The notes under the pieces: generated by a model | Seen by the model: only the letters and a program-made list of their open reading frames with translations | Databases searched by the model: none | Told to the model about the DNA's origin: nothing | Shown: piece after piece, positions 1 to 64,000 of the stretch | Numbering within the stretch: the first letter of the stretch is position 1 | Layout: the number at the start of each line of letters is the position of its first letter | Made by a program: the position numbers and the translations under genes | DNA from: Prauserella halophila | GTDB lineage: Bacteria > Actinomycetota > Actinomycetes > Mycobacteriales > Pseudonocardiaceae | Assembly (NCBI RefSeq): GCF_024171895.1 | Contig: NZ_JAMTCQ010000009.1 | Coordinates: 471,318 to 535,317 of the forward strand | Length of the DNA: 64,000 nt | Direction: 5' to 3'

Positions 1-3
1 TCC

Positions 4-450
4 TCAGGACGTGATCTGGCCGACGGTTCTGCTGCGGCCGCGGAACTCGGCGACGACCTCGCGGCCCTCGGCGGTCTCGCGGAGCACGGTGACGTCGTAG
101 ATGCCGTTGCGGCCGTACCGGGTCCGCTCGGTCGCCTCGGCCACGAGCTCATCGCCGAGCCGGGCACTGGTGACGAACGAGATCTCGGCGCCCGACGCGA
201 CGGTGACCGGGCCGTGGCTGTTGCACGCGGCGGCGAACGTCGTGTCCGCCAACAGGAACAGGTACCCGCCGTGCGCGATGTCGTGGCCGTTCACCATCTG
301 CTCGGTGATCCGCAGGCGTGCGACGGCCTCGCCGTCGCGGGCCCGGGTGACGTCGATGCCGAGCGCGGACGAGGCGGTGTCCGACTCGAGCATGGTTCGC
401 GTGGCGTCACTGATGTGTGCTGCTGGGGCGTGTGCCGCCGGACGGGACAC
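4..450 (-). CDS. paaI: Phenylacetate-pathway thioesterase PaaI
   Basis: Predicted hotdog-fold acyl-CoA thioesterase of 148 residues, normal for PaaI. The family hydrolyses dead-end phenylacetyl-CoA intermediates and so recovers CoA. The core NGHDIAHGG (about residues 54-62) followed by LFLLADT, with Asp69 in the position of the catalytic acid, is typical of the family. The start is GTG with a nearby GAGG. It is transcribed away from paaZABCDE, and the roughly 400-bp gap between them holds PaaR-like sites. The next gene on the left lies outside the window. The family and context are clear; the exact start is less certain. Confidence 0.9.
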   Translation of the reverse strand: MSRPAAHAPAAHISDATRTMLESDTASSALGIDVTRARDGEAVARLRITEQMVNGHDIAHGGYLFLLADTTFAAACNSHGPVTVASGAEISFVTSARLGDELVAEATERTRYGRNGIYDVTVLRETAEGREVVAEFRGRSRTVGQITS

Positions 451-504
451 GAGGCCTCACCGCCTTGCCTGTTCGCCGGGCCGGTCTACCGGGGCGCCGT
501 CACC

Positions 505-541
505 GACCGGGTTGCTTACTGACCGGGTTGCTTACTGACCG
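505..541. repeat. Tandem 16-bp repeat with PaaR-like half-sites
   Basis: GACCGGGTTGCTTACT occurs twice head to tail (505-520 and 521-536) and is followed by GACCG. Each junction creates ACTGACCG, the half-site seen in the PaaR-type palindrome, so the array presents two evenly spaced half-sites in the paaI-paaZ intergenic region. Confidence 0.75.
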
Positions 542-555
542 AATGGACGGTAATG
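534..555. promoter_or_regulatory. Secondary PaaR-like operator
   Basis: Left half ACTGACCG and right half CGGTAATG in the 22-bp arrangement of the PaaR operator. The left half matches fully and the right half only partly. It lies 84 bp upstream of the paaI start, so it could serve paaI or be a low-affinity site for the whole divergent region. Inferred from the motif only. Confidence 0.45.
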
Positions 556-771
556 AAGTCGCCTGGCGAGTAAAGGTCAGCCCGAGAACGGATGTCAAGA
601 GGAGAGTTCCACGGACGAGGCGCTCGCGCAGCTGTCGCGGGACGGAATCGCCGCGGGTGGGCCCGGATTCACGGCGGGCGAGGGGTGTCGCGGCCGGAGT
701 CGGCTCCGGGCGGACCGGTAGCTCCCGGGTGGATTCGGGTCTTGCCGCTCTGCTGCATCCGCGCTAGCATT

Positions 772-793
772 ACTTCCCGACCGTTCGGTTAGT
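772..793. promoter_or_regulatory. PaaR-type operator upstream of paaZ
   Basis: A 22-bp imperfect palindrome with left half ACTTCCCG, central CG and right half CGGTTAGT. It differs at one defined position from the corynebacterial PaaR (TetR family) consensus as I recall it, ACTNACCG-NN-CG-NN-CGGTNAGT. It ends 53 bp before the paaZ start and overlaps the probable promoter, as expected for a repressor released by phenylacetyl-CoA. No paaR gene is in the window, so the regulator must be elsewhere. Confidence 0.7.
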
Positions 794-846
794 AATTACG
801 AGCGTCCAGGCCGGAGAGGGCCTGTGAGCGACGAGAGCGAGGATCG

Positions 847-2910
847 ATGGGCAACGGAGCCGAGTCGAACGCGGGCGGATCGAGCCGTGGCATGCTGCGC
901 AGTTACGTCGGAGGGCGCTGGCAGCAGGGCACCGGTGACGGCGCCGCCGTGTGCGACGCCGTGACGGGCGCCGAGGTGGCCCGGGTGTCGTCGGACGGCA
1001 TCGACATGGCCGCCGCGCTCGACCACGGCCGCCGGACGGGCGGCCCCGCGCTGCGGGAGCTGACGTTCCATCAGCGCGCCGCACTGCTCAAGGCGCTGGG
1101 TTCGCATCTGCGCGAACACCGCGACGAGCTCTACGCACTGTCCGCGCGCACCGGTGCCACCCGCGGCGATTCGAAGTTCGATGTGGACGGTGGGATCGGC
1201 GTGCTGCTCGCCTACGGCAGCAAGGGCAAGCGCGAACTGCCGAACGACACCGTGTACGTCGAAGGCGACGTCGAACCGCTCGGCAAGGGCGGCACGTTCG
1301 TCGCCCGGCACGTCGCGACGCCGCTGCGGGGCGTGGCCGTGCAGATCAACGCGTTCAACTTCCCGGTCTGGGGCCCGCTGGAGAAGCTCGCGCCCGCCTT
1401 TCTCGCCGGCATGCCGAGCCTGATCAAGCCCGCGAGCCAGACCGCCTACCTCACCGAGAAGCTCGTCGAGCTGATCGTCGAGTCCGGGATCCTGCCCGAA
1501 GGGGCCGTCCAGCTCGTCTGCGGCAGTGCGGGCGATCTGCTCGACCACGTCACGGAACAGGACGTCGTGTCGTTCACGGGTTCGGCCGACACGGCGCGGA
1601 AACTGCGCAGTCACCCGGCGATCGTCCGCAATGCCGTGCGGTTCAACGCCGAGGCCGACTCGCTGAACTGTTCGATCCTCGGCCCGGACGCCACGCCGGG
1701 CACGGCCGAGTTCGACCTCTACGTCGACCAGCTCGTCACCGAGATGACCGTCAAGGCGGGCCAGAAGTGCACCGCGATCCGCCGCGCCTTCGTGCCCGCG
1801 GCGCTGCTCGACGACGTCGCCGGGGCCGTGCGGCAGCGGCTCGCGGCGGTGACGGTCGGCGACCCGGCCGGCGCCGACATGGGCGCGCTGGCCAGCCTGG
1901 AACAGCGCGAGGAGGTGCGCCGCTCGCTGAAGGCGCTGCAGGGCGCGGCGACGGTCCTCTTCGGCGACCCCGAGCACGTCGACGTCGCCGGTGCGGATGC
2001 CGAGCGGGGCGCGTTCCTCTCTCCGGTGCTGCTTTCCGGCGATCCCGAGCGGGCCGAGCCCCACGAGGTGGAGGCGTTCGGCCCGGTCTCGACCCTGCTG
2101 CCCTACACCTCCACCGACCAGGTCGTCGACTACGCCGCCCGCGGCAAGGGCAGCCTGGCCGGGTCGGTCGTCACCGGCGACAAGGACTTCGCACGTGAGG
2201 TCGTGCTCGGCGCGGCTCCGTGGCACGGCAGGCTGCTGGTGCTCGACGCCGACGACGCGCGCGAGTCGACCGGGCACGGTTCGCCGATGCCGCAGCTCGT
2301 CCACGGCGGCCCCGGACGCGCGGGCGGCGGTGAGGAGATGGGCGGCATCCGCGGCGTGCTGCACCACATGCAGCGCACGGCCGTGCAGGGCAGCCCGGCC
2401 GTACTCGCGGCGGTGACCGGCCGGTGGACGCCGGGCGCGCCGCGGACGGAGACCGATGTGCACCCGTTCCGCAAGTCCCTCGCCGAACTGCGCGTGGGCG
2501 ATGCGGTCGTCGCGGGTCCGCGCACGGTCACGGCCGAGGACGTCGCGCATTTCGCCGAGTTCACCGGCGACACGTTCTACGCCCACACCGACGAGGCGGC
2601 GGCCGCGGAGAACCCGCTGTTCGGTGGCATCGTGGCGCACGGCTACCTCGTGGTGTCGCTGGCGGCGGGGTTGTTCGTCTCGCCGGAACCCGGTCCCGTA
2701 CTCGCCAACTACGGGCTCGAGAACCTGCGCTTCCTCACGCCCGTCAAGCCCGGCGACGCACTGACCGTGACGTTGACCTGCAAGCAGATCACCCCGAGGG
2801 AGGGCGCCGACTACGGCGAGGTGTGCTGGGACGCCGACGTGACCAACGCCGACGGCGACTCGGTCGCCAAGTACGACGTACTCACCCTCGTCTCGAAGGA
2901 GGCACGATGA
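847..2910 (+). CDS. paaZ: Bifunctional oxepin-CoA hydrolase/semialdehyde dehydrogenase PaaZ
   Basis: Ring-cleavage enzyme of aerobic phenylacetate degradation: the hydratase domain opens oxepin-CoA and the dehydrogenase domain oxidises the resulting semialdehyde. An aldehyde dehydrogenase domain fills about residues 15-515, with Glu269 (NAEADSL) and Cys308 (GQKCTAI) in the catalytic positions, 39 residues apart as in E. coli PaaZ. A MaoC-type hotdog hydratase follows (about 535-685), with Asp575 and His580 in GDTFYAHTD. The 687-residue length is normal for the fused form. First gene of the paaZABCDE operon; its stop overlaps the paaA start as ATGA. An internal ATG at 892 is an alternative start. 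Confidence 0.95.
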
Positions 2911-3872
2911 CCGTCACGGAACCGGCACCGTCCGAATCGGACCTCGAGCAGCATTTCGAGCACACGATCGCCAAGGACCAGCGGATCGAACCGCGGGACT
3001 GGCTGCCGGAGGCCTACCGGAAGACGATGATCCGGCAGATCGCGCAGCACGCGCACTCCGAGATCATCGGCATGCAGCCCGAGGGGAACTGGATCACGCG
3101 GGCGCCGTCGTTGCGGCGCAAGGCGATCCTGCTCGCGAAGGTGCAGGACGAAGCGGGCCACGGGCTGTATCTGTACTCGGCGGCCGAGACACTCGGCGGC
3201 GACCGCGGCGACCTCACGGAGAAGCTGATCAGCGGGCGGCAGAAGTACTCGTCGATCTTCAACTATCCGACGCTGTCGTTCGCCGACGTCGGCGTGATCG
3301 GATGGCTCGTCGACGGTGCGGCGATCTGCAACCAGGTGCCGCTGTGCCGCAGCAGCTACGGGCCCTACGCCCGCGCGATGATCCGCATCTGCAAGGAGGA
3401 GTCCTTCCACCAGCGGCAGGGTTACGAACTGCTGATGGCGATGATGAACGGAACCCGAAAACAGCGCGAGGCGGTGCAGGATTCGGTGAACCGGTTCTGG
3501 TGGCCGTCGTTGATGATGTTCGGCCCGTCCGACGACGATTCGCCGAACACGGCGCAGTCGATGGCGTGGAAGATCAAGCGCCACACCAACGACGAGCTCC
3601 GGCAGCGATTTGTCGACATGACCGTGCCGCAGGCCGAGACGCTCGGCGTGACACTGCCCGATCCGGACCTGGCGTGGAACGCCGACCGCGGACACCATGA
3701 CTTCGGTGCCATCGACTGGGACGAGTTGAAACAGGTCATCTCCGGCGGCGGGCCGTGTAATACCGAACGCGTGGAACGCCGTCGTGCGGCCCACGAGGAC
3801 GGAGCCTGGGTGCGTGAGGCCGCGGCCGCGCACGCGCGGAAACAGCAACAGCGGAAGGAGGCAGCGGCATGA
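2907..3872 (+). CDS. paaA: Phenylacetyl-CoA epoxidase catalytic subunit PaaA
   Basis: Di-iron oxygenase alpha subunit of the PaaABCE complex, which converts phenylacetyl-CoA to the ring-1,2-epoxide. The 321-residue protein carries the ferritin-like ligand motifs DEAGH and EESFH, and a family-typical [13 protein letters not shown] stretch. The start is the ATG overlapping the paaZ stop, preceded by GAAGGAG; the frame stays open upstream but that part antisenses nothing useful and lies inside paaZ. The gene ends by overlapping paaB with ATGA. The polar tail [10 protein letters not shown] is unremarkable. Confidence 0.96.
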
Positions 3873-4153
3873 CGGGCGAATGGCCGCTGTACGAGGTGTT
3901 CGTACGGGGCAAGCGGGGGCTGAACCACGTGCACGTCGGGTCGCTGCGGGCGGCCGACGACGACATGGCGCTGCACCATGCACGGGACCTGTACACGCGG
4001 CGCAACGAAGGCGTGAGCATCTGGGTCGTCAAGGCCGCGGACATCGCCGCGTCCAGTCCTGACGAGAAGGACCCGTTCTTCGCTCCCTCGGCGGACAAGG
4101 TCTACCGCCACCCGACGTTCTACGAGATCCCGGAGAACGTCCCGCACATGTAG
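3869..4153 (+). CDS. paaB: Phenylacetyl-CoA epoxidase subunit PaaB
   Basis: Small 94-residue structural subunit that bridges PaaAC heterodimers in the epoxidase. It opens with [14 protein letters not shown] and contains [14 protein letters not shown] and [11 protein letters not shown], all characteristic of PaaB. It starts by ATGA overlap with paaA. A 41-bp gap to paaC, the only sizeable spacing in the operon, holds a GAAGGTGA ribosome site for paaC. Confidence 0.95.
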
Positions 4154-4194
4154 GTGGCGACAGCGGCTGTGCCGCCGATCGATTGAAGGTGAAC

Positions 4195-5073
4195 ATGGCT
4201 TTCGACAACGCTTACGAGGCGCTCGCCGATGCCCACGACGACGCGCGATGGGCGTTCGGCACCGGATTCGACAATCCACTGTCCGGAGTGGACACAACGG
4301 TTCCGTCCGGTGTGGACGGTGAGGACCTCGCACAGTACTGCCTGATGCTCGGCGACGACGCACTCGTGCTGTCGCACCGGCTGCAGCAGTGGTGCACTCG
4401 CGCGCCCGAGCTGGAGGACGAGGTCGCGATCGCCAACATCGGCCTCGACCTGCTCGGGCAGGCGCGGTTGTTGCTGGCGCGGACGGGACGTGCCGACGGC
4501 AGTGGTCGCGGCGAGGACCACTACGCCTACTTCCGCGGTGAGCACGAGTTCCGCAACGTCCGCCTCGCCGAACGAGAACACGCCGATTTCGCACAGCTCG
4601 TCGCGACGGTGCTGGTGCTGACGACGTGGCGGCTCGCCGTGTTCCAGCGACTGCAGGCATCGGCCGATCCGGTGCTCGCGGCGATCGCGCAGAAGGGCGT
4701 CAACGAACTGACCTACCACCGCGACTACGCCGCCCAGTGGGTCGTGCGGCTCGGCGACGGCACGGAGACCTCGCATGCCAGGACGGTCGCGGCGTTCGAC
4801 GAGGTGTGGCCGCTGGTGGCCGAACTGTTCGAGCCCCACGACGTCGAGCGGCGGCTGGACGGCGTCGCGGTGGACCCGGCGGAGGTGCGCGCCGAGTTCG
4901 ACGACGTGCTCGCACAGGTGCTCTCGGCCGCGACGCTGGAGACGCCGGTCGTTCCGGCGAAGGCGGGGGTCGCGGGCGGCAAGGGCCGGAACGGCAGGCA
5001 TACCGAGCAGATGGGATACCTGCTGGCCGAGCTGCAGAGCGTCGCGCGAGCATATCCGGAGGCGACATGGTGA
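4195..5073 (+). CDS. paaC: Phenylacetyl-CoA epoxidase subunit PaaC
   Basis: Ferritin-like partner of PaaA. It is a catalytically silent structural subunit that stabilises the oxygenase. The motifs LGDDALVLSHRLQQW, ANIGLDLLGQAR and NELTYHRDYAAQWV are typical. I chose the ATG at 4195 (MAFDNAYEAL) because GAAGGTGA lies just upstream; a TTG at 4183 in the same frame lacks its own ribosome site. A charged insert (PAKAGVAGGKGRNGRHTEQ) sits near the C-terminus, where PaaC ends with GRHTEHMGYLLAEMQ-like sequence. About 292 residues. The stop overlaps the paaD start. Confidence 0.94.
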   Translation: MAFDNAYEALADAHDDARWAFGTGFDNPLSGVDTTVPSGVDGEDLAQYCLMLGDDALVLSHRLQQWCTRAPELEDEVAIANIGLDLLGQARLLLARTGRADGSGRGEDHYAYFRGEHEFRNVRLAEREHADFAQLVATVLVLTTWRLAVFQRLQASADPVLAAIAQKGVNELTYHRDYAAQWVVRLGDGTETSHARTVAAFDEVWPLVAELFEPHDVERRLDGVAVDPAEVRAEFDDVLAQVLSAATLETPVVPAKAGVAGGKGRNGRHTEQMGYLLAELQSVARAYPEATW

Positions 5074-5612
5074 CCGCGAGGACGGACGAGACCGACGAGA
5101 AGGCTGCGACCCCGGGGACGGCCGTGACGGCGCGAGAGGTCGCCGAGACGGTGACCGACCCGGAGCTGCCCATGCTGACGTTGGCCGACCTCGGTGTGCT
5201 GCGCGAGGTCACCGAATCCGCCGACGGTGTCACGGTGTCGATCACGCCGACCTACAGCGGCTGCCCCGCGATGGACACCATGCGCGACGATCTCGTCCAC
5301 GCGCTGCGGCGGGCGGGGTTCGAGCGGGTCGAGGTCCGCACGGTGCTGCAGCCGCCGTGGAGCACCGACTGGATCACCGAGCGCGGTCGCAGGCGGCTCG
5401 CCGAGGCGGGCATCGCACCGCCGGGGGCGGCGCCGCAGCGGGGCGGCGGGCCGGTGCCGGTGCAGCTGGTGCCGCCGCAGCGCAGGGTGAGCTGTCCGCA
5501 GTGCGGGGCCGTCGACACCGAGGCGGTGTCGGAGTTCGGGCCCACCGCGTGCAAGGCGCTGCGCCGATGCCCGGCGTGTGCGGAGCCGTTCGAGCATGTG
5601 AAGGAGATCTGA
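5067..5612 (+). CDS. paaD: Epoxidase maturation factor PaaD (MIP18/SufT-like)
   Basis: PaaD is required for an active phenylacetyl-CoA epoxidase, probably through metal or Fe-S assembly. The MIP18-type domain has TDPELPMLTLADLGVL and TYSGCPAMDTMRDD, followed by WSTDWITERGRRRLAEAGI and a C-terminal zinc-ribbon-like pair of CPQC and CPAC. The 181-residue protein starts at ATG 5067 inside the end of paaC. The stop is one base before the GTG of paaE, so translation is probably coupled. Confidence 0.93.
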   Translation: MVTARTDETDEKAATPGTAVTAREVAETVTDPELPMLTLADLGVLREVTESADGVTVSITPTYSGCPAMDTMRDDLVHALRRAGFERVEVRTVLQPPWSTDWITERGRRRLAEAGIAPPGAAPQRGGGPVPVQLVPPQRRVSCPQCGAVDTEAVSEFGPTACKALRRCPACAEPFEHVKEI

Positions 5613-5613
5613 G

Positions 5614-6702
5614 GTGACCGCATCCACCACGCCCGTCCGGTCGAGGCTGCGCGGCGAGTTCCACACTCTGACGGTCGCGGGTGTCGACCGGCTGTGCGAC
5701 GACGCGGTCGCCGTCACGTTCGCCGTGCCGCCCGAACTGGCCGATGTCTACGACTTCCGCGCGGGCCAGTCCCTGACGGTGCGGGCGGTGATCGACGGCC
5801 GTGAGGAACGCCGGTCGTACTCGATCTGCGCGGCGGAGGGAAGTTCGTTGCGGATCGGGGTGCGGGAGGTGCCGGGCGGGCTGTTCTCCAGCTGGCTGGT
5901 GCACGAGGTGCAGCCCGGTGACGAGCTCGAGGTCGGCACCCCGACCGGCACGTTCACCCCTGCGGTGACGGCGGGCAGGCACGTGCTGATCGGCGCGGGG
6001 TCGGGGATCACCCCGCTGCTGTCGATCGCGGCGACCGTGCTGCGGGACCCGGCGGCGACCGTGACGCTGCTCTACGGCAACCGCCGCAGCGACACCGTGA
6101 TGTTCGCCGACGAACTGGCGGACCTGAAGGACCGCTACCCGCAGCGGCTCGAACTCGTGCACGTGCTGTCCAGGGAACCGCGCGAGGCCGAACTGTTCAC
6201 CGGCAGGCTCGACCCGGACAAGCTGCGCGGTCTGATGGCGCTCGTCGGCGAGCCCGGAGCGATCGCCGAGTGGTGGCTGTGCGGCCCGTTCGACCTGGTG
6301 ACCGGCGCTCGGGAGCTGCTCGGCGACGTGGGCGTGCCGGCAGATCGGGTGCATGCGGAACTGTTCTACGCCGGAGACGTTCCCCCGGAACCGGTACGCC
6401 ACGTCGAACAGCGGTCGGCCGCCGACGCCAGCGACGTCACGGTCGTGCTGGACGGCAGGAGCACGACGACGGCACTTCCCGGAGATGTGTCCATTCTGGA
6501 TGGTGCCCAGCGGGTCCGGCCGGACCTGCCGTTCGCGTGCAAGGGCGGCGTGTGCGGCACGTGCCGGGCGAAGGTCACCGGCGGTGAGGTGTCCATGCGC
6601 CGCAACTTCGCGCTCGAACAGTCCGAGGTCGACGCCGGCTTCGTGCTGACGTGCCAGAGCGTCCCGGTTTCCGGCGAGGTCACGGTGGACTACGACGTGT
6701 GA
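5614..6702 (+). CDS. paaE: Phenylacetyl-CoA epoxidase reductase PaaE
   Basis: NAD(P)H-dependent flavin/2Fe-2S reductase that passes electrons to PaaA. An FAD-binding barrel comes first (RRSYSICA, GGLFSSWL), then an NAD-binding domain (GAGSGITPLLSI), then a plant-type ferredoxin domain whose cysteines appear in CKGGVCGTCRAK and, further on, LTCQS. It is 362 residues long and starts at GTG 5614 after AAGGAG. It is the last paa gene here; paaF, G, H, J and K are absent, so the lower beta-oxidation part of the pathway is encoded elsewhere. Confidence 0.95.
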   Translation: MTASTTPVRSRLRGEFHTLTVAGVDRLCDDAVAVTFAVPPELADVYDFRAGQSLTVRAVIDGREERRSYSICAAEGSSLRIGVREVPGGLFSSWLVHEVQPGDELEVGTPTGTFTPAVTAGRHVLIGAGSGITPLLSIAATVLRDPAATVTLLYGNRRSDTVMFADELADLKDRYPQRLELVHVLSREPREAELFTGRLDPDKLRGLMALVGEPGAIAEWWLCGPFDLVTGARELLGDVGVPADRVHAELFYAGDVPPEPVRHVEQRSAADASDVTVVLDGRSTTTALPGDVSILDGAQRVRPDLPFACKGGVCGTCRAKVTGGEVSMRRNFALEQSEVDAGFVLTCQSVPVSGEVTVDYDV

Positions 6703-6755
6703 TTCGCACCGTGTTGGCGCAGCTGGTCGTGACGACCGGCTGTCCCGTGGGTGAG

Positions 6756-6787
6756 GAGGCCCGCGAGTTGCACTCTTCGCGAGCCTC
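6756..6787 (+). terminator. Possible terminator hairpin after paaE
   Basis: GAGGCCCGCGAG pairs imperfectly with CTTCGCGAGCCTC across a 7-8 base loop, 54 bp after the paaE stop. There is no T-run, as is usual for high-GC intrinsic terminators. The hairpin directly abuts the transposase remnant. Confidence 0.35.
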
Positions 6788-6940
6788 AGAACGAGTGCTA
6801 TCACCGCGGCCGGCATGAGATCCGGGTCCGGGCACGATTCGCCGTGGCCGACTACATCGAGGTCTGCTACGGCCGCCAGCAACCACACAGCGGTCTCGGC
6901 TGCCGAACCCCACTGGAAGTGCTCCACGACCATCACTCAC
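6775..6940 (+). pseudogene. IS3-family transposase C-terminal remnant
   Basis: One frame reads NECYHRGRHE, then RFAVADYIEVCYGRQQPHS, then GLGCRTPLEVLHDH. This is the end of the integrase (rve) domain of IS3-type OrfB proteins, where a Y-N-R-Q-R-P-H-S-A-L-G-Y motif is normal. Only about 55 residues survive. The catalytic DDE residues, the N-terminus and recognisable terminal repeats are all missing. It is a relic that marks a former insertion at the boundary between the paa operon and the accessory region. Confidence 0.75.
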
Positions 6941-6959
6941 CCGTCCTGGCCTCAGGAAA

Positions 6960-8336
6960 TCAGAAGGGTGGGCTGTCGTCGTCGTGGTGTTCCGGGCCTG
7001 CAGTTCCCGGGTCGGTGGTTTCTCGGTCCGGTTCGGCACGGGCGAGTTGGCGACGTGCCGACACCTGTCGTCCCGGGGCCTGTCGTGTCGGGGCAGTGCG
7101 TGCCGGGTCCTCACGTGCCGGCTCTGTGCGTTTCGGGGCTGTGCGTTTCGGGGTGTGGCGTGTGGGGGTGAGGACGGGATCGCGGTGTGCGGTGTAGGTC
7201 GCCCCGTGCGGCGTCGTCACACGGGTGACGCCGTGGACCGGGTCGTAGCGGGTGCTCCAGCCGGGGTGGTCTTTGAGTCGGTGGTGTCGTCGGCAGCGGG
7301 ACCCGCCGTTGGCGACCGACGTCGACCCACCACCGTCACTGTCACCGCTGTTGGTGGTCCAGGGGTGTTCGTGGTCGTGGTCGCAGTGCCGGGCGGGGCG
7401 GTGGCACCAGGGCATGACGCATTCGCGGTCGCGCACGCGGACCAACTCGCGGATCACCGCGCTCGGCCGCCGCCGGGTGCGCCCCAGATCCACCGGTTCG
7501 CCGGTTCCGGGGTCGCACAACACCGCCCGCCAGATACTCCGCTCGTTGGTCATGATCTCCCGGGCGATCGGGGCCGGGACGGGTCCGTAGCCGTCCAGTT
7601 CGCAGCCGTCGTCGGAGAGTGACAGGGCCGCGTCGACGGGCACGTGGAGATACACCATGGCTGCCGCTTCCGGCGGGGAGACACCGGGGTCACGTCCGAG
7701 TAGTAGGTCGGCGGCCACGTCGGCGCGTAGCTGGTCCAGGGTGCGGCGGTCACCACCGTGCCGCAGTGATCGGGCCATGGCATCGACCCGTGAGTAGCAG
7801 GCGCCTGCCTGTTCCGCTGGCAGGCTCACCTCGAGTGACGACACAGCGTGCTCACCGGGGGCGAGTTCGAGCTTGCGTTCCGCCCGCGCCTGCCGGGCCC
7901 GTTCGGTCTGTCCGTCCGGGTCGGTCTTCTCGACGAGTCTGCGTACGCGTTGTGCGAGGTTGCCCGGCTGCCACGCCGTTTCCGGCGCGTCCGTCAGCTT
8001 TTCCGCGAGGAGACCGTCGACCTGCCGGGCGGTGTCGTCGTCGAGTGGATCGACCACCGCCAGCACCCGCCGTGCGCCGTAGGACTCGACCTCACCGGTG
8101 CGCATCGCCGCATGCAGCTGCGGCATCCGCCGCACCACCGACCGGCTGTCGTCCACACGCCGTTCGACCTCCCGCGTCGACACCCGCAACACCGGCGCCA
8201 ACTCCTCGACCACACCCCGACCATCACCCGCATCCGCCGAAATCTCCGCCAACAGCGACAACTCCTCGGCATCGAGCCGCGCCCGCAGAGCCCGGACACC
8301 ACCGACCTGCTCGATCTTCTCCCTAATCGCATCCAC
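6960..8336 (-). CDS. DUF222/13E12-family HNH endonuclease protein
   Basis: Member of the actinobacterial DUF222-HNH (13E12 repeat) family, whose function is not established; the C-terminal HNH domain suggests DNA cleavage. The DUF222 region fills about the first 300 residues. The HNH motif follows as CVMPWC-HCDHDHEHPW-SRCRRHH with paired cysteines for zinc. The tail is a repetitive Arg/Thr/Pro-rich stretch. I chose GTG 8336 (VDAIREKIEQVGG); an in-frame TTG at 8381 would run back through the candidate SOS box. These genes are often multicopy and linked to mobile DNA, and an IS3 relic adjoins this one. Confidence 0.85.
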   Translation of the reverse strand: MDAIREKIEQVGGVRALRARLDAEELSLLAEISADAGDGRGVVEELAPVLRVSTREVERRVDDSRSVVRRMPQLHAAMRTGEVESYGARRVLAVVDPLDDDTARQVDGLLAEKLTDAPETAWQPGNLAQRVRRLVEKTDPDGQTERARQARAERKLELAPGEHAVSSLEVSLPAEQAGACYSRVDAMARSLRHGGDRRTLDQLRADVAADLLLGRDPGVSPPEAAAMVYLHVPVDAALSLSDDGCELDGYGPVPAPIAREIMTNERSIWRAVLCDPGTGEPVDLGRTRRRPSAVIRELVRVRDRECVMPWCHRPARHCDHDHEHPWTTNSGDSDGGGSTSVANGGSRCRRHHRLKDHPGWSTRYDPVHGVTRVTTPHGATYTAHRDPVLTPTRHTPKRTAPKRTEPAREDPARTAPTRQAPGRQVSARRQLARAEPDRETTDPGTAGPEHHDDDSPPF

Positions 8337-8347
8337 AACACCTATGG

Positions 8348-8367
8348 TATCGAACGAACGATCGATA
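8348..8367. promoter_or_regulatory. Candidate LexA/SOS box before the DUF222-HNH gene
   Basis: TATCGAACGAACGATCGATA contains CGAAC-N4-GATCG, one mismatch from the Gram-positive SOS box CGAAC-N4-GTTCG. It sits 11 bp upstream of the chosen GTG start, over the probable promoter. Several 13E12 genes in M. tuberculosis are known LexA targets, which supports the reading. Motif evidence only. Confidence 0.5.
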
Positions 8368-8521
8368 CAACGATTACACAATCGAGTGACTGGACTATAG
8401 CGGCACGAGCCTGAACCACAATCACCTGCACCACACGGAACACAACTGTCACACCGTCATCACATTCGAGGCGCACGAACGCACCGCCCAACCGAACCGG
8501 CCGCGTAACCGTCGACGAACC

Positions 8522-8576
8522 GGCCCGGCGCCCGGCTGGTCCAGTAGCTGACTGGCCCAGCGCCCGGCTGGTCCAG
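8522..8576. repeat. 23-bp direct repeat, two copies
   Basis: A 23-bp sequence ending GCGCCCGGCTGGTCCAG occurs at 8522-8544 and 8554-8576 with one mismatch and a 32-bp period. No function is apparent. Confidence 0.7.
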
Positions 8577-8679
8577 CGCGGGACCGGCTTACTCATCCTG
8601 GGTGTCTCGACGACCTGCACATCGAGCCGGCAACGCCTCCCGGACGTATACCGGCGAGACCGTGGACACCCTCCCCGTA

Positions 8680-8760
8680 TTCAGAAAACGGGTCTCGTTC
8701 CAGAAAACAGGTCTCGTTCCAGAAAGAAGACCCGTTCCTGACAGCAGGGTCCGTTTCTGA
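8680..8760. repeat. Array of diverging 18-19 bp repeats with inverted ends
   Basis: Consecutive units begin TTC(C)AGAAAACGGGTCTCG: 8680-8697, 8698-8716 and 8717-8734 (AGACCCG variant), then 8735-8753 (CTGACAGCAGGGTCCG) and a terminal TTTCTGA. The first unit and the end of the array are inverted relative to each other (TTCAGAAAACGG against CCGTTTCTGA), so the transcript could fold. There is no spacer structure, so it is not a CRISPR array. Confidence 0.65.
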
Positions 8761-9332
8761 AAGCACCCGACTAATGGGTGGCTGACAAAATGTCTGATTA
8801 TGTTCAGGGAATCTGCGGGTGTACCGCGGTGTCGATCGCTCTCCGGCAGCTGGCCGAGCGCTCTGCCGGTCTGGATGAGCGGGAGCGGAACCTGGGGCTG
8901 GCGGGCTGGAACATCTCGTTACCGACGAGGGGTGGGTCGTCGAACGCGGCACAGGTACGGTGCACGCCGTCGCTGGCCATCGTGTGGTGGTGGCGTCCGG
9001 TGACCTGGCTGGTCGCTCGTGCGAGAACTGCCGCGCAGTGGCCGCTGGCAAATCGGGCAGGCCGCGCATCGAGGAGTCGGATCGGCGGACGCCGCTGATT
9101 GCCCGGCTGTTGCGTCGCTGCAGGGTACACGTGTGATGACGAGTTATAGATCACTTGATTCAACATGGAGCGGTGAATTGAATAACTATCACGCGGGGCG
9201 AGTTCTGGTAGGCTGATTCCGGTGGGTTTCACCGACTAACCGTTAAATGATAATAACAAGACACCTGTGGATGGTAGTGCCAAACATTGTGGAAGTCAGC
9301 TATCCTTATCGGGAAAATTTAGGGCGGGTGCC

Positions 9333-9593
9333 ATGAGTTCCACGGGGAGGCCTCACTGGAAGTGGGGCCATAGAACTCTGTTTATTGCCGGAAACGTGGG
9401 GGTTGTAACCTATGTAATAGGTGGCATGGTGCTATTGTTTGCATTCGGATTTAAGTGCGCATTCGTGCTCCAAGTGACACTTTTTCCGGCTTCTCTGGTT
9501 ATTCTCCTTGTTGGCAGGTTGTTGCGCGAGCGGCAGATCAAGGAAGCAGGATTCATGTTTTCGTGGCGCGACTTGCGGAAAAATGGAAGATAG
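9333..9593 (+). CDS. Small two-helix membrane protein, island paralog A
   Basis: Hypothetical 86-residue protein. A short polar N-terminus (MSSTGRPHWKWGHRT) is followed by two hydrophobic helices (about residues 16-38 and 44-62) and a basic cytoplasmic tail, RLLRERQIKEAG. The gene at 10059-10310 encodes a protein of the same length and layout, with shared P-W-HR, GGM, P-SL and LRE-Q--AG positions, so the two look like paralogs. The start is ATG 9333 after a weak GGGCGGGTG. The codons are more AT-rich than in neighbouring genes, suggesting acquisition. No family is recognised. An immunity-type role toward the adjacent hydrophobic peptide is speculation. Confidence 0.55.
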   Translation: MSSTGRPHWKWGHRTLFIAGNVGVVTYVIGGMVLLFAFGFKCAFVLQVTLFPASLVILLVGRLLRERQIKEAGFMFSWRDLRKNGR

Positions 9594-9705
9594 CGTGAAG
9601 GGGGTTGCTGTAGGAAACAGCAACAGTGGTTAGGCCGCTGGAGTGGTGGTGTGGCTCCTGATGGTTCGTACTCGATGGGGGTAAGTAGGGGGAAAAGATG
9701 ACACC

Positions 9706-9903
9706 ATGAACTACGTGCACGAGGTGTGGAACTACGATTCGCCTCAGGCGTTTTCCGAGATATGGGTCTGGGTGGGTGGCGCGATCACAGTTGGCGGTGT
9801 TGTGGTTGGTGGAATGCTTACGGGCGGAACTTCTTGGGTTGCTGGCGGCGTTGCAACGGCCGGTGGAATCGGCGCTGGTGCGGCCGGAACCTGGGGATTT
9901 TAG
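9706..9903 (+). CDS. Glycine-rich hydrophobic small peptide
   Basis: Hypothetical 65-residue peptide. A polar/aromatic leader of about 20 residues (MNYVHEVWNYDSPQAFSEIW) precedes a glycine-spaced hydrophobic segment (VGGAITVGGVVVGGMLTGG, then further GG and GxxxG steps) ending GTWGF. Such glycine zippers occur in membrane-inserting peptides, including some bacteriocins and toxins, but no known family is recognised. The ribosome site is poor: AGGGGGAAAAG lies about 13 bases before the ATG. It lies between the two paralogous membrane proteins. It could be an unexpressed ORF. Confidence 0.45.
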   Translation: MNYVHEVWNYDSPQAFSEIWVWVGGAITVGGVVVGGMLTGGTSWVAGGVATAGGIGAGAAGTWGF

Positions 9904-10058
9904 CGGGGGACTTGCGGTGATCGGCTGCACAGATCCGGCGAGTTTCGAGTGGGGTGCCAAACCGTCCAGGGTTCGGGTCACACGCTCTCTTTGCGCACGT
10001 TCAAATGCCCACGTCAGCGAAATTACACGTGCGATTGTCAGGGCTGGATCAAAATTTC

Positions 10059-10310
10059 ATGACAAATAGCGACAAACCAAGATGGAATCAACTTCACAGA
10101 ATAGTTGTGACCGTGGGAGTCATTGGAGGGCTAGTCGGAATTGGGGGAATGTTTGTCAATCTGTATACATCAGGGGATCCGTTCCTCAGCTTCATATTTG
10201 TCGGTGTGGTGTCGCCGGTATCGCTGATGGTCACGACTGCGGGGAAATTCTTACGTGAAAAGCAGTTAAGAGGTGCCGGAATTCGAGTGTCGCGATTTGG
10301 GTGGTGGTAG
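10059..10310 (+). CDS. Small two-helix membrane protein, island paralog B
   Basis: Hypothetical 83-residue protein with a polar start (MTNSDKPRWNQLHR), two hydrophobic helices (about 15-33 and 42-60) and a basic tail containing KFLREKQLRGAG. It matches the 9333-9593 product in length, topology and several motifs, which suggests a duplicated gene. The ATG at 10059 is preferred over an upstream in-frame ATG at 9954, because the extra 35 residues look non-coding and the helix pair then begins at the same offset as in paralog A. Function unknown. Confidence 0.5.
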   Translation: MTNSDKPRWNQLHRIVVTVGVIGGLVGIGGMFVNLYTSGDPFLSFIFVGVVSPVSLMVTTAGKFLREKQLRGAGIRVSRFGWW

Positions 10311-10607
10311 GTCGATTTCGGCTGACAAATTCCCTTGCCGGTGTCGCCGTGAGAGTGACGGGTGTAGCGGTTGGTTGCTGCGCCAAGGGTGGTAGCGAGT
10401 TATGGACGTCGGCGGGGTTGTCCGCCGGCAAGGAAAAGGCGAAATGCTCGCGACGTCCGGATGGCGGCCGTCGAGGTCTTTCGCGTAGGCAAGCACGTCA
10501 CTGGCGCCGCTGATCTGGTGGCAAAGCCAGCGAGTGACTGCACCGGAGTTGACTGTGGTGGAATTGTTAGAGGTGCAGCATTCGGCGCCATTGCAAAAAG
10601 GGGATCT
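10311..10607. other. Gap inside the island
   Basis: About 300 bp with no recognised gene. A frame open from ATG 10461 joins the following GRAM-like gene and encodes VGKHVTGAADLVAKPASD and then DCGGIVRGAAFGAIAKRGS. It may be an N-terminal extension of that gene or a remnant. The strong ribosome site at 10596-10603 argues for the shorter protein. Confidence 0.4.
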
Positions 10608-10985
10608 ATGAACGAGTCGTACCCGAAATTTCCTGAAAACTTCCTGCGGTTCGACGATGAGAAGGTTCTTGTTGTTTACCTTGGAAGTCGCAAGCAGAGC
10701 TGGTGCAGGCTGGTCGGAGGGAGGGTGTACCTGACCAACTTCAGGATTATGTTCGGCCCCAATGTGCTGGACCAGTTTCTTGCGGCAAAAGGATGGTGGA
10801 GTTTGCGTAAGGATGTGAGTGGCGTAAGCTCTGTCGGGCGAAAATGGAGCGATTTGCTGGGTGGTGGTGCACGCAAGAGGATGAAGGTGTCGTTCCGTGA
10901 TGCACCGAGTGAGCTATTTATTGTAAACGGTCCGGATAAGATCGTCGAGGAGGTTGAGCGATGGAGATCGGATCTCGATAGTTGA
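10608..10985 (+). CDS. GRAM/PH-like domain protein
   Basis: A 125-residue cytosolic protein without signal or membrane helix. The segment GGRVYLTNFRIMFGPNVLDQF, then WWSLRKDVSGVSSVGR and later FIVNGPDKIVEEVERW follow the pattern of GRAM/PH-like domains (x-G-x-L-x-LTN-x-R-h-x-F-x-P-N). These usually bind membranes or phosphoinositide-like ligands in eukaryotes; the bacterial versions are poorly understood. The start is ATG 10608 after AAAAGGGGA, the best ribosome site in the island. It is the last island gene and faces the convergent kinase operon. Confidence 0.6.
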   Translation: MNESYPKFPENFLRFDDEKVLVVYLGSRKQSWCRLVGGRVYLTNFRIMFGPNVLDQFLAAKGWWSLRKDVSGVSSVGRKWSDLLGGGARKRMKVSFRDAPSELFIVNGPDKIVEEVERWRSDLDS

Positions 10986-11062
10986 GCCCATTGATCAAGA
11001 CTGCAGATGAATAGGCCACAAATACGGCGCTCGACGCCCGGCCGCGGCGTGAGGGAAGCGAG

Positions 11063-12931
11063 TCAGCCTGCGGGTGGAAGGTTCTTCAGCACGGAATTGG
11101 CGACGGCTTTCGCGTGCTCACACGGCTTGGCCTTGTCGTTGCGCGGTGAGTAGGTCACGCTGACCGTTTCTATCGTGTTGCGGGTCCGGCCGGACTCGGC
11201 CTCGCCGAAGTCGCGGTGTTTCCATTCGAGCGAGCAGGTCGAGCTGCGGCTGTTGGCGTATCCGGTCACCCCGTCGAGCTGGACGGGCTCGACGTCGCGG
11301 TAGCTGCTGTTCGGGCCGAACGAGGACTCGTAGGTGAGTTTGGCGCGCACGCTGCCGTTGCCGTTGAGGGCGTCGATCCGGCACCTGCTCAGGTCGCCGG
11401 CGGTCTTCGACTGGATGACGCCCAGTTTCGACCTCACGGCGTCGTCGTCGACCAGCGAGCAGAGGTTCGTCCGCGCCAGGCTGTTGTCGGGGAGGTTCTG
11501 CACCGGCGGTTCCGTGCGCAGCTTGTCGACCACCAGGTCCAGCGCCGGAGTCAGCTGGTCGCACAGCGCGGATTCGCCGGACACGTCGACCGTGATCGCC
11601 TGCTGCGGCGACGACGGCGAGGCGACCGACCGGTTGCAGCCGGAGCTGGTGCTCTCCTCCAGCACGGCCTGGCCCGCGACCTGCTCGCCGGTGGTGTTCA
11701 TCCGCGAGCGGTCGATCGATACCCCGAGTTCGAGGTCGATCGAGTCGGAACTGAACCCGCCCTGACCGAAGCGGCACCGGTGCAGGTACGTCGAGTAGCC
11801 GGACGGCTGCAGCGTCGTCTCGCCGAGGGTCTCGTCCTCGAGCAGAGCGCACGGGTCGATGTCGCGCAGCCGGTCGATGCTCAGCGCCTGCGCGACCGGT
11901 GCGCGGGTCTCCGGCTCGATCACCGTGCCCTCGACTGGCGCCAGTCCCTGCGTGACCGCGAGGGCCACCACGGCCGCTCCCGCTGCGATCACGGCCGTCA
12001 CCTTCGGCCAGCGTGGCTTGCGCGGCGGAGGGGGCGGCTCGGGCGGCGGCAGAGCCAGCACGTGCCGGACCTCCGCCTCCTGCGTGTTGATCAGCTGCTG
12101 GACGGGGGCCGGCCAGACGGGACCGTCGTGATCGATCGGCCCGACCAGGTCGAGCAGCTGCGCCGGCGTCGGCCGGGCCTCCGGATCGTGGGCCAGGCAG
12201 GCCTCGATCACCGGCACGATCTCCGGTGGCACCCCGTCGAGCTGTGGCGGCTCGTGCACCACGTTGTACAGGGTCTGCGCGGCGGTCGTCCCGGTGAAAG
12301 GGCCCTGGCCGGTCGCGGCCATGACCAGCAGCGTGCCCAGCGAGAACACGTCGCTCGCGGGGGTGAGGTCCTTGCCCTCGGCCTGTTCGGGCGACATGTA
12401 CGCGGGCGATCCGACGACCGTGCCGGTGCTGGTGAACTCTGCGCCCTCGGCGGCGCGGGCGATGCCGAAGTCGATTACGCGCGGGCCGTCGGAGGTGAGC
12501 AGGACGTTGCCCGGCTTGAGGTCGCGGTGGATCAGTCCGGCGCGGTGCACGTCCGACAACGCGGTGGCCAACCCCGCGATCAGCCTGCGCATCGACTGCA
12601 CCGGCAGCGGCCCGGACTCGTCGATCGCGTCCCGCAGCGACGGTCCCGCCACGTACACCGACGCCAGCCACGGGGCCTCGGCCTCGGGATCGGCGTCCAT
12701 GACGGCGGCGGTGTAGGCACCGGACACCCGGCGCGAGGCCTCGACCTCCTGCCGGAACCGCACCCGGAAGCCGTCGTCCTTCGAGAAGCCGGGGTGGATG
12801 CGCTTGACGGCGGCGACCCGGCCGTCCTGGCTCAGGCACAGGAACACCTGGCCCATGGCGCCCTCACCGAGCAGCACCAGCGGGCGGTAGTGGCCGATGG
12901 GGTGGGACTGGTCCGGCGCGAGTGGCTTCAT
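11063..12931 (-). CDS. Receptor Ser/Thr protein kinase (second of tandem pair)
   Basis: PknB-type kinase of 622 residues. The kinase domain occupies about 15-265, with the glycine loop GEGAMG (22-27), Lys43, HRDLKPGN (catalytic Asp137) and DFG (154-156), all intact. A proline-rich juxtamembrane segment leads to a single membrane helix (about 311-328). The roughly 290-residue outer part shows two Cys-containing repeats (IDPCALLEDETLG and ARTNLCSLVDDDAVRSKLG) that resemble DUF3558-type folds. The start overlaps the preceding kinase stop by ATGA. It probably senses something at the envelope, ligand unknown, and likely arose by duplication of its neighbour. Confidence 0.9.
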   Translation of the reverse strand: MKPLAPDQSHPIGHYRPLVLLGEGAMGQVFLCLSQDGRVAAVKRIHPGFSKDDGFRVRFRQEVEASRRVSGAYTAAVMDADPEAEAPWLASVYVAGPSLRDAIDESGPLPVQSMRRLIAGLATALSDVHRAGLIHRDLKPGNVLLTSDGPRVIDFGIARAAEGAEFTSTGTVVGSPAYMSPEQAEGKDLTPASDVFSLGTLLVMAATGQGPFTGTTAAQTLYNVVHEPPQLDGVPPEIVPVIEACLAHDPEARPTPAQLLDLVGPIDHDGPVWPAPVQQLINTQEAEVRHVLALPPPEPPPPPRKPRWPKVTAVIAAGAAVVALAVTQGLAPVEGTVIEPETRAPVAQALSIDRLRDIDPCALLEDETLGETTLQPSGYSTYLHRCRFGQGGFSSDSIDLELGVSIDRSRMNTTGEQVAGQAVLEESTSSGCNRSVASPSSPQQAITVDVSGESALCDQLTPALDLVVDKLRTEPPVQNLPDNSLARTNLCSLVDDDAVRSKLGVIQSKTAGDLSRCRIDALNGNGSVRAKLTYESSFGPNSSYRDVEPVQLDGVTGYANSRSSTCSLEWKHRDFGEAESGRTRNTIETVSVTYSPRNDKAKPCEHAKAVANSVLKNLPPAG

Positions 12932-14802
12932 GACGTCGGCAGGCCTTCCAGGACGGCTTCGGTGAGCTTGCGGGCATGCTCACACGCGAGCTCGACGGTG
13001 GTGCTCTCGTCGTTGTAGCCCGCCCGGTAGGACACCTCGACGATCTGCGCGTAGTAGTCCGCGTTCTCACCGGTGACGGGAGCCTCGGCCCATTCGACGC
13101 CGCAGTACGTGGAGCCGGTCGAACTCGCCCGCTGGTAGACGTCCTTGCCGCCGACCTCGACCTTTTCGATGCTGTCCGAGGATGATTCCGCCGGGTTGCC
13201 GCTGATCTCGATGGAGACTTCCGCCTCGCCCCCACCGCTGTAGGTGCACTCACGGAGGTAGTCCGATTCGACCGAGGGCGTCTGTCCGAACACGCCCTGC
13301 GCCTGCTGCCTGCTGATGAGCAGGCACGTGTCGACCTCGGCGAGGGTGCGGTAATGCTCGTCCCAGGTGGCCTCGCCCTTGCGGGCGGCCTTCACCGCTT
13401 CTTCGAGGTACTGCCGCGCCGTCTTGCACGGCGTGTAGTCCTCACCGGGATCGTCGTCGCCGATCCGGCGGAGGTTGACTTCGATGCCGTTCGTCGGAGC
13501 CCGCGGGAGCACGACTGTCACGGTGCATCTGCCCTCCTCCGGGCCCCTGACGAGCGTGGTCAGGCCTGCCGTCTGGCCCTCCGTCCTGCCGGAAGTGGAG
13601 ACTCGCGACCCGAGTTCCAGGGTGGCCGCCACGTTGTCGTTCACCTCGAACCGGCACTGGTCGTAGTCGCGCCTGTCGTAGCGCTCCAGGCTCGAGACGA
13701 GCTTGCACGGGTCGAGCTTGCGCAGGGACGCGGGCGCCAGTGGGCCGCTGGGTGCCTCGGTCGTCGGGATCGGATCCTGGGTTTGGGCCGCCACCGTCGT
13801 GGCGGTGCCGGCCTCGGGCTTCGTGACACCGATGAGTGCGGTCGCACCGAGCGCCGCGATCATGATCAGCGCAGTGAGGGCGACCACCAGGCCGCTGCGC
13901 GATTTCCGCAGGTCCGATCCGGCGAGGACGGCGTCGACGTCGTCCTCGCAGCCCTGGATCTCCTGCTGGATCCGTTCGGGCCACGGGTTGTTCGTGGGCG
14001 GCAGGCCGCCGATCAGCCCGCGCAGCTGGTCGGGTGTCGGCCGCTGGGCCGGGTCACGCGCCAGGCACGGGCCGATGATCGACATGAGTTCCGGCGGGAC
14101 CTTACTCAGGTCCGGCTCGCCGTGGACGACGTTGTAGAGGGTCTGCGGGGTCGTGTTGCCCGCGTACGGACTCTTGCCCGTGGCCGCCATGACCAGCAGC
14201 GTGCCGAGCGAGAAGATGTCGCTCGCGGTCGTGAGGCTGCGGCCCTCGGCCTGTTCCGGCGAGGTGAAGCCCGCCGAACCGACGACCGAACCGGTACTGG
14301 TGAGTTCGGAGCTGCCTTCGACGGCGCGGGCGATGCCGAAGTCGATCACCCGCGGTCCTTCCGAGGCCAACAGCACGTTGCTCGGCTTGAGGTCACGGTG
14401 GACGAGGCCGGCGCGGTGGATGTCGGCCAGCGCCGACACCAGCCCCGCGGCGAGATGCCGCACCGCGGTCGGCGGGAGCGGGCCCGCGGTGTCGATCGCG
14501 TCCTGCAGCGACGGCCCCGCCACGTAGACCGACGCAAGCCACTGCTGCCCGGCCTCGGTGTCGGCGTCCATGACGGCCGCGGTGAAGGCGCCGGAGACCT
14601 GCCTCGACGTCTCGACCTCGCGGCGGAATCGCTCGCGGAACTCGTGGTCGTGCGAGAACGCCGGGTGGATGCGCTTGAGCGCCGCGGGCCGTCCGTCCGG
14701 CGCCATGGCCAGATACACCCGGCCCATACCGCCTTCGCCGAGCATCGCCAGCAGGCGATACCGGCCCGCGTACTCCCGCTCGCCGTCCCCCAGGACCTTC
14801 AT
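12928..14802 (-). CDS. Receptor Ser/Thr protein kinase (first of tandem pair)
   Basis: Paralog of the downstream kinase, 624 residues. GEGGMG (22-27), Lys43, HRDLKPSN (Asp137) and DFG (154-156) fall at identical positions. A membrane helix lies at about 304-325. The outer region again has two Cys-rich repeats (LDPCKLVSSLERYD and VDTCLLISRQQAQGVFG) of DUF3558-like pattern. The ATG start lies inside the trpS stop (ATGA), so trpS and both kinases form one translationally coupled minus-strand operon. Pairing two receptor kinases with an aminoacyl-tRNA synthetase is unusual. Confidence 0.9.
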   Translation of the reverse strand: MKVLGDGEREYAGRYRLLAMLGEGGMGRVYLAMAPDGRPAALKRIHPAFSHDHEFRERFRREVETSRQVSGAFTAAVMDADTEAGQQWLASVYVAGPSLQDAIDTAGPLPPTAVRHLAAGLVSALADIHRAGLVHRDLKPSNVLLASEGPRVIDFGIARAVEGSSELTSTGSVVGSAGFTSPEQAEGRSLTTASDIFSLGTLLVMAATGKSPYAGNTTPQTLYNVVHGEPDLSKVPPELMSIIGPCLARDPAQRPTPDQLRGLIGGLPPTNNPWPERIQQEIQGCEDDVDAVLAGSDLRKSRSGLVVALTALIMIAALGATALIGVTKPEAGTATTVAAQTQDPIPTTEAPSGPLAPASLRKLDPCKLVSSLERYDRRDYDQCRFEVNDNVAATLELGSRVSTSGRTEGQTAGLTTLVRGPEEGRCTVTVVLPRAPTNGIEVNLRRIGDDDPGEDYTPCKTARQYLEEAVKAARKGEATWDEHYRTLAEVDTCLLISRQQAQGVFGQTPSVESDYLRECTYSGGGEAEVSIEISGNPAESSSDSIEKVEVGGKDVYQRASSTGSTYCGVEWAEAPVTGENADYYAQIVEVSYRAGYNDESTTVELACEHARKLTEAVLEGLPTS

Positions 14803-15857
14803 CAGCGGGCCACGCCCGTCAGCCCGATCGCCTCGCGCACCTGTGTCAGCACGCGGCTCGCACGGTCCCGCGCCTTCTGCGCACCCTCGGCGAGCACCGT
14901 GTCGAGCTCGCTGCCGGGTTCCATCAGCGCGTCGTAGCGCTCCCGCAGCGGGGCGAGTTCGGTGTTGAGCACCTCGAACAGGACGTTCTTGAGCTCACCC
15001 CAGCCCATGCCGCCTTCTTGGAGCCGCTTGCGCGTGTCGGCCACGACGTCGGCGTGCTCGGCCGACGCGAACTGTTCGAGGATCTGGAACGGAGCCGAGG
15101 TGTCAGGGTTCTTCGGCTCTTCGACCGGCGTGCTGTCGGTCGGGATGCGCTTGACGAGCTTGAGCAGCTTCTTCTCGGGCAGGAAGAGCGGGATGGTGTT
15201 GTCGTAGGACTTGCTCATCTTGCGGCCGTCGAGCCCCGGCAGCGTCTGCCCGCTGCCCTCCGGCGGGATGAGTGCCTCGGGCACCTTGAACGTGTATCCC
15301 TTGCCGTACACGTGGTTGAAGCTGCCCGCGATGTCGGCGGCGTACTCCACGTGCTGGACCTGGTCCCTGCCGACCGGCACGACGTCCGACTCCATGATGA
15401 GGATGTCGACGGCCATGAGGATCGGATAGTTGTACAGGCCCATGTTGACGCCTGCGTCCGGATCCTCGTCCGCCTCGACATTCTTGTCGCGCGCCGCTTT
15501 GTAGGCGTGGGCGCGGTTCATCAGGCCCTTGGCCGTCAGGCACGAGAGCACCCAGTTGAGCTCGAAGATCTCCGGCACGTCCGACTGCACGTAGAACGTC
15601 GTGCGCTTCGGGTCCAGTCCCGCGGCGAGCCACGTCGCGGCGACCGAGCGCGTGTACTGCCGCAGCTCCTGCGGGTCGCGCACGCTGGTGAGCGCGTGGT
15701 AGTCCGCGATGAAGTAGACCGAGTCGTACTTCTCCGTGAGTGTCAGCGCGGGCCGGATCGCGCCGACGAGATTGCCGAGGTGCGGCTCACCGGTCGGCTT
15801 GATGCCGGTCAAGGAGACGTTCGCTCCGCTGGTTACGCCCTGTGACATGGGGGTCAT
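14802..15857 (-). CDS. trpS: Tryptophanyl-tRNA synthetase
   Basis: Class Ic synthetase charging tRNA-Trp; 351 residues, a little longer than E. coli TrpRS. The ATP-site signature GIKPTGEPHLGN is near the N-terminus (HIGH equivalent PHLG), and GRKMSKSYDN carries KMSKS. Other family blocks are YFIADYHALT and VPVGRDQVQHVEYA. The start is ATG 15857, or ATG 15848 three codons in. No T-box or trp leader is visible upstream. It is the first gene of the trpS-kinase-kinase operon. Confidence 0.95.
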   Translation of the reverse strand: MTPMSQGVTSGANVSLTGIKPTGEPHLGNLVGAIRPALTLTEKYDSVYFIADYHALTSVRDPQELRQYTRSVAATWLAAGLDPKRTTFYVQSDVPEIFELNWVLSCLTAKGLMNRAHAYKAARDKNVEADEDPDAGVNMGLYNYPILMAVDILIMESDVVPVGRDQVQHVEYAADIAGSFNHVYGKGYTFKVPEALIPPEGSGQTLPGLDGRKMSKSYDNTIPLFLPEKKLLKLVKRIPTDSTPVEEPKNPDTSAPFQILEQFASAEHADVVADTRKRLQEGGMGWGELKNVLFEVLNTELAPLRERYDALMEPGSELDTVLAEGAQKARDRASRVLTQVREAIGLTGVAR

Positions 15858-16358
15858 CGTACTGGCCGGTGCTCATGCGATCGTCGGAAGGCGGCAACTC
15901 GGGCCGCGGCGAGTGACCTTCGGGTGTGACAGGGCGTGTCGCGGTCGACGGAGAGGGGGCCGCCGAGCACGGGCCGCAGTTGCGAGCGCTGCCGGGCCGG
16001 TTCCTGTTCCCGGATGCCGGCCCGTCGTCCGCCCGGGCCCCGCCCGTGGCGTCGCGGCCGTTCCGGAAGAGGTCGGGCTCCTCCGCCCCGCCGGATTCGC
16101 CGGTGGAGTCGGAGTCACCGGCGCTCGACGTCGGCACGGCGGGCCCGCCGGATTCGATGATCTCGTCGAGCTCGTGACCCTCCTGGATCATCGTGTACGC
16201 CGCGCTCATGCCTTCGACGCCGCGCTCGAGCGCCGCACGGACCTGCGGGCAGCCGTATTCGGCTGGGCCTTCGTCATGGCATCCCCTGTGCTGTGCCCGT
16301 GTCAGGATGCCGTCCGCGTCATGTCGCGGGTTTGTCGCAACCGGGTGTTCGCGGGGTA
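15858..16358. other. Gap upstream of trpS with a possible broken small gene
   Basis: No confident gene. On the minus strand, ATG 16277 has a well-placed AGGGGA but its frame stops after 23 codons. One base of frameshift would join it to a coding-like frame (QVRAALERGVEGMSAAYTM, then IQEGHELDEIIESGG) with strong third-position GC that runs to 15787, overlapping the trpS start. It may be a frameshifted hypothetical gene, a sequencing error or chance. The family is not recognised. Confidence 0.3.
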
Positions 16359-16853
16359 CTACCGCCCCAGTACTGGACAGGTGCGCGATTCGGTTGGCCT
16401 GCCCGCAGTGAACGTCAGCACTACCTTGCTGGAAGGGGACCCACCGCGCTGGATGTGTACGGCGAGCACGGTGCATACGATCTGATCGATACCTTTGGCC
16501 CCGTAAACCCTCCGGCGCGGTATCGGTAGCCGAACCGTGATCGTGTCGCCCGAAATGGCCACCGGAATGTCCAGCGCAGTAGGCACGGAGCCCAGATGCA
16601 CGCGTGAGTGTAGGGCTCCCGCATCGGGATCCGTTCCGGTGAACAGCAGCCGCAGGGCCTGGCCGATGGTGCCGAGGCCGCTTGTCGGTCGCCGTAGCAC
16701 CAGGTCCCCTTCGGAGTCCAGCAGGTACACGGGGGTGCCCTTCGCGACGCCCGTCGCCGCGTCTCCCCCGTCGAACACCTCGCTCGGACGCACCGTGCAT
16801 CCGGCGAGCAGCACAACCAGCAGCACGCACAGCGCCGAGGCAGCTCGTCTCAT
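16359..16853 (-). CDS. GerMN-like lipoprotein of the AfsQ-type locus
   Basis: Predicted secreted lipoprotein of 164 residues. The signal peptide MRRAASALCVLLVVLLAGC ends in a lipobox with Cys19. The mature part (VYLLDSEGDLVLRRP, then a leucine-rich turn, LGSVPTALDIPVAISGD and TVRLPI) fits the GerMN fold of LpqB-type proteins, which are cell-surface partners of sensor kinases. The ATG overlaps the kinase stop (TCAT on the plus strand), so it is coupled to the two-component genes. By analogy with AfsQ3 or LpqB it may modulate the sensor. Confidence 0.8.
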   Translation of the reverse strand: MRRAASALCVLLVVLLAGCTVRPSEVFDGGDAATGVAKGTPVYLLDSEGDLVLRRPTSGLGTIGQALRLLFTGTDPDAGALHSRVHLGSVPTALDIPVAISGDTITVRLPIPRRRVYGAKGIDQIVCTVLAVHIQRGGSPSSKVVLTFTAGRPTESRTCPVLGR

Positions 16854-18283
16854 GTTTCCTCCGACCAGCGTGGCAGTGTGACCGCGAACCGGGCTCCCGC
16901 ACTGTCGGTATTACCGGCCTCGATGGTGCCGCCGTGCAGCCACACGTTCTCCGCGGTGATCGCCATCCCGAGACCGCTCCCCGCGGATCGGCCGCGCGAG
17001 GAGTCCGCCTTGTAGAAGCGGTCGAACAGCTGCGCCGCGATCCCCTCCGGCAGCCCCGGGCCGTTGTCGATCACCTCGAGGTGCAGCTCCTGTTCGTCCG
17101 CGCTCAGCCGCACCACTACCGGTGGATCCCCGTGCCGGAGCGCATTGCCGACAAGGTTCGCCACGATCACATCCAGTCGGCGCCGATCCAGCACGGCGGC
17201 CAGCTCCTCCGGCGAGTCCAGCCGCACCTGCCCGGTCCAGGACCGCGACCGCAGACACTCCCGCACCACACCGGGAACGTCCACCCGTTCCAGGTGTGGC
17301 TGCGCAGCACCCGCATCGAACCGCGCGATCTCCATCAGGTCCTCGACGAGCGACGCCAGCCGCCGGGTTTCGGCGATGGCAAGCTCGATGGAGGCCCGTG
17401 CGTCGGACGGCATCCGCTCCAGATCCTCTTCCAGCATCTCGGCAACGGAGGTCAGAGTGGTGAGTGGCGTGCGTAGCTCGTGTGACACGTCGGCGACGAA
17501 CCGGCGGGAGTCGGCTTCCATCCTGGCCAGCTCACTGATGGAGGACTGCAACGAGGCCGCGGTGTCGTTGAACGTGGTGGCGAGCTCGGCCAGCTCGTCG
17601 GCGCCGCTGGGCCGTAACCGGGCGTCCAGGTCGCCCGCGGCCAGTTTGCGTGCGGCTCCGCGGAGCTCGCGCACCGGCCGCAGCACGCCACGCGCCGCCA
17701 GCAGGGCCAGCAGCACGGCGACCGGTAGCGCGAGCGCGCTTGTCCAGATCGCGTTCCGGGTGAGGGCGTTCACCTGCCGCACGACCTCGCCGAGGTCGCG
17801 CACCAGATACACCTCGATCCCGGACGGCCGCTGTTGCCCGTCCACACCGGTGATCAGCACCGGCATGCCGACGAGCAGCTTCATCCCGGTGGCAGAGTCC
17901 ACCCGCTGCAGCGCAAGGTGATCTCCGCCATGTACGGCGGTGCGCAGTTGCTCGGTGATCGCCGCTGTCTCGCCGGCCTGTACACGCAGCGACTCGTATG
18001 TCACCACGACAGGCCCATCGAGGGCATCCCGGATCTTGCGCAGGTCACCGGTGTCCGGCGGGTAGACGAGCGCAGGCGCGGTGTCGGTGATCCCCCGCGC
18101 AGCGGTGTCCGCGATCCGCTGTTGGGTCGACCGCAGCAACGAGTTGCTGGCCGAGGCCGCACTCGCCCAGGACGCCGTCGCGGCCGCGAGTACGGCAACC
18201 GCGACGCATGCGGCGATCAGTCTGGGGCGCAGCCCGCGCAGCGCCCGCGGCGCACGCACATCACGCGGCGAACGCAGCCTCAT
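16850..18283 (-). CDS. AfsQ2-like sensor histidine kinase
   Basis: Membrane sensor kinase of 477 residues. Two membrane helices (about 22-40 and 178-200) enclose a roughly 135-residue extracytoplasmic sensor region. A HAMP linker follows (GVLRPVRELRGAARKLAAGD), then the phospho-acceptor His268 in VSHELRTP. The ATPase has the N box (ANLVGNALRHGD), DNGPGLPEG, and GSGLGMAI. I took the ATG at 18283, which overlaps the regulator stop; the frame remains open further upstream only as antisense to the regulator. It probably phosphorylates the adjacent regulator. Confidence 0.92.
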   Translation of the reverse strand: MRLRSPRDVRAPRALRGLRPRLIAACVAVAVLAAATASWASAASASNSLLRSTQQRIADTAARGITDTAPALVYPPDTGDLRKIRDALDGPVVVTYESLRVQAGETAAITEQLRTAVHGGDHLALQRVDSATGMKLLVGMPVLITGVDGQQRPSGIEVYLVRDLGEVVRQVNALTRNAIWTSALALPVAVLLALLAARGVLRPVRELRGAARKLAAGDLDARLRPSGADELAELATTFNDTAASLQSSISELARMEADSRRFVADVSHELRTPLTTLTSVAEMLEEDLERMPSDARASIELAIAETRRLASLVEDLMEIARFDAGAAQPHLERVDVPGVVRECLRSRSWTGQVRLDSPEELAAVLDRRRLDVIVANLVGNALRHGDPPVVVRLSADEQELHLEVIDNGPGLPEGIAAQLFDRFYKADSSRGRSAGSGLGMAITAENVWLHGGTIEAGNTDSAGARFAVTLPRWSEET

Positions 18284-18957
18284 ACCGGGCCGAACCGGTA
18301 GCCGAACCCGCGCACCGTCTGCACGAACACCGGCCGCGCGGGCTCGTCCTCGATCTTCGCGCGCAACCGCTGCACACAGTTGTCCACCAGGCGGGAGTCG
18401 CCGAGGTAGCCGTACTCCCACACCAGTTCGAGCAGCTGCATGCGACTGAGCACCTGACCGGGCGAGCGGGACAGTTCCAGCAGCACGCGCAGCTCGGTCG
18501 CAGTCAGCGCGAGCTGCTGATCGCCCTTGGTGACGGTGAGCGCGGCGCGGTCGATGGTCAGGTCGCGGTAGCGGTCGGACTGTGTCTGCTCGGCGAACGT
18601 CCCCCTGCGCAACACCGCACGAATGCGCGCGTCGAGCACCCTCGGCTGTACGGGTTTGATCACGTAGTCGTCCGCACCGGCCTCGAGGCCGCCGACCACG
18701 TCGAAGTCGTCGCCGCGTGCGGTGAGCATGATGATGGGTACTGCGGACTTCGCGCGGATGCGCCGACACACCTCGAAGCCGTCCATTCCGGGCAGCATCA
18801 GATCCAGCACCACGACTTCCGGTTCCGCCGAGGCCAGCATACGGAGACCGTCCTCTCCGGTGCCCGCCTCGCGTATCTCGTGCCCGTGCCTACCGAGGGC
18901 GAGCGCGAGGCTGGTACGGATGGACTGATCGTCCTCGATCAACAAGATCTGCGCCAT
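18280..18957 (-). CDS. AfsQ1-like OmpR-family response regulator
   Basis: Regulator of 225 residues with a receiver domain (acidic pair Asp9/Asp10, phospho-site Asp52, Thr79, Lys101) and a winged-helix DNA-binding domain (LTATELRVLLELSRSPGQV and TVRGFGYRFGPV). The stretch VIKPVQPRVLDARIRAVLRR and the segment YGYLGDSRLVDNCVQRLRAK closely recall Streptomyces AfsQ1, which controls secondary metabolism and nitrogen response. The ATG at 18957 (MAQILLIEDD) is preferred to an in-frame TTG at 18978. No sigQ homolog is adjacent; a deacetylase gene is divergent instead. Confidence 0.92.
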   Translation of the reverse strand: MAQILLIEDDQSIRTSLALALGRHGHEIREAGTGEDGLRMLASAEPEVVVLDLMLPGMDGFEVCRRIRAKSAVPIIMLTARGDDFDVVGGLEAGADDYVIKPVQPRVLDARIRAVLRRGTFAEQTQSDRYRDLTIDRAALTVTKGDQQLALTATELRVLLELSRSPGQVLSRMQLLELVWEYGYLGDSRLVDNCVQRLRAKIEDEPARPVFVQTVRGFGYRFGPV

Positions 18958-19070
18958 CACCGCGATTATTGTGGCCAACGCGCCACTCCGTCGGAAGCCG
19001 GGGCGGGTTGCGACACGATCGGGACATCACGACGACCGGATCGCCAAAGTCGTAGCGGACCTTCGGTTCC

Positions 19071-19757
19071 ATGACCAAGACCACGTCGTGGCGCCGTGTC
19101 GTTACCGGACTGATCCCGCTCCTGTGCGCCGTTGCGCTCGCCGGGTGTGCCGTGTTCACGCCGAGCACGCATGACGCCTACGCACAAACAGACAGCGATG
19201 CCAAACCGCTCTACCTGACCTTCGATGACGGGCCGTCGAACGCCACCGACGAGATCCTGACCGTGCTGAACGGCAATGACGTCCGGGCGACGTTCTTCAC
19301 ACTCGGCAAATACCTGGCCGGAAATCACGAGCTCGCTCAGCGCATGCTGGCCGAGGGCCACGTCGTGGCGACGCACACGTGGAACCACCGAAACCTAACC
19401 GAGCTCAGCCCCGCCGAGCTGGACAGCCAGCTACAGCGCTCCGTGAACGAGGTGCGTGCCGTCGGCTCGGACAGCAACTGCGTACGCCCGCCGTACGGCG
19501 CCACCAACGATGCCGTCGAGGATGCGTTCGCCGAACACAACCTGCGGTCGGTGCTGTGGAACGTCGACCCGAAGGACTGGAAGCGCCCGGATGCCGAGGC
19601 GCTCGCCGACCACCTGGTGGAGACGGCCTACCCCGGCGCCGTGGTGCTACTGCACGACGGCGGAGGCAACCGCGAGAAGACCATCCAGGCACTACGCACC
19701 GCCCTGCCCGAGTTGCGCGCCAAGGGCTACGAGTTCCGTCCCATTCCGGGGTGCTGA
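19071..19757 (+). CDS. Polysaccharide deacetylase lipoprotein (NodB domain)
   Basis: Secreted carbohydrate esterase family 4 protein of 228 residues, probably removing acetyl groups from peptidoglycan or another wall glycan. The signal peptide ends in LAGC (Cys26). The NodB motifs are LTFDDGPS (Asp52, Asp53), HTWNH for the metal-binding histidines, RPPYGATND and LLHDGGG. The gene is divergent from the AfsQ1-like regulator, with 113 bp between the starts, so it may be a target of that system; this is inference from position. The transposon remnant begins shortly after its stop. Confidence 0.9.
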   Translation: MTKTTSWRRVVTGLIPLLCAVALAGCAVFTPSTHDAYAQTDSDAKPLYLTFDDGPSNATDEILTVLNGNDVRATFFTLGKYLAGNHELAQRMLAEGHVVATHTWNHRNLTELSPAELDSQLQRSVNEVRAVGSDSNCVRPPYGATNDAVEDAFAEHNLRSVLWNVDPKDWKRPDAEALADHLVETAYPGAVVLLHDGGGNREKTIQALRTALPELRAKGYEFRPIPGC

Positions 19758-19811
19758 AAGCCGCCGAATCGAACGTCGACTTCCGCGGTCATCACAAGAG
19801 GGCAAGAATGA

Positions 19812-20350
19812 GGCTCTTCGCAGTTGAGGGTGTAGCGCCATGCTGGCGCGTCGGTCCCGGGGTAGACGTCGAGGTCCTCCGAGGATGGAAGTTCTCACAC
19901 TGCCCATCCGGAAGACCTCGACATGCACGGCGCTACCCCGCCGGCTGGCTTCGGCCGCCCTGATCTGACCGCCTTCGCGCGACTCGACGGTCTCGGTCTC
20001 GCCGTCACCGGTCAGCGACGCGAACCCGACCGTGCGGTGCTGGCCTGCACCGTTGTCGAACCGGACCGGTGGTGTCGACGATGCGGTTGTGAAGGCGCCC
20101 CGCGGGACACGGTGGTTCGGCGGTTGGCGCACGAGCCGCTGGGCTGGCGTCCCACACTGACCGAGGTGATCACACTGGGACGCACATTGAACAAGCGAGC
20201 CGCCGACGTGCTGGCCTACTTCGACCGTCCCGGAACATCGAACGGACCCACGGAGGCGATCAACGGCCGACTCGAACACCTCCGCGGCAGCGCACTCGGG
20301 TTCCGCGCCCTCACCGAAGTGTGGCGCGACGAGTCGCCGGGGCCGCCTGC
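19812..20350 (+). mobile_element. Internally deleted ISL3-family element
   Basis: The left end looks like an ISL3-type terminus (GGCTCTTCGCAGTTGAGGG at 19812). The transposase frame from ATG 19923 gives the N-terminal zinc-finger part (FARLDGLGLAVTGQRREPD, WCRRCGCEG, RLAHEPLGWRPT). It then jumps straight to the C-terminal part (LTEVITLGRTLNKRAADVLAYF and GTSNGPTEAINGRLEHLRGS), so the central catalytic region is missing. The frame degenerates after about 20325 and no matching right inverted repeat is seen. An inverted repeat (GTCGAGGTC/GACCTCGAC, about 19868-19922) precedes the frame. Non-functional. Confidence 0.75.
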
Positions 20351-20384
20351 AGACCGCGATGCCGTCGCGTCAGCTGCCGCCGCG

Positions 20385-22280
20385 TCAGCGGTCGGTGCGC
20401 AGGACCGGCTCCAGCGCCGTGAGCACCTCCGGGTCCTCGATCGTCGACGGCACCGGTTCGTCGCGGCCGTCGGCGATGCCGCGCATGGTCTTGCGCAGGA
20501 TCTTGCCCGAACGGGTCTTCGGCAGCGCGGGCACGATCGACACCTCGCGGAACGCGGCCACGGGGCCGATCTCCGAACGCACCGCCTCGACGAGGTCGTC
20601 CCGCAACCGGTCCTCGGTGATCTCCACGCTGGCCTTGAGCACGACGAACCCGCGCGGCAGCTGGCCCTTGAGCCGGTCGGCCACGCCGATCACGGCGCAT
20701 TCGGCGACCGCGGGGTGCGCGGCCAGTACGGCCTCCATCGAGCCGGTCGACAACCGGTGACCCGCGACGTTGATGACGTCGTCGGTGCGGCCCATGACGA
20801 ACAGGTAGCCGTCGGCGTCGAGGTAGCCGGAGTCGCCGGTGAGGTAGTAGCCGTCGTAGCGCGACAGGTACGCCTCCGTGAATCGCTCGTCGTCGAAGCG
20901 TTCGTCGTCGCCCCACAGCGTCGGCAACGTACCCGGCGGCAGCGGCAGCTCGATCGCGATCGCACCCTCCTGTCCGGCGGGGAGCCGCCGGCCGTCCTGA
21001 TCGAGGATCTGCACGTTCCAGCCCGGTACCGGCATCGTCGCCGAGCCAGGCTTCACCGGCATCGGCTCGAGCCCGCGCAGGTTGGCCGCGATCGGCCAGC
21101 CCGTCTCGGTCTGCCACCAGTGGTCGACCACCGGCACGCCGAGGTGCTCGTGCGCCCAGTGGTATGTCTCCGGGTCGAGGCGCTCACCCGCCAGGAACAG
21201 CGTCGTGAACTCCCGCAGGTCGTACTTTGCGAGCTCGGCCGCGTCCGGATCGACCCGTTTGACCGCCCGCAGCGCCGTCGGTGCCGTGAACAGGGCCTTC
21301 ACGCCGTGTTCGGAGATGACCCGCCAGAACGCGCCCGCGTCCGGTGTGCCGACCGGCTTGCCCTCGTACAGCACCGTCGTGGCGCCGACGAGCAGCGGCG
21401 CGTAGACGATGTAGGAGTGGCCGACGACCCAGCCGACGTCGGAAGCGGTCCACCAGACGTCACCGGGGTGGATGTCGTAGACCGCACCCATCGACCACGC
21501 CAGCGCCACCGCGTGCCCGCCGTTGTCCCGCACCACGCCTTTCGGCTTGCCCGTCGTACCGGACGTGTAGAGCACGTACAGCGGATCGGTCGCCGCCACC
21601 GGTACCGGGTCGGCGGGAACCGCACCGGACATCAGGTCCGTCCAGTCGACGTCGCGGTCGGTCAGCGTGCAGGGGGCGGCCTCGCGCTGCAGGACGAGGA
21701 CGTGATCCGGCTGGTGTGCCGTGGTTGCCAGCGCATCCTCGACGATCGGCTTGTACTCGACGACGCGGCCCGGTTCGATGCCGCAGGAGGCTGCGACGAC
21801 GGCCTTCGGCTTCGCGTCCTCGACCCGGGCGGCCAGCTCCTTGGCCGCGAACCCGCCGAACACCACCGAGTGCACCGCGCCGAGCCGGGCGCAGGCCAGC
21901 ATCGCGACGACCGCCTCGGGGACCATCGGCATGTAGATGATCACCCGGTCGCCCGTGCCGACGCCGAGTGAGCGGAGGCCGCCCGCGAACCGCGCCACCT
22001 CGTCGCGCAGTTCGGTGTAGGTGTAGGTGCGCTGTGACGAGGTGACCGGGGAGTCCCAGATCAGCGCGGCCTGGTTGCCGCGGTCGGACTCGACGTGGCG
22101 GTCGAGTGCGTTGTAGGCGGTGTTGAGCTCGCCGTCCGGGAACCACCGGTACAGCGGTGCCCGGGAGTCGTCCAGGGCCTTCGTGGGCGCCTTCGTCCAG
22201 CTCACGCCGCGGGCGGCTTCGAGCCAGAACCCTTCCGGCTCGTTGATACTGCGCTCGTAGGTGTCGGCGTACGCGCCCAT
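20385..22280 (-). CDS. prpE: Propionyl-CoA synthetase PrpE-type ligase
   Basis: AMP-forming short-chain acyl-CoA synthetase of 631 residues, the usual PrpE length. The N-terminal block YERSINEPEGFWLEAA, the P-loop YTSGTTGKPKGVVRD, VGHSYIVYAPLL, TETGWPI and GRTDDVINVAGHRL are all closer to PrpE/ACSS3 than to acetate Acs. The terminal PKTRSGKILRKTMR holds the acetylation-sensitive lysine. The start is ATG 22280 (MGAYADTYERS) after GAGGAG. It is divergent from the membrane kinase gene. Propionate is the likely substrate; acetate activation cannot be excluded. Confidence 0.88.
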   Translation of the reverse strand: MGAYADTYERSINEPEGFWLEAARGVSWTKAPTKALDDSRAPLYRWFPDGELNTAYNALDRHVESDRGNQAALIWDSPVTSSQRTYTYTELRDEVARFAGGLRSLGVGTGDRVIIYMPMVPEAVVAMLACARLGAVHSVVFGGFAAKELAARVEDAKPKAVVAASCGIEPGRVVEYKPIVEDALATTAHQPDHVLVLQREAAPCTLTDRDVDWTDLMSGAVPADPVPVAATDPLYVLYTSGTTGKPKGVVRDNGGHAVALAWSMGAVYDIHPGDVWWTASDVGWVVGHSYIVYAPLLVGATTVLYEGKPVGTPDAGAFWRVISEHGVKALFTAPTALRAVKRVDPDAAELAKYDLREFTTLFLAGERLDPETYHWAHEHLGVPVVDHWWQTETGWPIAANLRGLEPMPVKPGSATMPVPGWNVQILDQDGRRLPAGQEGAIAIELPLPPGTLPTLWGDDERFDDERFTEAYLSRYDGYYLTGDSGYLDADGYLFVMGRTDDVINVAGHRLSTGSMEAVLAAHPAVAECAVIGVADRLKGQLPRGFVVLKASVEITEDRLRDDLVEAVRSEIGPVAAFREVSIVPALPKTRSGKILRKTMRGIADGRDEPVPSTIEDPEVLTALEPVLRTDR

Positions 22281-22403
22281 CGCGGCTCTCCTCGGGTGCT
22301 CTGCGTTGAGTCTCCGACTGTCGACCGTAGGACGTTGCACATGCGCTGCACCAGAGCCGGCGCGGGCGAGGCGGCTGTGTCGGCACCCACGGCGGCCGAC
22401 ATA

Positions 22404-22435
22404 CTGTGTGCACCGGCACGCTGTGTGCACCGGCA
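22404..22435. repeat. 15-bp direct repeat in the prpE-kinase divergent promoter region
   Basis: CTGTGTGCACCGGCA occurs at 22404-22418 and 22421-22435, giving a 17-bp period. Each copy contains the palindrome TGTGCACC/GTGCAC. The location between divergent starts suggests a regulator site, but no known factor is recognised. Confidence 0.5.
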
Positions 22436-22484
22436 TGGCCTCGGGCCGAGGACGTCATCAGCGACACGCACGAAGGAGCGAGAG

Positions 22485-24182
22485 GTGGAATCGATCGCTG
22501 GCTCGTTGTTGTCGCTGGCGTACCGGATCTTTCAGCCCGGGTTCTGCCCCGGCGACTGGGTGTGGGCCACGAGCATGGCCGGCCTGTTCATGGGTCTGTG
22601 GCCGGTGGCCGGAGCGCTGGTCATCGCGATCGTCCGCAAGTTCACGGGCAACCGCTACGGCGGCGCGCCGCTGATCGCGATCGGTGCGATTGCCGTGGTC
22701 TCGGTCCTGGTGATGCCGTGGCTGCTCGCGACGGGTGTTTCCGGTATCTACCGTGACGTCTTCGCGGGCGGTACCGGCGGTCTGACGCAGACCGAGGTCG
22801 CCAACATGGCGCAGGAGTACTGCTTCGTCGGACCGCAGACCGAGTACCTCGGCGGCGGGCAGAACGTCTACGAGACCCTGTTCTATCCGTCGGAGAGTGC
22901 GCTGGCCTACGGCTACTACCTGGGCGGCCTCGTGGGCCTGCCGATCCTCACGCTGCTGGCGATCATGCTGCTGGGCCGCGTGGCACTGCGCCGCGGGCCG
23001 AAGTGGCCGGGCCGGTTCGTCTGGGGTTCCTACGTCGCGTTCGTCCTGCTGTCGGCCGGCGTCGAGGCCAACACCGCCATCCATCTGTGGCTGGGTTTCC
23101 TGCCTGCCGTGATCCTCGGGGTCATCCCGGTGGCGATCGTCGGCCCGCCCAGCTGGTCGACCATTCAGAAGTCCGACGCGCCGCCGGAACCGCGCCGGCA
23201 GCCACCGCCGCAACCGCAACCGCAGCCGCAGCAGCGGCCGCCCGAACCCGAACCGCAGCCGCCGCAGCGCCAGTACGCGCCCACCGCGGTCGCGCCTGCG
23301 CCGCCCCCGGTCGCCGCAGCGGCCGTCCCGCCCGCCGCGTCGACGAACTCGGACGGCCGGTTCGAGCGCATCCGCAAGCTCGGCCACGGCGGTTTCGGCA
23401 CGGTCTGGCAGGCGCGCGACACGCAGCTCGGCCGCACGGTCGCGTTGAAGATCGCGCACGTCACCGACCAGGAGACCGAGGAGCGCATGCGCCGCGAGGC
23501 CCGTGCGCTCGCGATGCTGTCGCACCCGAACTGCGTGCGCGTGTACGACCTCGTCGAGGAACACGACGGCATGGCGCTGGTCATGGAGTATCTCGAGGGC
23601 CGGTCGCTGGCCGACACCGTCGACAACGGTGGCGGGCTCGACGACATGTCGGCGGGCAGACTGTGGTCCACGCTCGCGGGTGCACTGTCGGCGGCCCACG
23701 AGAAGGGCGTGCTGCACCGCGACATGAAGCCGTCCAACGTCATTCTCGACGATCAGGGCATGCCGCACCTGATCGACTTCGGGATCGCCCGCAGCGCCGG
23801 CGACGCCAAACTGACGGCCACAGGCATGATGATCGGTACCCCGGACTACACCGCACCGGAGATCGCCGAGGGCACGGATGCCACCCCGGCGTCGGACGCG
23901 TGGCAGCTCGCCGCGACCGTCAGCTTCGCCCTGTGCGGACACCCGCCGCGTGGCACTCGCGAAACGCCGATGGCGGCCCTGATGGCTGCCGCCCGCGCCG
24001 AACCGGCGAGCCGGCTGCCCCGGCAGAGCGTGCACGCCCGGCTGCTGCGTGCGTCGCTGGACCCGCAGCCGCGAAACCGGCCCACGCTCGCCGCCGTGGA
24101 GCGGGAGATCGGCGGCTGGCTGTCGCGGATCGGCGCGTCCGCCGACGGCCCGGTGACGCAGATCGTGCCGCGATCCCGGTGA
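22485..24182 (+). CDS. Membrane Ser/Thr kinase with C-terminal catalytic domain
   Basis: Protein of 565 residues with reversed order compared with PknB. About 210 residues of membrane domain come first, with 4-5 helices (MAGLFMGLWPVAGALVIAIV, LIAIGAIAVVSVLVMPWLL, VGLPILTLLAIMLLG and a C-terminal pair). A Pro/Gln-rich linker follows (about 230-285). The kinase domain has GHGGFG (300-305), the VALKIA lysine, HRDMKPSN (Asp413) and DFG (431-433), with no C-terminal helix. The active site appears intact. The start is GTG 22485 after GAAGGAG. The membrane part resembles no family I can name, so the input signal is unknown. Confidence 0.87.
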   Translation: MESIAGSLLSLAYRIFQPGFCPGDWVWATSMAGLFMGLWPVAGALVIAIVRKFTGNRYGGAPLIAIGAIAVVSVLVMPWLLATGVSGIYRDVFAGGTGGLTQTEVANMAQEYCFVGPQTEYLGGGQNVYETLFYPSESALAYGYYLGGLVGLPILTLLAIMLLGRVALRRGPKWPGRFVWGSYVAFVLLSAGVEANTAIHLWLGFLPAVILGVIPVAIVGPPSWSTIQKSDAPPEPRRQPPPQPQPQPQQRPPEPEPQPPQRQYAPTAVAPAPPPVAAAAVPPAASTNSDGRFERIRKLGHGGFGTVWQARDTQLGRTVALKIAHVTDQETEERMRREARALAMLSHPNCVRVYDLVEEHDGMALVMEYLEGRSLADTVDNGGGLDDMSAGRLWSTLAGALSAAHEKGVLHRDMKPSNVILDDQGMPHLIDFGIARSAGDAKLTATGMMIGTPDYTAPEIAEGTDATPASDAWQLAATVSFALCGHPPRGTRETPMAALMAAARAEPASRLPRQSVHARLLRASLDPQPRNRPTLAAVEREIGGWLSRIGASADGPVTQIVPRSR

Positions 24183-24245
24183 CCCGGCCGCGGCCGCTCC
24201 CCGGGATGGCGGCCGCTCCCCGGGATGGCGTAGAGCCGGCCGCGG
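24183..24245. repeat. GC-rich repeat between convergent genes
   Basis: GCGGCCGCTCCCCGGGATGG occurs twice in tandem between the kinase stop and the pmt stop, flanked by CCGGCCGCGG on both sides. The convergent setting suggests a two-way termination region, but there is no clean T-tailed hairpin. Confidence 0.4.
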
Positions 24246-25802
24246 TCACCGCCACGACGGGAGCCACAGCTCCGCGTTCCACCGTTCCGGAGTGATCGGT
24301 TCGCCGACGAGGATCGGCCACAGCCACACGAAGTTCGCCACGACCAAGCCGGTGTACAGCGACACCACGAGCAGTCCGGTGCCGCGGCGTTCGAATCCGG
24401 CCTTCGCGCGGCCGAGCAGATGGCCGAGTACGAGCGTGATGCCGAGGATCAGGAACGGCGCCAGCGGCGTGGCGTAGAAGTAGTACATCTGCCGGTCGAG
24501 GTTCATGAACCACGGCAGCAGCCCCGCGCCGTATCCGACCAGCACGGCGGCGTAGCGCCAGTCGGCACGGAAGATCATCCGCCACAGGCCCCAGCCCAGC
24601 ACCGGCAGTGCGAGCCACCACATCGCGGGCGTGCCGATGAGCATCGTGGCCTGAACACAGTCGTCCTGTCCGCAGCCGTTGATCTGGCTACCGGACTCGT
24701 GGTGATACAGCATGGGCCGCAGGCCCATCGGCCAGGTCCACGGCTTCGACTCCCACGGGTGCGGATCGCCGTCCGGGGTGGCGAGACTGCTGTGGAAGTC
24801 GAGGACGTTCAGCGTGTACAGCACGAGGTTGCGCAGGGCGCCCGGCAGGAAGGCCAGCGAATCGTCGCCGCTGATCTCGGCGTAGTGCCGGTCCGTGGCG
24901 GTCTCGCTGGCGAACCACGCCCACCACGTGGACAGGTACATCAGCACCGAGATCACGCCGATGCTCCACAGCGCGGGCGCGAGGTCGCGGCGCAGCACGC
25001 CCGTCCACGGCCGGGTGATGCCCGCGGTGCGGCGGGCGGCGACGTCGAACGCGATCGTCAGCAGACCGAACGCGATCACCCAGTACATGCCGGACCACTT
25101 GATGCCCGTCGCCAGTCCGAGCAGCACGCCGGTACCGAACCGCCACCAGCGGAACCCGAGTCGCGGGCCGAACGGGGTGTCGTGGGCCCAGCCTTCGCGC
25201 ACGGCCGTCGCGAGACGCTGCCGTACCTGGTCGCGGTCGAGCAGGACGCAGCCGAAGGCCGCGACGACGAACAGCGCCTGGAAGATGTCGAGCATCCCCA
25301 TGCGCGACTGCAGGTGCAGCACACCGTCGCAGATGACGAGGATGCCCGCGATCGCCCCGAGCAGGGTCGACCGCGTCAGCCGCCGGGCGATGCGGACGAC
25401 CAGCAGGATGATCAGCGTGCCCGCGACGGCCGCCGTGAGCCGCCAGCCCCAGCCGTTGTAGCCGAGCAGCCACTCGCCGATCGCCATCAGCTGCTTCGCC
25501 AGCGGGGGATGGACGACCAGTTCGTAGCCGTAGTTGTCCTCGTAGCCGCCGTTGCGCAGCATCTGCCACGCCTGCGGGACGTAGTGCTTCTCGTCGAAGA
25601 CCGGCGAACCACCGTCGGTCGGGTGGCCGAGGTTCCACAGCCGCACGACGCCGCCGACGGTCGTGATGACGAGCGTGACCCACAGCGCGCGCATGCGGTC
25701 GGCCGGCATCGGCGTGCCGAGCAGCGCGGCCTCGCGGTCCGACGGCGGCTGCCCGGCCGGACCGGTTCCGGCGCGGCGCGGTCGCGGCAGTACGGCGGTC
25801 AC
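24246..25802 (-). CDS. pmt: Protein O-mannosyltransferase (GT39)
   Basis: Integral membrane enzyme that transfers mannose from polyprenyl-phosphate-mannose to secreted proteins. About 518 residues with roughly ten hydrophobic segments. The first outer loop has the catalytic acidic pair in VFDEKHYVPQAW, followed by HPPLAKQLMAIGEW, both diagnostic of bacterial Pmt. GTG 25802 (VTAVLPRPRR) is the preferred start; an in-frame start at 25853 would add a non-conserved leader. In M. tuberculosis pmt lies directly beside rsmI, whereas here about 4 kb of other genes separates them. Confidence 0.92.
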   Translation of the reverse strand: MTAVLPRPRRAGTGPAGQPPSDREAALLGTPMPADRMRALWVTLVITTVGGVVRLWNLGHPTDGGSPVFDEKHYVPQAWQMLRNGGYEDNYGYELVVHPPLAKQLMAIGEWLLGYNGWGWRLTAAVAGTLIILLVVRIARRLTRSTLLGAIAGILVICDGVLHLQSRMGMLDIFQALFVVAAFGCVLLDRDQVRQRLATAVREGWAHDTPFGPRLGFRWWRFGTGVLLGLATGIKWSGMYWVIAFGLLTIAFDVAARRTAGITRPWTGVLRRDLAPALWSIGVISVLMYLSTWWAWFASETATDRHYAEISGDDSLAFLPGALRNLVLYTLNVLDFHSSLATPDGDPHPWESKPWTWPMGLRPMLYHHESGSQINGCGQDDCVQATMLIGTPAMWWLALPVLGWGLWRMIFRADWRYAAVLVGYGAGLLPWFMNLDRQMYYFYATPLAPFLILGITLVLGHLLGRAKAGFERRGTGLLVVSLYTGLVVANFVWLWPILVGEPITPERWNAELWLPSWR

Positions 25803-25852
25803 GGAGGCCGATCTTACGGGCGGCGATGTGAAAGCCGTCCCAAGGCCGCGCA

Positions 25853-26596
25853 CTACATGGACCGCCAGGTGTTGCGGAACACCTGGGCGAGGTTCTCGTC
25901 GGTCGCGGGAAGGCAGTGGATGCCGGCGTCGGCGTCGGTGAAGGTCACGACGCGTCCGTGGCCGATGACGTCGAGGATCCTGAAGGGCAGGCTGCGCTCG
26001 GGCCGGCCGTCGGGCGTGGTGCCGGCGACGAACACGTCGTGCGCGGCGGCGCGCGGGGCTGCGAGCAGCTCGGCGAGTCGCGTCTCGGCGCTCGGTTCCG
26101 CGGCGAACAGGTTCTGGTCCTCGTCCCGCTGCGTGTAGGCCCGTTTCGTGGTGTGCACGGGCGTGATCGACGCGGGCGGGAACGCGGGCAGCTCACCGAG
26201 GAAGACGTCGATCACGTGGTCACCGTCGACGGTGACGAGACCGACGGTGCCGCGATCGACCCGCAGGTTGACGGTTTCGCCCCCGGCGGTGGCGACTGCG
26301 CCGTCGTGGTTACCGGCCGGGTCGGCGAACTGGCTGCGGCGGTACAGCTGCCGTAGCGGCGTGGCCAGTACGCGAAGGGCGTGACGGAACTCGCGGGTGA
26401 GTACCTCGTTGCGGGTGGCGAGGCCGAGGTCGGCCAGTTCGCGCATGCCGCGGCCGGCGACCTCGGAGCCGAGCACCTCGGGGACGTACACCTCGTTGCT
26501 GCCGAGCAACGGGTGAGGTTCCCCGAGTTGCTCGAGTTCCCAGATGCGCTCCAGCGTCATCCGCTCGATGACGACGGGCGTGTCGAGGACACCCAC
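25853..26596 (-). CDS. EspG-family ESX secretion chaperone
   Basis: Predicted EspG-type cytosolic chaperone (247 residues) of the kind that binds PE-PPE heterodimers and delivers them to a type VII secretion machine. It starts GVLDTPVVIERMTLERIWEL, has the central ELPAFPPASITPV region and ends with a C-terminal strand-helix DENLAQVFRNTWRSM. The start is GTG 26596, three bases after the PPE-like gene stop, so it is the last gene of the ESX cassette. No EccC ATPase or other machinery genes are nearby, so it must serve an apparatus encoded elsewhere. Confidence 0.85.
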   Translation of the reverse strand: MGVLDTPVVIERMTLERIWELEQLGEPHPLLGSNEVYVPEVLGSEVAGRGMRELADLGLATRNEVLTREFRHALRVLATPLRQLYRRSQFADPAGNHDGAVATAGGETVNLRVDRGTVGLVTVDGDHVIDVFLGELPAFPPASITPVHTTKRAYTQRDEDQNLFAAEPSAETRLAELLAAPRAAAHDVFVAGTTPDGRPERSLPFRILDVIGHGRVVTFTDADAGIHCLPATDENLAQVFRNTWRSM

Positions 26597-26599
26597 CGG

Positions 26600-27976
26600 C
26601 TACTCGCCGATGACGGGCGGTGTGACGACCCGGCCGGTCTCGGGGTCGCGGAGGACCTCGTCGTTCTCGGTGAGGTCGAAGTGCTCGTCGGTGTCGGCGA
26701 CGTACTTGCGCTGGTGTTCCTCGTTGCCGTTGCCGTTGCCGTTACCGCCCCGGCCTGCGCCGCCCATCATGCCCGCGCCGCCGCGGCCGCCTGCCGCAGT
26801 GGTCGAGGCGCTCGTGCCGCCGGGGCTGGTGGGTCCGGCGGATCCGGGGGTTCCAGGGGTCGCGCCGGTCATCTTGCCTGCACCGGGAGCCGCGCCTGCG
26901 CCTCCGCCTATGCCGCTGCCTCCGCCCGTGGCGCCCACGCCGGGCACCGGGACACGGCCGCCGCCGCCAACTCCACCGCCGGTGCCGAGACCGGGAGTTC
27001 CAGGAGCGCGAGTGCCGACCGGGCCGAAGCCGGGCGGGTTCGGGCCGCCGGGAGCGCCGGTACCGGTGCCTACGGTGCCCGGGATGTTCGACGTCGGGTG
27101 GTTCGCCACGGGCGGTACCGCGGTGGACGGCGGCGTGACAGCGGACGTGCCGGTGCTGTCGTCGCCCGGCGCCGGGTAGGTGGGCGTACCGGTGCCGGGC
27201 CCGTGGTCGTTCGGCTGTGCGGCGTCCGGTGCGTTGTCGGCTGTAGTGTAGCTGGGTGCCGGCGCGGTCGGATCGGTCGATGTCCGGTGGTTGCCTGTGC
27301 TGTCTGCGCTACGGCTGTCGGCGTCGTTGCCGGTGGCGGGAATGTCGATGACGTCTGTGCTCGAGCGCGGACTGTCGATGTCGGCTTCGTGTTTCCTGGC
27401 ACCCGAGCCGTCGCCCGCGAACTGCGGGACGTCGGGGTACTCCTTGATCAGCGAGCCCTGCAGTTCCGTGGAGTGCCCTTCGAGTTCCTTGAGCTTCTGC
27501 TGCGCGAACGCCAGCTGGGCATTGCGCTGGTTGACGAGGCCTTCGGTGTCGGTGTCCCAGGGCGTGGCGTCGTTGAGCAGGTTCGTCTGCGGCTCCTTGT
27601 CGGAAATGTCCGGCATCGTATTCTTGGCGGAGTCGTAGGTGGACCCGGCTGCGGCGTTCGTGAACTGGTTCTGGGCGTAGCCCTCGGCGATTTCATCGAG
27701 GGCTTTCGTGGCGTCCTTCAGCCTGGTGGACACGATGTCGGAACCCTGGCCGGACCAGGCGCTCTCCAGCTTCTGCAGGGTGCTGGAGATGTCGGTTGCG
27801 GCAAGGTTGTAGTCCGAGGCGACGCTGCCGGCCTGGTCGGCCACCTGGTGCCATGGCCCGGAGTTGCCCTGGCGGATGCGGCGGGCGGCCTCGGGAGTCG
27901 CCAGGACTCCCGCATCACCGAACAGGTCGTCGAAGACCCCTTTGCCGCTGAAATCGACCCCGTCGAACATGCTCAC
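26600..27976 (-). CDS. PPE-like ESX substrate with Gly/Pro-rich tail
   Basis: Protein of 458 residues. The N-terminal about 175 residues are alpha-helical with a WxG-type turn (LESAWSGQGSD), resembling PPE/WXG100 substrates, and contain AEGYAQNQFTNAA. A low-complexity middle, first Ser/Thr/Asp-rich then Gly/Pro-rich (GGGVGGGGRVPVPGVGATGG), is followed by an ordered tail (RKYVADTDEHFDL and ETGRVVTPPVIGE) that is likely a conserved element. It has no signal peptide, consistent with type VII export. It lies between the DUF3558 lipoprotein and EspG genes, and is probably the EspG client. Confidence 0.75.
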   Translation of the reverse strand: MSMFDGVDFSGKGVFDDLFGDAGVLATPEAARRIRQGNSGPWHQVADQAGSVASDYNLAATDISSTLQKLESAWSGQGSDIVSTRLKDATKALDEIAEGYAQNQFTNAAAGSTYDSAKNTMPDISDKEPQTNLLNDATPWDTDTEGLVNQRNAQLAFAQQKLKELEGHSTELQGSLIKEYPDVPQFAGDGSGARKHEADIDSPRSSTDVIDIPATGNDADSRSADSTGNHRTSTDPTAPAPSYTTADNAPDAAQPNDHGPGTGTPTYPAPGDDSTGTSAVTPPSTAVPPVANHPTSNIPGTVGTGTGAPGGPNPPGFGPVGTRAPGTPGLGTGGGVGGGGRVPVPGVGATGGGSGIGGGAGAAPGAGKMTGATPGTPGSAGPTSPGGTSASTTAAGGRGGAGMMGGAGRGGNGNGNGNEEHQRKYVADTDEHFDLTENDEVLRDPETGRVVTPPVIGE

Positions 27977-27991
27977 GACGATTCCCCCTCG

Positions 27992-28639
27992 TTACGCCTT
28001 GGCTTTGAGATTGCTGATGACGTCCTCGGTCAGCCGAGCCGCGCCGGCGCACGGATCCTTGTCGCTGCTGGCGACGACGCTGATGGCGTATTCATTGGCG
28101 ATGCCGACTGCGACCGTGCAGTCTCGAGAGTCCGTCGACGCCTGATAACGAACCGCCGGGTAGCCGCCGATCGGCTTGATCGCCTCGAACATGTCGACAG
28201 TTGGCCGCGTGTTCTTGTACTGAGCGCTCAAGCCCTGGCCGGTACCGGTGTCATAACCAAGTAGGAACCCCGAGGACTGTTCGGGATTGCTCCAGTAGCA
28301 GCTCGGGCCGGCTGCAGCTCTGTCCGGCTCGCCTTGGACGACCTTGCCGAGTGCGGCTCTGATCTGGTCCGGTGTCAGTCCCTTGCATGGGTCACCGGAT
28401 ACGACCGATTTCGGGAGTGGGTTGGTGACGGCCGGTGCGCCGCTGTGGGGCAGGTCGGTCGTGGTGTCGGACGAGTTGGAGGACGGCGGTGTCGTCTGCT
28501 CGTCCGAGGTCGGTGCTTGGCTGTTGGCTGGACTGGACGGTCCTGGGGCGGGTTCGGCCTGTCCCTCGGATTCGCCGGAACATCCGGCCAGAAGCAGGAG
28601 CGCTCCGGCTACGAGTCCAGTGATGGTGCGGGTGGTCAC
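27992..28639 (-). CDS. DUF3558-family lipoprotein
   Basis: Lipoprotein of 215 residues. The signal peptide TTRTITGLVAGALLLLAGC gives a lipidated Cys. A Ser/Thr/Pro-rich spacer precedes a DUF3558 domain, with GDPCKGLTPDQIRAALG, SCYWSN and a later SRDCTVAVG providing the usual cysteines. The start is GTG 28639, overlapping the upstream gene stop (GTGA). DUF3558 function is unknown; the domain is frequent beside ESX-type genes in this bacterial group. The tandem kinases at 11-15 kb carry similar Cys-containing repeats outside the membrane. Confidence 0.85.
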   Translation of the reverse strand: MTTRTITGLVAGALLLLAGCSGESEGQAEPAPGPSSPANSQAPTSDEQTTPPSSNSSDTTTDLPHSGAPAVTNPLPKSVVSGDPCKGLTPDQIRAALGKVVQGEPDRAAAGPSCYWSNPEQSSGFLLGYDTGTGQGLSAQYKNTRPTVDMFEAIKPIGGYPAVRYQASTDSRDCTVAVGIANEYAISVVASSDKDPCAGAARLTEDVISNLKAKA

Positions 28640-29163
28640 AGGTATCCTTCGCCGGAGTCCTCGCCGCCGGCCTTCTTGACGTCCTTGTCGGCCTGGTCTT
28701 CCTGTTCCTCGTTGACGTCGATCACCCGGGCCAGCTTGTCCTTCAGGCTCTGCAACATGTCCCGGAACTGTTCGGTAGTCGCGTGGCCGGCGTCGAAGGC
28801 AGTCCGGTCGTTTTGGGTGAACGATGTGCACATGTGCACCTCGGCAGGCGTTCCAATTTGGCGAGCACGGTCCGTCTTCAGCGCCAGCTGGTCGAGGTGC
28901 TCCCAGTGCTGGAGGAATTCCTGGTACACGCCGCGGGCCTCGTCCGGGTCGAACTCGACTTTGCCGCCAGGCGCGCCGGGGTCGCTCTCCTTACCGTCCA
29001 CGACGATGTTCATGTTCGTGAACATCTGCGCGGCTTCGTAGCTGGCCATCATGGCCTGGCCCATCCCGCCGATACCGGCGGCTGTCATGCCGGCCTCCCA
29101 CTGCGTTTGCGTGGGTTCCTGCGGCGATGCCGTGCCCTGCCCACTGGCGTTGTTCTCGGTCAT
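28636..29163 (-). CDS. Alpha-helical protein heading the ESX cassette
   Basis: Hypothetical 175-residue protein, mostly helical, with a Gly/Met-rich early segment (GIGGMGQAMMASYEAAQMF), a heptad-like middle (ARGVYQEFLQHWEHLDQLAL) and an acidic tail. It has no signal or membrane helix. It is the first gene of the four-gene minus-strand unit with DUF3558, PPE-like and EspG. It may therefore be the PE-like partner of the PPE-like protein, but no YxxxD/E export signal is obvious. The start is ATG 29163 after GGGGAGGGG. Confidence 0.7.
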   Translation of the reverse strand: MTENNASGQGTASPQEPTQTQWEAGMTAAGIGGMGQAMMASYEAAQMFTNMNIVVDGKESDPGAPGGKVEFDPDEARGVYQEFLQHWEHLDQLALKTDRARQIGTPAEVHMCTSFTQNDRTAFDAGHATTEQFRDMLQSLKDKLARVIDVNEEQEDQADKDVKKAGGEDSGEGYL

Positions 29164-29287
29164 GATCCGGCCCCTCCCCGAGCCCCAAGAATGCCCACTC
29201 ACCACGTCTGCCGGGTGATTCTAACGCGCGTTTACTTCGCCGTGTGTCGATTCGACCACACCGCGCATGCTCAGGACCGCGCAGTTG

Positions 29288-29708
29288 TCAGGACCGCTCC
29301 GCACCGCCGGTGGTGGCGGTGACCGTGGACACGTACATGTCGAGCAGCTGCGCATGCGCGTGAGGACGGCGTCGATCGCCCTGTCCTCGGCGAAGGTATC
29401 GACCTCCCACAGCATCGGCTCTTCGAACAGGTTCGTGCGGGACGGCAGTTCACCGGGCAGTTCGCGCCGCGCGCGTTCGAACTCGTCGGTCAACTGTCCG
29501 CATACGGCCTCGAGTGCGGGGGGAGTCCTCCGGGACGCCTGCGGCTTTCGCCGCTGTTGCCTTCCACACCGCTGCGTCTCCGGCAGCGACGACGGTGAAC
29601 GCCTCCCGCAGGTCGGTGCTGTGTTCCTTCCACCAGCGATGGAACTCCGCCTGACGTTCCTCCGCCTCCGCGTGGCCGCGCTTCGTCCGTGTCGAACAGC
29701 ATCCCCAT
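29288..29708 (-). pseudogene. Hypothetical gene broken by three frameshifts
   Basis: Reading from ATG 29708 (GGAAGGGG upstream) gives MGMLFDTDEAR. The coding signal then shifts frame near 29680 (GHAEAEERQAEFHRWWKEH, then LREAFTVVAAGDAAVWKATA), again at a run of six G near 29517-29522 (PALEAVCGQLTDEFERARRE and NLFEEPMLWEVDTFAEDRA), and once more near 29349-29360 (AHAQLLDMYVSTVTATTGG) to a TGA at 29288. Joined, this is a coherent charged protein of about 139 residues of unknown family. Three shifts suggest true decay, though the homopolymer could be a sequencing error. Confidence 0.65.
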
Positions 29709-29782
29709 GCGTGGTCCCCTTCCACAGGCGCCAGCGTGATCCGCCGCCATCGTGCCACCGGTTGCCGATATAGCCTCGCGGC

Positions 29783-30610
29783 ATGCCGTTGATCCTCGCC
29801 GGGACGCCGCTCGGCGACCGCAGTGACGCCAGCCCCCGTCTCGCGGAGGCGCTGCGGACCGCCGACGTCATCGCCGCCGAGGACACGCGCCGCCTGCGAG
29901 CACTGGCGACGGCGCTGGACGTCGCGCCGGTGGCCAAGGTCGTGAGCTTCTACGAGGACGTCGAGAGCGCGCGGTTGCCGAGACTGCTGGAGACCGTCCG
30001 GGACGGTGACACCGTGGTGCTGGTGACCGACGCGGGGATGCCGAGCGTGTCCGACCCCGGCTTCCGCCTGGTCGCGGCGTGCGCGGCGGAGGACCTGCCA
30101 GTCAGCTGCGTGCCGGGGCCGTCGGCCGTGACGACGGCGCTGGCGCTGTCCGGCCTCGCGCCGGACCGGTTCTGCTTCGACGGCTTCGCGCCCCGCAAAC
30201 CCGGTGAGCGTACGCGCTGGTTCGCCGAGCTCGCCGAGGAGAAACGTACGACCGTGTTCTTCGAATCGCCGCACCGGTTGGCCTCGCTGCTGGCGGACGC
30301 GGCGGAACAGCTGGGGGCCGACCGCCGTGCCGCAGTGTGCCGCGAGCTCACGAAGACGTACGAGCAGGTGCGCCGCGGCACGCTGGGCGAACTCGCGGAG
30401 TGGGCCGCCGACGGGGTGCGCGGCGAGATCACCGTCGTGCTGGCTGGCGCCGCGCCACGGGACGTGAGCGTCGCCGACCTGGTCGGGGATGTCACCCGGC
30501 GGGTCGAGGCGGGCGAACGCCTCAAGTCCGTGGCGGCGGAGGTCGCGAAGGAGACCGGGGTGTCGAAGAAGGAGCTCTACGACGCCGTCGTGGCCGCTCG
30601 GGCGGACTGA
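29783..30610 (+). CDS. rsmI: 16S rRNA (cytidine1402-2'-O)-methyltransferase
   Basis: SAM-dependent methylase acting on C1402 of 16S rRNA in the decoding centre; 275 residues. The signature blocks are LILAGTPLGD, AAEDTRRLR, VLVTDAGMPSVSDPG, CVPGPSAVTTALALSG, FFESPHRL and CRELTKTYEQV. A probable -10 TATAGC eight bases before the ATG implies a leaderless or very short leader transcript. The 3' end overlaps the convergent pabB by 34 bp. The position beside pabB matches the mycobacterial order. Confidence 0.95.
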   Translation: MPLILAGTPLGDRSDASPRLAEALRTADVIAAEDTRRLRALATALDVAPVAKVVSFYEDVESARLPRLLETVRDGDTVVLVTDAGMPSVSDPGFRLVAACAAEDLPVSCVPGPSAVTTALALSGLAPDRFCFDGFAPRKPGERTRWFAELAEEKRTTVFFESPHRLASLLADAAEQLGADRRAAVCRELTKTYEQVRRGTLGELAEWAADGVRGEITVVLAGAAPRDVSVADLVGDVTRRVEAGERLKSVAAEVAKETGVSKKELYDAVVAARAD

Positions 30611-32091
30611 CCGGCAGCCGGGTCGCCGGTCTCGCGGCCGTCGGGTGGCGAGGCGAGCAGGGTTTCCAGCGGGGCGGCCTTGTCGAGGCATTCGTGCCAT
30701 TCGGCGCGGGCGTCCGAATCGGCCGTGATGCCGCCGCCGACGCCGACGTGGACCTCACCCGCCGCGATCTCGAACGTCCGGATCGCCACGTTGAGCTCCG
30801 TGCCCGCGATCGGCGAAGCGAGGCCGATCGCGCCGGTGTAGAGCCCGCGCGCGACCGGTTCGAGTTCGGCGATCAGGTCCAGCGCACGGATCTTGGGCGC
30901 GCCGGTGACCGAGCCCGGGGGGAACGCCGCGTGCAGCAACGACGTGTCATCGCTGGTCGGGGCGAGTGTGCCGACGACCGTCGAGTCGAGGTGCCACACG
31001 CCCGGCGCGGGCCGGACGGCGAGCAGTTCCGGCACGTGCACGCTGCCGATCTCGCAGACGCGCCCCAGGTCGTTGCGCACCAGGTCGGTGATCATCACGT
31101 TCTCGGCCACGTCCTTGACCGACTCGCGGAGCAGGTGCGCACCGGCGTCGTCCTGCGGGCCACGGCGGGGGCGGGTGCCTTTGATCGGCGTGGACCGCAC
31201 CGTCGCACCGTGGCGGGAGACGAACAGTTCCGGTGACATCGACACCGCGGCGCCCCATTCTCCGGCGAGGTAGGCGGCGCGAGCCGGGCGCAGACGGCGG
31301 GTGCCCTCGGTGAACAGCGCGAGGGGCGAGCCGTCGAAGACACCGGTGAATCGGGTGCAGATGTTGGCCTGGAACACCTCACCCGCTCCGATGGCGCGCA
31401 CGCACTCGGTGACGGCGCGTTCGTGGTCGGCGCGGGCAGGCCGGTGCAGGGACGTCGCCTGCCAGGTGGGTGCCGCCGGACCTGCGCCGGTGAACTCGGC
31501 GGTGGCTGCACCGGCGGTGACTGCATCGGTGCCGGGTTCGCTGGTGCCGGGTTCGCCGGAGGTTGCGCCCGCGAGCAGCTGTCGGAACTCGTCGGGGTCG
31601 GCGTCGCCGCCGGGAGTGCCATCGAGGGCTTCGAACCACCATCGACCCTCGGCGTCGAGGCGCAGTACGTGACCGGCCCAGCCCCACGCCGCGGGCGGCA
31701 GCGGTCCGTGGCGCCGCGACGGATCGGCCAGGTCGTAGGAGAGGTAGCCCATCCAGCCGCCGCCGACTGCGTCGGACGGTGTCGAGTCGGACGGTGTCGA
31801 GTCGGATGGTGTCGAGTCGGGCGGTGTCGAATCGGGCGGGACATCCGCGGACGCGGGATTGCCCGGACCGTCGGTTCCGACAGGGAGCCGGGACGGTGCG
31901 GCGAGGGCCCCGGTGAGCTCGGCCTCGGGCTCGAGGTGGACCGATGGTGCGACGACGGCGCGGGAGCCGAACCAGTCGCCGGTCAGAGCGGCGGGCCCCG
32001 GTATGCCGTGTTCACGGGCGCGGCGGTCCAGCACGACGAGGACCTGTTCGGGGGACAGGTCGCAGTCGAGTGCCGTTCGCCGTAGCCGCAT
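30577..32091 (-). CDS. pabB: Aminodeoxychorismate synthase component I
   Basis: Chorismate-using enzyme that, with a PabA glutaminase, makes aminodeoxychorismate for folate. The 504-residue protein carries the family blocks VFQANICTRFTG, SPELFVSRHG, STPIKGTRPRRG, MITDLVRNDLGRV, STVVGTLAP and GSVTGAPKIRALDLI. A linker near residues 84-107 repeats PPDSTPSDSTPSD, encoded by a 15-bp tandem repeat and absent from typical PabB. No pabA or pabC is adjacent. The gene is convergent with and slightly overlaps rsmI. Confidence 0.9.
   Translation of the reverse strand: MRLRRTALDCDLSPEQVLVVLDRRAREHGIPGPAALTGDWFGSRAVVAPSVHLEPEAELTGALAAPSRLPVGTDGPGNPASADVPPDSTPPDSTPSDSTPSDSTPSDAVGGGWMGYLSYDLADPSRRHGPLPPAAWGWAGHVLRLDAEGRWWFEALDGTPGGDADPDEFRQLLAGATSGEPGTSEPGTDAVTAGAATAEFTGAGPAAPTWQATSLHRPARADHERAVTECVRAIGAGEVFQANICTRFTGVFDGSPLALFTEGTRRLRPARAAYLAGEWGAAVSMSPELFVSRHGATVRSTPIKGTRPRRGPQDDAGAHLLRESVKDVAENVMITDLVRNDLGRVCEIGSVHVPELLAVRPAPGVWHLDSTVVGTLAPTSDDTSLLHAAFPPGSVTGAPKIRALDLIAELEPVARGLYTGAIGLASPIAGTELNVAIRTFEIAAGEVHVGVGGGITADSDARAEWHECLDKAAPLETLLASPPDGRETGDPAAGQSARAATTAS
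31771..31840. repeat. 15-bp tandem repeat inside pabB
   Basis: GTCGGACGGTGTCGA and close variants are repeated about 4.6 times in frame, encoding the DSTPS unit of the PabB linker. Being a multiple of three, copy-number change would keep the frame and alter only the linker length. Confidence 0.8.
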
Positions 32092-32212
32092 ACCCGACCA
32101 TTGTCACCCGGTCGGTGGCGGAATCGGACGGGAAGGTGTCCAACGCGACGATCGGGTTCGTTCCGTGTGATCGGCACGGGCGCGGCGGCCCGGTCGCAGC
32201 TACGTTCGCGGC

Positions 32213-33232
32213 ATGGACGTCAGGCCCGTGGAGACCGAGCGGATCGCCAAGGTGACCGGGGCGGACTCTGCGAACCGCACCGACGAACGGTTCGCGTTCG
32301 CCGCGACCGACCTCGGCATCCTGTGGGATGCGGGCGGCGACAGGGTGTTCGCCCTGTTCGGCGACACCTTCGGCGACGGCTGGGGCGGTCACGGCGCCGG
32401 TCCGGCCTCGGCGGACTGGCGCAGCAACGTGCTCGCGTGGTCGAGCGCGCGCGAGCTTTCCGGCGGGTTGCCGTGGGACGGTGTCGTGGCGCGGCCGGGC
32501 GGTGGGGCGGCGCAGGTCATCCCCTCGGGCAGGCGGGAGGTGACGGTCGTCCCGAACGGCGCGATCACCGTCGACGGCGTGCATTACGCGCACTACATGT
32601 CGGTGCGGGAGTGGGGAAAGCCCGGCCATTGGCGGACGAACCATGCGGGCGTCGCGGTGTCCTACGACGACGGGAGCACGTGGCGCAGACCCCGCTCGGC
32701 GCGGTGGCCGAACCGCCACGGCCGTAGCAGGTTCCAGCTCGGCGCGTTCGCCCGCGACGGCGAGTACGTGCTGCTGTTCGGCACCACCAACGGCAGGTAC
32801 GGAGTGCCGTATCTCGCCCGGGTGCGGCCGTCGGACCTGCTGCGGGTGCGGGCGTACGAGTACTGGGACGGTTCCGGCTGGCGCGGCGACGAGGACGCGA
32901 CGGCACCGCTGTTCGACGGCCCGGCCGGGGAGATGTCCGTCGGCCACCACCGCGGATGCGGGCGCTGGTTGCTGCTGCACCTCGACGAACCACGCCGCGG
33001 CATCGTGATCCGCACCGCGCCCACGCCGACCGGCCCGTGGACCGGGGGCGACGTCGTCGTCTCCGGCGACGAACACCCCGCGATCTACGGCGGATTCCTG
33101 CACCCCTGGTCGCTCGACGGGACGTTGGACGACGCGCCCGGCCCGTCCGGCGGGTTCGATGTCTACTACCTGGTCTCGCAGTGGGGCCCGTACAACGTGT
33201 TCCTCACCCGGACCCGGTTCGAGATCCGGTAG
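32213..33232 (+). CDS. DUF4185 beta-propeller-like protein
   Basis: Protein of 339 residues matching the DUF4185 pattern: RFAFAATDLGILWDAGG, ALFGDTFGDGWGG, HYAHYMSVREWG, VSYDDGSTWRR, NGRYGVPYLARV and the ending DVYYLVSQWGPYNVFLTRT. Members look like five-bladed glycosidase-type propellers, but no reaction is established. There is no signal peptide, so it appears cytosolic unless exported unconventionally. It is divergent from pabB and convergent with the GH25-like gene. Confidence 0.8.
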   Translation: MDVRPVETERIAKVTGADSANRTDERFAFAATDLGILWDAGGDRVFALFGDTFGDGWGGHGAGPASADWRSNVLAWSSARELSGGLPWDGVVARPGGGAAQVIPSGRREVTVVPNGAITVDGVHYAHYMSVREWGKPGHWRTNHAGVAVSYDDGSTWRRPRSARWPNRHGRSRFQLGAFARDGEYVLLFGTTNGRYGVPYLARVRPSDLLRVRAYEYWDGSGWRGDEDATAPLFDGPAGEMSVGHHRGCGRWLLLHLDEPRRGIVIRTAPTPTGPWTGGDVVVSGDEHPAIYGGFLHPWSLDGTLDDAPGPSGGFDVYYLVSQWGPYNVFLTRTRFEIR

Positions 33233-33236
33233 CGGC

Positions 33237-33830
33237 TCACAGCAGGACGTCGGTGAGGGTGAAGGGGTAGACGAGCGACGACGTCGCGGCGGGACAGTCC
33301 CCCGTGTGCTGGTGGACACCGAGTCTGCTGTGGAACCAGCCGGGGCGGCCCGGGATGCCGTTGCGGCGCACGAGCCACAGCACGACACCGGAATCGGCCC
33401 ACTTGTCCGGGTGGAACCGGTGCTGCCAGTCCTCGAACTCGGCGTAGACCAGCACCTTGCCGATGCCGGCCTCGCCGCGGATCGTCTTGATCCACGTCTT
33501 GACGAACCGATCGTCGATCCCTGCCGCGCGGACGTCGAGCGCGGGCGCGAGCACGCCGGGCGCGAACGCACCGAGTGGTGCGCCCGTGCGCACGACGTGC
33601 CGCGCCTGGTCGACGGCTCCGCCTTCCCTGGCCAGGTGGCGGATACCCGCGTGCACGCCCGCGTCGAGTGCGCGCGTGAGCTGCTGGGCCGATCCCGAGT
33701 CGCTCCAGTTGAGGTTCTCGGTGACGGTGACCGACGCGAACGTGACGGCCCTGCCACGCAACGCCGGCCAGTCGGGCACGGATTCGCGCAGGTGCAGGCC
33801 GACTCCGCTGGCGCCCGCGGGCTCCGTCAC
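33237..33830 (-). CDS. GH25-like (lysozyme-fold) hypothetical protein
   Basis: Protein of 197 residues with features of a GH25 TIM barrel: GVGLHLRESVPDWPALRGR, then VTFASVTVTENLNWSD, AGVHAGIRHLAREGG, PALDVRAAGIDDRFVKTW, VLVYAEFEDWQHR, VLWLVRRNGIPGRPGW and VHQHT. Asp in the ALDV strand would correspond to a catalytic acid. It lacks a signal peptide, so a wall-lytic role is doubtful. The start is GTG 33830 after AGGGGGA. The stop lies 4 bp from that of the convergent DUF4185 gene. Confidence 0.6.
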   Translation of the reverse strand: MTEPAGASGVGLHLRESVPDWPALRGRAVTFASVTVTENLNWSDSGSAQQLTRALDAGVHAGIRHLAREGGAVDQARHVVRTGAPLGAFAPGVLAPALDVRAAGIDDRFVKTWIKTIRGEAGIGKVLVYAEFEDWQHRFHPDKWADSGVVLWLVRRNGIPGRPGWFHSRLGVHQHTGDCPAATSSLVYPFTLTDVLL

Positions 33831-33871
33831 GAGTCCCCCTAGCTGCCGGAAGCGATGGTGACGGCCACCCT

Positions 33872-33889
33872 ACGTGCGTTCGCGCACGT
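33872..33889 (-). terminator. Hairpin with UUCG tetraloop after the ABC operon
   Basis: ACGTGCG-TTCG-CGCACGT is a perfect 7-bp stem with a UUCG loop, lying 24 bp past the ABC permease stop on the minus strand. It lacks a T-run. Likely an actinobacterial-type terminator. Confidence 0.55.
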
Positions 33890-33913
33890 CAGACGGCCAT
33901 CACCCGCGGCGTG

Positions 33914-34681
33914 TCAGGCGTTCTCGCGGCGGAACGTCCGTGCGCCCCAGAACACGCACAGCGACATCAGAACCACGAGCACGATCGAGCCGGTGAGCAT
34001 CGCGTCGACGGAGAAGTCGCCGCGGAACCCGGCACGTCCCGCGTCGACGATGTGCGTGAACGGGTTGACCCGCGAGATCGCGTACAGCCAATCCGGCGCC
34101 AGGCCGGTCGTGATCGGCACGAGAATCCCCGACAACAGCAGCACCGGCATCATCACCGAGTTCACCAGCGCGGGGAACGCCTCCTCGTTGCGCAGCGTCA
34201 GCGCCACCGCGTACGACGCCGACGCCAGTGTCACCGACAGCATCGCCACGATCACCAACGTCAGCAGGATCCCGCCGATCGGGGCCGACAGGTCGAACAC
34301 GAGGAACGCCAGCATCGTGATGATGACCGCCTGCGCCACCGTGGTCAGCCCGTTGGTCAGGACCTTGCCGAGCAGCAGCGCCACCCGGCTGGCCGGTGTG
34401 ACGCGGAGCCGTTCGACGACACCGTTGCGCAGGTCCGCCAACAACGAGAACCCCGCGGTCGTCGCGCTGAACAGTGCGAGCTGTATGATGAGCGCGGGTG
34501 TGAGGATCGTCCAGCTGCTGCCGGGCGGGAACCCGGGCGTGCTGGTCACGATCCGCTCCATCAGCGGGCCGAACAGCACCAGATACAGCACCGGCTGCAT
34601 CACACCGATCGCCAGCCACGCCGGGTTCCGTGACAACAGGGTCGCGTCGCGCCGGAAGATCAGCCAGGTGTCACGCAACAT
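33914..34681 (-). CDS. ABC-2 type exporter permease (DrrB-like)
   Basis: Membrane subunit of an exporter, 255 residues, with six predicted helices and the ABC-2 family stretches QPVLYLVLFGPLM, NGVVERLRVTPASR, ALVNSVMMPVLLLSGILVPI and ISRVNPFTHIVDAGRAGF. It overlaps the ATPase gene by 11 bp, so it is coupled to it. The pair probably exports a small lipophilic compound or lipid, substrate unknown. A PadR-family regulator gene lies upstream of the operon on the same strand. Confidence 0.88.
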   Translation of the reverse strand: MLRDTWLIFRRDATLLSRNPAWLAIGVMQPVLYLVLFGPLMERIVTSTPGFPPGSSWTILTPALIIQLALFSATTAGFSLLADLRNGVVERLRVTPASRVALLLGKVLTNGLTTVAQAVIITMLAFLVFDLSAPIGGILLTLVIVAMLSVTLASASYAVALTLRNEEAFPALVNSVMMPVLLLSGILVPITTGLAPDWLYAISRVNPFTHIVDAGRAGFRGDFSVDAMLTGSIVLVVLMSLCVFWGARTFRRENA

Positions 34682-35768
34682 GGGTCGGCACCTCGTCCTT
34701 CTCGTCGTCGTCCTTCTCGTCGTCGTTGTGGCCGCCGTGGCCGTCGTCGTTGCCGTGCCCGCTGTCGGTCGTGTCGTCGCTGCGGGTGTCGCCGTCGGGG
34801 CCGGTCGCTCCGTCGGTGCTCTCGGAGTCGCGGAGGCTGCGGCCGGTGAGGGTCAGGAACACGTCGTCCAGCGTCGGCCGTTGGACCTGCACCGACTGCA
34901 TCGTGAGCCCCTCGGCGTCGAACGCCCGCAGCAGCGCGGGCAGCGCCGTGTCGCCGCGCGGCACCCGGAACCGCACCTCGCCGGGAAGCGTCGTCAGGTC
35001 GTGGGCACCGTCGACCCGGCCGACGATCGCCGCGGCCCTGTCCGTGACGTCGTCGTCGACGCCGAGTACGACGCCGTCGCCGGACACCCGCGCCTTGAGC
35101 GCGTCCGGGGTGCCCTCGGCGACGATCTCGCCGCCGTCGATGACGAGGATGCGGTCACACAGGGCGTCGGCTTCTTCGAGGTAGTGCGTCGTCAGGAACA
35201 TCGTCACGCCCTGCTCGGAGCGCAACGTACGGATGTGTTCCCACAGGTTCGCCCGGCTCTGCGGGTCGAGTCCGGTCGTCGGCTCGTCGAAGAACACCAG
35301 CTTCGGTGAGTGGATCAGCCCGAGCGCGATGTCGAGCCTGCGCCGCTGACCGCCGGAGAGCGTCTTCGTCAGCCGCTGGTCCAATCCGGACAGGTCGAGT
35401 TGCTCGGTCAGCTCCTTGCCGCGCGCGATCGCGTCGGCCTTGCTCAGCCCGTACAGCCTGCCCTGCAATTCGATCTCCTCGGAGACCTTGCATTCCGGCC
35501 CGGTGCCGCCGCCTTGCGCGACGTACCCGATGCGTCCCCGTACGCCGACCGGATCGGCGCGCAGATCGCACCCTGCCACCTGCGCCTCGCCCGCCGTGGG
35601 CGTGAGCAGGGTAGTCAACATGCGCAGCGTCGTCGTCTTGCCCGCACCGTTGGGGCCGAGAAAGCCGACGAGCTCGCCCTCGGCGACGTCGATGTCGACG
35701 CCCTTCACCGCATCCACGGTGCGCCCGCGCGACGTGAACCGCCGTTGCAGGCCGCGTGCCTTGATCAA
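34671..35768 (-). CDS. ABC exporter ATPase (DrrA-like)
   Basis: Nucleotide-binding subunit, 365 residues. Walker A GPNGAGKTTTLRM, the Q-loop region GYVAQGGGTGPE, the signature LSGGQRRRLDIALGLIH, Walker B LVFFDEPTTGLDP and switch TTHYLEEAD are intact. A C-terminal domain typical of the DAN/DrrA group ends at PTLDDVFLTLTGRSL. About 45 extra residues follow, an Asp/His/Lys-rich low-complexity tail (GHGNDDGHGGHNDDEKDDD), possibly metal-binding or just disordered. It is the first gene of the exporter operon. Confidence 0.88.
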   Translation of the reverse strand: MIKARGLQRRFTSRGRTVDAVKGVDIDVAEGELVGFLGPNGAGKTTTLRMLTTLLTPTAGEAQVAGCDLRADPVGVRGRIGYVAQGGGTGPECKVSEEIELQGRLYGLSKADAIARGKELTEQLDLSGLDQRLTKTLSGGQRRRLDIALGLIHSPKLVFFDEPTTGLDPQSRANLWEHIRTLRSEQGVTMFLTTHYLEEADALCDRILVIDGGEIVAEGTPDALKARVSGDGVVLGVDDDVTDRAAAIVGRVDGAHDLTTLPGEVRFRVPRGDTALPALLRAFDAEGLTMQSVQVQRPTLDDVFLTLTGRSLRDSESTDGATGPDGDTRSDDTTDSGHGNDDGHGGHNDDEKDDDEKDEVPTHVA

Positions 35769-35879
35769 GGAAACCCCCGTCGAAAGTGATGTGCGGCTCC
35801 GCCGGAGCTTCGTGTGCGGCGGAGTGCCTGAACCCGGCCGAATCGGCCATCGGCATTCACTGTCCTCCGCGGATGCGGG

Positions 35880-35897
35880 CTAGTCAAATTTGATTAG
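35880..35897. promoter_or_regulatory. Palindromic operator for the ABC exporter (PadR-type candidate)
   Basis: CTAGTCAAATTTGATTAG is a palindrome with one mismatched pair, in an AT-rich patch 112 bp upstream of the ATPase start and downstream of the PadR gene. PadR regulators commonly bind such TCAAATTTGA-centred dyads before the exporters they repress. The regulator-operator pairing is inferred from proximity. Confidence 0.55.
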
Positions 35898-35958
35898 ATG
35901 GCGGCGGGTGTGCTGACCTGAGTCTGTCGTGGGGCGATGGAGCGTGCGAGGGGTTTTC

Positions 35959-36023
35959 GCGCTGGGCTTGTGCGCTGAGCTGTTGCGCTGGGCTTGTGCG
36001 CTGGGCTTGTGCGCTGTGCCAGT
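35959..36023. repeat. Five 13-bp tandem repeats
   Basis: GCGCTGGGCTTGT and variants (GCGCTGAGCTGTT, GCGCTGTGCCAGT) repeat five times between the operator palindrome and the PadR stop. Function unknown. Confidence 0.75.
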
Positions 36024-36057
36024 CGCTGCGGCGGAGCGGAATCAGGACGTGGCTTGA

Positions 36058-36672
36058 TCAGGACATGGCGGTCGGCGCTGCGGAACCGAAGTTGTGGCCT
36101 GCGTCGTCGGCCATCACGTACTCGCCCGCGCGCAGCCGCGCGATGAGGCCCGAGGTCCAGGAGATGTCGGCGTCGCAGTGGGCGAGCCACAGCCGGTACA
36201 GCTCGTTCACGTGTGCGGGCTGGCCCCATTCGATGCCCTTGTCGAGGACGGTGCCGACGTTCGCGCGCTGGCCCTCGAGCTGGACGAGGCGGTATTCGAG
36301 CAGGTCGAGGGCCAGCTGTCGGGGTAGCGCTGTGATGAACACGAGCGCGGCCGAGAACTCGTAGGCACCTCCTGCGGCCCCGTCGACGTCCGCGATGCGC
36401 TGCTGCAGCTCGTGCTGGAACGCGTCCTCGCCCGCATCGGTCAGTGTGTACGCGAGCCGGTCGGGGCCTTTGCCCTGCGGCGTCTCGACCTGCTCGAGCA
36501 GGCCTTCGAGCGCGAGACGCTTGAGCGCGTGGTAGATCGAACCCGGCTGGACGTTGGCCCACTTGTCGGCCGACCACGACAACAGTTCGCGCCGCACCTG
36601 ATAACCGTGCGCGCCACCGGATCCGTCATGCATGCGGACCACGCCGAGTACGAGCAACCGCGTCGCCGACAC
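36058..36672 (-). CDS. PadR-family transcriptional regulator
   Basis: Regulator of 204 residues: an N-terminal winged helix ([17 protein letters not shown], then [20 protein letters not shown] and [14 protein letters not shown]) and a C-terminal helical dimerisation domain of the Vir/PadR-C type. The start is GTG 36672. It precedes the DrrAB-like exporter on the same strand with about 290 bp between, and likely represses it through the palindrome at 35880-35897. The ligand is unknown. Confidence 0.88.
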
Positions 36673-36743
36673 CGCTTCCGGCCTCCGTCCCTGGTCGCCT
36701 CCGTGGGATGCACCTTAACGCCCGACACCCGCCCCTCGGGGAC

Positions 36744-36876
36744 GCGCTACGCGCCGCAGTGTTGGCCCACCCGTCGGCCCGGCCCCGCCCCTCAACGAGG
36801 TGCTTCGCACCGCAGTGTTGGCCCACCCGTCGGCCCGGCCCCCGCCCCCCAACGTGGCGCTACGCGCCGCAGTGTT
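36744..36876. repeat. 56-57 bp tandem repeat upstream of metG
   Basis: Two full units and a partial third (from 36744, 36800 and 36857) share CGCAGTGTTGGCCCACCCGT and GGCCCGGCCCC. The last unit includes the hairpin GGCGC-TAC-GCGCC. The array ends 11 bp before the metG ATG, so it lies in the leader or promoter. It does not fit a T-box. It looks like an intergenic repeat family. Confidence 0.75.
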
Positions 36877-36887
36877 CAATTTCAAGT

Positions 36888-38681
36888 ATGAGCACCTCTG
36901 TGTTGACCGCGGTGGCCTGGCCTTACGCCAACGGCCCCCGCCATATCGGTCATGTGTCCGGTTTCGGCGTCCCGTCCGACGTCTTCTCGCGCTATCAGCG
37001 AATGGCCGGCAACCGGGTGCTCATGGTTTCCGGCACCGACGAACACGGCACCCCGATTCTGGTGCAGGCCGACAAGGAAGGCCTTTCGCCGCAGGAGACC
37101 GCCGACAAGTACACGCGCCAGATCACCCAGGACCTGCGCGGCCTCGGCCTGTCCTACGACCTGTTCACGCGCACCACCACCGGCAACCACGCCGATGTGG
37201 TGCAGCAGATCTTCCTGTCCTTGCACCGCAACGGCTACGTCGTGCCGAAGACGACCAACGGTGCGGTCAGCCCGTCGACCGGACGCACGCTGCCGGACCG
37301 TTACATCGAGGGCACCTGCCCGCTCTGCGGCTACGACGGTGCGCGCGGTGACCAGTGCGACAACTGCGGTAACCAGCTCGACGCCGCCGAGCTGAAGAAC
37401 CCGCGCTCGCGCATCGACGGCGAGAAGCCGAAGTTCGTCGAGACCGAGCATCTGTTCCTCGACCTGCCCGCGTTCACCGAATCGCTCGGCGCCTGGCTGT
37501 CGACGAAGACCGACTGGCGCTCCAATGTCCTCAACTTCACGAAGAACCTCGTCGACGACATGCGCCCGCGCCCGATCACCCGCGACCTCGACTGGGGCGT
37601 GAAGGTGCCGCTCGACGGGTGGCGGGATCAGCCGCTCAAACGGTTCTACGTGTGGTTCGACGCGGTCATCGGCTACTTCTCCGCGAGTGTCGAATGGGCA
37701 CGCCGGATCGGCGACCCGGACGCCTGGAAGCCGTTCTGGACCGACCCGGACGCGCAGTCGTTCTACTTCATGGGCAAGGACAACATCACGTTCCACGCCC
37801 AGTTGTGGCCCGCGTTCCTGCTCGGCCACAACGGTCAGGGCGACAAGGGGGGCGAGACCGGTCCGTACGGCACGCTGAACCTGCCCGGCGAGATCGTCTC
37901 CAGCGAGTTCCTCACCATGAGCGGGTCGAAGTTCTCGACCTCCCGCGGCACCGTCATCTACGTCGAGGACTTCCTGCGCGAGTTCGGCCCCGACACACTG
38001 CGCTACTTCATCAGCGTCGCAGGGCCGGAAACGCAGGACGCCGACTTCACGTGGGACGAGTTCGTGCGCCGCACCAACTTCGAGCTCGCCAACGAGTGGG
38101 GCAACCTCGTCAACCGTGCCGTTTCGATGGCGCACAAGAACAACGGCGGCGTACCCGCGCCGACCGCGCCGGCGCCCGCCGACGAGGAGCTCAAGGCACT
38201 GTCCCGAGGGGCGTTCGACACCGTCGGCACGCACCTGCGCCACTCGCGGTTCAAGCAGGCGGCCGGTGAGGCCATGCGCGTCGTGTCGGCGGCGAACAAG
38301 TACCTGTCCGAGCAGGAGCCGTGGAAGCTCAAGGAGGACCCGGACCGGCGTGACGCGGTGCTGCACACGGCGCTGCAGGTCGTGTCGGACGCGAACGCGC
38401 TGCTGACGCCGTTCCTGCCGCACGCTGCGCAGAAGGTCCACGAAGCGCTCGGCGGTACGGGCGTGTGGGCGGCACAGCCGGAGTGTGACGAGGTCGAGGA
38501 CCTCGACATCCCCGGCCGCACGAACCCGATCCTCACCGGTGACTACGCGAGTGAACAGGCGAGCTGGGAGTCGACTCCCGTCGAGGTCGGCCGCCCGCTG
38601 GCGAAGCCGTCGCCGCTGTTCGCCAAGCTCGACGCCTCGCTGGGGGAGACCGGCCCCGAGTGGGCGCCCGTCCAGAGCTGA
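36888..38681 (+). CDS. metG: Methionyl-tRNA synthetase
   Basis: Class Ia synthetase, 597 residues. The HIGH motif is in [13 protein letters not shown], a zinc knuckle in [18 protein letters not shown], and the KMSKS equivalent appears as GSKFSTSRG, which is the usual form in this type. Other blocks are [15 protein letters not shown] and [14 protein letters not shown]. There is no C-terminal tRNA-binding (Trbp111) domain. The start is ATG 36888 ([11 protein letters not shown]) without an evident ribosome site; the upstream in-frame region is repeat DNA. tatD follows 31 bp downstream. Confidence 0.95.
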
Positions 38682-38712
38682 ACCGACCGTCCATACCCAG
38701 CTGGGAGAAGAC

Positions 38713-39564
38713 GTGAGCCGGAACAGAAACCGTGACGCGCCGCCGCCGGTGCCGGAGCGCCTGCCTGCGCCGGCGGTCGACGCGCACACGCATCTCGACG
38801 CCTGCGGGACCGGGACGCCCGCGGACGTGGCGGCGCTGCTCGACCGTGCCTCCCAGGCGGGCGTCGAGCGCGTGGTCACCGTCGCCGACGACCTCGACGC
38901 CGCGCGGTGGGCCGCCGACGCGGCCACGTGGGACGAGCGGGTGTACGCGGCGGTCGCGATCCACCCGACCCGGACGGCGAGCTTCGGCGACACCGAGAAG
39001 ACCGAGATCGAACGGCTCGTGGCCGGCGACCGCGTCGTCGCGGTCGGGGAGACCGGACTCGACTACTACTGGGACTACTCGCCGCCCGGCGCCCAGCAGG
39101 AAGCCTTCCGCTGGCACATCGATCTCGCCAAGCGCGTCGGTAAGCCGCTGATGATTCACGACCGCGAGGCGCACGAGGACATCCTGCGGATCCTCGACGA
39201 GGAGGGCGCGCCCGAGCAGGTGGTCTTCCACTGCTTCTCCGGGGAGGCCGACATGGCGCGTCGTTGTGTCGATGCCGGGTACGTGCTGTCGTTCGCGGGC
39301 ACCGTCACCTTCCGCAACGCCACGGGCCTGCAGGACGCGGCGAAGCTCGTGCCGCCGGAGCAGTATCTGGTCGAGACCGACGCGCCGTTCCTCACGCCCC
39401 ACCCCTACCGGGGACGCCCGAACGAGTCCTATTGCGCCGGTTACACCGTCCGCGCGCTCGCCGAGCTGCGCGGTGAGCCGGTTGCCGTGGTCGCCGACTC
39501 CGTTCGGAGCAATGCCGAGCGTGTCTTCGGTCTCCCGTCGTCGCCCTCAGTCACACCGGCGTGA
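38713..39564 (+). CDS. tatD: TatD-family metal-dependent hydrolase/DNase
   Basis: TIM-barrel hydrolase of 283 residues acting as a 3'-5' DNase in studied members. Metal-binding motifs: VDAHTHLDAC, the Glu in VAVGETGLDYYWD, the HDRE histidine, FHCFSGE and VETDAPFLTP. The start is GTG 38713 after GGGAGAAG. The order metG-tatD-rpfB-ksgA is conserved across actinobacteria, including M. tuberculosis. Confidence 0.93.
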   Translation: MSRNRNRDAPPPVPERLPAPAVDAHTHLDACGTGTPADVAALLDRASQAGVERVVTVADDLDAARWAADAATWDERVYAAVAIHPTRTASFGDTEKTEIERLVAGDRVVAVGETGLDYYWDYSPPGAQQEAFRWHIDLAKRVGKPLMIHDREAHEDILRILDEEGAPEQVVFHCFSGEADMARRCVDAGYVLSFAGTVTFRNATGLQDAAKLVPPEQYLVETDAPFLTPHPYRGRPNESYCAGYTVRALAELRGEPVAVVADSVRSNAERVFGLPSSPSVTPA

Positions 39565-39638
39565 GCCGACTGCGACAACGGTGCTGCCTCCGATGTCGAT
39601 CGACCCAGTGAGGGGGGTCACAGGATTGCGTGCCGTGT

Positions 39639-39667
39639 TTGCGCAACCCCCCGCCACCCGTTATGGT
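39639..39667 (+). promoter_or_regulatory. Candidate rpfB promoter
   Basis: TTGCGC and TATGGT are separated by 17 bp. This would start transcription near 39674 and give a leader of about 160 nt before the rpfB GTG. The -35 sits in the 3' arm of a GGGGGGT/ACCCCCC inverted repeat (about 39611-39651). Confidence 0.5.
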
Positions 39668-39749
39668 CCCGTAACCGTGCCGGTCGAGACCAACTGTTTC
39701 GGATCGGTATGCCCACAGTCACGTCGGTGTTCGTCGGGGACGGCATCGC

Positions 39750-39774
39750 CCGCAGGGCAGCTGCCCGTGCGGGA
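39750..39774 (+). promoter_or_regulatory. Strong hairpin in the rpfB leader
   Basis: CCCGCAGGGCAGC pairs with TGCCCGTGCGGG to make a long stem with a near-zero loop, followed by a second weaker stem (CAGGGGAC against GTCCTGG, about 39779-39809) just before the ribosome site. Premature termination in the rpfB leader is known in M. tuberculosis. No known riboswitch consensus was recognised here. Confidence 0.4.
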
Positions 39775-39833
39775 ATGTCAGGGGACGACGCTGACTGCGG
39801 GTGTCCTGGCCATGCGTGAAAGGGATTGACCCT

Positions 39834-41267
39834 GTGACTGGTAGCTACGGGCGCGCAGACGCGAGCTCGTCGTCGGCCCCGGTCGGCTCGACGGCTCTGC
39901 TCGACCGACCGAGCGACCCAGAGTTCTCCTCCGACCCGCAGATCACGCGGGACGACATCCTCGCCGTGCTCGGCCCCGACGCCGACGCACTCATGGCCGA
40001 GGCCAATGTCGATGTGGACGAGCTCATCCGGCTGATCAGCGCCGAGACCACGATGCTCCCGGCGATCGTCGACACCCCCGCCACGCCGGATGCGGCTGCG
40101 GGCACGAGTGCCGACGAGCCCGAGGGCGGCCTCGCGGGCGCGATCAAGACGTGGAAGAAGCGGTTCCTCAAGGGATCGGTTCTCGCCATGCTGATCACGC
40201 TCACCGGCGGCGGTGCGGCGGCGCTGGCGATGAACAAGAGCGTCACGCTCGACATCGACGGGAACGAGCAGACCGTCCGCAGCTTCGGCGACACCGTCGG
40301 CGAGGTCCTCGACGACGCCGATATCGACGTCGGTAAGCACGATGCGCTGTCCCCCTCGCCGCAGGCGGAGGTCGGTGACGGCGGCGTCATCACACTCGAG
40401 CGCGGCCGCCACATGACCGTGTCGGTCGACGGTGACCAGCGCCAGGTGTGGGTGCGCGCCACCACCGTGGACGAGGCGCTCACCCAGCTCGGACTCCAGG
40501 ACCTCGCGGACCAGGGGGCGAAGTTCTCCGCGCCGGTCGGCAGCGACGTGCCGCTCGACGGCATGACGCTCGAGGTCATGACGCAGAAGGGCGTCACGGT
40601 CTACGACGGCGGCAACGAGCCCCGCGAGGTGACCACTCACGCGGTCACCGCAGGCGACCTGGTCAACGAACTCGGTCTGGATCTCGGGCCGCAGGACCGG
40701 CTCGAGAGCGGCCCGAAGGCGAACCTCAAAGATGGGGCCGAGGTCTACATCAGCCGCACCGGCGTGTCGGTGGTGAAGCAGAAGGAGACCATCGAGCCCG
40801 AGGTCCGCACCATCGAGGATCCCGAGATGGAGCAGGGCAAGGAGGTCGTCGAGAAGCCCGGCAAGGCCGGCGAGGAGCTCGTCAGTTACCGGGTGACCAA
40901 GGAGAACGGCGCGGAGATCGCCCGCGAGGAGATCGACTCCGAGGTGCTGAAGCAGGCCAAGGAGAAGGTCGTGCGCGTGGGCACCAAGGAGCCCCCGCAG
41001 CCGCAGATCTCCGGCGGGGCCGTGTGGGACCGGCTGGCGCAGTGCGAGTCCACCGGCAACTGGTCCATCAACACCGGCAACGGCTACTACGGCGGCCTGC
41101 AGTTCAACAAGCAGACCTGGGACGCCTACGGCGGCTCGCAGTACGCCGCCTACCCGCACGAGGCCAGCCGCGAGCAGCAGATCGACATCGCGACCAAGTT
41201 GCGCGACGCGCGGGGCGGCTACAGCGCCTGGCCCCACTGCGCCTCACAGCTCGGCCTGCCGACGTAA
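39834..41267 (+). CDS. rpfB: Resuscitation-promoting factor RpfB
   Basis: Wall-acting lytic transglycosylase-like growth factor, 477 residues. A cytoplasmic Asp-rich N-terminus precedes a membrane anchor (LKGSVLAMLITLTGGGAAAL, about 118-137). Three DUF348 repeats (VTLDIDGNEQTVRSFGDTV, MTVSVDGDQRQVWVRATTV, VTVYDGGNEPREVTTHAVT) are followed by a G5 domain (about 300-385) and the catalytic Rpf core (WDRLAQCESTGNWSINTGNG, then YYGGLQFNKQTWDAYGG) with its conserved Glu. The start is GTG 39834 after GAAAGGGA. The N-terminal cytoplasmic part is longer than in M. tuberculosis RpfB. Confidence 0.94.
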   Translation: MTGSYGRADASSSSAPVGSTALLDRPSDPEFSSDPQITRDDILAVLGPDADALMAEANVDVDELIRLISAETTMLPAIVDTPATPDAAAGTSADEPEGGLAGAIKTWKKRFLKGSVLAMLITLTGGGAAALAMNKSVTLDIDGNEQTVRSFGDTVGEVLDDADIDVGKHDALSPSPQAEVGDGGVITLERGRHMTVSVDGDQRQVWVRATTVDEALTQLGLQDLADQGAKFSAPVGSDVPLDGMTLEVMTQKGVTVYDGGNEPREVTTHAVTAGDLVNELGLDLGPQDRLESGPKANLKDGAEVYISRTGVSVVKQKETIEPEVRTIEDPEMEQGKEVVEKPGKAGEELVSYRVTKENGAEIAREEIDSEVLKQAKEKVVRVGTKEPPQPQISGGAVWDRLAQCESTGNWSINTGNGYYGGLQFNKQTWDAYGGSQYAAYPHEASREQQIDIATKLRDARGGYSAWPHCASQLGLPT

Positions 41268-41290
41268 CGTCGACGGCCCGGAAATCCGCA

Positions 41291-41325
41291 GCGGCCCGGC
41301 ACCCCTTCGCAGGGTGCCGGGCCGC
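41291..41325 (+). terminator. Terminator hairpin between rpfB and ksgA
   Basis: GCGGCCCGGCACCC and GGGTGCCGGGCCGC form a perfect 14-bp stem around the loop CTTCGCA, starting 24 bp after the rpfB stop. It is followed by GTTGTGCTG rather than a T-run. The ksgA start comes 21 bp later, so partial readthrough is possible. Confidence 0.75.
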
Positions 41326-41345
41326 GTTGTGCTGAACTCATCCGC

Positions 41346-42212
41346 GTGACCGCTGAACCACCGGGGCTGCTCGGGCCCGCCGAGATCCGGCAGCTCGTCG
41401 CCGAACTCGACGTCCGTCCGACGAAGAAGCTCGGCCAGAACTTCGTCCACGACGCCAACACGGTGCGCCGGATCGTCGAGCTCGCCGAGGTCGGCCCGGA
41501 TGCCGCCGACACCGTCGTGCTGGAGGTCGGGCCCGGTCTGGGTTCCCTGACCCTCGGCCTGCTCGGCACGGGAGCGCGTGTGGTGGCGGTGGAGCTCGAT
41601 CAGGCGCTTGCGGGGCGGCTCGAGCGCACGGTCGTCGCACACGCTCCCGACGCGGCGTCCCGGCTGACGGTCGTCGCCGACGACGCGCTGCGGATCGGCC
41701 ACCGGCAGGTCGGCGAGCCGGACGCGCTCGTGGCCAACCTGCCCTACAACGTCGCGGTCCCGGTGGTGCTGCACCTGCTCGCCGAGCTGCCGTCGCTGCG
41801 GCGCGTGCTGGTGATGGTCCAGACCGAGGTGGCCGACCGCATGGCGGCGGGGCCCGGCGGCCGGGTGTACGGCGTGCCGAGCGTGAAGATCGCCTGGTAC
41901 GGCACGGCGCGCAAGGTCGCGGCCGTGCCGAGGTCGGTGTTCTGGCCGATGCCGAACGTCGACTCGTCGCTCGTGGCCTTCGACCGCGGGCCGGAGCGCA
42001 CCGACGTCGACCGCGACGCCGTGTTCGCCGTCGTGGACGCGGCGTTCGCGCAGCGCCGCAAGACGTTGCGCGCGGCGCTCGCCTCGTGGGCGGGGTCGGC
42101 CGAACGCGCGGGGGAGATTCTCACCGCCGCGGGCGTCGATCCGCGTTCCAGAGGCGAACAGCTGGGTATCGACGAGTACGTGGCGATCGCCGGGGCGGCC
42201 GCAGTGGCGTGA
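41346..42212 (+). CDS. ksgA: 16S rRNA dimethyladenosine transferase KsgA
   Basis: SAM-dependent enzyme dimethylating A1518 and A1519 of 16S rRNA; 288 residues. Motifs: [35 protein letters not shown] for [19 protein letters not shown] for the NLPY catalytic loop, and [15 protein letters not shown]. The C-terminal rRNA-binding part has [12 protein letters not shown] and [12 protein letters not shown]. The start is GTG 41346, close to the preceding hairpin. Confidence 0.95.
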
Positions 42213-42265
42213 CGTCCGCGCCGCCGGTCGTCGGGTCGCCGACGGTGTGATCTACGCCCGTCGAC

Positions 42266-42295
42266 TTGCCATGGCGGCCGGGTTTCCGGTCTACT
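42266..42295 (+). promoter_or_regulatory. Promoter of the SAM-riboswitch transcript
   Basis: TTGCCA (42266-42271) and TCTACT (42290-42295) with 18-bp spacing would start RNA near 42302, at the first bases of the aptamer. Prediction from consensus only. Confidence 0.5.
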
Positions 42296-42303
42296 GTATG
42301 GGA

Positions 42304-42391
42304 TTTCCATCCCGAGCGACCGAGAGACCTGGCTCGTCGACGTCGCAGCAACCTCCCCCGAGGACGGTGCTACCGCCAGGAGCGATGGAGG
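42304..42391 (+). promoter_or_regulatory. SAM-I (S-box) riboswitch
   Basis: Aptamer features can be read directly. P1 is TTTCCATC (42304-42311) with GATGGAGG (42384-42391). P2 is GCGAC with GTCGC around the kink-turn core CGAGAGACCTGGCTCG. The joining AGCAACC, a P3 hairpin CCTC-CCCC-GAGG and the conserved GGTGCTACCGCCAGG complete the SAM-I pattern. The 3' strand of P1 contains the GGAGG ribosome site of the leader ORF at 42398, so SAM binding should hide it. That points to translational control rather than termination. Confidence 0.85.
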
Positions 42392-42397
42392 AACGCG

Positions 42398-42490
42398 ATG
42401 TATGTTTCCGAGCCGCTCACCCGGCGTCGAGTAGTCGATCACCGGCGACGCACCGTGTCTGCGTGTCGTCGCTCCACCGCCTTGGCCTGA
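42398..42490 (+). CDS. 30-residue leader ORF under the SAM riboswitch
   Basis: Short ORF, MYVSEPLTRRR to STALA, starting six bases after GATGGAGG, which also forms the 3' strand of aptamer P1. The peptide is Arg-rich with a single Cys and no Met-run, so it does not look like a methionine attenuator. It ends 175 bp before the MetN-like gene. Its translation may control downstream transcription, for example through Rho or ribosome coupling. This is inferred from the layout; peptide production is not shown. Confidence 0.55.
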   Translation: MYVSEPLTRRRVVDHRRRTVSACRRSTALA

Positions 42491-42665
42491 GCGCGCAGCG
42501 TCGCCGCCGTGCGACGAGACGCAGCCGCCGACCCGGGAACCGGCCGCTGAGCCGGAGCGGGCAGCGAAGCTCAGCGCCGCCGTTGGATCCGATCTTCCGC
42601 CGTTTCTCCCGGCCCCGGTCCGTGACCGAGTGTGCCGGTGAGCCGTGAGCTGTCTTGGAGCTGTT

Positions 42666-43676
42666 GTGATCACCGTCGAGAACGTCAGTAAGTCGTTCCG
42701 CCCCACCGAATCCGACGCGCCCGTGCAGGCGCTGCACGAGGTCAACCTGGACGTGGATGCGGGTGCACTGTTCGGCGTCGTCGGCGAACCGGGTGCAGGC
42801 AAGTCGACACTGGCGCGCTGCGTCGGGTTGCGCGAGCGGCCCGACCGCGGCTCGGTCCGCTACGACGGGCTGAACACGACGACCTTGGACGGCCGCAAGC
42901 TGCGGGAGGCGCAGAGCCAGGTGGCGGTGGTCGACTCGCGCCTGCGCCCGGAGCGGACCGTGGCCGGCAACGTCGCCGCCCCGCTGGAGCGGGTGGGCGT
43001 GGACGGATCGCGCAGGCGGCAGCGCGTCGCCACGCTGCTGGACGTGATCGGGCTGACCCGTGCGGCCGCCCAGGTGCCGGCCGACCTGACTCCGGGCCAG
43101 CAGCGCCGGGTGTCGGTAGCGCGGGCGCTGGCGGGTGGACCCGCGGTGCTGCTCGCCGACGACCCGACCGAGGGCGTCGACGCCGACGAGAGCGGTGCGG
43201 TCCTGTCGGTGCTGGATCGCGCGCGCGCCGAGCTGGGCGCGACCGTGCTGCTGACGACCTCGGATGAGGGAGTGGCGCGCCGCGTGTGCGACGACGTGGC
43301 GCTGTTGGACCACGGTTCGATCGTCGAGAGCGGCAACCTGCTCACGCTCGCGGGCACCCGTGGCAGTCGCATCGCCGACGAGCTGCTGCCCTCGGTCGAG
43401 ACCTCCCCGTCGGAGGCGGCACGCTTCGACGTCGTGGTGGACGTGGTGCTGGTCGGGTTCGCCTCGGTCGGTGCGCTGCTGCCGGAGGCGGGGAGCCGCT
43501 TCGACGTCGACATCGCGACGATCGGCGGCGGACTGACGCGATTCGGCGACACGCCGGTGGCGCGGTTCCGGATCGGCCTGCGCGGTCAGCGGGCCGACGC
43601 CGCACTGGCGTGGATGGCCGAGCGCGGCGCCCACGTCACGCACACGCTCTGCGGCCTCCGCACCGTCGCGGCCTGA
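42666..43676 (+). CDS. Degenerate MetN-like ATPase with NIL domain
   Basis: Protein of 336 residues with the MetN layout: an ABC ATPase (about 1-230) and a C-terminal NIL domain (about 250-330), which binds methionine in E. coli MetN. Walker A is intact (GEPGAGKST, 40-48). The Q-loop Gln is Asp90, the signature is LTPGQ (141-145), the catalytic Glu at position 166 is Asp, and the switch His at 199 is Ser. No metI permease or metQ binding protein adjoins. The start is GTG 42666 after GGAG. It may be a SAM- or methionine-responsive sensor rather than a transporter motor. Confidence 0.8.
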   Translation: MITVENVSKSFRPTESDAPVQALHEVNLDVDAGALFGVVGEPGAGKSTLARCVGLRERPDRGSVRYDGLNTTTLDGRKLREAQSQVAVVDSRLRPERTVAGNVAAPLERVGVDGSRRRQRVATLLDVIGLTRAAAQVPADLTPGQQRRVSVARALAGGPAVLLADDPTEGVDADESGAVLSVLDRARAELGATVLLTTSDEGVARRVCDDVALLDHGSIVESGNLLTLAGTRGSRIADELLPSVETSPSEAARFDVVVDVVLVGFASVGALLPEAGSRFDVDIATIGGGLTRFGDTPVARFRIGLRGQRADAALAWMAERGAHVTHTLCGLRTVAA

Positions 43677-43706
43677 CCCGTCGCGCGTGTTCTGCACTCC
43701 GGATCA

Positions 43707-43746
43707 ATAGCGATCACATAGCAAAATCGACGTAAATCGCTATACT
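43707..43746. promoter_or_regulatory. Promoter and inverted-repeat operator of the Phd/VapC pair
   Basis: ATAGCGAT (43707-43714) and ATCGCTAT (43736-43743) form an inverted repeat over an AT-rich promoter whose -10 TATACT ends at 43746, six bases before the antitoxin ATG. The transcript would therefore be leaderless, and the repeat would suit autorepression by the antitoxin-toxin complex. Confidence 0.6.
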
Positions 43747-43752
43747 AGAGCT

Positions 43753-44022
43753 ATGAGTACGGAAATCCGGCAGTCGGACCTGCGGAACGACAATGCCGCG
43801 ATCATGCGACGAGTGTCCGCGGGTGAAGCCTTCGTCGTGACGGTGAACGGACGCCCGGTCGCCGACGTTCTGCCGCACCAGCGGGACACGACACGCCGGT
43901 TCGTGCCGGTCGACGAGGCGGCGCGGTTGCTCGGCCGGCAGACGCTCGATCGTGCTGCGTGGGTTGCCGACGTCGCCGACGTGCCGTTCCCGGACGAGGT
44001 CGAGGATCCGTGGGAGCGGTGA
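43753..44022 (+). CDS. Phd/YefM-type antitoxin
   Basis: Antitoxin of 89 residues. The N-terminal Phd fold (IRQSDLRNDNAAIMRRVSAG, FVVTVNGRPVADVLP) binds DNA and drives dimerisation. The C-terminal acidic segment (RAAWVADVADVPFPDEVED) should wrap the toxin. It overlaps the vapC start by a few bases. The pair sits between the MetN-like gene and ispE, an insertion relative to the M. tuberculosis order. Confidence 0.9.
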   Translation: MSTEIRQSDLRNDNAAIMRRVSAGEAFVVTVNGRPVADVLPHQRDTTRRFVPVDEAARLLGRQTLDRAAWVADVADVPFPDEVEDPWER

Positions 44023-44432
44023 CACGGCGCGGTTTGCTCGACACGTCGCTCGTGATCGACTACCCGGCCGAGAAGGTGGCTGCGGTGGTCGACGAAGTCG
44101 CTGTGGCGGCGATCTCGGTGGGTGAACTCGAATACGGTGTGACGGCCGCGAAGGATCCCGTCGTTCAAGTGCAACGGCGACATGCGCTCCAGGCCGTGAC
44201 CGCGGCGTTCGACGTGTTGCCGTTCGACGCCGACTGCGCCGAGTACTACGGAGCGTTGGCAAGTGCCGTTCGCGCCGCGGGTCGGGATCCGCGGCCGCGG
44301 CGCCTCGACCTGCAGATCGCGGCCACCGCTGTCCGCTACGGGCTGGTGTTGCTGACGCGGAACGCCGATGACTTCAAGGGCATCGAGGAGTCGCTGGTCG
44401 TCCAGGACCTGCTTGCGCCGTCTCGTTCCTGA
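44010..44432 (+). CDS. vapC: VapC-type PIN-domain ribonuclease toxin
   Basis: PIN-domain endoribonuclease, about 140 residues, normal for VapC, which cleaves tRNA or rRNA. Acidic active-site residues lie in [30 protein letters not shown] and TRNADDF, so all four appear intact. Two GTG starts are possible: 44010 (GAGG at good spacing) and 44019 (GTGA overlap with the antitoxin stop). Co-transcribed with the Phd-type antitoxin. Confidence 0.88.
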
Positions 44433-44535
44433 CGGCTCGCAGTGCGGTCCTCGTGCGGGAGCGTCGGTGTCGGCCGACTCGTCACGTCGACGCGGCTGTT
44501 CCCGTCCCCGCCGGGGTGCCAAGTATCCTGGGTAT

Positions 44536-45528
44536 GTGCTTGCCGTCGTACCGACCCCTGTGACCGTCACGGTGCCGTCCAAGGTCAACGTGCACCTCGC
44601 GGTGGGACCGGCGCGCGACGACGGGTATCACGAGCTGACCACCGTGTTCCAGGCACTGTCGCTGACCGACACGGTGACTGTCTCGGTGGCCGAGGAGTCG
44701 TCGATGCACGTGGCAGGCGAGGGCGAGAAGATCGTGCCGCGCGACGAACGCAATCTGGCGTGGCGCGCGGTCGACGTCCTCGCCGAACACCTGGACACGA
44801 CCCCGGCGGAGCTGGGCCCCGTACGGATCGCGCTGGAGAAGGGCATCCCGGTGGCAGGCGGTATGGCCGGAGGCAGCGCCGATGCGGCGGGTGCGTTGCT
44901 CGCGCTGTCGACGTTGTGGAAGCTCGACCTCTCGCGGGACGAGCTCACGCGGCTGGCGGGGAAACTCGGCAGCGACGTGCCGTTCTCGCTCGTCGGCGGC
45001 ACAGCGCTCGGCACGGGCCGGGGTGAGGAGCTGTTGCCGGTCCTGACGCGGCACACCTTCCACTGGGTGCTGGCGTTCGCCCAGCGCGGTCTCTCGACGC
45101 CCCGCGTGTACCAGGAACTCGACCGGCTCCGTGACGTCGGCGACCCGCCATCCGCGGTCGGGGACCACGACGTGGTCATCGAGGCACTGGCCTCGGGAGA
45201 CCCGCATCGGCTGGCCGAGCTGATCGGCAACGACCTGCAGATCGCGGCGGTGTCGCTGCGCCCGGAACTGCGGCGCACGCTGCGCGCGGGCGTCGAGGCG
45301 GGTGCGCTCGCGGGGCTGGTGTCCGGCTCGGGGCCGACGTGCGCGTTCCTGTGCGAGGACGCCGAGTCCGCGGTGCAGGTCTCCGCGAGACTGTCCGGGG
45401 CCGGGGTGTGCCGGACGGTGCGGGTCGCCAGTGGTCCGGTTCCGGGCGCCCGCGTTGTCGAGCCGGACGGTGGCCCGTCGGGTGGCGAACCGCCGTGGGA
45501 CCCCAGGCCGCCGCAGGCGCACGCATGA
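44536..45528 (+). CDS. ispE: 4-diphosphocytidyl-2-C-methyl-D-erythritol kinase
   Basis: GHMP kinase of the non-mevalonate isoprenoid pathway, phosphorylating CDP-ME. It is 330 residues long. Motifs: [20 protein letters not shown] near the start, the ATP-binding [40 protein letters not shown] and [15 protein letters not shown] 44536 is the first in-frame start; TATCCT about seven bases upstream suggests a leaderless message. The order ksgA-ispE-FadD-like is the mycobacterial one, here interrupted by the riboswitch-MetN-like unit and the toxin pair. Confidence 0.93.
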
Positions 45529-45680
45529 AGCTCGTCGAGTTCCCGGTCCGGTCGGCGGGCCGGTGGGCCCGATCCGGTGTGAGGACCTGCGGGAGACGGC
45601 GGGCCGCACTGTCACCATCGGCCACGCGATCCGCGTGGTCGCACAGCGTTTCCGCATGGCGCGAGAGGTTTGTCTGACGC

Positions 45681-47477
45681 ATGGCCAATCTGGTCAATCT
45701 CGAATCGGTGAGCAAGTCCTACGGTGTCCGGCCGCTGCTGGACGAGGTGTCCCTCGGTGTCGGCGAAGGTCAGCGCATCGGCGTCGTCGGGCTCAACGGC
45801 GGCGGCAAGACGACGCTGCTCGAGGTGCTCGCCGGCATCACCGACCCCGACTCGGGGCGGGTGAGCCGGGTGCGCGACCTGCGGCTGGGGGTCGTCACTC
45901 AGCGCACCGAGCTGCCCGAGGGCAGCACCGTGGGCGAGGTCGTACTGGCGGGTTTCGACGCCGAGCACGAGTGGGCCTCCGATGCGCGGGTGCGGTCCAT
46001 CGTCGACGGGCTCGGTATCGGGGACATCGGCCTGGACACGGCGACGGCCAACCTGTCGGGTGGTGAGCGCCGCCGGGTCGCACTGGCGGCCACCCTCGTC
46101 GGTGAGCTCGACCTGGTCGTGCTGGACGAGCCCACCAACCATCTCGACGTCGAAGGTGTGCGCTGGCTGGCCGATCACCTGCTCGCACGCAGGTCCTCGC
46201 TCGTGGTCGTCACCCACGACCGCTGGTTCCTCGACACCGTGTGCGGCCGGACGTGGGAGGTCACGTCGGGCCGGGTCGAGCAGTACGAGGGCGGCTACGC
46301 GGACTGGGTGTACGCCCGCGCCGAACGCGCCCGGCTGGCTCAGGCCGCCGAGGAGAAGCGGCAGAACCTCGCCCGCAAGGAACTCGCGTGGTTGCAGCGC
46401 GGTGCGAAGGCGCGCACCTCCAAGCCGAAGTTCCGGATCGAGGCGGCCGAGGCACTGATCGCCGACGTTCCGCCGCCGCGCGACACGGTCGAGCTGATGA
46501 GCTTCGCCCGGCGCCGCCTCGGCAAGACCGTGCTGGAGCTGGAGGACGTGTCGCTGAGCGTCGGCGACCGGACACTGCTCGACCACGTCACATGGCGGAT
46601 CGGCCCCGGTGACCGGATCGGCCTCGTGGGCGTCAACGGTTCCGGCAAGACCACGCTGCTCAAGCTGCTGGCCGGGGAGAACGAACCGGAGACCGGCAGG
46701 CGGGTCGAGGGCAAGACCGTCCACCTGGCGCATCTCAAGCAGGAGCTCGACGACCTGCCCGCCGATCTGCGGGTGCTGCAGGCGGTGGAGCGCGTCGCCG
46801 CCCGGGTGCAGTTCGGCAAGCACGAACTGTCCGCGTCGCAGCTGGCCGAGAAGCTGGGTTTCCCGCCGAAACGGCAGTGGACCCCCGTGGGCGACCTCTC
46901 CGGTGGGGAGCGGCGCAGGCTGCAGCTGGTGCGGCTGCTCATGGCCGAGCCCAACGTGCTGCTGCTCGACGAACCCACCAACGACCTGGACATCGACACC
47001 CTGCAGCAGCTCGAGGACCTGCTCGACGGCTGGCCGGGCACGCTGATCGTCGTCTCGCACGACCGATATCTCACCGAGCGCGTGTGCGACAACGTCGTCG
47101 CATTGTTCGGCGACGGCGCGATCACCGGCCTGCCCGGCGGGATCGACGAGTACCTGCAGCGTCGGCAGACCATCGCCGATCGGCCGCAGGCGAGCGGTTC
47201 GGCCGCCGGCACCGGTTCCGACACGTCGACGAGTGCGGGACAGGACACGGCGAAACTGTCGAACGCCGAATGGCGGACGATCACCAAGGAGCTCGGCAAG
47301 TTGGAACGCAAGCTCGACGCGATCGCGCAGAAGGAGTCGAAACTCCACGCGGCGCTCGCCGATGCGGCGACCGAACCGGATCGGCTGATGGAGCTGAACA
47401 ACGAGCTGAAGGCGTTGCAGTCGGAGAAGGACGAGCTCGAGCAGCGGTGGCTGGAGGCCTCCGAAGCCGTGGAGTGA
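45681..47477 (+). CDS. ABC-F ATPase (Uup/TtcA-like)
   Basis: Soluble protein of 598 residues with two ABC domains and no membrane part, acting on the ribosome in characterised members. Domain 1 has GLNGGGKTTLLEVLAG, LSGGERRRVALAATL and LVVLDEPTNHLD. The linker contains KELAWLQRGAKARTSKPKFR, the P-site tRNA interaction motif region. Domain 2 has GVNGSGKTTLLKLLAG, LSGGERRRLQLVRLL and LLDEPTNDLD. A C-terminal coiled coil follows (about 525-598). This fits the Uup branch, linked to DNA or ribosome maintenance, rather than an antibiotic-resistance branch. Confidence 0.9.
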   Translation: MANLVNLESVSKSYGVRPLLDEVSLGVGEGQRIGVVGLNGGGKTTLLEVLAGITDPDSGRVSRVRDLRLGVVTQRTELPEGSTVGEVVLAGFDAEHEWASDARVRSIVDGLGIGDIGLDTATANLSGGERRRVALAATLVGELDLVVLDEPTNHLDVEGVRWLADHLLARRSSLVVVTHDRWFLDTVCGRTWEVTSGRVEQYEGGYADWVYARAERARLAQAAEEKRQNLARKELAWLQRGAKARTSKPKFRIEAAEALIADVPPPRDTVELMSFARRRLGKTVLELEDVSLSVGDRTLLDHVTWRIGPGDRIGLVGVNGSGKTTLLKLLAGENEPETGRRVEGKTVHLAHLKQELDDLPADLRVLQAVERVAARVQFGKHELSASQLAEKLGFPPKRQWTPVGDLSGGERRRLQLVRLLMAEPNVLLLDEPTNDLDIDTLQQLEDLLDGWPGTLIVVSHDRYLTERVCDNVVALFGDGAITGLPGGIDEYLQRRQTIADRPQASGSAAGTGSDTSTSAGQDTAKLSNAEWRTITKELGKLERKLDAIAQKESKLHAALADAATEPDRLMELNNELKALQSEKDELEQRWLEASEAVE

Positions 47478-47544
47478 CGGCCACACCGTCGTTCCCGCGT
47501 GGCCTACCGTCGCGTGCCCGTGACGCGCGGTTAGTGTCAAGGGC

Positions 47545-49227
47545 ATGAGCCGGTTCGTGGACACGATGATCGCCAGCGCACAGGCGGATGGCACGCAGCG
47601 GGGAATGGTCACGGGTGAGCCCTCGGAGCCCGTGCGGAGAACGTGGGCGGAGGTGCACGGGCGTGCCCGCCGTCTCGCGGGCGGCCTGACCGGTGGGGGA
47701 TTCGATCCCGGTGGTGCGGTGGCGGTCCTCGCAGCCGCGCCGGAACTGATCGCCCCGACGGTGCAGGGCGTGTGGCTGGCGGGCGGCAGCGTGACGATGC
47801 TGCACCAGCCGACACCACGGACCGATCTGGCCGATTGGGCGGCCGACACGCTGCAGGTGCTGCGGATGATCGGGTCGGACCTGGTGCTGCTCGGCGAGCC
47901 GTTCGACCAGCTGGCTCCGGTACTGGACGAGAACGGGATCCAGTACCGCACGATCGAGACCCTGCTCGACGACGAGCCGATCGCGGAGCCGGTGGCGACC
48001 GACGAGGATGCACTGGCGCTGCTGCAACTCACGAGCGGTTCCACCGCCGAGCCGAAGGCCGTGCGGATCACCCACGGCAACCTCTACAGCAACATCAGCG
48101 CCATGGCGCGCCGGTCCGAGCTCGATCCCGGCAGCGACGTGATGGTGTCGTGGCTGCCGACGTTCCACGACATGGGCATGGTCGGTTTCCTGACCGTGCC
48201 CATGACGTTCGGTATCGAACTGGTCAAGGTCACGCCGGTGGATTTCCTGAGCGCGCCGCTGCTGTGGCCGGAGCTGATCACGCGCTACGGCGGGACCATC
48301 ACCGCCGCGCCGAACTTCGCCTACGCCATCGTGGGCCGTAGGCTCGCCCGGGTCGACGACGATGATGCCTACGATCTGTCGACGTTGCGCATCGCGCTCA
48401 ACGGTGCCGAGCCGATCGACGAGACCGCGGTGGCGGCGTTCGCCGATGCGGGCGGCCGGTTCGGCATGCCCGCCGAGTGCGTGTTCCCCGCCTACGGGCT
48501 CGCCGAGGCCACGCTCGCCGTGTCGTTCGCCCCGCTGTCGACCGGCCTGACCGTCGATGTCGTCGAGGCGGGGCCGTTGGAGTCGGAGGATCGCGCCGTC
48601 GTCGTTCCCGAAGGGGATACGCGGCGCGGAACGGAGCAGGTCCGCGGATTCGCCGTGCTGGGCAGGCCGCTCGACGGCATCGAGGCGCAGATCGTCGGCA
48701 ACGGCGGCGACGTGCTCGGCGAACGTGAGGTCGGCGAGATCCGGCTGCGCGGCGAGGCGATCACGCCGGGATACCTGACCGTCGACGGGCCTGTGGAGAC
48801 GCAGGACGCAGGCGGCTGGTTCGCAACCGGCGACATCGGTTACCTGGTCGACGGGCAGCTCGTCATCTGCGGCCGCAGCAAGGACGTCATCATCCTCGGC
48901 GGCCGCAACATCTATCCCACCGACATCGAACGGGCTGCGAGCTCCGTCGACGGGGTGCGGGCAGGCAACGCCGTGGCGGTGCGGCTCGAAGCGGGCACTC
49001 GCCGCGAGCGGTTCGCCGTCGTGCTCGAGTCGAAGGCTGCCGGCGACGAGGCCGAGGAGTCGCGCATCGTCAAGGAGGTCACTGCGCGCGTGCGGGACAC
49101 CGTGGACGCGCGGCCCTATGCGGTCCTCGTTCTGCCCACGGGCAGCCTGCCGAAAACCCCGTCGGGGAAGGTGCAGCGCGGCGCGACCGCCGAACAGTAC
49201 CGCGAGCGGATGGACGCCGGCGCCTGA
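47545..49227 (+). CDS. Fatty acyl-AMP ligase-like enzyme (FadD family)
   Basis: Adenylate-forming enzyme of 560 residues. The P-loop LLQLTSGSTAEPKAVRITHG, WLPTFHDMGMVGFL, YGLAEATLAVSFAP and GRSKDVIILGGRNIYPTDIE resemble FAAL proteins, which make acyl-adenylates for polyketide synthases, more than CoA ligases. The C-terminal SLPKTPSGKVQR lysine is present. It occupies the place of Rv1013 (Pks16) in M. tuberculosis. No carrier protein or PKS is adjacent, so the acceptor is unknown. Confidence 0.85.
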   Translation: MSRFVDTMIASAQADGTQRGMVTGEPSEPVRRTWAEVHGRARRLAGGLTGGGFDPGGAVAVLAAAPELIAPTVQGVWLAGGSVTMLHQPTPRTDLADWAADTLQVLRMIGSDLVLLGEPFDQLAPVLDENGIQYRTIETLLDDEPIAEPVATDEDALALLQLTSGSTAEPKAVRITHGNLYSNISAMARRSELDPGSDVMVSWLPTFHDMGMVGFLTVPMTFGIELVKVTPVDFLSAPLLWPELITRYGGTITAAPNFAYAIVGRRLARVDDDDAYDLSTLRIALNGAEPIDETAVAAFADAGGRFGMPAECVFPAYGLAEATLAVSFAPLSTGLTVDVVEAGPLESEDRAVVVPEGDTRRGTEQVRGFAVLGRPLDGIEAQIVGNGGDVLGEREVGEIRLRGEAITPGYLTVDGPVETQDAGGWFATGDIGYLVDGQLVICGRSKDVIILGGRNIYPTDIERAASSVDGVRAGNAVAVRLEAGTRRERFAVVLESKAAGDEAEESRIVKEVTARVRDTVDARPYAVLVLPTGSLPKTPSGKVQRGATAEQYRERMDAGA

Positions 49228-49263
49228 TACGCCGGGGGATCAGGCGCCGGGCGGACCGGTGGT

Positions 49264-49653
49264 TCAGCCGTCGGCCCGCTCCGGCACCGAGTCGGCTGCG
49301 GGAAGGTTCACGACCGGAATATCGGCGGTGGGGACGTCGCTGACCGCGGGCGAGTCGGTGCGAGCGGTGGGCACGTGGTGGGTGCTGCCGGTGACGCCGG
49401 TGCGCGCCAGCAGCGTGTCCTCGGCGGTGTCGAGGAACTCGTCGACGCTCTTCTCGTCGTACCCGCGCTTGCCGATCGGTGGCCGTCCGAATTGGACGTG
49501 GTGGACTTCGGCCGCCGTCAGGTCGTCCTCGTGGGAAAGGGTGCGCGCGATCCGGTCGATCAGCGCGTCGACCTCGTGCTTGGCGTAGCCGCGCCTGCCG
49601 AAACCGGAATCGGGGAAGGCGATGGTGCGTGCCTCGTCTGCCGTGATCGCCAT
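49264..49653 (-). CDS. DivIVA-like repeat protein
   Basis: Protein of 129 residues with two copies of a DivIVA-type lipid-binding motif: [20 protein letters not shown] and [20 protein letters not shown], each followed by a short helix. A disordered Thr/Ser/Pro/Val-rich tail follows. The start is ATG 49653 ([13 protein letters not shown]) after GGAGGTG; an upstream in-frame GTG is less likely. Such proteins bind curved membrane near poles or septa in actinobacteria, but here only the short N-terminal type repeat exists, without a long coiled coil. Function unknown. Confidence 0.7.
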
Positions 49654-49836
49654 GACCTGCACCTCCACGTCGGGTCCCTCGCGGCTTTCTGTGATAGCCG
49701 TGGCGGTGAGACGCCGGAAAGGGTGCAGCTATGATGCGACTCGATCAGGGGTATGGGAAAACCCTGTCGGGCGAGTTTGCACACTTGAGGTGACGCTCCG
49801 TGCCTGCCCCTGATGGAGTGGTACAGGTCAGGCTCG

Positions 49837-50430
49837 TCAGGAGCTGTGGAAGGCGTTCTGCGCCGCGGTCAGCCCCTGCGCGAGGAGCTCCTCGACGGCG
49901 TCGGCACCGCGGTCGACGTTCAGCGCCAGCTCGCGGCGCTCGGTCGTCGAGAAGTCCTTGAGCACGTAATCCGCGGCGTCCATCCTGCCGGGCGGCCTGC
50001 CGACACCGAAACGTACGCGGAAGTAGTCCTTGGTGCCGAAGGACTTCGTGATCGAGCGCAGTCCATTGTGGCCGTTGTCGCCGCCGCCGAGCTTGAGCCG
50101 CACGGAACCGTAGTCGACGTCGAGCTCGTCGTGGACGACGACCAGACCACTCGCGTCGATCTTGAAGAAGCGGGCCGTGCCCGCGAGCGGGCCGCCCGAG
50201 AGATTCATGTACGAGCGCGGTTTCGCCAGCACCACCTTGCGCCCGCCGAGGCGTCCTTCGAGGACCTCGGCGCCGCTCTTGTGTGCCTTGAACTTCCCGC
50301 CGATACGGGAAGCCAGCTCGTCGACAACCATGAAGCCCACGTTGTGCCGGTTGCCGGCGTAACGGGGGCCGGGATTGCCGAGGCCGGCGAGCAGTACCTG
50401 CTCGCCGGCCCCGGGAAGATCGCTAGCCAT
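49837..50430 (-). CDS. pth: Peptidyl-tRNA hydrolase
   Basis: Releases peptides from drop-off peptidyl-tRNA; 197 residues. Family motifs: [20 protein letters not shown] with the catalytic His in [27 protein letters not shown] and [14 protein letters not shown]. It follows rplY by about 20 bp on the same strand, the common rplY-pth operon. The start ATG is at 50430. Confidence 0.95.
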
Positions 50431-50451
50431 GTCGCGTCGGAGGAGGGAGTG

Positions 50452-51087
50452 TCAGCTCTCCGAGCCCTCGTCGGAGGGCTCCTCGGTCACACCGGCACCC
50501 TCGGCGTCGACGTCGGCCTCCATGGCTTCCTCGGTCGGCGCCTCGTTCACGGCGACGACCAGCATCTCCGGGTCGGTCACCAGCTCCGCACCGCGCGGCA
50601 GCGTGACGTCCGACGCGTGCACGGTGTGGCCCGCTTCGGCACCGTCGATGTCGACCTCGAACTGCTCCGGGATGTGCAGCGCCTCGACCTCGATCTGCAC
50701 GGTGTCGACGTCCTGGTTGACCAGGGTGCCGGGGGCCGCGGTACCGGTGAGGCTGATCGGCACGTCGACCGTGACCTTCTCGCCGCGGCGGACGACGAGC
50801 AGGTCGACGTGCTCGATGTAGTTCTTGAGCGGGTGGACCGTGACGGTCTTGGTCAGCGCCATCTCGGTCTTCTTGCTCTCCGACCCGACGACGTCGAGGG
50901 CCAGGACGGCGTTCTGGCCGTTCTCCCTGACGACACGGGCGAAGTCGACGGCCGGCAGCGCGAAGTGGCGCGGGTCCTCGCCGTGGCCGTACAGCACCGC
51001 GGGGATCTTGCCGGCACGGCGGGTGCGGCGAGCCGCTCCCTTGCCGAACTCGTTACGGGGTTCGACGGTCAGGCGTACCTCGGACAC
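50452..51087 (-). CDS. rplY: 50S ribosomal protein L25/general stress protein Ctc
   Basis: 5S rRNA-binding protein in the long Ctc form, 211 residues. The L25 domain comes first (LTVEPRNEFGKGAARRTRRAG, IPAVLYGHGEDPRHFALP, NYIEHVDLLVVRRGEKVTVD), followed by the TL5/Ctc C-terminal beta domain (HIPEQFEVDIDGAEAGHTV and ASDVTLPRGAEL) and an acidic tail. The start is GTG 51087 with GAGGAG upstream. A possible minus-strand -10 TACACT lies about 240 bp upstream. Confidence 0.95.
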   Translation of the reverse strand: MSEVRLTVEPRNEFGKGAARRTRRAGKIPAVLYGHGEDPRHFALPAVDFARVVRENGQNAVLALDVVGSESKKTEMALTKTVTVHPLKNYIEHVDLLVVRRGEKVTVDVPISLTGTAAPGTLVNQDVDTVQIEVEALHIPEQFEVDIDGAEAGHTVHASDVTLPRGAELVTDPEMLVVAVNEAPTEEAMEADVDAEGAGVTEEPSDEGSES

Positions 51088-51700
51088 GGTGATGCACTCC
51101 TCGCGGTGGGGCCCTGGTGGATGGGGCGCTGGCTTGCTCGGTCTTACTGGGCGTTCTTGGTCTTTTGGGCGCTGTTGGTCTTATTGGGCGTTGCCGGCTG
51201 CTGGTTGGTGAGTTCGGCGCTGTGTGGCTGTCCGGCGGCGAGTACCACGACGCGCGCACACGGGTGGCCTCTCAAGCCGCCGCGTCGATCACGTCGGGCG
51301 CCGGACTCGCATCCGGCCCCGCCTCGCCGAGACAACTCGCCCAGTGTAATCCAGCCGGAACGGTGCTTGACCCCGGCCCCGGCTTGTGCAAATGCTCGGC
51401 GGGGCCGGGCGCTGCGGGCCGATGCCGACGCCGCTGCCGACACCGACACGACGCCGACAGCGGCACGACGCCGACACGACACGACGCGGCCCCGGGGCGG
51501 CACGTCGGGCCGCTCCGGGGCCGGGCGAAACGGGCCCCACCGGACGGGCGCCCGGCGGCATCCGAGCGGTTCACGCGGCGGTGCCGGTCAGGGGCGCCGG
51601 GCAGGCGCGTCGGGGTGCACCCTCGGGCTGGGCCGTCAGGCAGGGATGCCAGGCGGAAGGGTCAGGCACAGGGGTCGGGTGCTGGGTTCAGGCACTGGGT
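51088..51700. other. GC-rich gap between rplY and prs
   Basis: About 610 bp without a convincing gene. Long frames exist on both strands but are low-complexity Arg/Ala/Pro or Gly translations. It contains GAC/GCCGAC-type short repeats (about 51420-51490), and a 13-bp repeat GGGTTCAGGCACT near 51686-51712 running into the end of prs. The rplY promoter is presumably here. In M. tuberculosis the corresponding spot holds lpqT, which is not seen. Confidence 0.5.
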
Positions 51701-52681
51701 TCAGGCACTGCCGTCGAACAGGCTCGTCACCGAGCCGTCCTCGAAGACCTCCTGGATCGCGCGCCCCAGCAGCGGAGCGATCGACAGCACGGTCATCGTC
51801 GGGAACCGCTTCTCCTCCGGAATCGGCAGCGTGTTCGTGACGATCACCTCGCGCGCCTTGGAGTTCGCGAGGCGCTCGGTCGCCGGGTCGGACAGAATGC
51901 CGTGCGTCGTGGCGATGACGACGTCGGAGGCACCCTGTTCGAGCAGCGCGTCGACGGCCTTGCTGATCGTGCCGCCGGTGTCGATCATGTCGTCGATCAG
52001 CACGCAGAGGCGGCCGTTGACATCGCCGACGACGCGGTTGGCCACCGCCTCGTTCGGTTTGTCCGGATCGCGCGTCTTGTGAATGAACGCGATCGGCCGG
52101 TCACCGAGCTGCTGGGCCCACTTCTCGGCGAGACGCACTCGGCCGGAGTCGGGGGAGACGACCGTGATGTCGTGGTCGCTGTAGTGCTCGTTGATGTAGT
52201 CGGCGAGCACGTTCTGGCCGTGCAGGTGGTCGACCGGGCCGTCGAAGAAGCCCTGGATCTGCGCGGTGTGCAGGTCGACGGTCAGGATGCGGTCGGCGCC
52301 CGCCGTCTTGAGCAGATCGGCAACCAGGCGCGCCGAGATCGGCTCACGGCCCTTGTGCTTCTTGTCCTGCCTCGAATACGGATAGAACGGCACGATCGCC
52401 GTGATGCGCTTGGCGCTGCCCCGCTTGAGCGCGTCGATCATGATCAGCTGTTCCATCAGCCACTCGTTGATCGGCGGGGAGAAGCTCTGGATGACGAAGG
52501 CGTCGGTGCCGCGCACGGACTCCTCGAAGCGGACGTAGATCTCGCCGTTCGCGAACGTGTGCACCGTCTGCGGGGTGACCGTCACATTGAGGTTCTTCGC
52601 GACCTCTTCGGCGAGCTCGACGTGTGAACGCCCCGAGAAAAGCATCAGGTTCTTCTTGGGCGTTCCGGACTTCGGACTCAT
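51701..52681 (-). CDS. prs: Ribose-phosphate pyrophosphokinase
   Basis: PRPP synthase (class I), 326 residues, making phosphoribosyl pyrophosphate for nucleotides, His, Trp and, in actinobacteria, decaprenyl-phosphoryl-arabinose. Motifs: [32 protein letters not shown], the flexible loop [38 protein letters not shown] and the PRPP loop [13 protein letters not shown]. The start ATG overlaps the glmU stop (ATGA). Confidence 0.96.
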
Positions 52682-54150
52682 GCTGGCGACTCCCCGTCGG
52701 TGTCGGTTTCCTCCTGGCCGGCGGCGGCCTTCTCGGCGGCCTCCGCCGCTGGGGTACCCGGCCTGCGCCGCGGCACCCAGCCTTCGATGTTGCGCTGCGG
52801 TGTCCCCGACACCGCGAGCGCACCTGGCGGGACGTCCTCACGGATCACCGTGCCGGCGCCGCTGTAGGCACCGTCCCCCACGGTGACCGGGGCGACGAAC
52901 ATGGTGTCCGAGCCCGTGCGGACGTGCGAACCGATCGTGGTGTGGTGTTTGGCCGTACCGTCGTAGTTGACGAACACGCTCGAGGCACCGATGTTGCTGT
53001 GCCGGCCGATCGTCGCGTCACCGACGTAGGTCAGATGGGGCACCTTCGTACCGGTGCCGATGTCGGCCTTCTTCGTCTCGACGAACGTGCCGATCTTACC
53101 GGCCTCGCCCAGCTTCGTACCGGGGCGCAGATAGGCGAACGGCCCGACCGACGCGTCGTCGCCGATCACCGATTCGCTGCCGTGGGTGCGGACGACGCTC
53201 GCGCGCTCGCCCACGCGCACGTCCGTCAGTGTCGAGTCCGGTCCGACAGTCGCGGCGGTACCGACGGTCGTGCCGCCCCGCAGCTGCACGCCCGGCTCGA
53301 GGACGACGTCGCGGGAGAGCGTGACGTCGAGATCGATACGCGTGGAGGCCGGGTCGACGACCGTGACGCCCTCGCGCTGCCAGTGCGTGACGATGCGGCG
53401 GTTGAGTTCGGAGCCGAGCGTCGACAGCTGGACGCGGTCGTTGACCCCTTCCGTCAACCACGGATCGGCCACGGGCTGCGCGCCGACCCGGCGACCGTCG
53501 CCGCGGGCGATCCCGAGGATGTCGGTGAGGTAGAGCTCGCCCTGGGAGTTGTCGGTCGACAGCCGCGACAGGCCGTCGGCCAGGACCGCGGCGTCGAAGG
53601 CGTACACCCCGGAGTTGATCTCGGGGATGGTGCGCTGGGTCTCGTCGGCGTCCTTGTGCTCGACGATCCCGGTGACGGCGCCCTCGTTGTCCCGGAGGAT
53701 CCGGCCGTATCCCGACGGATCGTCGAGTATCGAGGTGAGCACGGTGACGGCGTTGCCCTCGCGCTCGTGCGCGGTGAGGAACTCCGTCAGGGTCGGGGTG
53801 TCGAGCAGCGGAACGTCGCCGTAAGTGACCAGAACCGTGCCGGTGTTGCCGGAGGGGAGCGCCTCGAGTGCGCAGCGCACCGCGTGGCCGGTGCCACGTT
53901 GCTCCTCCTGTACCGCCGTTTTGACCGTGCGGCCGACCGCATCGGCGACGGCGCCGAGATGGGATCCGACCGCGTCGCGGCCGTGCCCGATGACGACCAC
54001 GAGCTCATCGGGGCCGAGTCCTGCGGCGGCCCGGACGGCGTGTTCGACAAGGGGGCGCCCGGCGATCGGGTGCAGCACCTTCGGAAGGTCCGAACGCATG
54101 CGGGTGCCCTCGCCCGCAGCGAGGACGACTGTACTGAGCGGCCCGGTCAC
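52678..54150 (-). CDS. glmU: Bifunctional GlmU (UDP-GlcNAc synthesis)
   Basis: Acetylates glucosamine-1-phosphate and transfers UMP to it, giving UDP-GlcNAc for peptidoglycan. It is 490 residues long. N-terminal uridyltransferase: [38 protein letters not shown] and [12 protein letters not shown]-terminal left-handed helix acetyltransferase: [52 protein letters not shown] and SGAGTVI. A disordered tail, as in mycobacterial GlmU, ends the protein. The start is GTG 54150 after GAGGAG; an in-frame ATG at 54186 is less likely. Confidence 0.95.
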
Positions 54151-54214
54151 GGCACTCCTCGGGATTCGCCGGGAAAGGGGATTCACCGGAGGTTAATCCG
54201 GCCGGTCAACGATC

Positions 54215-56074
54215 CTACGTCGGTTCCCCGGCTCCGGACGTGGGGCCGTCCCCTGTTGCGGTCTCCGTTTCGCCGTCCGGCTGTACGCATGCGGCGACCT
54301 GGTTTCCGCCCCGGCGTTTCGCCTGGTACATGGCGGCGTCGGCGCGGGAGAGGACTTCTTCGCCACGCTCGCCCGCCCGGAGGGCTACCAGGCCGACCGA
54401 CAGCGTCACGCCGTGCGACAGGTGCCGCGGTAGTTCGTCGACGGCCGCCACCGCGCGGTTCATGGCCTGTTGGGCCGCCGCCAGCGTCGCGCCCGGCAGC
54501 AGTGCGACGAATTCGTCTCCGCCGTAGCGGGCCACGATGTCGTCGCCGCGCAGCGAGTCGCGGAGCGTGCTGGCAACCACCCGGAGCACGTCGTCGCCGT
54601 CGGCGTGGGAGCGCTGGTCGTTGACTCCTTTGAATCCGTCCAGGTCGATCAGTGCCACGGCGAGCGGTTCGGTCGCGGTCGACGTGGCGAACCCGTGGAG
54701 ACGTCTGTCGAGCGCGCGGCGGTTGGGCAGGCCGGTCAGCGGATCCTGCAGTGCCTGCTGCGTGATCGCACCGTGTGCGGCCGACAGCCGTTCGTGTTCG
54801 CGGCGGGTGTCGAGCGCGGCGCTCTGTGACTCGCGCATGGACCACAGTTCCGCTTCGAGCGCGCCAGCGTAGTCGGCCAGCTGTGCCCGCGGTTCGCCGA
54901 TGTCGTAGCGGTCGGCGAACCGGGCGAGCTCGTGGATGAGGCCGATGCGCATCGACGGCTGCGGGTACTCCTCGGGAATGTGGTGGCGATCCTCCATGAG
55001 CAGCCGGAACGCCTCGTCGTGTTCGCCGATCGACTCCAGACAGCGGGCCAGCGCGATCGCCAGCAGCGGGTTGTCGTACGGGTACACGGGCGTGGCCCGG
55101 AGGCTGCGGAGCCGATCGATGTGCGCGTCGCTGGGGGCGGCGAGTGCCAGCGCGGACGCCAGCGACGCGACCTGGTCGACCGCGGCCACCCCGGCGTGAC
55201 GGGGGAACAGCGACTCGGCGAACGGTGCCTCGACGGCGATCGCCATCGAGGCGGCCGTGCGGAACCGCTCGCCCGCTTCGTCGCTGCGGCCGACCCGTTC
55301 GAGCCGCAGCCCCCAGCCGAGCAGCATCTTCACGCGGTTCATCAGCAGCATCGTGATCTCGTGCGGCCCCGCGCTGTCGCGGACGGCCTGGTGGGCACGG
55401 GTGATCACCTCTTCGGCGACCTCGTAGACGCCGAGCTGGTTGAGCACGATCCAGCAGTCGTTGAGGGCGGTCGAGAGCAGCCTGTCCCAGGCGCGCCTGC
55501 CCAGTCCCAGTTCCTGTGACGGTGGATCGTCGAGCAACGCCAGTGCCCTGGCGATCTCCGTCAGCGCCGCGTCGTCGTGACCCGCGAGTACGAGGCGGCG
55601 ACCACGGAGGGCGTGTGCGTCCGCACGCAGCAGCGTCGCACCGTGCCTGCTCGTGTGGGCGAGCATCTCGTCGAGTTGACGTCCCGCCTGGTCGGCGGCG
55701 CTCGCGCTGATGAGCCGCGACAGTGCCGCGGCGCGCAGCATCTGGGCGACGATCAGTGGTTCACCGCGCCGCTGGGTCTCGTGGAGCAGCTTGTCGACTC
55801 TGGTGATGATCTCCTGCTGCTCGTGCTTCTCGCTGCGTTGGACGAGAGCGATCAGTTCGCGGGCACGCCCGAGCAGCCAGGCGTCGGTCTTGTCACCGAG
55901 TGCCGGTGCGGGATCCTGCGGCGTCGTTCCGGCGGCGGGTGTACTCGAGTCCGCTGGGAACCCGGCGCCTGCGGCCGCAGTGGATGAGCCCGCGCCGCGT
56001 TCGGCGGCCACGCCGCCGGGGGCGACGTCGGGTTCGGCCGCGACCTTGGACTCTTCGCCGTCCAGCGGACACAC
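54215..56074 (-). CDS. TPR-like/GGDEF diguanylate cyclase
   Basis: Cytosolic protein of 619 residues without membrane helices. After a low-complexity leader (about 60 residues) comes a long helical region (about 65-430) with TPR-like helices (for example HDDAALTEIARALALLDD and ESIGEHDEAFRLLMEDRH). A GGDEF domain follows (about 440-600), with QDPLTGLPNRRALDRRL, DLDGFKGVND and ARYGGDEFVALL. An RGDD five residues before GGDEF is a product-inhibition I-site. All residues expected for c-di-GMP synthesis look present. The start is GTG 56074, 30 bp from the tRNA gene. No EAL domain or partner is nearby. Confidence 0.88.
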   Translation of the reverse strand: MCPLDGEESKVAAEPDVAPGGVAAERGAGSSTAAAGAGFPADSSTPAAGTTPQDPAPALGDKTDAWLLGRARELIALVQRSEKHEQQEIITRVDKLLHETQRRGEPLIVAQMLRAAALSRLISASAADQAGRQLDEMLAHTSRHGATLLRADAHALRGRRLVLAGHDDAALTEIARALALLDDPPSQELGLGRRAWDRLLSTALNDCWIVLNQLGVYEVAEEVITRAHQAVRDSAGPHEITMLLMNRVKMLLGWGLRLERVGRSDEAGERFRTAASMAIAVEAPFAESLFPRHAGVAAVDQVASLASALALAAPSDAHIDRLRSLRATPVYPYDNPLLAIALARCLESIGEHDEAFRLLMEDRHHIPEEYPQPSMRIGLIHELARFADRYDIGEPRAQLADYAGALEAELWSMRESQSAALDTRREHERLSAAHGAITQQALQDPLTGLPNRRALDRRLHGFATSTATEPLAVALIDLDGFKGVNDQRSHADGDDVLRVVASTLRDSLRGDDIVARYGGDEFVALLPGATLAAAQQAMNRAVAAVDELPRHLSHGVTLSVGLVALRAGERGEEVLSRADAAMYQAKRRGGNQVAACVQPDGETETATGDGPTSGAGEPT

Positions 56075-56103
56075 ACCCCCTGGGCTGCCGGGACTCCGCT
56101 CTG

Positions 56104-56174
56104 CTCCGCCGCCAGGGCTCGAACCTGGACTTTCAGAACCAAAATCTGAAGTGCTGCCATTACACTACGGCGGA
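56104..56174 (-). tRNA. tRNA-Gln (TTG)
   Basis: A cloverleaf can be drawn on the minus strand. The acceptor is TCCGCCG with CGGCGGA, and the anticodon arm is TCAGA-TTTTGGT-TCTGA with anticodon TTG (reads CAA). The T arm is CCAGG-TTCGAGC-CCTGG. The CCA end is not encoded. It lies just upstream of the GGDEF gene on the same strand. Confidence 0.9.
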
Positions 56175-56269
56175 TTGCGCCTGGTCAGGATATCCACTGC
56201 AGGTTGCACGCTGCGCGCAGGTCCGGGGGTGAGTTTTCGCCTCTCCCCCGATCGGGAAACCTCCTGTAC

Positions 56270-56295
56270 CGTAACTTACGCAATCGTAGGTTACG
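56270..56295. promoter_or_regulatory. Palindromic operator upstream of the desaturase
   Basis: GTAACTTACG and CGTAGGTTAC (56271-56280 and 56285-56294), flanked by C and G, form a near-perfect dyad around CAAT, 76 bp before the desaturase ATG. The form suits a TetR-family dimer. The nearest candidate is the TetR gene at 57346, with a fatty acid-type ligand plausible. Confidence 0.6.
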
Positions 56296-56370
56296 TGACC
56301 CTGTTCCGTCACCGGCGTTGGTTCGCTCCTGCCGCGGTGACGGCGGTCCTCGTGGAAAGAAGTGACGTGC

Positions 56371-57315
56371 ATGACGGCAACTCTGGACGCGGACGAAACA
56401 CCGACGCCCGGCCGTAAGCCGATCCTCGACGGCCAGCGCACCCCCGGTGTCCAGTTCGCGGTCTACTTCGGCGTGCTGACTCCGCTGGTAGCGCTGATCG
56501 CCGCGGTCCCCTTCGCGTGGGGCTGGGGGCTCTCGTGGGTCGATGTCGGTCTTTTCGTCGTGTTCTACGCCTTCTCCGGTCTCGGCATCACCGTCGGCTT
56601 TCACCGGTACTTCACGCACGGCTCGTTCAAGGCGAAGCCGTGGCTCCGGGCGCTGCTGGCCATTGCGGGCAGTAGCGCGGTGCAGGGGCCGGTGATCACC
56701 TGGGTTGCGGATCACCGCAGGCATCACGCGTTCTCCGATCGCGAGGGCGATCCGCATTCGCCGTGGCTGTTCGGTACGACCCCGGCGGCCGTGGCGAAGG
56801 GTTTCTGGCACGCCCACATGGGTTGGCTGTTCCAGCGGGACCAGAGCAATCACGAACGGTTCGCACCCGACCTGCTCAAGGACAAGGCCATCAGCAGGAT
56901 CGACAGGATGTTCGGACTGTGGACGCTGCTCAGCTTCGTCCTGCCGGGCATCATCGGCGGCCTCGTCACCTGGTCCCTGTGGGGCTTCGTGACTGGGTGC
57001 TTCTGGGCAGGCCTGGTGCGGGTCTGCGTGCTGCACCACGTGACCTGGTCGGTGAACTCGATCTGTCACATGCTCGGGGAGCGGCCGTTCAGTGCCCGTG
57101 ACCGCTCGGCCAACTTCTGGCCGTTGGCGATCGCCTCGTTCGGCGAGTCGTGGCACAACCTCCACCACGCCGACCCGACGTCCGCCCGGCACGGTGTCCA
57201 GCGCGGACAGATCGACATCTCCGCCCGTGTGATCTGGATGTTCGAGAAGTTCGGCTGGGCGCACAAGGTCCGCTGGCCGACGGCCAAGCGGCTGGAGAAG
57301 CTCTCGACCGCGTGA
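56371..57315 (+). CDS. Acyl-CoA delta-9-type fatty acid desaturase
   Basis: Integral membrane di-iron desaturase, about 314 residues, introducing a double bond in acyl chains. Three histidine boxes are intact: GFHRYFTHGSF, DHRRHHAFSD and ESWHNLHHADP. Four hydrophobic segments flank them (AVYFGVLTPLVALIAAVPFA, VGLFVVFYAFSGLGITVG and a later pair). This is the SCD1/DesA3-like class that needs an oxidoreductase partner, none of which is nearby. ATG 56371 is preferred over GTG 56362. TetR follows 30 bp downstream. Confidence 0.92.
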   Translation: MTATLDADETPTPGRKPILDGQRTPGVQFAVYFGVLTPLVALIAAVPFAWGWGLSWVDVGLFVVFYAFSGLGITVGFHRYFTHGSFKAKPWLRALLAIAGSSAVQGPVITWVADHRRHHAFSDREGDPHSPWLFGTTPAAVAKGFWHAHMGWLFQRDQSNHERFAPDLLKDKAISRIDRMFGLWTLLSFVLPGIIGGLVTWSLWGFVTGCFWAGLVRVCVLHHVTWSVNSICHMLGERPFSARDRSANFWPLAIASFGESWHNLHHADPTSARHGVQRGQIDISARVIWMFEKFGWAHKVRWPTAKRLEKLSTA

Positions 57316-57345
57316 GCATGACCGGGTGCCTGTACGGTTCGGCAA

Positions 57346-58023
57346 ATGGCAGGTCGACGGCGCGCTAAGCGAGACGCGGCCGCCGCGGGGACTCAGCCGG
57401 ATGCCCCCGCGGTGGCGCGTGTGCGCATGACGGGCACCGAGCGCAGGCAACAGCTGCTGAACGTCGCTCGGACACTGTTCGCGGAGAAGGGCTACGACGG
57501 CACGTCCGTCGAGGAGATCGCGCGGCGCGCGAACGTCTCCAAGCCCGTGGTGTACGAGCATTTCGGTGGGAAGGAAGGCGTCTACGCGGTCGTTGTGGAC
57601 CGCGAGGCCCAGGCGATTCTCGACCGCATGGTGTCGAGTCTGCACGCGGATCATCCGCGGGCGATGCTCGAGCAGGCGGCGAGTGCCCTGCTCGGTTATG
57701 TCGACGAATCGCACGAGGGTTTTCGCATCCTGGTGCGGGATTCCCCGGTCGCGAGTTCGACGGGCACGTTCTCGACACTGCTCAACGACATCGCCAGCCA
57801 GGTCGAGGACATCTTCGGCGAGGAGTTCTCGGCGCGGGGATACGACGGCAAGCTCGCACCCCTGTACGCGCAGGCTCTCGTCGGCATGGTGGCGCTCACG
57901 GGGCAGTGGTGGCTCGATGCGCACAAGCCGAAGCGGGACGAGGTGGTCGCGCATTTGGTGAACCTCGCGTGGAACGGCCTGTCGAACCTCGAACACAGGC
58001 CGAAGCTGCGAGTGGGTGAGTGA
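57346..58023 (+). CDS. TetR-family regulator
   Basis: Regulator of 225 residues: a basic, disordered leader, then the TetR helix-turn-helix (RRQQLLNVARTLFAEKGYDG, TSVEEIARRANVSKPVVYEHF) and a ligand-binding domain. It sits where Rv1019 lies in M. tuberculosis, directly before mfd. The upstream desaturase with a palindromic operator makes a fatty acid-responsive role likely. The start is ATG 57346. Confidence 0.9.
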   Translation: MAGRRRAKRDAAAAGTQPDAPAVARVRMTGTERRQQLLNVARTLFAEKGYDGTSVEEIARRANVSKPVVYEHFGGKEGVYAVVVDREAQAILDRMVSSLHADHPRAMLEQAASALLGYVDESHEGFRILVRDSPVASSTGTFSTLLNDIASQVEDIFGEEFSARGYDGKLAPLYAQALVGMVALTGQWWLDAHKPKRDEVVAHLVNLAWNGLSNLEHRPKLRVGE

Positions 58024-58191
58024 ACCGGTCCGTGTCCGGGCGGCCGCGGGCCGAGGCGCCGACGACGGCCGGCCACGGCCCGGGACGTAGGCTGGAAACC
58101 GGAACCCCGTAGTTCGACGATTCGAGTGCCTGTGCCGGGTTTTCTCCGGGCACAGGCCTGTCCGCGCGTTCGCACCCGAGGGAGACACGCC

Positions 58192-61100
58192 GTGTCCCAG
58201 CCGACGTTGGCCGGTTTGTTGTCGGCCGTCCTGCCCGATCCCGCCCTGCGCACGGTTCTCGAGCGTGCGGGTGCCCCGCTGCTCGATCTGGACGGTGCGC
58301 CGGCGACCCGGCAGCTCGTGCTCGCCGCACTCGCGTCGGACGAGGGTGCCGGCAAGCCGGTGCTGGCGGTCACCGCGACCGGTCGCGAAGCCGAGGAGCT
58401 CACGGCGGCGCTCGGGAGCCTGCTCGGCGAGGACGTCGTTGCCGACTTCCCGTCGTGGGAGACCCTGCCGCACGAGCGGTTGTCGCCGCGGGCGGACACG
58501 GTCGGCACCCGACTGGCTGTGCTGCACCGGCTCGCTCAGCCCGGTTACGGCGGACTCCGCGTCGTCGTCGCGACGGTGCGCAGCCTCATCCAGCCGATGG
58601 CACCCGGTCTCGGATCGCTGGCCCCGGTCGAGCTCGAGGTCGGCGAAGAGCTCGACTTCGAAGGCGTGCTCGAGCGGCTCGTCGAGCTCGCCTACACGCG
58701 TGTCGACATGGTCGAGAAGCGTGGCGAGTTCGCGGTGCGCGGCGGCATACTCGACGTCTTCGCACCGACCGACGAACACCCGCACCGGGTCGAGTTCTGG
58801 GGTGACGAGGTCAGTGAGATCCGCGCGTTCTCCGTCGCGGACCAGCGTTCGCTTCCGGGCGAGATTCCCCGGGCGGTCGCGTCGCCCTGCCGGGAATTGC
58901 TGCTGACCGGCGACGTCAAGGCCCGAGCCGCCGAACTGGCCGAAGAGCATGCGACCGACGCGCAGCTCGCCGAGATCCTCACCAAGCTCGCGGACGGAAT
59001 CCCGTCGGAGGGCATGGAGTCGCTGATCCCGGTGCTGTGTGAGGGCGAGCTCGAACTGCTCACCGACGCGATGCCGGAGGGCACACACGTCGTGCTCTGC
59101 GATCCGGAGAAGGTCCGTGCGCGGGCCGCCGATCTGGTGCGTACGGGACAGGAATTCCTCGAAGCCTCGTGGACGTCCGCCGCCGACGGTGGGCGGGCTC
59201 CCATCGATCTCGGTGCGTCGGCCTACCGGGGACTCGGCGAGGTACGCACGCACGCGACCGAGTCGGGGCGTGCCTGGTGGACGCTGTCGCAGCTGACCAG
59301 TGAGGGCGACGCGGTTCACATCGCGGTCGACCAGGCACCCGCTTATCACGGTGAGCTCGAGAAGGTCGTCACGGACCTGCGGGCGCACACGGCGGCCGGT
59401 GGTTCGGCCGTGGTCGTCGTTGCGGGCTCGGGTACGGCACAGCGGGCCGTCGAACAGTTGTCGGCGGGCGACGTGCCCGCCACCTATGCCGAGTCGCTCG
59501 GCGAACAGCCGAGGTCCGGCGTCGTCACGGTCACCCGCGGCGCGATCACCGGCGGGTTCGTCGCGCCGGGGAGCTCCGTTGTCGTGCTGAGCGAGTCGGA
59601 CATCACCGGACGCGGTGCGGCCGTCGCGCGGACCGGGCGCGACCTGAACACGAAGATGCCCTCCCGGCGCCGCAATGCGGTGGATCCGCTCGCGCTGAAG
59701 CCGGGTGACTACGTCGTGCACGACCAGCACGGCATCGGCAAGTTCGTCGAGATGGTCCAGCGCACCATCGGTGGGGCGACGCGCGAGTACCTCGTACTCG
59801 AGTACGCCGCGTCCAAGCGGGGCCATCCCGGAGACCGCCTGTTCGTGCCGACCGACCAGCTCGACGAGGTCTCCCGTTACGTCGGCGGCGAGCTGCCCAC
59901 GGTGAACAAGCTCGGCGGCTCCGACTGGAAGAACACGAAGGCGAAGGCCCGCAAGGCGGTCAAGGAGATCGCCGCCGAACTGGTGCAGCTCTACGCTGCG
60001 AGACAGTCGGCGCCCGGCCATACGTTCGGTCCGGATTCGCCGTGGCAGAACGAGCTGGAGGACGCGTTCCCGTTCGTCGAGACGAACGACCAGCTGGGGG
60101 CCATCGACGAGGTCAAGGGCGACATGGAGCGCAGCGTCCCCATGGACCGGGTGATCTGCGGCGACGTCGGGTACGGCAAAACCGAGATCGCGGTGCGTGC
60201 CGCGTTCAAGGCGGTACAGGACGGCAAACAGGTCGTGGTGCTCGTGCCCACGACGTTGTTGGCCCAACAGCACCTCAACACGTTCACCGAGCGGATGGGC
60301 TCCTTCCCGGTGACCATCCGCGGCATGTCGCGGTTCACCGAGCCCGCCGAGGCGGACAAGACGCTCGAGGGGCTCGCGGCCGGCGAGATCGACATCGTCA
60401 TCGGCACGCACCGGCTGTTGCAGACCGGCGTGCGGTACAAGGACCTCGGCCTGGTGATCGTCGATGAGGAACAGCGGTTCGGTGTCGAGCACAAGGAGCA
60501 CATCAAGGCGCTGCGCACACACGTCGACGTGCTGACCATGTCGGCGACGCCGATCCCTCGGACCCTCGAGATGAGCATGGCGGGGATTCGCGAGATGTCG
60601 ACGATTCTCACGCCGCCCGAGGACCGTCACCCGATCCTGACCTATGTCGGCGCGTACGACGACAAGCAGGTGTCTGCAGCCATCCGGCGTGAGCTGCTGC
60701 GTGACGGCCAGGTGTTCTTCGTGCACAACCGGGTCTCGTCGATCGAGAAGGCCGCGACGCGGCTGCGTGAACTGGTGCCCGAGGCGCGGATCGTGACGGC
60801 TCACGGACAGATGCCGGAACACAAACTGGAACAGATCATCCAGGGTTTCTGGCGGCGGGACTTCGACGTGCTGGTCTGTACCACCATCGTCGAGACCGGG
60901 CTGGACATTTCGAACGCCAACACGCTGATCGTGGAGCGCGGCGACATGATGGGCCTGGCACAGCTGCACCAGCTCCGGGGCCGTGTCGGCCGCGGCAGGG
61001 AGCGCGGCTACGCGTACTTCCTGTATCCGCCCGAGAAACCGCTCACCGAGACGGCCCACGACCGGCTGGCCACCATCGCCCAGAACACCGAGCTCGGTGC

Positions 61101-61758
61101 CGGTATGGCGGTGGCCATGAAGGACCTCGAGATCCGTGGTGCGGGCAACATCCTGGGTGCCGAGCAGTCCGGGCACATCGCCGGTGTCGGTTTCGATCTG
61201 TACGTCCGGCTGGTGGGCGAGGCGGTCGACGCCTTCCGGCGGAGCGCCGGTGACGAGTCGGCCGAGGAGGAGGCACCGGCCGAGGTTCGGGTGGACCTTC
61301 CCGTCGACGCTCATCTGCCGCACGACTACGTGCCCGGTGAGCGGTTGCGGCTCGAGGCCTACCGCAAGATCGCGGCTGCGACGGACCAGTCCGAATTGGA
61401 CGGCGTGCTGGACGAGCTGGTGGACCGCTACGGACAACCGCCGGAGGCGGTGCGCAGGCTGCTTGCGGTGGCCGCCTTCCGGCAGACGTGCCGCAAGGCG
61501 GGCGTGACCGAGGTGACGGTCCAGGGCAACACGGTCCGCTTCACGCCGCTGCCGCTGGGGGATTCGCAGTTGGTACGGCTGAAGCGGCTCTATCCCAAGG
61601 CCACGTACAAGGCGGTGACGCACACGGTGTCGGTGCCGAAGCCGACGGAGGGGCCTGCGGGCGGCCGGATCGGTGCACCGCCGCTGCGCGACGAGGCGTT
61701 GCTGGATTGGTGCGGCAACCTTCTGACGTCGATGACGCAACAGCCCGCGGCGGTGTGA
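58192..61758 (+). CDS. mfd: Transcription-repair coupling factor Mfd
   Basis: DNA translocase that removes stalled RNA polymerase and recruits UvrA; 1188 residues, normal size. The UvrB-like N-terminal module includes [20 protein letters not shown]. The RNA polymerase interaction domain follows ([17 protein letters not shown], about 505-560). The motor has [20 protein letters not shown] (Walker A Lys663), [12 protein letters not shown] (from 758), [13 protein letters not shown] and [19 protein letters not shown]-terminal D7-type domain closes it. The start is GTG 58192 after GAGGGAG; an upstream in-frame ATG at 58126 adds a non-conserved leader. Confidence 0.96.
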
Positions 61759-62338
61759 GCACGTCCGATGCCTGCCGCCGGTGCGTGCGCGGCAGCAGTC
61801 GACCGATGTGTCCACCGTTTCGAACGTGAGGTCGTTCCTGGTCGACCTTCGGGATTGGGTCATGGCTCAACGATAATCCGAAATCGAAATCAGCAAAATT
61901 CCCTGAAATGACGGTTCTTGCCGGAAACAATTCGACACTCGTGACACGTGTGGCGCCGTCCGGAGTCGACGGAACACGACGGAATTCGTTGCGCGCCAAC
62001 GGATTCAGGGGTGCGGCCGAGTGTCAACCACGGCTGCCACGGTGCGGCCGCTCCTGCGACTCGGCGCGCCGGGGCGGGGCGCCGTTCCGAAGTCACGAGC
62101 CACGAGTCACGAGCCACGAGCCACGAGTCGCCTCGTCACGAATCGCGCCGTGACGGCGACGCCACGAGACGCCACGAGACGCCACGAGACGCCACGAGAC
62201 GCCACGAGACGCCACGAGACGCCACGAACGGTGCCGCTGCGAGCTCCGGCACCGCGGCCGCGGTGAGTTTCCGGTTTCCGGGAGGATGTCGCGCCCGTGG
62301 TTGCGTCGGACGGTGGGGGATGTGCGAGGCTCACGCCT
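61759..62338. other. Non-coding stretch after mfd
   Basis: About 580 bp without a recognised gene. It has a hairpin just after mfd (CTGCCGC with GCGGCAG, 61772-61795, possible terminator), an AT-rich patch near 61870-61930 that stands out from the surroundings, a degenerate CACGAGT-type repeat (about 62098-62130) and a regular 10-bp tandem repeat (62161-62227). Confidence 0.6.
62161..62227. repeat. 10-bp tandem repeat GCCACGAGAC
   Basis: Six identical copies of GCCACGAGAC (62161-62220) and a partial seventh, preceded by diverged CACGAGTC/CACGAGCC copies. The period is close to one DNA helical turn. It lies about 110 bp upstream of the SurA-like gene. Confidence 0.9.
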
Positions 62339-63286
62339 GTGATCCGGACCATGCGTCGCCCCCTCGCGTTGTTCACCGCCCTGCTCGCAGGCCTTGTGCT
62401 GGCCGGATGCGGTTCCGGGCCGAGTCAGGTCCATTCGGCGGCCATCGTCGGTGACCGGTCGGTGCCGCTCGACGACGTGCAGCAGGAAATCGACTGGCTG
62501 CTCGACAACGTGGACCAGGCACAGCAGGCACAGCGGCAGGGCAAGGTTGACTTGTACGCGCGCGAGGTCGTCCGTGGCCGCGTGATCCACGAACTGGCGC
62601 AGATCGCAGCGAAACGGGAAGGTATCCGGGCCGACCGGTCCGAGGTCGACGAGCTGATCCGGGGCAGTGGTGGCGCCGACGAGGTGTCCCGCTCGGCCGG
62701 TGTCGAGCCCGACCGGGTACGTGATGTCGCCTCGGACCAGGTCGTGTTGCAGGAGCTGGCACGCAAGTACCTCGGCAGGCTCTCGGTCGATCTGCTGGGC
62801 ACCGTGATCACCGGTGACGAGCCCGGAAACAGTGCCAAGGAGAAGGCGACCGCGCTCGGCAGGCGGATCGCGGACGATCCGGACCGTGCGCGGGCGACGG
62901 TTCGTGAAGCGGGTCATCAGCTGGTCGACGAGGAGCTCGACTTCGCCGAAACGCTCCAGAACGACCCGGAACTGGCGACCACCGCGGTGTTCGGATCGCA
63001 GGAGGGCACCGTCGTGGTGATCCAGCCGAGCCGGCAACAGGCGGGCTGGCTGGTGGGCCTGGTGTCCGAGCGGCGGACCGGCGGGCAGGCGGATGCGGCC
63101 GAGCCGCAGGTCAATCCCGAGTACCTCTACTTCGCAGGCCTTCGGATGCTGCAGCCGATCGCGGAGGAGGCCGGGGTACGGATCAACCCGCGCTACGGAG
63201 TGTGGGACGAGGCTGCGTTGTCGCCGGCTCCGAATGAGGACGAGTTGGCCGGGAGGCTGTTGCGGTCACGTACCGTGAACTCATGA
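62339..63286 (+). CDS. SurA-like lipoprotein
   Basis: Predicted lipoprotein of 315 residues. The signal peptide RPLALFTALLAGLVLAGC has a lipobox. A SurA N-terminal chaperone-like region follows (AAIVGDRSVPLDDVQQEIDW, then REVVRGRVIHELAQIAAKRE and ADRSEVDELI). No parvulin domain signature is evident, so it is likely a chaperone-type protein outside the membrane rather than a prolyl isomerase. The start is GTG 62339, or ATG 62351. It overlaps mazG by ATGA. Confidence 0.8.
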   Translation: MIRTMRRPLALFTALLAGLVLAGCGSGPSQVHSAAIVGDRSVPLDDVQQEIDWLLDNVDQAQQAQRQGKVDLYAREVVRGRVIHELAQIAAKREGIRADRSEVDELIRGSGGADEVSRSAGVEPDRVRDVASDQVVLQELARKYLGRLSVDLLGTVITGDEPGNSAKEKATALGRRIADDPDRARATVREAGHQLVDEELDFAETLQNDPELATTAVFGSQEGTVVVIQPSRQQAGWLVGLVSERRTGGQADAAEPQVNPEYLYFAGLRMLQPIAEEAGVRINPRYGVWDEAALSPAPNEDELAGRLLRSRTVNS

Positions 63287-64000
63287 CCTGGCGATCGGCG
63301 ACGGTGGTGCTGTGCAGTCCGGCGCTGCCGGATCATGTCCCCGCCGCTGCGCTGAGCGTGGTCCGTGGGGCGGAGCACGTCTACGCGGCCGCAGGGCTGC
63401 CGGACGGTCTGCGGGCGGCACTGGATGCGAAGCCCGCGCCGCATCCCGACGAACTCGCGCGGCAGAGCGGTGTGGTCCTGGTGTCCGCGGACGCCGGCGA
63501 ACCCGGCGCTGCGGAACTCATCGCAGAAGGCGCCACGGTGATCGACGCCCCGGCGCCGCCGCTCGAACGGGCCGTCGAGGTGATGGACCGGCTCCGCTCG
63601 CCCGGCGGATGTCCGTGGGACGGGGCCCAGACGCACGAGTCGCTGGGCCGCTACCTCGTCGAGGAGACCTACGAACTGCTCGAGGCCATCGAGGACGGCG
63701 ACCGGAACGCGCTTCGCGAGGAACTCGGTGACGTGCTGCTGCAGGTGCTGTTCCACGCCCGCGTCGCGGCCGAGGACGGGGCCGACGCGTTCGACATCGA
63801 CGAGGTCGCGACCCAGTTGGTGACGAAGCTCGTCGGCAGACATCCGTACCTGTTCACCGGCGAGGACCGGGTCGATTCGACCGAGCAGCAGCAGGTGACC
63901 TGGGAAGAGCGGAAACAGCAGGAGAAGCAGCGCGAATCGCTTGTGGACGGGGTCGCGCTCGGGCAGCCCGCCGCCGCGCTCGCGGGCAAGCTCGGTCAGC
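63283..64000 (+). CDS. mazG: MazG nucleoside triphosphate pyrophosphohydrolase (partial)
   Basis: All-alpha NTP pyrophosphohydrolase that clears non-canonical or oxidised nucleotides; the 3' end is beyond the window. An N-terminal domain of about 95 residues (VVLCSPALPDHVPAAALSVV) precedes the MazG core, as in mycobacterial MazG. The core has MDRLRSPGGCPWDGAQTHES and the metal-binding LVEETYELLEAIEDGD, then REELGDVLLQVLFHARVA. The ATG at 63283 overlaps the SurA-like gene stop. 239 complete codons are visible. Confidence 0.93.
   Translation, partial: MTWRSATVVLCSPALPDHVPAAALSVVRGAEHVYAAAGLPDGLRAALDAKPAPHPDELARQSGVVLVSADAGEPGAAELIAEGATVIDAPAPPLERAVEVMDRLRSPGGCPWDGAQTHESLGRYLVEETYELLEAIEDGDRNALREELGDVLLQVLFHARVAAEDGADAFDIDEVATQLVTKLVGRHPYLFTGEDRVDSTEQQQVTWEERKQQEKQRESLVDGVALGQPAAALAGKLGQ

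Follow-up and report, generated by a model that had tools for sequence, protein, structure and literature searches.

A possible orphan toxin-tail and immunity cassette in Prauserella, and the link of a GRAM/PH-like protein family to putative glycine-rich toxin tails

An AT-richer island in a Prauserella genome (G000, 5.05 Mb) carries four small genes, designated A to D, which we interpret, with a probability of about 0.5, as an orphan and partly decaying cassette of a toxin tail and its immunity functions, in which D would be the immunity protein, B the tail, and A and C possibly protective. Toxicity, immunity, the site of action, the roles of A and C and the nature of B as a tail are all properties that we infer. 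No support emerged for a new four-gene system, and the interest of the island lies in the link of the D family to Gly-rich toxin tails: what recurs is the pairing of D with such a tail, without A or C.

In the window (the whole 64,000-nucleotide stretch of DNA analysed), a composition scan placed the island at 8501–11050, limits approximate. Its GC content is 0.53–0.56 over 9001–11000 as against 0.69 for the window, confirming the deviant composition noted in a preliminary description of this DNA, and its GC skew is about +0.25. The coordinates, lengths and starts of the four ORFs given there were likewise confirmed. All four lie on the plus strand, A at 9333–9593 (86 aa), B at 9706–9903 (65 aa), C at 10059–10310 (83 aa) and D at 10608–10985 (125 aa), and since the spacers between them measure 112, 155 and 297 nt, they do not form a tight operon. 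The ribosome site of D, earlier called strong, proved moderate, with AGGGGA ending 3 nt before the ATG and agreeing with the consensus at 4 of 6 positions. The island is flanked on the left by a gene for a 473-aa DUF222 protein (6960–8381) and on the right by two tandem Ser/Thr protein kinase genes (11063–14802), all on the minus strand. Tandem-repeat arrays of the window (7053–7168, 8522–8579 and 8682–8738) are weaker than those surrounding the island in the congener G133 (L021:4369-4501, 5683-5736, 5786-5875 and 6492-6598), which include six perfect 9-bp units directly before A.

The main evidence comes from what stands upstream of D. A six-member profile (E 1e-3) found D homologs in 12 of 390 genomes of the family and, at the same threshold, in 7 of 394 genomes of the class, G000 included, four of the six other class matches reaching only E 1e-6 to 4e-4. 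Upstream of D, seven of the 12 family genomes have an intact or decayed gene whose product ends in a Gly-rich and mainly hydrophobic C-terminus, located next to D or one gene away. The seven partners comprise B, two ALF-repeat UmbC proteins (toxins of the umbrella type), one decayed UmbC-like protein, two mini-proteins and one WXG-like protein. The ALF-repeat UmbC of G111 bears a Gly-rich tail, is interrupted by a frameshift and ends 110 bp before D; that of G024 (1105 aa) directly precedes a D gene that is itself interrupted, and its tail is Gly-rich, less hydrophobic and holds five charged residues. In G764, UmbC coil-like and tail-like fragments recognised by eye lie in different frames before D, with no ALF match there. 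G759 encodes a 126-aa protein (L097:5596-5976) about 30 bp before D; to the eye it has a signal-like and UmbC-like start followed by the tail, like an UmbC minus repeats and coils. In G758 (L099:5714-6370), a mini-protein resembling that of G759, likewise with a Gly-rich tail, continues in frame into the latter portion of a D homolog, a natural fusion that perhaps arose through deletion. The protein concerned in G025 is WXG-like, 394 aa long and Gly-rich at its end (Pfam WXG100_2, E 0.019, under the cut-off), and its gene is followed by those for a 216-aa protein and D. By eye, a WXG100/EspC-like gene, the 394-aa and 216-aa genes and D stand in a row there near an FtsK-like gene (L023:2401-4990), possibly a type VII variant of the tail-D pairing. 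In G111, G024 and G759 the gene directly behind the toxin-tail gene is D; in G000 B lies upstream of D with C in between. By strict scan or reading, no gene with a Gly-rich tail was found before D in G133, G046, G079, G737 and G053, nor upstream of D in the six other class genomes with weaker matches. The preliminary description had proposed a membrane-active peptide with A and C as its cognate immunity or export proteins; the toxin/immunity theme probably holds, and on the evidence of the seven of 12 genomes the best immunity candidate is D, not A or C.

Two controls bear on this association. The strict tail criterion (32 residues that include 9 or more Gly, are free of D, E, K, R and H and have a mean hydropathy of at least 0.9, at most 1.5 kb upstream) picked out 4 of 18 D loci, those of the window, G025, G759 and G758, versus 3 of 629 other stretches (p 1.4e-5), a value that overstates independence because four of the seven positives (G111, G024, G759 and G758) belong to one genus. 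The 629 stretches were taken from the same loci and partly overlap, and all three of their positives are in that of G053; G111, G024 and G764 fall outside the criterion and were counted by reading. The second control consisted of 40 UmbC loci from 31 genomes, taken among the matches listed and regardless of D. None had a D homolog within 2.5 kb downstream, less at contig ends (best E 0.4), and the last 45 residues of these 40 proteins have a Gly fraction of at most 0.22, a mean hydropathy of at most 0.15 and in every case at least two charges. The corresponding values for B and the D-linked proteins of G111, G024, G759 and G025 are 0.31–0.40 for Gly and 0.39–1.12 for hydropathy, the tails of G758 and G764 being outside this scoring. 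A second, intact UmbC of G764 is among the 40 controls and has neither such a tail nor a D homolog behind it. A Fisher test on the tails (4/4 vs 0/40) was set aside because it counts the unscored G758.

D has no membrane helices. Its only Pfam match at E up to 10 is GRAM (PF02893), with 14.1 bits below the gathering cut-off of 23.6; DUF5085, Imm1 and Imm88 gave no match. The likeness to GRAM and bacterial PH-like domains lies in the relatives, six of the nine aligned family members matching GRAM at E up to 1 (best 3e-5), and the window's own D differs in its score under the cut-off. Searched against the PDB, the D profile yielded four weak matches (E 0.5–0.8), all to TFIIH p62, which we take to have a PH fold; the AlphaFold model of D is poor (pLDDT 45) and consists of strands followed by a C-terminal helix. 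The GRAM/PH-like assignment made earlier is thus upheld by the relatives with the window's D itself sub-threshold, and the accessory role proposed with it gives way to that of a better immunity candidate. A pattern-limited contig scan with D retrieved only P. aidingensis and Saccharopolyspora rhizosphaerae. A tentative generalisation, to which we give somewhat less than even odds, is that the D family represents a new class of GRAM/PH-like, helix-free immunity proteins against Gly-rich membrane-permeabilising tails, shared by umbrella particles, a WXG-type carrier and mini-toxins, with B as a carrier-free toxin. The D family would then be a candidate for how membrane-acting toxin tails are neutralised, and its link to the tails suggests exchange of tail and antidote among unrelated carriers, and their survival as orphans in genomes lacking the weapon. 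Within the papers covered by a literature search, no GRAM-like immunity family was encountered, nor any paper joining a glycine zipper with ALF.

B contains a run of 47 hydrophobic residues without D, E, K, R, H, N or Q, of which 16 are Gly. The length of its ORF alone is unsurprising and no proof of a gene, since an ATG ORF of at least 65 aa arises in 23–36% of Markov-simulated spacers of this size. Runs of at least 40 such residues occurred in 0 of 12,000 simulated spacers, and that of B is the sole one in the six frames of the window. The term glycine-zipper peptide, applied to B earlier, holds for its Gly-richness and not in the strict sense: there are 3 GxxxG motifs versus 4.75 expected from shuffles (P(at least 3) 0.93), and a strict zipper, whether GxxxG or the extended GxxxGxxxG, was rejected for want of enrichment. 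B resembles the D-linked tails in composition, hydropathy, absence of charge and neighbourhood. A profile of four tails scored B no better than shuffles of B; in pairwise comparison, 12 of 1000 shuffles did as well against the G764 fragment, a suggestive value from one of six comparisons, and 58 of 1000 against the G025 tail. Matches of B in 34 genomes besides G000 (E up to 0.1, best 9.6e-4) look compositional and were not used. B had no match in phages or plasmids; a phage or plasmid origin of the island was set aside, A and D being also unmatched in plasmids and viral contigs scanned with D, A and B showing no relative. On its composition and neighbourhood, B is a putative detached Gly-rich toxin tail. 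At E 1e-3 no ALF match was found in G000 or the six other genomes of the genus, and because its genome lacks an ALF protein, B has no known carrier. Across the family, ALF-repeat (UmbC) proteins were seen in 94 of 336 genomes, and in 0 of 7 genomes of this genus.

Comparison within the genus bears on how much of the island is functional. The kinase flank was matched in all seven genus genomes, at 79–82% in G116, G133, G033 and G067 and at 67–68% over part in G095 and G149. G133 retains A, a decayed C and D, and G067 retains A and a decayed C; the loci fetched from G033, G095, G116 and G149 yielded none of A to D. By alignment, the syntenic locus in G133 and in G067 lacks a 324-bp segment (9603–9926) that contains B, so that B is missing from both congeners that keep A. 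In the same two genomes a premature stop around codon 9 cuts C short, and most of what follows has been lost. The possibility that the island serves immunity only, with A, C and D guarding against toxins of other strains and B an unexpressed or dead remnant, is a minority reading of roughly one chance in five. It accords with the presence of A and D without B in G133, with the lack of an ALF carrier in the genus and with the constraint on A between G000 and its congeners, but leaves the retained 47-residue uncharged hydrophobic run of B and the decay of C in relatives unaccounted for.

Rather unlikely is a further alternative, that the island is a graveyard of transferred genes with no present function. 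Such decay would fit the uneven presence of the island across the genus, the pseudogene state of C in two congeners, the frameshift in a paralog of A located elsewhere, and dN/dS values of 0.58 for D (G000 vs G133) and 0.72 for A (G133 vs G067). Against it, all four ORFs are intact in the window, A has a dN/dS of 0.28 and 0.29 for G000 vs the two congeners, and D compared with that of G111 gives a pS of 0.78, at which synonymous change is saturated, and a pN of 0.22; A and D look like real genes. Between G000 and G133, A has a dS of 0.75 and D one of 0.18, a fourfold disparity within one locus that marks it as a mosaic; this gap, measured against the G133 locus L021, suggests recombination within the locus.

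We consider it improbable that the genes act as a toxin-antitoxin-like or stress module in which B hits its own cell's membrane under the restraint of A, C or D and nothing is exported. To the eye B indeed lacks an obvious signal peptide or carrier, but D-linked tails elsewhere are borne by ALF, WXG-like or signal-like proteins, suggesting export, and PADLOC matched none of the four proteins. PHROGs and NCBIfam gave nothing useful.

A and C are paralogs, as proposed earlier (BLASTP 29% over 78 columns, E 3e-8), and the motifs P-W-HR, GGM and LRE-Q--AG occur in both, GGM being off by one alignment column. A is modelled as a hairpin of helices (pLDDT 63), which by eye are two membrane helices. 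Clear homologs were found in G067, G133 and G053 (E < 1e-6) and in G759 (E 1.9e-9), those of G053 and G759 being on a different contig from D; of the D-bearing genomes examined, only G000 and G133 have A/C-type genes next to D. Three of the four genomes with a clear A/C homolog also have D, against 0.2 expected (p 4e-4; 150 genomes searched for both, D in 8), with two of the three sharing the locus by descent; five weaker A/C matches (E 0.001–0.01), all in genomes without D, were excluded from this count. Among the 394 class genomes the only convincing A/C match is in G000 itself, and two others, at E 8e-4, sit in frames of more than 1000 aa. The idea that A and C correspond to the membrane portion of G025's 216-aa protein, the one next to D, was unsupported (hhalign probability 2%). 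A further A/C paralog is present in G000 (L073:4808-5066, G000:C2:393307-393565) and G133 (L029:4748-4998, G133:C28) in a similar gene neighbourhood; it is frameshifted in both, and the two frameshifts seem to differ in place as well as in direction. A and C are possible further immunity proteins. The earlier model, in which all four genes form a bacteriocin system, A and C serving as membrane immunity or export proteins and D as a membrane-binding accessory, has gene order and the A/C paralogy in its favour and is nonetheless very improbable, because the complete set, whose absence elsewhere the preliminary description had itself named as grounds for refutation, occurs in no other genome searched, the two congeners that keep A lacking B and carrying C as a pseudogene, and D pairs with Gly-rich tails without A or C.

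Under the preferred reading of an orphan toxin-tail and immunity cassette, the Gly-rich tail would insert into a membrane and permeabilise it, and D would bind the tail or the membrane surface and stop the tail, by analogy with the action of TipE on TelE. B may be a tail without its delivery part, whether as a remnant, as a restrained membrane-active peptide or as a cassette that recombines onto a carrier, and A and C, as predicted membrane hairpins, may add protection. As the carrier is missing from the window strain, the cassette would most probably be an orphan, either retained for protection or decaying.

Of the systems to which the island may be compared, the contact-dependent glycine-zipper system CdzC/CdzD with CdzI, a protein predicted to have three membrane helices (PMC5380434), likewise combines small Gly-rich hydrophobic peptides with a small membrane protein nearby. 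The present island differs in having one peptide and in A and C, which look like two-helix hairpins. No type I secretion genes cdzA/cdzB were found in the flanks, where the nearest genes are the DUF222 gene and the two kinases. A second comparison is with the pair TelE/TipE, described in PMC10434224 as a T7SSb LXG toxin with a C-terminal glycine zipper and a DUF5085 immunity protein without membrane helices that is reported to neutralise TelE through direct binding. Common to that pair and to D with its linked tails would be a Gly-rich membrane-acting C-terminus and a small immunity protein without membrane helices; unlike it, the island belongs to another phylum, D has no DUF5085 match, and B has neither an LXG domain nor GxxxG enrichment. 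The third comparison is with umbrella toxins, from which the island differs in that the window genome encodes no ALF protein, the window flanks scanned hold no UmbA (trypsin-lectin) or UmbB genes, and D falls in Pfam outside Imm1 and Imm88, the UmbD families named in the consulted sections of the umbrella-toxin paper (PMC11062931). These sections predict UmbC2 to be pore-forming and leave the role of the immunity proteins open; they name no immunity protein for UmbC2, to which the corresponding part of PMC13274773 adds nothing. They also place umbD1 immediately downstream of umbC1 in S. coelicolor, and the D homolog of G111 thus occupies the umbD, or immunity, position. The likeness is seen in G111 and G024, where a D homolog stands directly behind an ALF-repeat UmbC, and extends in G111 to adjoining genes: beside umbC, on the opposite strand, is encoded a 167-aa UmbB-like protein with an AVED motif, and an UmbA-like protein of 596 aa combines a trypsin domain (E 9.7e-20) with FG-GAP-like repeats recognised by eye.
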